From: Bacteroidota bacterium
GTDB lineage: Bacteria > Bacteroidota > Bacteroidia > Bacteroidales > F082
Direction of reading: 5' to 3'
Length of the DNA stretch: 32,761 nt
Assembly: GCA_003232915.1 (NCBI GenBank)
Contig: QIKE01000042.1
Location: 1-32,761, forward strand
Shown here: positions 1 to 32,761 of the stretch, piece by piece
How the letters are laid out: each line of letters starts with the position of its first letter
Numbering within the stretch: position 1 is the first letter of the stretch
Notes under the pieces: generated by a model
Databases searched by the model: none
What the model was told of the DNA's origin: nothing
The model's input: the letters and a program-made list of their open reading frames with translations, nothing else
Program-made: the position numbers and the translations under genes

Positions 1-144
1 CGTTCCTTCGTCTCTTCGTTCCTTCGTCTCTTCGTTCCTTCGTCTCTTCGTTCCTTCGTCTCTTCGTTCCTTCGTCTCTTCGTTCCTTCGTTCCTTCGTC
101 TCTTCGTTCCTTCGTTCCTTCGTCTCTTCGTCTCTTCGTCTCTT
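1..144. repeat. Octamer tandem repeat: 18 units of CGTTCCTT (A) / CGTCTCTT (B)
   Basis: Direct reading gives ABABABABABAABAABBB, 18 x 8 bp = 144 bp, ending at position 144. It starts at the window edge, so it may extend further left. Confidence 0.95.
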
Positions 145-146
145 TT

Positions 147-303
147 GCGGCAGGGATGGTAGTGGCAGCGAGGTGTGGACAAAGCGGAATGGAGGCTGGC
201 GGAGGCAGGGCGACCTAAGAAGCCCCTGAAAACGCCATAGCCGACACCGCTTTGGCCATACCGACTAAAACGGACAGCCCGTGTAGGCTTGTGGGGAGGC
301 CGC
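147..303. ncRNA. Candidate structured non-coding RNA or dispersed structured repeat
   Basis: GC-rich block without an ORF in an AT-rich region. Hand-found nested helices: 147-151/299-303; 172-187/247-262 (16 positions, one G.U and one A.G mismatch); 194-201/233-242 (2-nt bulge); 206-210/224-228; and hairpin 274-279/286-292. Transcription and strand are unknown. Confidence 0.45.
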
Positions 304-370
304 CCAAAAAATATAACTTCCCATTGTTCAGGTGGGTAGCATCTTCAAATTTCCTTTAGATTTTATCCTT

Positions 371-378
371 TATCTTTG
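371..378 (+). promoter_or_regulatory. Bacteroidetes-type -7 element TAnnTTTG (TATCTTTG)
   Basis: TATCTTTG lies 18 nt upstream of the ATG at 397 of the decayed response regulator. Confidence 0.35.
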
Positions 379-396
379 TCTTCAACTATTTCGGAG

Positions 397-1059
397 ATGA
401 AAATACTCATTGTAGAAGATGAAAAAAGCCTGCTGGACACACTGGCAGCTTTTCTGCCAGGGGAGGGTTTTGTGTGCGAAATGGCTGAATCTTACTTTGC
501 TGCGGAGGACAAACTCGCGGCTTTCGACTACGACATTATCATTCTGGACATTACCCTTCCTGATAGTAACGGGTTGGATTTGCTTCAAAAAATCAAGATT
601 TCGGACAATGACGCCGGCATTCTGATTGTCTCGGCACGCAATTCATTAGACGATAAGTTAAAAGGCCTTGACCTCGGAGCTGATGATTATATTACCAAGC
701 CGTTTCACCTTTCGGAACTCAACTCCAGAATCCGTGCGGTTTTGCGGAAAAGAAAATTCAATGGCATGAAAGAGCTTGCTTTCAGGGAGTTGAGGTTACT
801 GCCAGAGCAAAGGTAGGCATTTGTGGGAGATAAAAAGCTGCAGCTTACGCCAAAAGAGTATGATTTGTTACTCTATTATGTGGTTAACAAAAACCGTGTT
901 CTTACGCGGCAGTCTATTGCAGAGCATTTGTGGGGCGATTATATGGATATGGCCAATCGGTTCGATTTTGTCTATACCCATCTGAACAATCTACGCAAAA
1001 AAATCAGATAGTCAGGCGGCAGCAATTACATAAAAACCGTTTATGGGATTGGCTACTAA
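397..1059 (+). pseudogene. OmpR-family response regulator, interrupted by in-frame stops
   Basis: Receiver domain MKILIVEDEKSLLDTL...DYDIIILDITLPDSNG...GADDYITKPF plus winged helix LTPKEYDLLLYYVVNKNRVLTRQSIAEHLWGD...THLNNLRKKIR(*)SGGSNYIKTVYGIGY. In-frame TAG at 814-816 and at 1009-1011. Confidence 0.85.
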
Positions 1060-1069
1060 TGGAGACGGA

Positions 1070-2315
1070 ATGAGATTACTCAAAAAAATAAACCGGAGTT
1101 ATCTATTCAGCTCTACCATTGTGTTAATTATAGGATTGCTGGCTTTTTATTTTCTCATCAAGCACATTGCCTCACGGGAAAGTGTTGAGGGTCTGCATGC
1201 CAGCGAAATCCGCATTGTTCACGAACTTAGGCAAAATAAGACGGTTCTTCGCCTTTATCCTTTAATAGAAGTGGAACAAACGCAGAAGACGGGACCTGAA
1301 TTTGTGAAAGACACAACTATTTTTGATCCCATCGAAGGTGAAGATGAAGTTTTTAAAGAGTTGAACACTTTCTGGGAAGTAAACGGTAAAGACTATCACA
1401 TTACCATCATGGCACTGAGTGTGGAGAAAGAGGGTATTGCGATGACTATTTTTCTCAGCATTAAGGCGATTTTTTGCTGCTGATCTGCGTGCTTTATTTT
1501 ATCAACAAAGGTGTTACTTCCACCGTATGGCGTCCTTTTTATTAAAACCTGAACATCCTTAAAAACTTTTCTCTTGTGGAAAATCAGGTAATTTCTTTTC
1601 GGAAGACAGGAATCACGGAATTTGATGAACTCAATGAAGTCATTATTAAACTTACCGAAAGAATATTCTCCGATTATCTGAGTCTGAAAGAGTTCACCGA
1701 AAATGCTTCGCATGAAATTCAAACGCCTTTATGGGTTATTTTAATGAATCTTGAAGAGGTTCTTCAAAAAAATCTTCCCGAAGAGTAACTGACAAAAATT
1801 TATTACACTTACTAAACGGCCAAACGGCCTTTGACGTTAAACCAACATTTGATTTTACTTACCAAAATTGAAAACAAGCAATTTGCCGTTAGAGAAATTT
1901 TTCTCAACAGAATCATACAAAACAAATTAGAGGCGCTCAAGCCGCTCATCGAAAGTGCAAACCTACATGCTCGGTTTGAAGATCATGAAGTTTTCTCTAT
2001 TAAAATGCTTAAAGCGCTGGCGGAGATTTTGGTTAACAACTTGCTTTCCAATGCCATCAGGCACAACTACAAAGGTGGAAATATCCGAAAAAAAATTTCC
2101 CGTAACGGTCTTGAAATTTGCAATACGGGCAAAGAGGAGCCACTCTCCGGATAGGAAATTTTTAACCATTTTGTGAAAAAAGAATCTCGGGGACCATAGC
2201 TTGGACTGGCTATAATAAAACGCATTTGCGATACCCACGCTGGAGATAAACTATTTGTTTTTAGAAGGTATGCATTGTTTCCACATGACGAAATGAAAAA
2301 AAGTAACAGGCATTG
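1070..2315 (+). pseudogene. Sensor histidine kinase, frameshifted and with multiple stops
   Basis: TM segment and sensor region (1070-1483), DHp-like ENASHEIQTPLWVILMNLEEVL (1576-1788), N-box-like LVNNLLSNAIRHNYKGGN (1831-2154), then residual LGLAIIKRICDTH further downstream. Fragments are in different frames or separated by stops. The 3' limit is approximate. Confidence 0.8.
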
Positions 2316-2559
2316 ACTTAGGTTTTACCTTGGGTTTAAGGCGTTTTACAAAATGTATAAATTTGTCCCGTTTTAAGTATAAAAGCACGAATAATCACAA
2401 CAAAATCAGTATAAAACATACCGCTATTGTTTTGTTGTGGCTGATTTAATATTTCCCCTTACATCCGTAGCTAAGTTATTAACAAAGCATAAAAGTACAA
2501 AAATTAGTGGAAGGCGTCAGTCCTTTTTCAGGAATTTCTTTTGTGAATAAGATGTTTGA

Positions 2560-3471
2560 CAATTCAGGGCTTAGTAATTTGATAGACAACGAATCAGGAA
2601 TAATGGGCAAGTTGGTTGGCTATAGTTTCTTCCTTAGAACTCTCCACTTTTTCTTTGTGGACGCGATGCAAGGGTTTTAAGATACGAATATGTTCTTTTT
2701 CAACGCCAATTGCTTCACAAATTATATCAATTTTACCATAGTCCACCACCGAGTCTTGTCCACCGGTCATTCCACAGTAGCCGCACTATCAAGTAGCAGA
2801 ACCGTAAGCACTTTACGATTAACGGCATCTAAAAGATCTGTCATCTCCGGAATGGGTAAAAGTAGAATCGCCTATAGCAGCAACGGCAAGTACAAATCAG
2901 GTTTCGGTAGTACCAATCGCCATAGTTATTGATGCTCCCATATCCCCCCAAATATTTATTGAATAGAGAGGTGGCCAAAGCACTTAGTGTATAACAACCG
3001 ATGTCGGCCAAAATACGACCTTTCGAATAATCATTCATTACTGCGTTAATTGCTCCAAACGAATCCCAATGAGAACAACCAATACACAACAAAGGAGGTA
3101 GTGCTTTAAGGACGGAAGGAATGGGAAAACATTGCAGGTTTCCAAACCAAGTGCTTTGGCAACGATGTTTTGATTGAGTTCGTAAGAAATAGAAATGGCA
3201 CCGTCCATACGTCTTTTGAAAGTTTTTCCATTGTCAAGATAACCGCTAATAAGTCTTCAATAATAAGATATCCCTCTTCGATAATGAGTAACTCGTCCAC
3301 CTCATCATAAATATTTTTCACTATTTCTGTAGGTAAGGGATATTGATTGGCTTCGATTAGAGGATAAATCAATAGCTTGTATTTGTAATTCTCCATAAGA
3401 TAATTATATGCCAAACTACAAGCAGTAATGCCCAAATTTTTATTTTTTCCCGGAAAATAGCGGTTATACAC
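2560..3471 (-). pseudogene. Indolepyruvate ferredoxin oxidoreductase alpha subunit (IorA-like) relic, N-terminus missing
   Basis: Minus-strand fragments: NLGITACSLAYNYLMENY...YPLPTEIVKNIYDEVDELLIIEEGYLIIEDLL; CIGCSHWDSFGAINAVMNDYSKGRILADIGCYTLSAL; VDYGKIDIICEAIGVEKEHIRILKPLHRVHKEKV. They resemble successive parts of IorA but lie in different frames. Confidence 0.7.
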
Positions 3472-3581
3472 AACTTTAGGGTATATTCTTCAAATGCTAC
3501 TTATTTGGACAATAAAGTATTGAAATGTTTACGCGCAATTAGATGAGTAAAATAAAAATATTTAATAATAAGGAGCCAATT

Positions 3582-5042
3582 TTACCTCACAATTAATTTT
3601 CCTTTGAAAACGGTACCATCATCCTTCGACACAAAATGATAAAAATAAGTGCCGGCTGACAGCCAATTGCGATGAAAAACAAATTTGTGTCCTTCAACTT
3701 TATTGCGTTGCAACAACTGTCCGTTTATATTATACAAGTCGAAGACAAAATTCTTGGAGAATGACTTTTCAATTTTAAAAGTGGCGGTACAATTCATCGG
3801 GTTGGGATAACAAAGCAGTTTTGCAATACTGTCGGAGGGATTTAAGCCTTCGAAAATGTCAACTTTACCATCAGGTAATAATTTTAGAAAATAGGCATCT
3901 TTTTTTCCGTTTCCAAAACTTTCGGTACTTCCAGCAATGGCACAACCTCCATCGACGGTTATAACAAGGCTTTCGCCAAAATCGTTACCACTTCCTCCAA
4001 TAGTTTCGCTCCAAATTTCGTTGCCGTCGCTATCGGTTTTAACAACATAAACATCTACCGAGCCATCGGTACCGAAACTTTTCGAACTCCCCAAAAGATA
4101 TAAATTCCCCGCTTGGTTTTTTGCAATGGATTTGCCATATTCGAAATCGGAACCGCCAAAACTTTTGTGCCATTGTTCTTCGCCGTCTTCATTGGTTTTT
4201 ATTAGCAACATATCAAAGCTACCATGCCCATAACTTTGGCTTGAACCAAGCAAATAATATCCTCCGTCTGCAGCGGCACAAAGGCTGTAACCAAAATCGT
4301 GTTGATTTTTACCATACAGTTTTTTCCAAATTTGAGTTCCCTGATCATCAATTTTTATTAACATAATATCGGCATCATGCGATTGAAAATCAGCGTGCAC
4401 ATCATCAAAAAAACCGTTTTTCGAGCCGATAAAAACATAACCGTCGTTACCGGTGCTCCGAATTATTTGAAAAGCATAGTCGTTATATTCGTCCCAATAC
4501 GACCGAACCCATTGCTGCTGCTGCGAAGCATCTATTTTCAGCAAATAAACATCACCTTTAGGATTTGTCCGGCGCGAATGGCCGAGAACAAGATATCCCC
4601 CATCATCGGTTGGCAGAACATCGAAACCGTTATCTCTTTTCATTGTACCGAAAAACTTTCCCCAAATAATACAGCCGCATTTATCAGTATGCATCAAATA
4701 AATGTCGAGACCTCCCGGTCCGTAATCCCAAGCATCGCCCACAAAAACAAAACCACTGTCGGTAGCAATTACTTTTCTAAAAAAATCCTGATGCAGCCAA
4801 CCGTAAGTTTTTTCGATTAACAGTTGACCTCCCGAATCAAGTTTGATAAAATAAAAATCGTTACTGCCTGCTCCCATACTTCTTGTTGAACCGGCAATAG
4901 CATATCCACCTTCAGGGGTAGTGCAAATACTCAAACCCACATCATTGTCACTTCCACCAAAAGTTTCGCCGGGATAACCTTGGGAAAACAAACCTGTAGT
5001 ACTAAAAGCAAACCATAAGCAAAAAACAAGTGTTTTCATCAC
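3582..5042 (-). CDS. Secreted seven-repeat (predicted beta-propeller) protein with T9SS type A C-terminal sorting domain
   Basis: N-terminal signal peptide (MMKTLVFCLWFAFSTTGLFSQG). Seven repeats of the type (Y/F/I)GG..ND.G.S...T.DGGY.I.GS..S.G.G..D.Y.IK.D..G. C-terminal CYPNPMNCTATFKIEKSFSKNFVFDLYNINGQLLQ...LSAGTYFYHFVSKDDGTVFKGKLIVR. Confidence 0.85.
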   Translation of the reverse strand: MMKTLVFCLWFAFSTTGLFSQGYPGETFGGSDNDVGLSICTTPEGGYAIAGSTRSMGAGSNDFYFIKLDSGGQLLIEKTYGWLHQDFFRKVIATDSGFVFVGDAWDYGPGGLDIYLMHTDKCGCIIWGKFFGTMKRDNGFDVLPTDDGGYLVLGHSRRTNPKGDVYLLKIDASQQQQWVRSYWDEYNDYAFQIIRSTGNDGYVFIGSKNGFFDDVHADFQSHDADIMLIKIDDQGTQIWKKLYGKNQHDFGYSLCAAADGGYYLLGSSQSYGHGSFDMLLIKTNEDGEEQWHKSFGGSDFEYGKSIAKNQAGNLYLLGSSKSFGTDGSVDVYVVKTDSDGNEIWSETIGGSGNDFGESLVITVDGGCAIAGSTESFGNGKKDAYFLKLLPDGKVDIFEGLNPSDSIAKLLCYPNPMNCTATFKIEKSFSKNFVFDLYNINGQLLQRNKVEGHKFVFHRNWLSAGTYFYHFVSKDDGTVFKGKLIVR

Positions 5043-5054
5043 GTAACTTTACTG

Positions 5055-5062
5055 CAAAGTTA
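5055..5062 (-). promoter_or_regulatory. TAnnTTTG -7 element (TAACTTTG) upstream of the T9SS protein
   Basis: Plus strand reads caaagtta 13 nt upstream of the start codon (ATG at 5042). Confidence 0.4.
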
Positions 5063-5147
5063 GATATTTAACAGGATTCATTCTACATTTGTGAAAAAAA
5101 CTTGATAAAATTATTTTTAAACTGCTTTTACCACCGCTTTCCTTTGG

Positions 5148-5155
5148 TATATTTG
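5148..5155 (+). promoter_or_regulatory. TAnnTTTG -7 element (TATATTTG) upstream of purL
   Basis: TATATTTG about 28 nt upstream of the ATG at 5184. Confidence 0.45.
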
Positions 5156-5183
5156 CAGCGTTGATCACACAAATATATATATT

Positions 5184-8100
5184 ATGATTTATTTTTATTC
5201 CGCTGATGAACAGCTATTTTACCTTATTTTATCCGAAGAAAAATTACGGGTTTCCACGCATAAAAAGCTGCAATGGCTTTTTGGAAATGCCAGTTTGTAT
5301 CAAGGGGAAAAAATGGAAGGTGTTTTCGTTGGTCCGCGCAAAGAAATGGTTACTCCTTGGAGTACCAATGCTGTGGAAATTACAGGGAACATGAGTATCA
5401 ACGGTATTGTTCGTATCGAAAAATTCCGGAAGGCCAAAACGGCAACTGTCGAATTCGACCCTATGCTTGAACAACTTTACACAAATATCGACCAACATAC
5501 TTTTGATTTGGACATTGCTCCCGAGCCGGTCAAATACGTTAAAAATATAGCAGCATATAACGTGAGCGAAGGCCTTGCCATGAGCCACGACGAGGTAATT
5601 TACCTCGAAAGCATCAGCAAAAAAATCAATCGTTTGCTCACCGATTCCGAAATTTATGGCTTTGCACAAATCAATTCCGAGCACTGTCGCCATAAAGTAT
5701 TTAATGGCAAATTTATTATCGACGGCAAAGAAATGCCAGAGAGCCTGTTTGCTTTGATTAAGAAAACCTCAAAAATCAACCGCAATAAAATTGTTTCGGC
5801 TTATACTGATAATGTGGCTTTTATAGCAGGTCCTAAAATCAAACAATTTTCCCCCAAACAGCAAGATAAAGCCGATTATTTTGTTATTAAAGAGATCGGC
5901 AGTGTATTGTCGCTCAAAGCTGAAACACACAATTTTCCCACTACCGTAGAACCCTTCAATGGAGCGGCCACGGGTAGTGGAGGCGAAATACGCGACCGTA
6001 TGGCCGGTGGAAAAGGCAGTATTCCACTTGCAGGAACAGCGGTATATATGACTTCTTATCCTCGCCTTCCAGGCATTCGTGAGTGGACCAAAGCTGTTCC
6101 CAAACGCAAGTGGCTGTATCATAATCCTACCGACATACTTATCAAAGCTTCTAACGGAGCTTCCGACTTTGGAAATAAATTTGGGCAACCCTTAATTAAC
6201 GGTAGCTTACTAACTTTTGAACATGCTGAAAACGGAAAAACTTTCGGCTTTGATAAGGTGATTATGCAAGCAGGCGGTATAGGTTATGCCAACGAAACCG
6301 ACAGCTTGAAAGACGTCCCCGAAGAAGGCGACATTATTATTGTATTGGGTGGTGACAATTATCGTATCGGCATGGGAGGCGGAACTGTATCGTCGGTAGC
6401 CACAGGCGAATACGGCCAAAATATCGAACTAAATGCCGTACAACGCGCCAATCCCGAGATGCAAAAACGGGCAGCTAACACCATAAGGGCTTTAACCGAA
6501 TCGCACAAAAACCCCATCGTTTCTATTCACGATCATGGCGCAGGCGGCCATCTCAATAGCCTTTCAGAACTTGTGGAAACGACAGGAGCAGTAATTGAAA
6601 TAGGAAAATTACCACTCGGCGACCCCACCTTGTCGATAAAAGAAATTCTTGGCAACGAATCGCAAGAACGAATGGGAATAGTGGTGAAAGAAAAACACCT
6701 CCCGCTCATCGAAAAAATTGCCGCACGCGAACGCTCTCCACTTTATAAAGTAGGAAAAGTAAAAAATAACCATCGTCTTATTATAGAAGACGTAGAAGGT
6801 AATTGCCCTGTTGACTTACAGCTCGAAGTGCTTTTTGGCAAACCACCCAAAACCGTTTTGAAAGATAGGACGCAAAAAACTACATTTTCGAAAATTGTTT
6901 ACAACACTTCAAATTTTGAAGAATACTTGACGCGCGTTTTACAACTCGAAGCCGTAGCTTGTAAAGATTGGTTGACAAATAAAGTAGACCGTTCGGTAAG
7001 CGGTAGGGTAGCTATGCAACAATGTACGGGACCTTTGCAGTTGCCACTTAACAACTTAGGGATATCAACCCTTGATTACGATGGCAAAAAAGGTATTGCC
7101 ACCGCATTAGGACACGCACCGGTGAGCGGGTTAATCGACGCCGAAAAAGGCTCACGCCTCGCTGTTGCCGAAGCACTTACCAACTTACTTTGGACGCCTA
7201 TCGAAGGACGATTGAAAGGAGTTTCGCTAAGCGCTAACTGGATGTGGCCTGCAAAAAACGAAGGCGAAAATGCCCGTTTGTATGCTGCCGTAAAAGCGCT
7301 AAGCGATTTCGTCATCAAACTCGGTATCAACATTCCTACAGGAAAAGATTCGCTGTCGATGACACAGAAATATCACACGGGGGATGTGGTTTTTGCTCCT
7401 GGAACAGTGATTATTTCGGCTGTGGGCGAAGTGATTGATGTGCGCAAAAGTTTAAGCCCTGCAATAAAAACTCTTGCCGGAACAAAACTGATTTTTATTG
7501 ACTTTTCGGGTGTCTCGCCAGCTCTCGGGGGAAGTAGTTTCGCCCAAAGCCTAAACAAAATAGGCACCACCGCTCCCGATGTAGCCGATGCCAAATATTT
7601 TGCCGGCCTGTTTGATACCGTTCAAAACCTTATTGCCAATGAAAAAATTCTTGCAGGACATGATATCTCGGCAGGCGGTCTTATCACCACACTACTCGAA
7701 ATGAATTTTGCCAATTGCAATTACGGCATGAATATCCGGCTTGATTCTTTTCCCGAAAAAGATTTTATCAAATTGATGTTCTGTGAAAATCCAGGAATTA
7801 TTATTCAAGTGGAAAACGCTGAAGAAGTAATTGAAATTTTGAAAAATGCCGGTGCCTCTTATTATGAAATAGGAGAAGTTATCGCTGAATGTTACTTGAA
7901 CATTACACATCATAACCAACATTATTCGCTCAGTTTGCCGCACTACCGCAATATCTGGTTCGAAACGTCATACCAACTCGACCGAAAGCAGTCGGGTGAA
8001 AAACATGCGCACCTGCGGTTTGAAAATTATAAAAAACAAGATTTAAAATACCATTTTTATAAATTTTTTACAGGCAAAGCCAAAGACTACCATATTGACA

Positions 8101-8882
8101 TACAGCGGACAAAACCTTCCGGAATAAAAGCCGCCATCATTCGCGAAAAAGGAGTTAACGGCGGCCGCGAAATGGCTTATGCACTCTATCTTGCCGGTTT
8201 CGATGTAAAAGACGTGCATATGACAGACCTGATTTCGGGCAACGAAACTCTTGAAGATATACATTTTATTGTTTTTGTAGGTGGCTTTTCCAACTCCGAT
8301 GTTTTAGGTTCGGCAAAAGGTTGGGCCGGTGCATTTTTATACAACCCAAAAGCAAAAAACGCACTTGATAATTTTTATAAAAGAACCGATAGTTTAAGTC
8401 TTGGGGTATGCAACGGCTGCCAGCTGATGGTGGAATTGGGACTTATTTATCCTGAGCATCCCGAAAAACCCAAAATGCTATATAACGATTCGGGAAAATT
8501 CGAATCGGGATTTATTAATGTGGAAATTAGAGACACCAACTCGGTGATGTTGAGTAGTTTGGCAGGTTCGCGTCTTGGCGTATGGATAGCTCATAGCGAA
8601 GGAAAATTCAACTTTCCGTATTATTCCGACAAATACAACATACCTATGTCTTATAGTTACAATGAATATCCTGGCAATCCCAATGGCTCCGAGTGGAATA
8701 CCGCTGCTATCTGTTCCAGCGATGGCCGCCACCTTGCGATGATGCCTCATCTCGAAAGATCATTTTTACCTTGGCAATGGCCTTATTATCCCGAAAACCG
8801 GCCTGACGATGAAGTAACACCGTGGATAGAGGCTTTTGTAAATGCTAGGCGGCAGATTGAAAAAATATTAGTTAATTATTAA
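5184..8882 (+). CDS. purL: Phosphoribosylformylglycinamidine synthase (single-chain FGAM synthase)
   Basis: 1232 aa. Motifs FAQINSEHCRHKVFNG, LKAETHNFPTTVEPFNGAATGSGGEIRD, HDHGAGGHLNSLSELVE; C-terminal glutaminase region LGVCNGCQLMVELGL and HSEGKFNF. Confidence 0.97.
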   Translation: MIYFYSADEQLFYLILSEEKLRVSTHKKLQWLFGNASLYQGEKMEGVFVGPRKEMVTPWSTNAVEITGNMSINGIVRIEKFRKAKTATVEFDPMLEQLYTNIDQHTFDLDIAPEPVKYVKNIAAYNVSEGLAMSHDEVIYLESISKKINRLLTDSEIYGFAQINSEHCRHKVFNGKFIIDGKEMPESLFALIKKTSKINRNKIVSAYTDNVAFIAGPKIKQFSPKQQDKADYFVIKEIGSVLSLKAETHNFPTTVEPFNGAATGSGGEIRDRMAGGKGSIPLAGTAVYMTSYPRLPGIREWTKAVPKRKWLYHNPTDILIKASNGASDFGNKFGQPLINGSLLTFEHAENGKTFGFDKVIMQAGGIGYANETDSLKDVPEEGDIIIVLGGDNYRIGMGGGTVSSVATGEYGQNIELNAVQRANPEMQKRAANTIRALTESHKNPIVSIHDHGAGGHLNSLSELVETTGAVIEIGKLPLGDPTLSIKEILGNESQERMGIVVKEKHLPLIEKIAARERSPLYKVGKVKNNHRLIIEDVEGNCPVDLQLEVLFGKPPKTVLKDRTQKTTFSKIVYNTSNFEEYLTRVLQLEAVACKDWLTNKVDRSVSGRVAMQQCTGPLQLPLNNLGISTLDYDGKKGIATALGHAPVSGLIDAEKGSRLAVAEALTNLLWTPIEGRLKGVSLSANWMWPAKNEGENARLYAAVKALSDFVIKLGINIPTGKDSLSMTQKYHTGDVVFAPGTVIISAVGEVIDVRKSLSPAIKTLAGTKLIFIDFSGVSPALGGSSFAQSLNKIGTTAPDVADAKYFAGLFDTVQNLIANEKILAGHDISAGGLITTLLEMNFANCNYGMNIRLDSFPEKDFIKLMFCENPGIIIQVENAEEVIEILKNAGASYYEIGEVIAECYLNITHHNQHYSLSLPHYRNIWFETSYQLDRKQSGEKHAHLRFENYKKQDLKYHFYKFFTGKAKDYHIDIQRTKPSGIKAAIIREKGVNGGREMAYALYLAGFDVKDVHMTDLISGNETLEDIHFIVFVGGFSNSDVLGSAKGWAGAFLYNPKAKNALDNFYKRTDSLSLGVCNGCQLMVELGLIYPEHPEKPKMLYNDSGKFESGFINVEIRDTNSVMLSSLAGSRLGVWIAHSEGKFNFPYYSDKYNIPMSYSYNEYPGNPNGSEWNTAAICSSDGRHLAMMPHLERSFLPWQWPYYPENRPDDEVTPWIEAFVNARRQIEKILVNY

Positions 8883-8918
8883 CGCTTGCAATTTTGTAAT
8901 CACTGAAAATACCGGATA

Positions 8919-11753
8919 CTATTCTTTTGCCAACGGAAGTTCAAAAGAAAAAACACTTCCTTTTCCCACCGTACTTTCAATATTTAGTCGACTATTGTTT
9001 TTAAGGATAAATTCCCTGACTACTATCATACCTAGTCCTGTACCTTTTTCATTTTTGGTACCAAGACGCGAAAATCCTTTTTGTTCGCTATTTATTAAAT
9101 TATTTATAATGTCGAGAGGTATTCCTATTCCTTTATCGACAATCGAAATTTTCGCTTTTTCATCTTTTGTTTCAACAATAACGGCAATGGTGCTATTTTC
9201 ATTTGAAAACTTAATAGCATTGGTTATAAGGTTTCTAATAACAATGTCTATCAAATTATTATCAAACATGGCAAAAACATTTTTATCACCGTTATATTCG
9301 AGTTTAATGTTTTTTTCTTTGGCTTGAACTTGTAAAAAAACGAAAACTTGATCAACAAGGTAGAAAAAATTGTTCCTTTTTATATTGGCTTTAATGGAAT
9401 TTCGCATAATACGTGCCCACGAAAGAAGGTTTTCTATCATAAAAAAAGTGGCGTCAAGCGCAGGTTTCATACTAGTTAAAAAAGGGACGATTTCTTCTTT
9501 CGGCATCGAATCAATATCCGAAAGTATCAGATCAATAATATTTTTTTGCATACCGATAGGGCCAACCAAATCGTGAGCAATAATCGAAAACAGCTTATCT
9601 TTAGTGTCGTTGGCTTCTTGAAGTTGCCTTTCTTGTTGTACCCGGATAGTAATATCCCTCAAAACCCCTTCGACTGCTATTACCTTTCCATTTTTGTCGA
9701 AAACCAACTTTGCACCTAACGAACAAATAACCGGTCGGCCTTTGATATTTATTGCAGTAAGAGTTTCGTCCGTCAACTCACCGGTGGCAAATATTTTTTT
9801 TCTTATCGCCCTATGTTCATTGGGATTATAATAAAAAGTCGTTGCCGATTTTCCAATAATTTCCTCCGGTTTATATCCTGCTATTTTAGTAACCGATGGG
9901 CTTACTTCAGTTATTATTCCATCAATATTTTCTCTGAAAAAGATATCGGGAAAAGCTTCGAAAATATGACGGAATTTTTCTTCACTTTGTTCAAGAGCCA
10001 GAACATAATTTTTACGAGTAGTGATATCCCAGAAATTAATAATAATTCCTTTTAAATTTACCTCATCTAACTTGTTTGTAATCACTCCACGAATATACCG
10101 GTTTTCTTCTTTATCGTCTATCAACCGACATTCAAAATTAGCCGAATTCAGTCTTCTCAATTTCAAGTCGTTCAATATTTGCCTAAGTTTGAGCATATCT
10201 TCAGGATGAACTTTGTCAAATAAAGTTTCAGGTTTCTTTGTATCAAACTGAAAACTATATACCCTTAAGATAGAAGAGCTAATATAAGTAATGTGTAGAT
10301 TACTATTTAAAATTAAAACATGGCTTGCCGAATTTTCCAACAAAGCGTCAACAAAAAGTTGCCGTTGTTTCAATTTTAAACTATTAAGGTATTTTAAACG
10401 AAGAATAAAAACAAGAGCAATAATAATAATAAATAGCGACAACGATATAATTATGGAAATTGATTTTGTTTTCTCAGCTTTTTGCCGGACAAATATGGTT
10501 TCCTTTTTATGTTGTTCGGTTTCGTATTTTAATTGTATTTCGAGAAATTGTTTGTTCTTTTCTTTAGTATATATGCTATCGTAAAGACTCTTATATTCCT
10601 CTAATAAGCGGTATGCCGTTTTGTAATTCTTTTTTTTAGCATAAATATCCTGTAACGAATTCAAATTCGACAGAATATAGTTGGTATTATTAGTTTTTCG
10701 TGAAATATCAAGACTTTTTTGAAAATAAAAAATTGCTGTGTCGAGTAGATAAAAGGCTAATGTATCATCGAAATAAACTTGTCCGATATTAAATAAGCAG
10801 AGCGCTTTAAGTGCCAAAAAATTACTACTGTCTGCAATTTGAAGGCCCTTCCTGTAGTTTTTTAAAGCCTTTTGCAAATTACCAAGAAAACGATAAATGT
10901 TGCCTATATTATTGAAAGATGAGGAAATACCATGAATATTTCCTCTGCTTTTATCAATCTCCAAAGATCGTTTTTCGTAAATCAACGCCAAATCGTATTT
11001 TTTCTGTTGTAAATATAAATCGCCAAGATTGTTTACCGTTACCGAAATAATATCAGTATCTCCTAATTTTTGCCCTATCTTATAAGCTTTCAAAAAATAA
11101 CTGCGGGCATTTACCGTATCTTCTCTTTTTTGATAAATAATCCCAACATTTATACATTCTCTTGCTATTCCAAGTTCGTTGCCATATTTTTGAAATACAT
11201 TTAGAGCTTCAAGATAATATTTTATAGCGATAGCCGTATTGCCTTTCATCTCATAATACAAACCCTTTTCGTTAATAAACCGGCCAATAAAAAGAGAATC
11301 GTGTACACGCTTTGCTAACGATAGCCCTTTGTCAGCAAATATCCACAAACTGTCGAGGTTATTCAAATAAAAATAGCAGTAACCAATATGAACTAGACTC
11401 TTAAAGTAATTTTTTGTATCGCCGGTTTTCAGGTAAACATCACTGGCCCAATGGAAGTTGATGAGAGCGTTTTCGAAAGAACTTGTTTTTAAAAAAACTT
11501 TGCCTCTTGCATAAAAAATTTTTGCCAAATATTTCTTGTTGCCCAATTGTTTGGCAAGAACTATGGCATTTTGCAACGAATCAAGCGTTATATCTAATGG
11601 AAAATGATTTAAAAATGCCGTATCGGTAAATTTATTGATAATAACAGTGTCTTTCAAGGAATATTTTTGTGCAGAGGTGTCTCCGAAAACTCGTATAGAT
11701 AAAAGAAGAAAAGTGAAAAAATAGTTAATAAAAATAATTTTTTTTATGGCCAT
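8919..11753 (-). CDS. TPR-containing PAS/PAC sensor histidine kinase
   Basis: N-terminal signal/TM (MAIKKIIFINYFFTFLLLS), TPR-like repeats, TM TKSISIIISLSLFIIIIALVFIL, PAS domains, H-box DKLFSIIAHDLVGPIGMQKN, N-box NLITNAIKFSN, G-boxes VDKGIGIP and GTGLGM. The ORF opens at 11825, but the ATG at 11753 precedes a plausible signal sequence. Confidence 0.93.
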   Translation of the reverse strand: MAIKKIIFINYFFTFLLLSIRVFGDTSAQKYSLKDTVIINKFTDTAFLNHFPLDITLDSLQNAIVLAKQLGNKKYLAKIFYARGKVFLKTSSFENALINFHWASDVYLKTGDTKNYFKSLVHIGYCYFYLNNLDSLWIFADKGLSLAKRVHDSLFIGRFINEKGLYYEMKGNTAIAIKYYLEALNVFQKYGNELGIARECINVGIIYQKREDTVNARSYFLKAYKIGQKLGDTDIISVTVNNLGDLYLQQKKYDLALIYEKRSLEIDKSRGNIHGISSSFNNIGNIYRFLGNLQKALKNYRKGLQIADSSNFLALKALCLFNIGQVYFDDTLAFYLLDTAIFYFQKSLDISRKTNNTNYILSNLNSLQDIYAKKKNYKTAYRLLEEYKSLYDSIYTKEKNKQFLEIQLKYETEQHKKETIFVRQKAEKTKSISIIISLSLFIIIIALVFILRLKYLNSLKLKQRQLFVDALLENSASHVLILNSNLHITYISSSILRVYSFQFDTKKPETLFDKVHPEDMLKLRQILNDLKLRRLNSANFECRLIDDKEENRYIRGVITNKLDEVNLKGIIINFWDITTRKNYVLALEQSEEKFRHIFEAFPDIFFRENIDGIITEVSPSVTKIAGYKPEEIIGKSATTFYYNPNEHRAIRKKIFATGELTDETLTAINIKGRPVICSLGAKLVFDKNGKVIAVEGVLRDITIRVQQERQLQEANDTKDKLFSIIAHDLVGPIGMQKNIIDLILSDIDSMPKEEIVPFLTSMKPALDATFFMIENLLSWARIMRNSIKANIKRNNFFYLVDQVFVFLQVQAKEKNIKLEYNGDKNVFAMFDNNLIDIVIRNLITNAIKFSNENSTIAVIVETKDEKAKISIVDKGIGIPLDIINNLINSEQKGFSRLGTKNEKGTGLGMIVVREFILKNNSRLNIESTVGKGSVFSFELPLAKE

Positions 11754-12098
11754 ATTCCCATATAAATTTGTAATTTGTGTCCTTCGGTTACTCTTTATAT
11801 CACTAAGCAAAAAGACATTTCCCAATTTGTAAAAGTAAACTATTTTCGAATATCACAAAATGTTTTATTAAAAAAATATTTCTATGATAAAAAATTCTAT
11901 AAAAGTTTTCGCGACAGACCGACTAAAAGTATAGAAAAATTAGAATTTTTTCTTCCGTTGTGCTACTGAAGAAAATTGCAAAAGCAGATGAGCGGTTTGT
12001 AATTTTGCATTCTGTAAAAGTTTTACAAAGTATTTTCGACAACAGAGATTTTATTCGACCGAAAATTTGAATTGTCACCTTCCGTTGCCGAATTATTT

Positions 12099-12260
12099 AG
12101 TACTACTGCAAATTTAGTGGATGAAATGAAGTAAAAAATGATTATAGTATTAAATATCAGATGTATATGGATGTATTAATAGGTTTTTTTCAATAACCTA
12201 TTTGAATATCCGGTATTTAAATAACCCAATATAAAATTTTCCACTAAAATGTTAGAAGTA
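12099..12260. repeat. Copy A of a diverged intergenic repeat (partner about 16510-16670)
   Basis: tactactgcaaatttagtggatgaaatgaagtaaaaaatgattatagtattaa... matches tactactacgaatttagtgaaagaaatgaagtaaaaaaatactatagtattaa... Similarity continues through ttttttcaataa(c)c.tat.tgaatat...g(g)catttaaat...atataaa.tttt.cat/act.a(a)gatg. Confidence 0.75.
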
Positions 12261-12289
12261 CCTTTTCCCTTGGGTAGTTAACCGTATTG

Positions 12290-13215
12290 AAGGCACCAAT
12301 ATGCACTTAACAAACCATCTAATTACGGTACCAAACAATAATGTACCAAGTCGCTATATTGTATTAAGAGGAGTACTTAACTCTCGACAGAAAATATTAC
12401 TTATGAATCGATCTCTCAAATGGATATCTTGCAGTTTACACATAAACAAGCGTCTTAACAGGCTATATATAAGGTCATTAAACTTAATAAAACAATTAAA
12501 GCGGAACGAATTCTATGACTTCGATTACGATAATCAGATATTGGCAAACAATAAATACGACCAAAGCCTAATTACAAAAGGAATATAGGATATTTCTCCG
12601 GAATAGCAACTATTGGAGATAAAGTTGTTTAATTAGAAAACAGATACGGAAACGCCAATATTAATTTTAAACAGGCAGAAACATTAAAGAATGCTAATGA
12701 ATTACTTTTAAGAGAACAAATAAAAGTAAACCGTTCGAGAATGGGTGCAGGTTCCTATTCAAAAGATATTATTGATATGGTTGATCAATGCATTAAATTG
12801 TTCTACATCAAAGCAAACAAAAGCGCAAATCTGTTATTGCACATCAGAGATATAACAGACTGTAAAACCTTTGAAATTAATTATAAAAAAAATGAAGTGA
12901 CCTCTTTGCCGATTTTATGAATAATAACTTTGGCTGGAAGCATTTGTTTTCCTCTTCTACGAATAAAAACAATGCTTTTATTATAATATGACAATGATAA
13001 AAATTTTTACAACTATGTCGTCAGCGTTATCAGAAAAATATCGGAATTGTTTTCGGATATTAAACCTACAATATGCATAGAAAGATTTATTTTCAGATTT
13101 ATATCTTTAGCGTGTAAAAGGAAAAATCAAGGCCTACGTTGGGTATTAAAATTATATAAAAACAAGCCATATTGCAGACTAACATACTGGAATATCACTA
13201 AATAAATTGAAAAAC
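12290..13215 (+). mobile_element. Degenerate IS1380-family-like transposase
   Basis: Plus-strand fragments across several frames: VPSRYIVLRGVL...INKRLNRLYIRSLNLIKQLKRNEFYDFDYDNQILANNKYD; GYFSGIATIGDKVV*LENRYGNANINFKQAETLKNANELL...VNRSRMGAGSYSKDIIDMVDQCIKLFYIKANKSANL; FMNNNFGWKHLFSSSTNKNNAFI; ERFIFRFISLACKRKNQGLRWVLKLYKNKPYC. Confidence 0.85.
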
Positions 13216-13349
13216 AAAATATTGTCAAGTTCATTTTTTTGAAATTAAATAATTGTTCTTTGTCAGATGACCAGATTGTTAACATGTTTTTTTCAGTTCT
13301 TAAAATAGATTTTAATTTAAAAAGCATACGAGTTACTTAATCAAAGTAA

Positions 13350-13379
13350 GTTGAAAACGGCAAATCGAGTATTTTCAAC
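13350..13379. terminator. Hairpin of terminator type, 8-bp perfect stem followed by T-rich run
   Basis: GTTGAAAA (13350-13357) and TTTTCAAC (13372-13379), followed by ctgttttttg. Outer inverted repeat TAATCAA (13338-13344) / TTGATTA (13390-13396). Confidence 0.4.
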
Positions 13380-13505
13380 CTGTTTTTTGTTGATTACTTC
13401 TTCAAATAAAGTAAAAATATAAGGATTTACTTAAAGGATTCCTGAAATAGCGTAACTTTGTATTTACTTGCGTATTTAGGGTGGTTTTAAACACAAAGAA
13501 ATTTA

Positions 13506-13883
13506 TCAATTATTTTTTAAATGGCCAAGTATTCGTCTTTCTTTTTTTGTGGGACGACCGGCACCTTGGTCGCGCTTTTCGTAATTGAGTTGTCTGAGCA
13601 TTTCGAGTTTTTCAATTTCTTCGGGCGAAGTAATATCGTCCATCAAATCAATAACAAGTTTAGCCGAAACCCTGTTTTTGGTGGCTCGCAACACCCTCAC
13701 CGTTTTTTTTATTCCCTGCTGATGAACTTCAATAATTTCTCCGGCAGATATTTCACGCGACGGCTTAACATTCACTCCTTTGATTTTCACTTTTCCTCCT
13801 TTGCAAGCACCGGCAGCTTGCGTACGTGTTTTGAAAAGTCTGACAGCCCAAAGCCACTTATCTATTCTAATCGAATTTTCCAT
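13506..13883 (-). CDS. S4-domain RNA-binding protein (heat-shock protein 15 / HslR-like)
   Basis: 125 aa. MENSIRIDKWLWAVRLFKTRTQAAGACKGGKVKIKGVNVKPSREISAGEIIEV is a typical S4 domain; basic C-terminus RDQGAGRPTKKERRILGHL. Confidence 0.9.
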   Translation of the reverse strand: MENSIRIDKWLWAVRLFKTRTQAAGACKGGKVKIKGVNVKPSREISAGEIIEVHQQGIKKTVRVLRATKNRVSAKLVIDLMDDITSPEEIEKLEMLRQLNYEKRDQGAGRPTKKERRILGHLKNN

Positions 13884-13899
13884 TTTTTGTTAAGGACTT

Positions 13900-15210
13900 T
13901 TATTTTTGCCTGAAATATAATTGAATAGGGACTCCCGTAAAATCATAATTTTTTCTGATTTGATTTTCAATAAACCGTTTGTATGGTGCTTTTACCTCAT
14001 CGGGCAAATTACTAAAAAAGACAAATTGGGGATTATTCGCATTTTTCAATTGCATAACATATTTTATTTTAATGCGCCTTCCGCGTGAAGCTATCGGAGG
14101 CGGAGTGTTTTCGATAATTGGCAGCAAAAACTCGTTGAGCTTTGAAGTGCTAATATGTTGTAGTTTTTTTTCGTAAATTTCGGCAGCGTTATTCAAAATC
14201 TTGAAAATCCGTTGTTTTTCGTGTACCGAAACAAATACAATAGGTACATCGTTGAAAGGAGCAATACGCTTACGTATCATGTTTTCGTATTCGAGATGAG
14301 TATTGCTTGATTTTTCAATCAAATCCCATTTGTTCACAACAACGATCACCCCTTTTTTGTTTTTTTCGGCAAGATGAAAAATGTTAACATCCTGTCTGTC
14401 GATTCCTTGCGAAGCATCGAATAGCACAAAACAAATGTCGGAATTTTCAATAGCACGAATGGTTCGTAAAGTTGAATAAAACTCAATATTTTCGTATACC
14501 TTTCCTTTTTTTCGCAACCCTGCCGTATCTACAAGTACGAATTCGTGGCCAAAACCTTTAAAAGGAGTGTAAACAGAGTCGCGTGTGGTGCCTGCAATGG
14601 GAGTAACAATGTTTCTTTCGCCACCAAGCAGAGTGTTTACCAACGACGACTTCCCCACGTTGGGACGACCGACAACGGCAATTCGAGGTACTCGCGGCAG
14701 TTCTTCTTCTACGGTTCTGTCGAAAGCCTTTACTACCTCGTCAAGCAAATCGCCGGTACCGGCACCGTTAGCTGCCGAAACGGGATAAACTTCTCCAAGA
14801 CCCAAAGCATAAAATGCGCTAACAGTGTGTGTAAGATTCGGCTCATCAATTTTATTGGCAACAACAAATACCTTTTTTTGCGTATGCCTTAACATATTGG
14901 TTACATCTTCGTCGAGAGGGGTAATATCTTGGCGACCGTCCACAACAAAAACAATAACATCGGCCTCATCAATGGCAAAAGATACCTGCTTGCCAATTTC
15001 CTTCTCGAAAATGTCGCCGGAACCTACCACAAGACCTCCGGTGTCAATAACTGAAAAATCAATGCCGTTCCAATCGCTGTTGCCATAAATCCTGTCGCGC
15101 GTAACCCCGCTAATTGATTCTACGATAGCTTCTTTAGTTTGTGTTAGCCGATTAAACAAAGTCGATTTGCCAACATTAGGTCTTCCCACAATAGCTAATA
15201 TATTGTTCAT
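13900..15210 (-). CDS. der: Ribosome biogenesis GTPase Der (EngA)
   Basis: 436 aa with two GTPase domains: GRPNVGKSTLFNRLTQTKEAIV...DTGG...NKID and GRPNVGKSSLVNTLLGGERNIVTPIAGTTRDS...DTAGLRKKGK...NKWD; KH-like C-terminus. Confidence 0.97.
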   Translation of the reverse strand: MNNILAIVGRPNVGKSTLFNRLTQTKEAIVESISGVTRDRIYGNSDWNGIDFSVIDTGGLVVGSGDIFEKEIGKQVSFAIDEADVIVFVVDGRQDITPLDEDVTNMLRHTQKKVFVVANKIDEPNLTHTVSAFYALGLGEVYPVSAANGAGTGDLLDEVVKAFDRTVEEELPRVPRIAVVGRPNVGKSSLVNTLLGGERNIVTPIAGTTRDSVYTPFKGFGHEFVLVDTAGLRKKGKVYENIEFYSTLRTIRAIENSDICFVLFDASQGIDRQDVNIFHLAEKNKKGVIVVVNKWDLIEKSSNTHLEYENMIRKRIAPFNDVPIVFVSVHEKQRIFKILNNAAEIYEKKLQHISTSKLNEFLLPIIENTPPPIASRGRRIKIKYVMQLKNANNPQFVFFSNLPDEVKAPYKRFIENQIRKNYDFTGVPIQLYFRQK

Positions 15211-15281
15211 CTTATTTTTATTTTTTTATTTAACAATTGATTTGGTAAAAAAAATTTAATAGTAGTTTTTCTCGCCTCCGA

Positions 15282-16160
15282 CTATTTGTAACCAAAACGG
15301 CTAAGCATTATTTCGCTATTACGCCAGTCTTTTACCACCTTAACGGTAAGTTGTAAAAATATTTTTTTGTCGAAAAACTTTTCCATATCTTCACGTGCCA
15401 TAATTCCGGTTTTTTTTATGGCCTTGCCCTGATGACCAAGTATAATGCCTTTTTGTGAATTTCTTTCCACAATAATGTAAGCCTGAATTTTTATTAATTT
15501 GCCCGATTCTTTAAACGAATCTACCGCCACCTCAACGGAATATGGAATTTCTTTCTTGTAATTCATAAAAATTTTTTCACGGACGATTTCCGAAGCAAAA
15601 AATCGCTCACTTTTATCGGTCAACTCATCTTTTGAAAAATACGGAGGATGTTCGGGTAAAAAATGTAAGATAGTATTGAAAATTCGTGTAACATTAAAAC
15701 CTATGAGCGCCGAAACCGGAACTATTTCAGCCTTAGGAAACTCTTGTTGCCATCTGTCCATTTCTGCTGCCACGATAGCTTGCTCCGACAAATCAATTTT
15801 ATTTATAACAACTATCACTGGCAAATTCGACATTTTTACTCTAACAAGCACCCCTTCTTCTTTAAATTGCAACCCCGTTTCGGTCATCAGTAGCAAAATG
15901 TCTGCATCAAGCAAAGCCGACTCAATGAATTTATTCATCATTTCGTGCATTTTATAAGCAGGGTTTCTTACAATACCCGGTGTGTCGGAATACACAATCT
16001 GAAAATCGTCGCCATTTACAATTCCCATAATGCGGTGTCGTGTTGTTTGTGCTTTGGAAGTAATAATAGAAAGTTGTTCATTCACCAGCGCATTCATCAA
16101 TGTTGATTTTCCAACGTTGGGATAGCCTAAAATATTGACAAAGCCTGATTTATAAGACAT
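15282..16160 (-). CDS. era: GTPase Era
   Basis: 292 aa. GYPNVGKSTLMNALVNEQLSIITSKAQTTRHRIMGI, DTPGI, NKID, C-terminal KH domain IIVERNSQKGIILGHQGKAIKKTGIMAREDMEKFFDKKIFLQLTVKVVKDWR. Confidence 0.97.
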   Translation of the reverse strand: MSYKSGFVNILGYPNVGKSTLMNALVNEQLSIITSKAQTTRHRIMGIVNGDDFQIVYSDTPGIVRNPAYKMHEMMNKFIESALLDADILLLMTETGLQFKEEGVLVRVKMSNLPVIVVINKIDLSEQAIVAAEMDRWQQEFPKAEIVPVSALIGFNVTRIFNTILHFLPEHPPYFSKDELTDKSERFFASEIVREKIFMNYKKEIPYSVEVAVDSFKESGKLIKIQAYIIVERNSQKGIILGHQGKAIKKTGIMAREDMEKFFDKKIFLQLTVKVVKDWRNSEIMLSRFGYK

Positions 16161-16180
16161 AAAAAAAAATCAAAATAAAT

Positions 16181-16211
16181 TTGTTTTGCAAAGAAACAAA
16201 ATATATCTTTG
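16181..16211 (+). promoter_or_regulatory. Bacteroidetes-type promoter (TTG / 20 nt / TATCTTTG) for the initiator tRNA
   Basis: TTG at 16181-16183, 20-nt spacer, TATCTTTG at 16204-16211, located in the era/tRNA divergent gap. Confidence 0.6.
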
Positions 16212-16256
16212 CACTCTCATTTTTTAAAGGCAATACCGTTCATTAAAAAAATATAT

Positions 16257-16328
16257 TGCGGGGTGGAGCAGTGGTAGCTCGGCGGGCTCATAACCCGTAG
16301 GTCGTAGGTTCGAATCCTGCCCCCGCTA
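16257..16328 (+). tRNA. tRNA-Met(CAT), initiator type (fMet)
   Basis: Cloverleaf assigned by hand: acceptor 16257-16263/16321-16327, D-arm GAGC-AGTGGTA-GCTC, anticodon stem CGGG-CTCATAA-CCCG with CAT, T-arm GTAGG-TTCGAAT-CCTGC. Mismatched first pair (T1/T72) and three G:C pairs in the anticodon stem indicate an initiator. CCA is not encoded. Confidence 0.93.
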
Positions 16329-16333
16329 CTTAT

Positions 16334-16364
16334 AAAAACCTCACACGAATGTTGTGGGGTTTTT
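16334..16364 (+). terminator. Intrinsic terminator after tRNA-fMet
   Basis: AAAAACCTCACA / TGTGGGGTTTTT 12-bp stem (one wobble), then gttttttg. Confidence 0.8.
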
Positions 16365-16509
16365 GTTTTTTGATGAAATTAAACTTTTCGTATAGTATCT
16401 CCACTATCCGCAACATTAAAACAGCACTTGTGCGAAAATGTCAATTCCTTTGTTACCCTTGCTTTTGTCAATGCTTGAAATACTGTGACCACTTTTAATT
16501 AAAAAACAT

Positions 16510-16670
16510 GGGTACTACTACGAATTTAGTGAAAGAAATGAAGTAAAAAAATACTATAGTATTAACTTTCAATCTTATATGGCGGTAAAGCTATTTTTTT
16601 CTCAATAATCCATATGAATATTTGAATCTGGCATTTAAATCGTCACCATATAAAGTTTTACATTAAGATG
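16510..16670. repeat. Copy B of a diverged intergenic repeat (partner about 12099-12260)
   Basis: See copy A. Similarity covers roughly 150 bp with substitutions and small indels. Confidence 0.75.
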
Positions 16671-16799
16671 GTAGTAAAATCCGTTTAAAGAGTATTACAG
16701 CCTTTCATTGGGCTTACAAGATAAAAAAAATAATTTATCGGTAAAATAACTATGAAATAATATTTTTCTAAAAAAATATATTCGTCTATTGTTTTGTTG

Positions 16800-16807
16800 T
16801 ACTTTTG
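16800..16807 (+). promoter_or_regulatory. TAnnTTTG -7 element (TACTTTTG) upstream of tatA
   Basis: 24 nt upstream of the ATG at 16832. Confidence 0.4.
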
Positions 16808-16831
16808 TTCGCCATAGAAATATTTTGGGTT

Positions 16832-17038
16832 ATGAATGTACAATTATTACAACAGGCCGGTTGGATAGGAACGCCGGAAATTATTATTATCGTGGTGGTT
16901 ATTCTGTTGCTTTTCGGTGGGCGCAAAATTCCCGAACTGATGCACGGTATCGGTAAAGGTGTAAAAGAATTTAAAGAAGGCATTAGCGACAACAACAACG
17001 AAAAGGGAAAAAACGATGATGGAACTGCCAAAAGTTAA
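16832..17038 (+). CDS. tatA: Sec-independent protein translocase TatA/E-type subunit
   Basis: [64 protein letters not shown] hinge, amphipathic helix. ATG at 16832 in frame with the ORF call. Confidence 0.93.
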
Positions 17039-17194
17039 AGATTAGTTGTTGCCCATTTAATTAGGCTGAAGGTTATCATCAAAAGCTTTCGGTATAGTTG
17101 ATTTATTGTAATGAAATAGCTATCAACCATGTTTTTATATGATAAACCGGCAACTGACAATCGGAATTTATTTCCTATTAAAACGATTCGGACA

Positions 17195-17752
17195 ATGCTA
17201 ATTATAGGAATTACAGGAACTCTCGGTGCAGGCAAAGGTACTATTGTCGATTATCTTATAAAAGAAAAAAAATTCCTGCATTTTTCAGTCCGACGTTATT
17301 TGATTGAAAAAATAGAAAAACTCTGTTTACCTGTCAACCGGGAAACTATGACCTCCGCAGCCAACCGACTACGTTACAACCATCATCCCGCATACATTAT
17401 TGAGCAATTATACTTTCAGGCAAAAACCGAGGACAAAAACGCCATTATCGAAAGCATACGCACTCCTGGTGAAGTTGATTTTTTACACAAAACAGGTAAA
17501 TTTTATCTTTTTGCCGTGGACGCCGACCCTAAAATCAGATATCAACGTATCCGCCTTAGGGCTTCAGAAACCGACCATGTTAGCTACGAAACATTTCTCG
17601 CTAACGAAAAGCGAGAAATGAGTACTACTGACCCGAGCAAGCAAAATCTATCGAAATGTATTGAAATGGCTGATTTCCGTTTTGATAATAACAACGATTT
17701 GCAAGAGTTATATCGACAAATAGATAGAGTTTTAAAGAAAATTTCACTTTAA
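17195..17752 (+). CDS. P-loop nucleotide kinase-like protein
   Basis: MLIIGITGTLGAGKGTIVDYL Walker A; LRASETDHVSYETFLANEKREM and ADFRFDNNNDLQELYRQID resemble the dephospho-CoA kinase/NMP-kinase fold. Listed ORF opens at 17129; the ATG at 17195 directly precedes the P-loop strand. Confidence 0.75.
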   Translation: MLIIGITGTLGAGKGTIVDYLIKEKKFLHFSVRRYLIEKIEKLCLPVNRETMTSAANRLRYNHHPAYIIEQLYFQAKTEDKNAIIESIRTPGEVDFLHKTGKFYLFAVDADPKIRYQRIRLRASETDHVSYETFLANEKREMSTTDPSKQNLSKCIEMADFRFDNNNDLQELYRQIDRVLKKISL

Positions 17753-17798
17753 AGGGTTTTTCTTTGCATTTATTTTGTTTTTTATAGTTTCTTATGTA

Positions 17799-17806
17799 TA
17801 ATTTTG
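17799..17806 (+). promoter_or_regulatory. TAnnTTTG -7 element (TAATTTTG), TTTG at 17774-17777 as possible -33
   Basis: 21-nt spacing and about 40 nt upstream of the ATG at 17846. Confidence 0.45.
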
Positions 17807-17845
17807 CACATTTTTCCGTTGAGGACTTAAGAGATAAATAAGACT

Positions 17846-19684
17846 ATGAGAAGATATTTTATTGCTGTATTAATAATTGCCGGCTTAATGCCTGCCGTTT
17901 CACAAGGCGAGATTACCGACTCTGTGAAAAATGATACCGATGCACTACCACTTGCCATCGACAGTGCTGGATTTAAGCCCGACAGCATTGCACTACTCAA
18001 AGACACATCTACCATAGATATCACATCTATTAGCGGTTTGGAAGACAGTCTGAATCCTGACCTTGATTCAAGTTTTTGGGCACTACAAAACACCCTTCCG
18101 CAAACCGTCAACTTCAATGGCAACCTTTTGGTTAAAGACTCGAAAGCTATGCAAACACTTGATAGCTTGACAAGAGTGAAATTTTACAACAATAACTTTT
18201 TCCATTTCGATAGCATTTTGCCAAATAACAAGCATTTTGTTTCTGGCAAAATTCCCGATTATCCCGATTCGGTTTATCAAAAACGGATAGCCAAACTCAA
18301 CGCTCAAACCCCCATCGAATTGGTTTACAACAAACAGGTAAAAGCTTTTATTAATCTTTATGCTAACAAAAGGCGAAAGCTAACCGAAAAGGTAATGGGA
18401 CTTTCGGAACTATATTTTCCAATGATTGAAGAGCAATTGGACAAATACGATATTCCACTGGAGATAAAATATCTTCCTATTGTCGAATCGGCGCTCAATC
18501 CGGCAGCAGGTTCCAACAAAGGGGCCAAAGGCTTGTGGCAATTTATGTACGGTACTGGAAAAGTTTACGGATTAAAAGTAACTTCGCTTGTCGACGATCG
18601 TTACGATCCTTACAAGTCCACCGTTGCCGCTTGTCAGCATCTAAGAGATCTTTATGATATTTATGGCGATTGGTCGCTGGTTTTAGCAGCCTATAATTCT
18701 GGAGCCGGCAACGTAAACCGTGCAATCAGGCGGGCAGGCGGTACAAAAAATTATTGGGCTATTTGGCCTTTTTTATCTCGTGAAACCCGCGGCTATGTTC
18801 CCGCTTTTATTGCAGTAAATTATATTATGAATTATCCGGCCGAGCACAATCTTTACCCTATGCACCCTGGATTGTTCTTCTACAATATCGACACCGTTAC
18901 GGTAAACGATGCATTATCGTTCGACCAAATGAACGAAATGCTCGGTATTCCCAAAGACGAACTACGTTTTTTGAATCCGCAATACAAAAAAGGAATTATC
19001 CCTGCCGTCGATGGCAAAAAATATATACTAAGACTTCCGAAGCAATATATTGCTGATTTTATCAACAACGAAAAAGCTCTGTATGCATACAAAACCAAAA
19101 AAGGTATTGAAAGGGACAAAATTCTGGCCGAGATAAAAAAAGCCAAAAGTCGTAACATACACATTGTCCGTTCTGGCGAAAGTCTGGGATTGATAGCAAG
19201 ACATTTCCATGTATATGTAAGCCAGATCAAGCGTTGGAACCGTTTGCGAAGTTCACGAATTTATATTGGGCAAAAACTAATAGTTTACAGTTTGGGTAGT
19301 AATCGCTATTATGCAAAAAAATCGCTACCACTTTCGCGTTCACGTACAAAAAGCCTGCACACTATACGTGCAGGCGAAAATCTCGGACTTTTAGCCAAAC
19401 GCTACAAATGTAGTGTAACCGATTTGAAAGAATGGAACAACCTGCGAAGCTCGCTTATACATCCCGGACAAAAGCTATATGTTTACGAACCAAAAAAAAA
19501 TTCGAAAAATACAATTAAAAAAGGAAAATATGTTTATCACATTATAAAAAAAGGAGATACGCTTTGGGATATTGCCAAAGAGTATGATGGCGTTACAGTG
19601 GAACAAATAAAAAGGCTAAACCATATTAGAAACTCACATCACCTGAAGCCGGGACAAAGAATAAAAATTGCTTCATTGAGTTAA
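17846..19684 (+). CDS. Membrane-bound lytic murein transglycosylase D-like, SLT domain plus three LysM repeats
   Basis: SLT region [43 protein letters not shown]...[16 protein letters not shown]. LysM repeats [16 protein letters not shown]..., [16 protein letters not shown]..., [18 protein letters not shown]... Confidence 0.95.
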
Positions 19685-19816
19685 GAAGCTAAGTGTTAAA
19701 CGTTTTTACTCCTTCCCGATTCGTTAAGTCTATTAAAATATTAATCGACCATTAACAAACTTTACGGCTTTTGTTAGATAATATTTGTTACTTTGTAGCG
19801 TTATTTTAAAAATATT

Positions 19817-20827
19817 ATGCTTATGAAACGCTATATTTTAATGCCTATATTACTCGTTATTTTTAGTGAATTTTTATTGAGTTCGTGTAGCGAAAGGCCG
19901 GAAGATAATACCAAACCACACTCCATTGGCAACACTTCCGAAATAATGGTGGTGGTTCAAAACGAAAGCCAATGGGAAAACCAAATCGGTAAAGCCATAC
20001 GTAACTATTTTGGTGCCTACCAATACGGCTTGCCACAAGCCGAACCTATTTATAAACTGTCGCATGTAAAAGCTAGCAGTTTTAACAATTTGTTTCAAAA
20101 GTATAGGAATATCCTTATTATTGATATCGACAAAAATGCAAAAATCTCAAAAGTGATAAAAAGTAGAGATTACTGGGCTCATCCTCAGCGTATTTTCAAA
20201 ATTATCAGTCCTTCCACAGCCGATTTTGTAAAAATATTTAACAAAAACGCTCCTATGATGATGCAAAAATTCAATGAAACTGAGCGTGCCCGTATTCTAT
20301 CTATTTTAAGACCCGAGAACGACTTGAAGATAATAGAGAAAGTAATAAAACAATTCGGCCTTAAAATGGTGGTACCACAAGGATTTTACGTAGCCAAAAT
20401 TCAACCTGGTTTTATGTGGATAAGAAAACAGGCTATTTCATACAATCAAGGACTTATGTTTTTTTCGGTGCCTTATAAAGATACCTTACAGTTTTCACTG
20501 AATAGCATTATGGCACGCACCGACGAATATCTGAAAAAATATATACCGGGTCCTACGGAAGGTTCATATATGACTACCGACCACAAGTTTGTGTTGCCCA
20601 AAGCCGATGTAGTTATAGATTTCCCTCTTGGCTACACCGTTGAAATCAGAGGCCTGTGGCGTGTTGAACACGATTTTATGGGAGGCCCGTTTGTGAGCTA
20701 TACTTTTGTTGACAAACGGAAAAACGAAATCGTTACCATTTTCGGTTATGTTTATCAACCGAGCAAAAACAAGCGCGACCTTTTGCTGCAAGTCGAGTCG
20801 CTCATTTATTCGGCTAAATTTCAATGA
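19817..20827 (+). CDS. DUF4837 family lipoprotein
   Basis: Lipobox LLSSC; NTSEIMVVVQNESQWENQIGKAIRNYFGAYQYGLPQAEPIYKLSHV...YWAHPQRIFKI matches my memory of DUF4837. Confidence 0.8.
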   Translation: MLMKRYILMPILLVIFSEFLLSSCSERPEDNTKPHSIGNTSEIMVVVQNESQWENQIGKAIRNYFGAYQYGLPQAEPIYKLSHVKASSFNNLFQKYRNILIIDIDKNAKISKVIKSRDYWAHPQRIFKIISPSTADFVKIFNKNAPMMMQKFNETERARILSILRPENDLKIIEKVIKQFGLKMVVPQGFYVAKIQPGFMWIRKQAISYNQGLMFFSVPYKDTLQFSLNSIMARTDEYLKKYIPGPTEGSYMTTDHKFVLPKADVVIDFPLGYTVEIRGLWRVEHDFMGGPFVSYTFVDKRKNEIVTIFGYVYQPSKNKRDLLLQVESLIYSAKFQ

Positions 20828-20850
20828 AACCGTATTGATAAATATTTTTG

Positions 20851-21786
20851 ATGATGTCCCGAAATATTCATTTCATTTTTCCGTATGACGATATTATATC
20901 TAAACGGAAAACTCAACTTTGCATTAGGATAAAACGTTTTATAGCAATTCTTTCTCTCTGCATGTTTTTTTATGGGCTACCTCTTACAGCTCAAAGCCTT
21001 TATCCCGCCGGCCAAAGCAACAACGAAACAGTTTTTTACACAATGAACAAACAAGTAAATCAGTTTGTTCACCGTTTCAATATGGAAGAAGATCAATACG
21101 GAAAAATGTTAGACAGAAAAGATAAACGTTACCACAACAACAACTTACGCAAAAAGTTTCTCCCTTTCTTGTTCGACATACACAACCCGCGAACTTCTGG
21201 AAAATTGAAAAACTATTTTATCGACGACGTTACCAATGCCAAACATCCCGTTTATCTTAATTTTCTTGATAAAAATTGGTATGCTGAAGTATCGACTACT
21301 TTTTTAGACGAAAACGGAAAACCAGTAAATCTGATTCTTTTTCTTACTCTCGAACAGGCGGGACAAGGTTCAAAATGGATTATCAGTAATGTTTACGACA
21401 CCGATTTAAAACATCTTTTTCCAGTTGAATCGACAAAAAAACAGGCCAAATATTTTTTGCATCCCCAAAGTCACGAAATTGATTTTATGAATCTGCACAA
21501 AGCCTTGAATAACCCTGATGATATCGAATATTACGCTTCTACCGGTTTTCGTCCCGATTATCTCAGTTTGTTTTTTTACCTGATGAAAAAACGAAAACTA
21601 AGCTTCAAACAAATCAATGAGGTGAAATTTCATTTTTTTCAGATAAAAAACTGGTATTTCGAACTGAAATATTTCAACCGCAACGAAAACAATTCGGGTT
21701 GGTTAATTTCGAATCTGAAATACCTTAGCGACGACGAAAAAGCAAATCTTATCAAATTTTACCGCTCATGTACAACCGACCTATAA
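20851..21786 (+). CDS. Uncharacterised exported protein
   Basis: 311-312 aa ORF between the DUF4837 and LRR genes. Hydrophobic segment FIAILSLCMFFYGLPLTAQS. No family recognised. ATG at 20851 or 20854 chosen over TTG at 20848. Confidence 0.8.
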   Translation: MMSRNIHFIFPYDDIISKRKTQLCIRIKRFIAILSLCMFFYGLPLTAQSLYPAGQSNNETVFYTMNKQVNQFVHRFNMEEDQYGKMLDRKDKRYHNNNLRKKFLPFLFDIHNPRTSGKLKNYFIDDVTNAKHPVYLNFLDKNWYAEVSTTFLDENGKPVNLILFLTLEQAGQGSKWIISNVYDTDLKHLFPVESTKKQAKYFLHPQSHEIDFMNLHKALNNPDDIEYYASTGFRPDYLSLFFYLMKKRKLSFKQINEVKFHFFQIKNWYFELKYFNRNENNSGWLISNLKYLSDDEKANLIKFYRSCTTDL

Positions 21787-24428
21787 TCTTGCTAATGCTT
21801 TTTTTTGTTGTCCGAAGTATTTTTGCCCAAGGTATTCAACCTACAGTGTCGGCAAACGACTTGGAGATGTATGAAAAACAAAGTAAAAATCTGGTGAGTT
21901 ATCTTGAAGATACGTTTAATTTTTTGGGCAATCCCAACGAACCTATTTCCGCAAAAGAAATTATTATCAACGAAAGCTATAACAAAGTTTTCGAAAACGA
22001 CAAAGTACAAATTGAAGACGACCTCGACGAAAACCGCCGAGTACCGCTTTATAAAAATGTGCAGGCTTATATGAAAGACATCATGTTTTTTTATAAAAAA
22101 GTATCGTTTACTTTCGACATTACCAGTGTAGAACAATTGGTGAATCAAGCTGGGCAAATTTATTATAAAGTGAGTTTTAACCGTCGCTTGCAAGGAGTTA
22201 CAGTGAATAACGACACCGTAGATAACCTTCGCATTCGATATATGGAAGTGAACCTCAACGCCACCGCTGACGATTTGAAAATAGCAAGTATTTATACTAC
22301 CAAACCCAACCAAAACGAAAGATTGAGACAGTGGTGGAACGGAATGAGTATTGCTTGGAAAAACTATTTCGGTAAGTCCATAATCGTTTACGACACGTTG
22401 CCTTTCAATATGATACGGATGTTTACCGATAGCACAATTGTAACTCCAGTTTGGAATTCCGTTATAATTACCGATACCATACTGCTTGCCAAGCCCGATA
22501 CTTTGCATACTCAACCCCACCCACTCGCCGCAGACAGCCTTAACGACAGGCAAATTTCTTTAAGAAGTAATGCCGTTTTCGAAAAATTTCCTGACACCCT
22601 CAAAGCTAATGCCACCATTTTGTTTAAGATTTTAAGACATCTTATAAAAATTTCTTCTATCGACATTTCTAACAATTTGATGATAAAAAACCTGCAACCT
22701 TTGAGACAACTCAGCAAATTGCAAACGCTTAATATTTCACATACCCTTATCAACAACATTGCGCCGCTACACAGCTTAAGTAAATTAGAAAAACTTAATC
22801 TTTCGGCTTCGGCAGTTAGCGATTTAAATCCGTTAAAATATATATGGAAATTGCACGAAATCGACTTTTCGCATACCGAAATTAAGGATATTGCCGTTCT
22901 TGCAGGTTTGAAACAGATAGAAATCCTAAAAATGGATAGCAACGAAATACCGGAGATTGTTCCAGTAAACCATCACAAAAATCTGCGATTGTTGCAAGCT
23001 GCCAATTGTCATATTACCTCCATCGACAGCATTAGCGCGCTTCCATCGTTAACCCGTCTCGACCTTCATGGAAACCCCTTGCAACAAATTGATTCGTTGC
23101 GGAAACTTACTGCTATACAGCAGCTTAATCTTGATAGTACAGCGGTTTCAGATTTGAAACCACTTGCGGAACTGCACAATTTGAGTGTATTGCAAATCAA
23201 CAATACCGCTGTTGCCGATCTGTCGCCCATAGAAAATCTTGAAAAGCTAAAGGTGGTATATTGCGACAATAGCTTGGTAACACAAGCCGAAGCCGACCGG
23301 TTTATGACCGTAAACCCATCAATTCTTGTGGTTTACAATTCGGCAAAACTCGAAAAATGGTGGACAAAATTGTCTGCCCGATGGAAAACGGTTTTTAAAC
23401 AAAACATCTCAAAACCCAAAAAGCCAACAAAAGAAGAACTGCATAAACTCATTAATGTAACTTCTTTGAATTTATCACCATATCCTGAAATCAAAAATTT
23501 AAAACCCCTTAAAATACTTTACAGGCTCGACGAGCTAAATATTAGCGGCACGGCCGTTTCGGATATTGACGCTCTTGCTTCTTTAAGTCAGCTTAACATT
23601 TTGAAGATGAACTTTACAAAGGTTTCGAGCCTTTTCCCATTATCGAAACTACATAATTTGAAACGGTTAAGTTGTAATAATACCGGCGTTTCCGATTTGC
23701 TTCCCCTATCGGGAAATAAAAGGCTAAACACGGTATTTTGCGATGACGCAAAAGTGAAACCCCAAACCGTAGATGCCTTACTCGACAATCTGCCCGAATG
23801 CCTTGTGGTTTTTGAAACCGAAAATTTGCGCATTTGGTGGAATAATATAGATACTACCTGGCAAAAAGCTTTCAGAAAAATACTTGAGACAGAAGAACAA
23901 CCAACCACACAATCACTACATCGCCTTGCGGAAAAAACGATTTTGCAAATTAAAAACATGCCCAAAATTGATGATCTCGAAGCTCTGAGTGTGTTTTTCC
24001 GACTTCGTAAACTTTCACTGGAAAACGTTGGTGTTACTGATATTGCACCACTCGTTTCGCTACCAGAACTGTTAGAACTGAGCATTACAAATTGCTCCCT
24101 TGCCGACCTTACGGGAATTGAAAAATTAACACAACTGCAATCGCTTACGCTAAGTAACACGGCCATCAACGATATTTATTTGCTTGCCAACCTGAAACAA
24201 TTAAAGAAACTTGACATTTCGGGTACGCGAATAAAAAATTTGAAATACATACGCAATTTAACAGGCTTGGAAACTTTAATTATCAACAATACTAGGGTTA
24301 AAAGTTTGAAATTCATCATGCCTTTTCAAAATCTCAAACTCTTGAAATGCTACAACACATCACTTACGGCAAAAAGAGTGAAAGAATTTAAGCAAAAACA
24401 TCCACAAACAAAGGTTGTTTTTTATTAA
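21768..24428 (+). CDS. Secreted leucine-rich-repeat protein with three LRR modules
   Basis: Signal peptide MYNRPIILLMLFFVVRSIFAQG. LRRs of the LxxLxxLxIxxTxVSDIxPL type in three blocks, each preceded by a WW-x(n)-W-K/Q-x2-F motif. Overlaps the previous ORF by 19 nt. Confidence 0.9.
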   Translation: MYNRPIILLMLFFVVRSIFAQGIQPTVSANDLEMYEKQSKNLVSYLEDTFNFLGNPNEPISAKEIIINESYNKVFENDKVQIEDDLDENRRVPLYKNVQAYMKDIMFFYKKVSFTFDITSVEQLVNQAGQIYYKVSFNRRLQGVTVNNDTVDNLRIRYMEVNLNATADDLKIASIYTTKPNQNERLRQWWNGMSIAWKNYFGKSIIVYDTLPFNMIRMFTDSTIVTPVWNSVIITDTILLAKPDTLHTQPHPLAADSLNDRQISLRSNAVFEKFPDTLKANATILFKILRHLIKISSIDISNNLMIKNLQPLRQLSKLQTLNISHTLINNIAPLHSLSKLEKLNLSASAVSDLNPLKYIWKLHEIDFSHTEIKDIAVLAGLKQIEILKMDSNEIPEIVPVNHHKNLRLLQAANCHITSIDSISALPSLTRLDLHGNPLQQIDSLRKLTAIQQLNLDSTAVSDLKPLAELHNLSVLQINNTAVADLSPIENLEKLKVVYCDNSLVTQAEADRFMTVNPSILVVYNSAKLEKWWTKLSARWKTVFKQNISKPKKPTKEELHKLINVTSLNLSPYPEIKNLKPLKILYRLDELNISGTAVSDIDALASLSQLNILKMNFTKVSSLFPLSKLHNLKRLSCNNTGVSDLLPLSGNKRLNTVFCDDAKVKPQTVDALLDNLPECLVVFETENLRIWWNNIDTTWQKAFRKILETEEQPTTQSLHRLAEKTILQIKNMPKIDDLEALSVFFRLRKLSLENVGVTDIAPLVSLPELLELSITNCSLADLTGIEKLTQLQSLTLSNTAINDIYLLANLKQLKKLDISGTRIKNLKYIRNLTGLETLIINNTRVKSLKFIMPFQNLKLLKCYNTSLTAKRVKEFKQKHPQTKVVFY

Positions 24429-24474
24429 TGGAAAGATCAACTTTTAACGGATTTTGAAATGATTTTTATTAAGA

Positions 24475-24498
24475 CAAAAGCAACATTTGGTGCTTTTG
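24475..24498. terminator. Candidate bidirectional terminator between the convergent LRR gene and cysS
   Basis: CAAAAGCA-ACATTTGG-TGCTTTTG, 8-bp perfect stem in a convergent gap. Confidence 0.5.
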
Positions 24499-24532
24499 GT
24501 ATTCTTTACTTTCCAAACTCCAACAAAAGGAG

Positions 24533-26002
24533 TTATTTTGTAAAACTCCACTTAGGACCTTCTTTGGTGTCTTTTACAACAATGTGTATATTAGCGAGTT
24601 CATTGCGGATATGATCGGCAGTCTCAAAATCTTTTTTAATTTTTGCTTCCTTGCGAATGTTCAAAATGGTTTGCATCAGATTGACAACTATCTCGCTGTT
24701 GTCGGTCTGTTCTACATTTTGTAAACCGAGTATGTCGAACAAAAAAGTTTTCAAAAAATATTTCAAAAAATAGACATCCTCTTTTGTAAGTTTTTGTTGC
24801 CGGATATTTACTTGATTGATAATTTTGGAGAGTTCAAATAAATGTGCGATAGCAACGGGTGTGTTAAAATCGTCGTCAAGAGCTTCGTAACATTTTTGTT
24901 CAAAAACTTTTACATCAACAGTTGCGTTATCTGCAACAGGTAATTCGTTGAGTAAGTGGTAAGCATCGAACAAACGTGCCATTCCTTTTTCGGCAGCTTT
25001 TAAAGCATCGTTTGAAAAGTCGAGAGTACTCCGATAATGTGCTTGTAAAATAAAAAAGCGGATAGTCATCGGGTTGTAAGCTTGGGTGAGCAATGCATGA
25101 GTACCATTGAATACTTCGTAGAGAGTAATAAAATTGCACAGCGACTTACCCATTTTCTGCCCGTTGATGGTAATCATATTGTTGTGCATCCAATATTTCA
25201 CTGGGTCGTGGCTGCTGGCAGCATTGGCTTGAGCTATTTCCGATTCGTGGTGAGGGAAAAGTAAATCCATACCACCGCCATGAATATCAAAAGTATCGCC
25301 GAGGTATTTGCGTCCCATAGCCGAGCATTCCAAATGCCAACCCGGAAAGCCCTCACTCCAAGGCGAAGGCCAATGCATAATATGTTTGGGATCGGCTTTT
25401 TTCCAAAGGGCAAAATCAAAAGAACTTTTCTTTTCCACTTGTCCGGCCAACTCACGAGTGTTTTGTTTCAGCTCTTCAATACGTCGTCCGGAAAGCTTGC
25501 CGTAATTGTATTTTTTGTTGTACTTTACCACATCAAAATATAACGAGCCGTTTGACTGGTATGCATAGCCGTTTTTCACAATTTTTTTTATCAACTCTAT
25601 TTGCTCAATAATATGTCCCGAAGCAGTAGGCTCAATGCTCGGATGCAACACATTTAGGGCATCCATATTTTGATGATACCGATCGGTAAAATATTTCACA
25701 ACTTCCATAGGTTCTAATTGCTCAATGCGGGCTTTTTTTTGAATTTTGTCTTCCCCGTCGTCGGCATCGTTTTCCAGATGACCTACGTCGGTAATATTAC
25801 GTACATACCGCACTTTGTATCCGAGATGCTTCAAGTAGCGGAAAACAATATCGAAGCTGACGGCAGGACGGGCGTGCCCTAAATGGGCATCGCCGTAAAC
25901 CGTTGGCCCGCAAACATACATTCCCACATGTGGTGGCGCTATGGGTTCGAAAAGTTCTTTTTTCCGCATCAGCGTATTATAAATATGAAGTTGATGTTCC
26001 AT
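24533..26002 (-). CDS. cysS: Cysteine--tRNA ligase
   Basis: [30 protein letters not shown] (HIGH motif), [32 protein letters not shown] (KMSKS-like). ATG at 26002 preferred over the TTG-initiated ORF start at 26023. Confidence 0.97.
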
Positions 26003-26315
26003 CGCAACAATATTTGGCTGCAAAATTACTAAAGCTATGGAAATAAAAATACTTAGCTATTCTATTGGTAAGATAATATTTTTCAATAATTTTTCAGGCA
26101 TCGTTTATAATCATGTGTTTATTTAAAACATAAGCTGTTACACAACTGAGATGTTTAATGCAAATGGTAAGAAAACAACGCTTGTTGCTAATAAACGAAT
26201 ATTTTTAATTCGAGTTATATTTCATTATTGGTCTGTTAAATTACAATTTTTGTTAATCCTAACAATATAAACACGATTTTTTCCTAAATTTGGGCTTCTT
26301 TTTTAAATTAAAAAA

Positions 26316-27089
26316 ATGGAATATAATATTTTAAAAACAGACTTATCTTTCGGAGTGCTAACAGTAACCATTAACCGGATAAAAGCGATGAATGCCTTGA
26401 ATACTCGTTTTTTCATAGAAATGGACAGCCTTGTTGGCGAAATCAAAGAAAATAAGGAAGTTAAAATAATGATTATCACAGGCGAAGACAAATCTTTTGT
26501 GGCAGGCGCCGACATTGCCGAAATGGTAAACAAAAATTGTGAAGAGGGTACTGCCTTTTCGCGTATGGGACAAAACACCTTCCGCAGTCTGGAGTTACTT
26601 AACATTCCTGTAATTGCCGCCGTAAACGGGTTTGCCCTCGGCGGCGGCATGGAACTGACGATGGCTTGCGATTTCCGCATAGCAAGTACAAAAGCCAAAT
26701 TCGGACAACCCGAGGTCGGTCTCGGACTAATACCAGGCTATGCGGGCACACAGCGCCTCTCGCGATTAACCGGTCTCGGTAATGCTCTTTACCTACTTAT
26801 GACAACAGATATTATTGATGCCAAAAGCGCCCTTCTTATCGGCCTTGTTCAAAAGGTTGTTGAACCTGAAATGCTGATGGAAGAGGCTCTGAAAATCGCC
26901 AAACAAATTGTTTCCAAAGGACCACAGGCCATAAAAAAAGTAAAACAGGTGGTTCGTAAAGGCTACGAAATGAGCCTTGAAGATGGTGCCGCCCTCGAAG
27001 CGGAACATTTCGGCTCGCTCTTTGGCGACAACAGCGAAGGGCGCGAAGGTATGAAAGCCTTTTTGGAAAAAAGAAAACCGGAATGGTAA
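26316..27089 (+). CDS. Enoyl-CoA hydratase/crotonase family protein
   Basis: 257 aa. EDKSFVAGADIAEM and NGFALGGGMELTMACDFRIAS...FGQPEVGLGLIPGYAGTQRLSRL. Confidence 0.93.
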   Translation: MEYNILKTDLSFGVLTVTINRIKAMNALNTRFFIEMDSLVGEIKENKEVKIMIITGEDKSFVAGADIAEMVNKNCEEGTAFSRMGQNTFRSLELLNIPVIAAVNGFALGGGMELTMACDFRIASTKAKFGQPEVGLGLIPGYAGTQRLSRLTGLGNALYLLMTTDIIDAKSALLIGLVQKVVEPEMLMEEALKIAKQIVSKGPQAIKKVKQVVRKGYEMSLEDGAALEAEHFGSLFGDNSEGREGMKAFLEKRKPEW

Positions 27090-27138
27090 ATATTATACAA
27101 AAAAAACATATTTGAAAATTAACTTTTAACAGAATCCA

Positions 27139-27370
27139 ATGGATATTAATAAAGAAAAATTTGAAATTATTCGTAAAATCATTAAAACTGATGATAAAAA
27201 ACTTATTTCAGCATTTCATTTTTCTATTTTGAAATATAAGACCGGTTTCTCCAATGTCATTGAAAGAATTTTATAATAGAATTGATGAAGGCGAAAAAGA
27301 TGTTGCCAATGGAAATGTAATATCAAAATCTGAAATAATAAAATTTTCTAATAAAATAAAAATAATATGA
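27139..27370 (+). pseudogene. Small antitoxin-like gene broken by a frameshift
   Basis: Frame 1 (27139-27276): MDINKEKFEIIRKIIKTDDKKLISAFHFSILKYKTGFSNVIERIL*. Offset frame (27254-27370): MSLKEFYNRIDEGEKDVANGNVISKSEIIKFSNKIKII*. Joined, they resemble Bacteroidetes small antitoxins ending in IDEGxxDxxNGxVIxxxEVxxxxxKxI. Confidence 0.5.
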
Positions 27371-28710
27371 CTTACGACGAAAGATTAAAAAATGTTTCGG
27401 TGCTTGGTTCAGCCGGTAAGATGGGAAGCGGCATTTTGTTGCTCACTGCCGTTGAAATGGCCGACCGTGCCTTGCTGCCCGAAAACAAAGGAAAAGTCTT
27501 TGTTCTGAACGCCATTGACGTATCGGACGAAGGACTGGCGGGTCTTATGAACTACCTTAGGGTTCAAGTTCGGAAAATTGCCGAGAAAAAAATGGTATGG
27601 CTTCGTAAAATGTATGCTTACCGTGAAGATCTTATTGAGAATTTCGATATCATTGACGAATACATCTTTGACGTGATGAACATTGTGCGGCCAACCGTCG
27701 CTATGGAAACCGCTTATAAATCGAATTTGGTGTTTGAAGCTGTAAACGAAAGTCGTGCACTGAAAGTAAAACTGCTTTCGCAAATCAAACAAAACAATAC
27801 TAATGATGTTTGGTTTTTTACCAATACTTCCTCGGTGCCTATCCATATTATTGATGAAGAAGCCGGTTTGGATGGCAAAGTTATTGGATTTCACTTTTAC
27901 AATCCTCCTGCCATTCAACGGCTTGTGGAACTTATCCGTACCCACAACACCAAAGACGAAGTAGTGGAATTTGCACACCAATATGCTAAAAATTTGAGAA
28001 AAATAATCGTTCCTTCCAATGATTTTGCAGGTTTTATTGGCAACGGACATTTTATGCGCGACGGACTACACGGCATAAAAGAGGCACAAATACTCGCCGA
28101 AGATAAAGATATGCCACTCTATAAGGCCATTTATATGATTAATAAAATCACTCAAGATTTTCTCATTCGGCCAATGGGAATTTTTCAATTGATGGATTAT
28201 GTGGGTATTGATGTAATGCAGTTTATTTTGAATGTAATGAACCCATTTGTGGAAAACGAAGACCTGCATAGCGACCTGTTAGACAAAATGTTGAAACAGG
28301 GTGCAAAAGGCGGACAGTTTTCAAACGGTGCACAAAGAAACGGTTTTCTTAAATACAAAGGCGGAAAACCATTGGCTATATGGGATATACATAAACAATA
28401 TTATGTTGATATTGACACCTTTAAAGGTGAATGTGATGAAATGCTCGGCGAGCTTCCCGTTTCGGCAGTAGCTTGGAAAAGCACCTTGCGAATGAAAAAT
28501 AAAGAAGAAGTATTTACCAAATTTTTCAGCGATCTTAAAGAATTGAGTACACTTGGTTCGGAAATAGCCGTGCGTTACGGAAAACGCTCCAAAACATTTG
28601 CCGAAAAACTCGTTTCCGATAAAGTGGCTAACAATCACGACGACGTAAATACTGTAATGCTTACCGGTTTTTATCATGCTTATGGCCCTGTAAACAACTA
28701 TTTTGATTAA
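27367..28710 (+). CDS. 3-hydroxyacyl-CoA dehydrogenase family protein
   Basis: 447 aa. N-terminal Rossmann VSVLGSAGKMGSGI; FFTNTSSVPIHIID...GFHFYNPPAIQRLVELI; DFAGFIGNGHFMRDGL. ATG overlaps the TGA of the upstream small ORF (ATGA). Confidence 0.85.
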   Translation: MTYDERLKNVSVLGSAGKMGSGILLLTAVEMADRALLPENKGKVFVLNAIDVSDEGLAGLMNYLRVQVRKIAEKKMVWLRKMYAYREDLIENFDIIDEYIFDVMNIVRPTVAMETAYKSNLVFEAVNESRALKVKLLSQIKQNNTNDVWFFTNTSSVPIHIIDEEAGLDGKVIGFHFYNPPAIQRLVELIRTHNTKDEVVEFAHQYAKNLRKIIVPSNDFAGFIGNGHFMRDGLHGIKEAQILAEDKDMPLYKAIYMINKITQDFLIRPMGIFQLMDYVGIDVMQFILNVMNPFVENEDLHSDLLDKMLKQGAKGGQFSNGAQRNGFLKYKGGKPLAIWDIHKQYYVDIDTFKGECDEMLGELPVSAVAWKSTLRMKNKEEVFTKFFSDLKELSTLGSEIAVRYGKRSKTFAEKLVSDKVANNHDDVNTVMLTGFYHAYGPVNNYFD

Positions 28711-28774
28711 AAAATTTAATGCTATAAAACATCCATGACGAATAAATTTGACACACAATTGAATATGATTATAG

Positions 28775-28790
28775 AGCTCTGTTAGGGGCT
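28775..28790. repeat. Short hairpin, possible relic of a dispersed intergenic repeat
   Basis: AGCTCT-GTTA-GGGGCT (6 bp with G.U pairs) in a 223-bp intergenic gap, followed by aaattttacaacccc. Confidence 0.3.
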
Positions 28791-28933
28791 AAATTTTACA
28801 ACCCCATACATCACAGGGAATAATAAAAAAGAGAATAAGTTTTAGCGTGGTTTTCGATGACGTAGCCGAAAATGATGACAAAACATAAAATAGTAATAAT
28901 CAATGATATGTAAAATTATAAACAGATGAACAT

Positions 28934-30181
28934 ATGAAAAAATTAAGAAGAAAAGTATATATGACAGCCGGTTACAATACCATTTCGTTGGGTACCGGAC
29001 GAAGAGAATTTAACCCGAAAAAACCCCGTCCTGGAATCGAACATTATATTAGAGAAGCCGGACAAGGTGTGCTGAAACAAATTGGGGGAGCCACAAATGT
29101 TGACGAATCGGTAATTGGAAACTTTATGGCAGGCCGCTTTAACAAACAGGGACATATTGATGGTTTTGTGCCGATGATTGACAAAGGTTTGTCAATGAAA
29201 CCGGCTGTCCGTGTTGAAGGCGCTTGTGCTTCGGGCGGTCTCTCTTTGATTACCGGAATAAATCATATCCTTGCAGAAACTTCCGATGTTGTTCTGTCGC
29301 TAGGAGTTGAAGTTCAAAATACTGTTAAAGCTATTTACGGGGCTGATATTCTTGCTATGGCAGGCTGGTTTCAGAAAAGAAAAACCGGACATGCTTATTT
29401 TTTCCCTGGACAATTTAGCGATAGAGCAGGAGCTTATTACGAAAAATACGGATATAATCGTTCGCGTAAAGGAATGGCTCGCTGGTATGCCAATGCGATA
29501 GAAAACGCACGCCTTGACCCGACAGCACAAGAAAATCATAACACCAACCCCGATCCTTACGGAACAGCACTGAAAATGCAACCCAATGGAAGAGCTTTTG
29601 TTGACAACCTGACGGTACTCGACTGCTCAAAGGTTTCCGACGGAGCTTCGGGTATTGCCATCTGCTCCGAAGAAGGCTTGAAACGTTCTGGCGTTGACAA
29701 AAAAGATGCCGTAGAAGTGATTGGTTTCGGCCATGCGGTGCGTGATATCACTAACGACCCCACCGATTTAACCGAACTCGAAACTATAAAATATTCTGCT
29801 CATCATGCTTTGGAAAATGCAGGTATTACCATTGATCAAGTGGGTACTATCGAAACTCACGACTGTTTCTCCATTGCCGGTATTTTGGCTGTTGAAGCAC
29901 TCGGCCTGGCTACCAAAGGCAAAGGTGCCGACTTTGTGGCCCACGGAAAAACAAACCGCAATAGTGAAATCCCTTTCAACACCACCGGCGGACTTATTGG
30001 TTGGGGACACCCCACCGGTGCAACAGGTGTACACCAGGGAGTTACTATTTGGCAGCAGCTGACAGGTAGAGCCGGTAACGCACAGATAAAAATTAGCGAC
30101 AACCGTCCTTACGGACTTACTATCAACATGGGTGGCGACGACGTTACAGTTACCTCAATCGTTTTCAAAAGGGGAGAATAA
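28934..30181 (+). CDS. Thiolase family protein / acetyl-CoA acetyltransferase
   Basis: 415 aa. VEGACASGGLSLITGI (nucleophilic Cys), ETHDCFSIAGILAVEALGL, GGLIGWGHPTGATGVHQGVTIWQQL, INMGGDDVTVTSIVFKR. Confidence 0.9.
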   Translation: MKKLRRKVYMTAGYNTISLGTGRREFNPKKPRPGIEHYIREAGQGVLKQIGGATNVDESVIGNFMAGRFNKQGHIDGFVPMIDKGLSMKPAVRVEGACASGGLSLITGINHILAETSDVVLSLGVEVQNTVKAIYGADILAMAGWFQKRKTGHAYFFPGQFSDRAGAYYEKYGYNRSRKGMARWYANAIENARLDPTAQENHNTNPDPYGTALKMQPNGRAFVDNLTVLDCSKVSDGASGIAICSEEGLKRSGVDKKDAVEVIGFGHAVRDITNDPTDLTELETIKYSAHHALENAGITIDQVGTIETHDCFSIAGILAVEALGLATKGKGADFVAHGKTNRNSEIPFNTTGGLIGWGHPTGATGVHQGVTIWQQLTGRAGNAQIKISDNRPYGLTINMGGDDVTVTSIVFKRGE

Positions 30182-30564
30182 TCGTTTTCTGTTGATTACT
30201 TTTATTAGTAAACCATGGATTTATATAATAGTCGCCATTTTTAACTATGCAGCCGAAATGACATAGTTAACATATTGAATATTATAGTATTAATATTTTT
30301 TAACCAAATAATAACAAAGCGTTACCTTCAGTATATCAATAAAATAAGATTTTATTATGAAAAATATTTGAATATCTACTAAATCCATTTTATATTATCA
30401 TGTTGATGTTTAGCATTATAGACCGGCTATAAAGTTATAATTAAATACTATTTTAATATCACTAATTGGTGTTCGACATTCAAAAAGGTAGAAAAGCTCA
30501 AAAGGCCATTATAGGGGTCAACCAAAGCCATCTTCCAAGAAGGCGGATTATTTACTTCCGAAAC

Positions 30565-31071
30565 TTATATATTAGCAACTGTCCAATATATAACGCATAG
30601 TATAAAGCCTTCAACCACAATAGAAACAATCATCATGGGAAGGGCAATTTTTCTTGAGCTATAATATTTTCGTAAAAGAAAAGCGCCGATAGGTAAAGAA
30701 ATTAATACAGGAGTAAGAAGGATAATTCCCCACATTCCGTAAAAGCGTCTAATTTTCACCAACGATTTATTCCAATGGGTAAATTTCCGGCGATACAATC
30801 GTTTTTGTTTTCGTTTTTTCCCCCATGCTCTAAACCCGTTTAATATTTTATCGTGAATCAAATTGTTGACAACAGGCATCAGATGCACAGAATACAAGAG
30901 CAGCAAAGTGCTAATATTATAATAGATTAGAAAGGCAAAAGTACCACCAATTATCAGTGAAAAATATGTATGCCAAAAATTAAGTTCAATTGCCAGCCCA
31001 TAAATAGGTGCGTAAAAGTACTTAATCATTGCCAAGAAAAAAACCTGGATCATTTTTAAAAACAGCGACAT
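30565..31071 (-). CDS. Small integral membrane protein (possibly small multidrug export family)
   Basis: 168 aa, several TM segments with a basic loop (AWGKKRKQKRLYRRKFTHWNKSLVKIRRFYGMWGIILLTPVLISLPIGAFLL). Family assignment is tentative. Confidence 0.7.
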   Translation of the reverse strand: MSLFLKMIQVFFLAMIKYFYAPIYGLAIELNFWHTYFSLIIGGTFAFLIYYNISTLLLLYSVHLMPVVNNLIHDKILNGFRAWGKKRKQKRLYRRKFTHWNKSLVKIRRFYGMWGIILLTPVLISLPIGAFLLRKYYSSRKIALPMMIVSIVVEGFILCVIYWTVANI

Positions 31072-31159
31072 ATACTTTCGTTAGACTGCAAAGGTAAAAG
31101 ATTATGATTATTATTAGCGAAAAGAAACAGGCAAACATATAATATTTCTTTTTCATTCG

Positions 31160-32575
31160 CTACATCACAAAACGCCAGAAAAATTTTGCCTGTATGGTGG
31201 TATATTCTTTTATAAAAAGCAGGTTCTGAGTATTGTAACCTTGATTAACTACAAAATAGAAGTTAGTTCCCTGTGTAGGAATCCAATTAATTCTAAAGTT
31301 AAGTAATCTTTCCTTGTCTTCTTTATTCCATTGTCCGAACAATGAACTGAACAAGTCCGGAGTTACGGCAAAATCGGCACGTCCACCAATTTCGTGAACA
31401 ACGAAATCGCCTTCGGGCAAATTTATTTTATGTCGAGTATATTGAGTACTGAATTTAATATGGCGGTTTAGCTGCCAAGCCAGTTGGTCTTTATAAATAG
31501 TTTGCATTCCGTTGTAAAATCTACCCCAATTTACGAAAGCCGAACCGTAAACTTGTCGTCCTTTGAAAGTTTTAAATTGTAATTCATAATCGGTAAACCA
31601 GTATTTACCAACAGAAATAATTACATTATCGTGCATTTCAAAATTTTTAGTCAGGTTTTCGGCCTTGCGTTGAATATTAAATTCAAATTGTTCACCGCTT
31701 TTTGTTTTGAAACCAAGGGGCTGAATTCTGACCACAACGACTGCAATTGATTTGTTATGTCGTCAATATAATAATAAAATCGAAAGATTTAATAATAAAT
31801 TGATTAATAAATCCGACTTTTTTAATCCGTGGTTTTATCCTAAAATCGACATTAAACATTTGGTAATGTCTTCGTCGCATAAATCCCACTTCGGGATTAA
31901 AATCTTCGTAGGCACGATTCCAAATAGCAGAACAATCAATGAAATCGTTAGGATAACCGAAAAATTAACGGCTGGCAAGTCCATATTTTTTTTCTTTGTT
32001 GGAAGTATAATTTTGTGAAACCGCACCATCGAAAGAAATATTTTTGTCTCCTCTGAAATGCGAATTGAAATATGTGCAATCGGTACCATACACTATGTTT
32101 TGTTGTTTGGGTTGCATTTTACTTACCATAATAATTCCAACACTTGATTCTTTAAAAATATCTTGTTTCCAGCGAATTACAGAATAGTTAATGGATGTAA
32201 TACTATCTTTGGATGCTGTTTGTAAGCTCATAGCTCCTATTATTTGTATTTTTTTCTGTAGCCATCATTCGTATTCCACCGTAAATTGGGCCAATACTAC
32301 GATCGGGAGACAGACCGATACTCGCGAATAAAAAGGTTGCATACTTTAACCCAGACCGAAATTGAAATAGTTTTTTCCTTCGAGAAAAAATTCACGTTTT
32401 TCGGGGTAATACAGCGAAAACCGAGTAAAATTTACCTGCATTCTGTCCGACTCAACTTGTGCGAAATCAGTGTTTACCGTAAGGTTTAACTTTAAAGTAG
32501 GCGTAATAAGAAAATTCACATCACCCCCTACATTACCGGGATAGAAGCCGGCAAACACAAATAAATTTAGATTTG
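31160..32575 (-). pseudogene. DUF5916 / carbohydrate-binding family 9-like protein, frameshifted
   Basis: Minus-strand fragments: NVGGDVNFLITPTLKLNLTVNTDFAQVESDRMQVNFTRFSLYYPEKREFFLEGKNYFNFGLG (32346-32558) and a C-terminal beta-barrel-like part FEFNIQRKAENLTKNFEM...FFWRFVM (31160-31735), with frame breaks between. Limits approximate. Confidence 0.75.
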
Positions 32576-32618
32576 CTTAGGCCAAAACGACTTATAAATA
32601 GAAGCAATATTAATTCTA

Positions 32619-32729
32619 CCCCGCTACCGCACGATTGTATCGTGTGGTAAAAAAATATATTAAAGCCCCGCTACCGCAAGTTTGTAACTTGTGGTAATAA
32701 CCCGCTACCGCACGATTGCATCGTATGGT
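32619..32729. repeat. Three REP-like palindromic units (CCCGCTACCGCAmmmm-TGY-mmmmTGTGGT)
   Basis: Stems at 32626-32648, 32673-32695 and 32707-32729. Each has a 10-bp stem, a 3-nt loop (TGT/TGT/TGC) and a CCCGCT leader. Confidence 0.9.
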
Positions 32730-32761
32730 TTATATACCAACAAAGGAGTAATTTTATTACT

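Follow-up and report, generated by a model that had tools for sequence, protein, structure and literature searches.

A long-armed structured repeat, probably mobile, that shares its core with the Flavo-1 RNA family in a genome of the Bacteroidales

The stretch of DNA analysed here, which we refer to as the window, is a contig of 32,761 nucleotides from a Bacteroidota genome of the order Bacteroidales (GenBank QIKE01000042.1, assembly GCA_003232915.1), at the beginning of which lie, in order, a tandem array, a GC-rich non-coding block that is the subject of this study, and a gene for a two-component response regulator. The array (positions 1-144, directly 5' of the block) comprises nine copies of a 16-base pyrimidine-rich unit, CGTTCCTTCGTCTCTT, with 92% matches; related, shorter C/T-rich stretches occupy the same position before the element in relatives, and a pyrimidine content of at least 70% in the 40 nt upstream is seen for 18% of elements as against 3-4% of nearby windows of sequence. 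The regulator gene starts from an ATG at 397 and encodes a receiver domain, with an in-frame stop at 814-816 that relatives read through, while the sensor-kinase-like region up to 2290 is open in short pieces only; the regulator and kinase pair looks decayed, or else the assembly contains errors. Between the block and the ATG lies the candidate promoter box TATCTTTG. The element was initially taken for part of the downstream gene's 5' leader, an impression dropped when this box was found downstream of it, and since the box separates element from gene, the element is probably outside the regulator's mRNA. The sole Rfam match across the window is a tRNA gene at 16257-16328.

The block had originally been singled out from its letters as a GC-rich non-coding island with a nested secondary structure, for which two identities were suggested, a structured RNA and a structured repeat dispersed in the Bacteroidetes; most of this description holds. 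Its GC content is 61% at 151-300, compared with about 35-45% further along the window, the closest listed open reading frame of at least 80 amino acids begins at 376, and all four helices that had been paired by hand (147-151/299-303, 172-187/247-262, 194-201/233-242 and 206-210/224-228) are present exactly where they were placed. When folded with RNAfold, the + strand of 147-304 beats its dinucleotide-shuffled control (-67.0 kcal/mol, z = -2.64, equalled by none of 200 shuffles), as does the slightly larger interval 140-310 (z = -2.67, equalled by one of 200); the minus strand folds more weakly (z = -1.76), and DNA parameters give z = -2.54 for 147-304. A z of -2.6 is modest on its own, and the weight of the structural argument rests on the comparison between copies. 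It is this comparison that contradicts one part of the original prediction, a separate hairpin at 274-292, which we reject because it competes with a covarying core: bases 275-280 pair instead with 153-158 (GGG153-155/CCC278-280, U157-A276 and G158-C275), the G158-C275 pair covaries as GC/UA/AU over 95 sequences, and the minimum-energy fold of 147-304 directly displays the same pairing. The features of the element are collected in Table 1.

Table 1. Positions of the parts of the element and of the promoter-like box beside it.
Feature	Position	Strand	Basis or remark
Whole element	147..304	+	Folded strand is +; sharp conservation borders in 18 aligned own-genome copies
Conserved A-rich tail	305-313	+	Directly after the element
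P1 closing helix, 5' strand GCGGC	147..151	+	Covariation with 299-303
P1 closing helix, 3' strand GCCGC	299..303	+	Variant pairs GCAGC/GCTGC, GCACC/GGTGC, GCAGT/ACTGC
Core, 5' strand GGGAUGGUAGUGGCAG	153..168	+	Minimum-energy fold, covariation
Core layout	153..168	+	3 bp, A.G, 2 bp, 3x3 loop GUA/GGA, 2 bp, 3x3 loop, 2 bp
Core, 3' strand CUAAAACGGACAGCCC	265..280	+	Minimum-energy fold, covariation; order of helices and loops as in the Rfam Flavo-1 consensus
P2 arm helix, 5' strand	172..187	+	Original pairing confirmed; most pairs with compensatory changes in copy alignments
P2 arm helix, 3' strand	247..262	+	Same basis as 172..187
Putative tandem G.A step, 5' half	192..193	+	Opposite 243-244; adjoins bulged A188-A189; sequence reading
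P3 helix, 5' strand	194..201	+	Partners 233-236 and 239-242
Apical hairpin	206..228	+	Stem about 206-211/222-228; loop 212-221 with conserved GAC...GAA
Variable 3' linker, possible small hairpin P4	281..298	+	Between core and P1; low confidence
Context outside the element: TATCTTTG, match to the Bacteroidetes -7 box TAnnTTTG	371..378	+	Intergenic stretch conserved in relatives

This block is a member of a dispersed family. A BLAST search of its own genome (G000; 2.53 Mb in 162 contigs, 87% complete) returned 39 matches at E <= 10, of which 18, with the query included, reach E < 1e-4, nearly all spanning about 135 nt. About 30 copies can be recognised in this genome as units of about 150-200 bases scattered between genes, and relatives hold many more. 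About 18 of the own-genome copies form a close group, a recent burst; others make up a second group whose 3' part is longer, and the rest, the window copy included, diverge singly. A pattern requiring both conserved halves of the core, separated by a gap of 75-105 nt, matched 22 times in the own genome and picked up copies in 16 of 60 relatives, where the reversed control pattern found none, and in its strict form it occurs in 10 of the 12 genomes of the genus (one being the own genome) as well as in part of the wider family. From the own genome and these relatives, which are mostly draft MAGs, 95 distinct sequences were gathered. The second of the two original suggestions, a dispersed structured repeat, is thus borne out by the genome matches and by the core pattern in relatives. 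The neighbouring genes vary among copies, with no gene in common, and literature searches found no description of the long-armed family.

Members of the family share an overall architecture consisting of the P1 closing helix, a core in which short helices flank two purine-rich 3x3 internal loops (one of them GNA/GGA), a long variable arm and a conserved apical loop. An unguided RNAalifold consensus of 20 own-genome copies gives GGG/CCC, an A.G, 2 bp, a 3x3 loop, 2 bp, a second 3x3 loop, 2 bp and then the long arm, and in an alignment of 28 copies most arm pairs show compensatory changes. Within own-genome copies 98.5% of core cells are paired, four pairs being altered on both sides, with a covariation score of 0.279 as against 0.104 in shuffles; when the partner is shifted by 1-3 columns, 29-50% of core cells are still paired. 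The core pair that the search pattern leaves free on both sides is GC in 54, UA in 22, AU in 17 and AC in two of the 95 sequences, and a second, for which the pattern fixes only the 3' purine, is CG in 52, UA in 42 and AG in one, so that mismatches occupy 3 of 190 cells. P1, which is absent from the pattern, forms all 5 bp in 80 of 94 elements, compared with 52 when the 5' strands are shuffled among elements (71 versus 37 in a strict form). The covariation that had been proposed as a check on the block is therefore found in P1, core and arm alike, and the arm varies freely provided that pairing is kept. Single mismatches in the arms are G.T in 43 cases and A.C in 24, the corresponding figures for shuffled arms being 8 and 19, and this excess therefore marks the + strand as the one selected to fold, a bias as expected for folding of the + strand whether as RNA or as single-stranded DNA. 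The mean z of the elements is -4.1 on the + strand and -2.9 on the minus strand. Among the smaller parts, the putative GA/GA step can be read by eye in other subfamilies too, a GCGACnnnnGGAAGC-like apical sequence is seen again in diverse copies, and many related copies have hairpins between core and P1, where P4 may compete with P1.

To our knowledge, the closest catalogued relative, Flavo-1 (RF01705), has stood since 2010 as an entry without a function; its Rfam model describes a 76-position RNA of type gene/sRNA. Under Rfam's rule the window element is not Flavo-1. No Rfam family matches it, or the copies at 20 other loci; the Flavo-1 model gives no match in the window even at E 10, its gathering cut-off being 42 bits, and in the whole own genome its best score is 17 bits, at chance level and elsewhere than the element. 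Flavo-1 alignments from other genomes nevertheless contain this core too (GAUnGnAGYGGnA ... AnUnnAgCGGAnAGC), its short helices and two 3x3 loops following one another as they do here, and both families are dispersed in many copies. A likeness to Flavo-1, which was among the checks proposed for the block, is found in core and architecture, and not in a score that reaches the cut-off of RF01705. What differs is the arm, GC-rich, about 100 nt long and tipped by its own conserved apical loop in the window element and a short U/A-rich stem in Flavo-1, together with the window element's GC-rich closing helix. Related short-arm copies, too, are closed by a P1 helix and carry a hairpin ahead of the 3' strand of P1.

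In a reciprocal test, a model built from own-genome cores only was run on 12 loci chosen by Flavo-1 alone, and it matched two of them exactly at the Flavo-1 places, leaving ten unmatched. One of the two, L042, scored 35.4 bits (E 1.6e-6) and is above the Flavo-1 cut-off, and the other, L044, scored 30.3 bits (E 2.7e-5) and is a weaker Flavo-1 match below the cut-off; beyond these two sites the model found nothing in 36 kb. Conversely, the long-arm pattern finds one locus in Winogradskyella luteola and one in Tenacibaculum soleae that exceed the Flavo-1 cut-off, at 50.3 and 45.9. Of 399 genomes in the phylum, 29 contain short-arm elements found by the core pattern; these elements too have the closing helix and the small hairpin on the 3' side, and several of them score as Flavo-1. 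The core model R1 found nothing in the own genome or the window, a null result that is no evidence of absence because R1 cannot bridge the arm of roughly 100 nt, for which reason patterns were used. By its architecture, then, the window element looks like a long-armed relative of Flavo-1, which suggests that what the Rfam model covers may be a single, short-armed branch, and that the wider set is united by its closing helix and core, with arms that can be exchanged.

The ends of the element are sharp. Across the 18 close own-genome copies, pairwise identity jumps at GCGGC, from about 0.3 to 1.0, and conservation fades within about 10 A-rich nt after CCGCC; no target duplication was seen in the 18 copies of this burst. 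Orthologous sites are filled in some genomes and empty in others: at the window site the element is found in G000, G062, G066 and G071, whereas in G063 and G065 the promoter is the same but the element is missing, and upstream of rpmG it stands at the same place in six species (in one cut by a contig end) and is missing from five, G000 having there a burst copy at a different offset. The difference between filled and empty sites may reflect either gain or loss. Arms, moreover, do not follow sites. Of 91 elements, 46 have their best arm match within their own genome, where nine would be expected, and in G066 the window-site element has an arm that matches a copy at a different G062 locus with 97% identity and its G062 orthologue with 94%. 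That orthologue itself combines an arm of that kind with a window-type 3' end; amplification together with recombination in the conserved core would account for this. The dispersed repeat is probably mobile. Against that reading stand the lack of a target duplication, a search for a mobilising protein among Y1 transposases that found none, and the non-random placing of copies with respect to promoter boxes. Several species retain some sites with the structure preserved, which could mean a selected function. In two pairs of loci, L076/L100 (G071/G064) and L080/L090 (G063/G061), arms about 99% identical across species are accompanied by similar flanks, a likeness reflecting either recent transfer or cross-binning of MAGs.

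We think it probable, if by no wide measure, that the family is a non-coding, dispersed and mobile repeat whose core serves as a signal for an enzyme acting in trans and whose copies are reshuffled by recombination in that core. The + strand would fold, as RNA or single-stranded DNA, into P1, core and a long arm with its apical loop, an A-rich 3' end coming after; core and ends, being invariant, would, on the simplest reading, be the recognition signal for a putative trans-acting copying enzyme, leaving the arm free to vary while its pairing holds. Inserted copies would persist between genes, here just upstream of the promoter of a two-component regulator and presumably with no function for the neighbouring gene, and recombination in the conserved core would reshuffle them. 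Such a reading shifts the search for a function from a single sRNA towards repeat mobility and promoter-proximal sites, and the family is well suited to it, having a defined core, numerous naturally occurring variants, and sites that are occupied in one sister species and vacant in another.

The strong covariation and the + strand preference would equally be expected of transcribed, structured non-coding RNAs with a function for the host, kept in many copies as needed at many loci, and the retention of structure at orthologous sites through compensatory arm changes, as well as Rfam's filing of Flavo-1, speak for them. We nonetheless regard host RNAs as unlikely, as promoter boxes read into the element from its 5' side at just 7 of 77 sites, copy number and sites differ among species of one genus, and Flavo-1 matches in Flavobacterium psychrophilum lie sense or antisense of transcribed regions with no preference, many falling outside them (PMC9723704). 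The promoter boxes bear more directly on another possibility, a promoter-proximal regulatory or insulating element that shields or tunes promoters. At 33 of 77 unique sites a consensus match to TAnnTTTG, oriented away from the element, lies 30-130 nt past its 3' end, compared with 12 at the 5' side and 4 and 7 reading inward; the box is found 3' of the element at both sets of orthologous sites examined, and the rpmG and response-regulator sites are retained in several species. This preference, shown by the copies of the genus, may be one of insertion or one of function, and insertion explains it equally well, while the orientation bias in tandem-gene contexts is small (19 versus 15), flavobacterial short-arm copies have a box within 150 nt at 2 of 30 loci, and the same promoters occur without the element in sister species, all of which makes a regulatory role distinctly improbable. 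An ordinary intrinsic terminator, or a 5'-UTR riboswitch of the adjoining gene, can hardly be what the stable hairpin beside the regulator represents: A rather than T follows the 3' end on the + strand, T lies upstream of the 5' end so that the reverse reading likewise ends in A, no T run follows the hairpin, the adjoining genes differ from copy to copy, and the conserved promoter box, which lies 3' of the element at two sets of orthologous sites, separates element from gene.

With mobility as the preferred reading, Y1 (HuH) transposases are the obvious candidates for the mobiliser, particularly as the Bacteroidetes subclass 2.6 of these enzymes has been described with atypical flanking structures (PMC6006769). 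Y1 genes of the TnpA_REP kind are present in the genus, and the family resembles REPs and REPtrons in being intergenic, repeated, structured and favoured on one strand. A paired core was found within about 1.5 kb of only 1 of 35 PF01797 loci, however, and near none of 30 subclass-2.6-like loci; one Y1 gene, on contig C23, has elements on both sides, about 0.4-1 kb distant. Canonical REPs are short hairpins with a 5' GT[AG]G foot (PMC6006769), whereas the window family is 150-200 nt long rather than about 20-40, differs in its core, and has neither a GT[AG]G foot at its ends nor a linked Y1 gene, and we therefore disfavour movement as a REP-type element by such a transposase as very unlikely. 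MITEs of DDE transposons offer a further comparison, as they too are short non-coding units that have inverted ends and multiply in bursts. The window family, however, shows no target duplication in the 18 copies inspected, and it has a conserved non-Watson-Crick core and one-strand folding, neither of which an inverted-repeat MITE requires.

The same core, closing helix and 3' hairpin are found in elements on contigs labelled Treponema, Spirochaetales, Spirochaetes and Clostridiales Family XIII (L228, L235, L251, L255, L192, L203 and L229), labels for which mis-binning is possible, one 'Clostridia' contig resembling Bacteroidota and a Shine-Dalgarno test of the non-Bacteroidota contigs being suggestive only. 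With regard to phage carriage, a search of 2.9 million viral contigs gave seven matches. That Flavo-1, the long-armed family and the spirochaete-labelled copies form one phylum-crossing mobile superfamily, spread as a folded single strand by a putative enzyme and with exchangeable arms, is a speculative and rather doubtful extension, within which the A-rich 3' tail and the missing target duplications would point to RNA perhaps being copied into DNA.

Flanks inspected at a few of the subclass-2.6-like loci carry quite different repeats. A motif shared by the repeats beside one Y1 gene of G069, TATAGCGGAC, was considered and set aside as a coincidence, its exact form being absent from the other 29 loci. 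The subclass-2.6-like TnpA_REP genes at L336/L357 (G069 C29) and L358 (G062 C122) are flanked by their own tandem hairpin repeats, of which GGTTCAAGCGTCCGCTTGG, unrelated to the window element, is an example, and the TnpA_REP at L336 has the motif NHVH...YIHENP.
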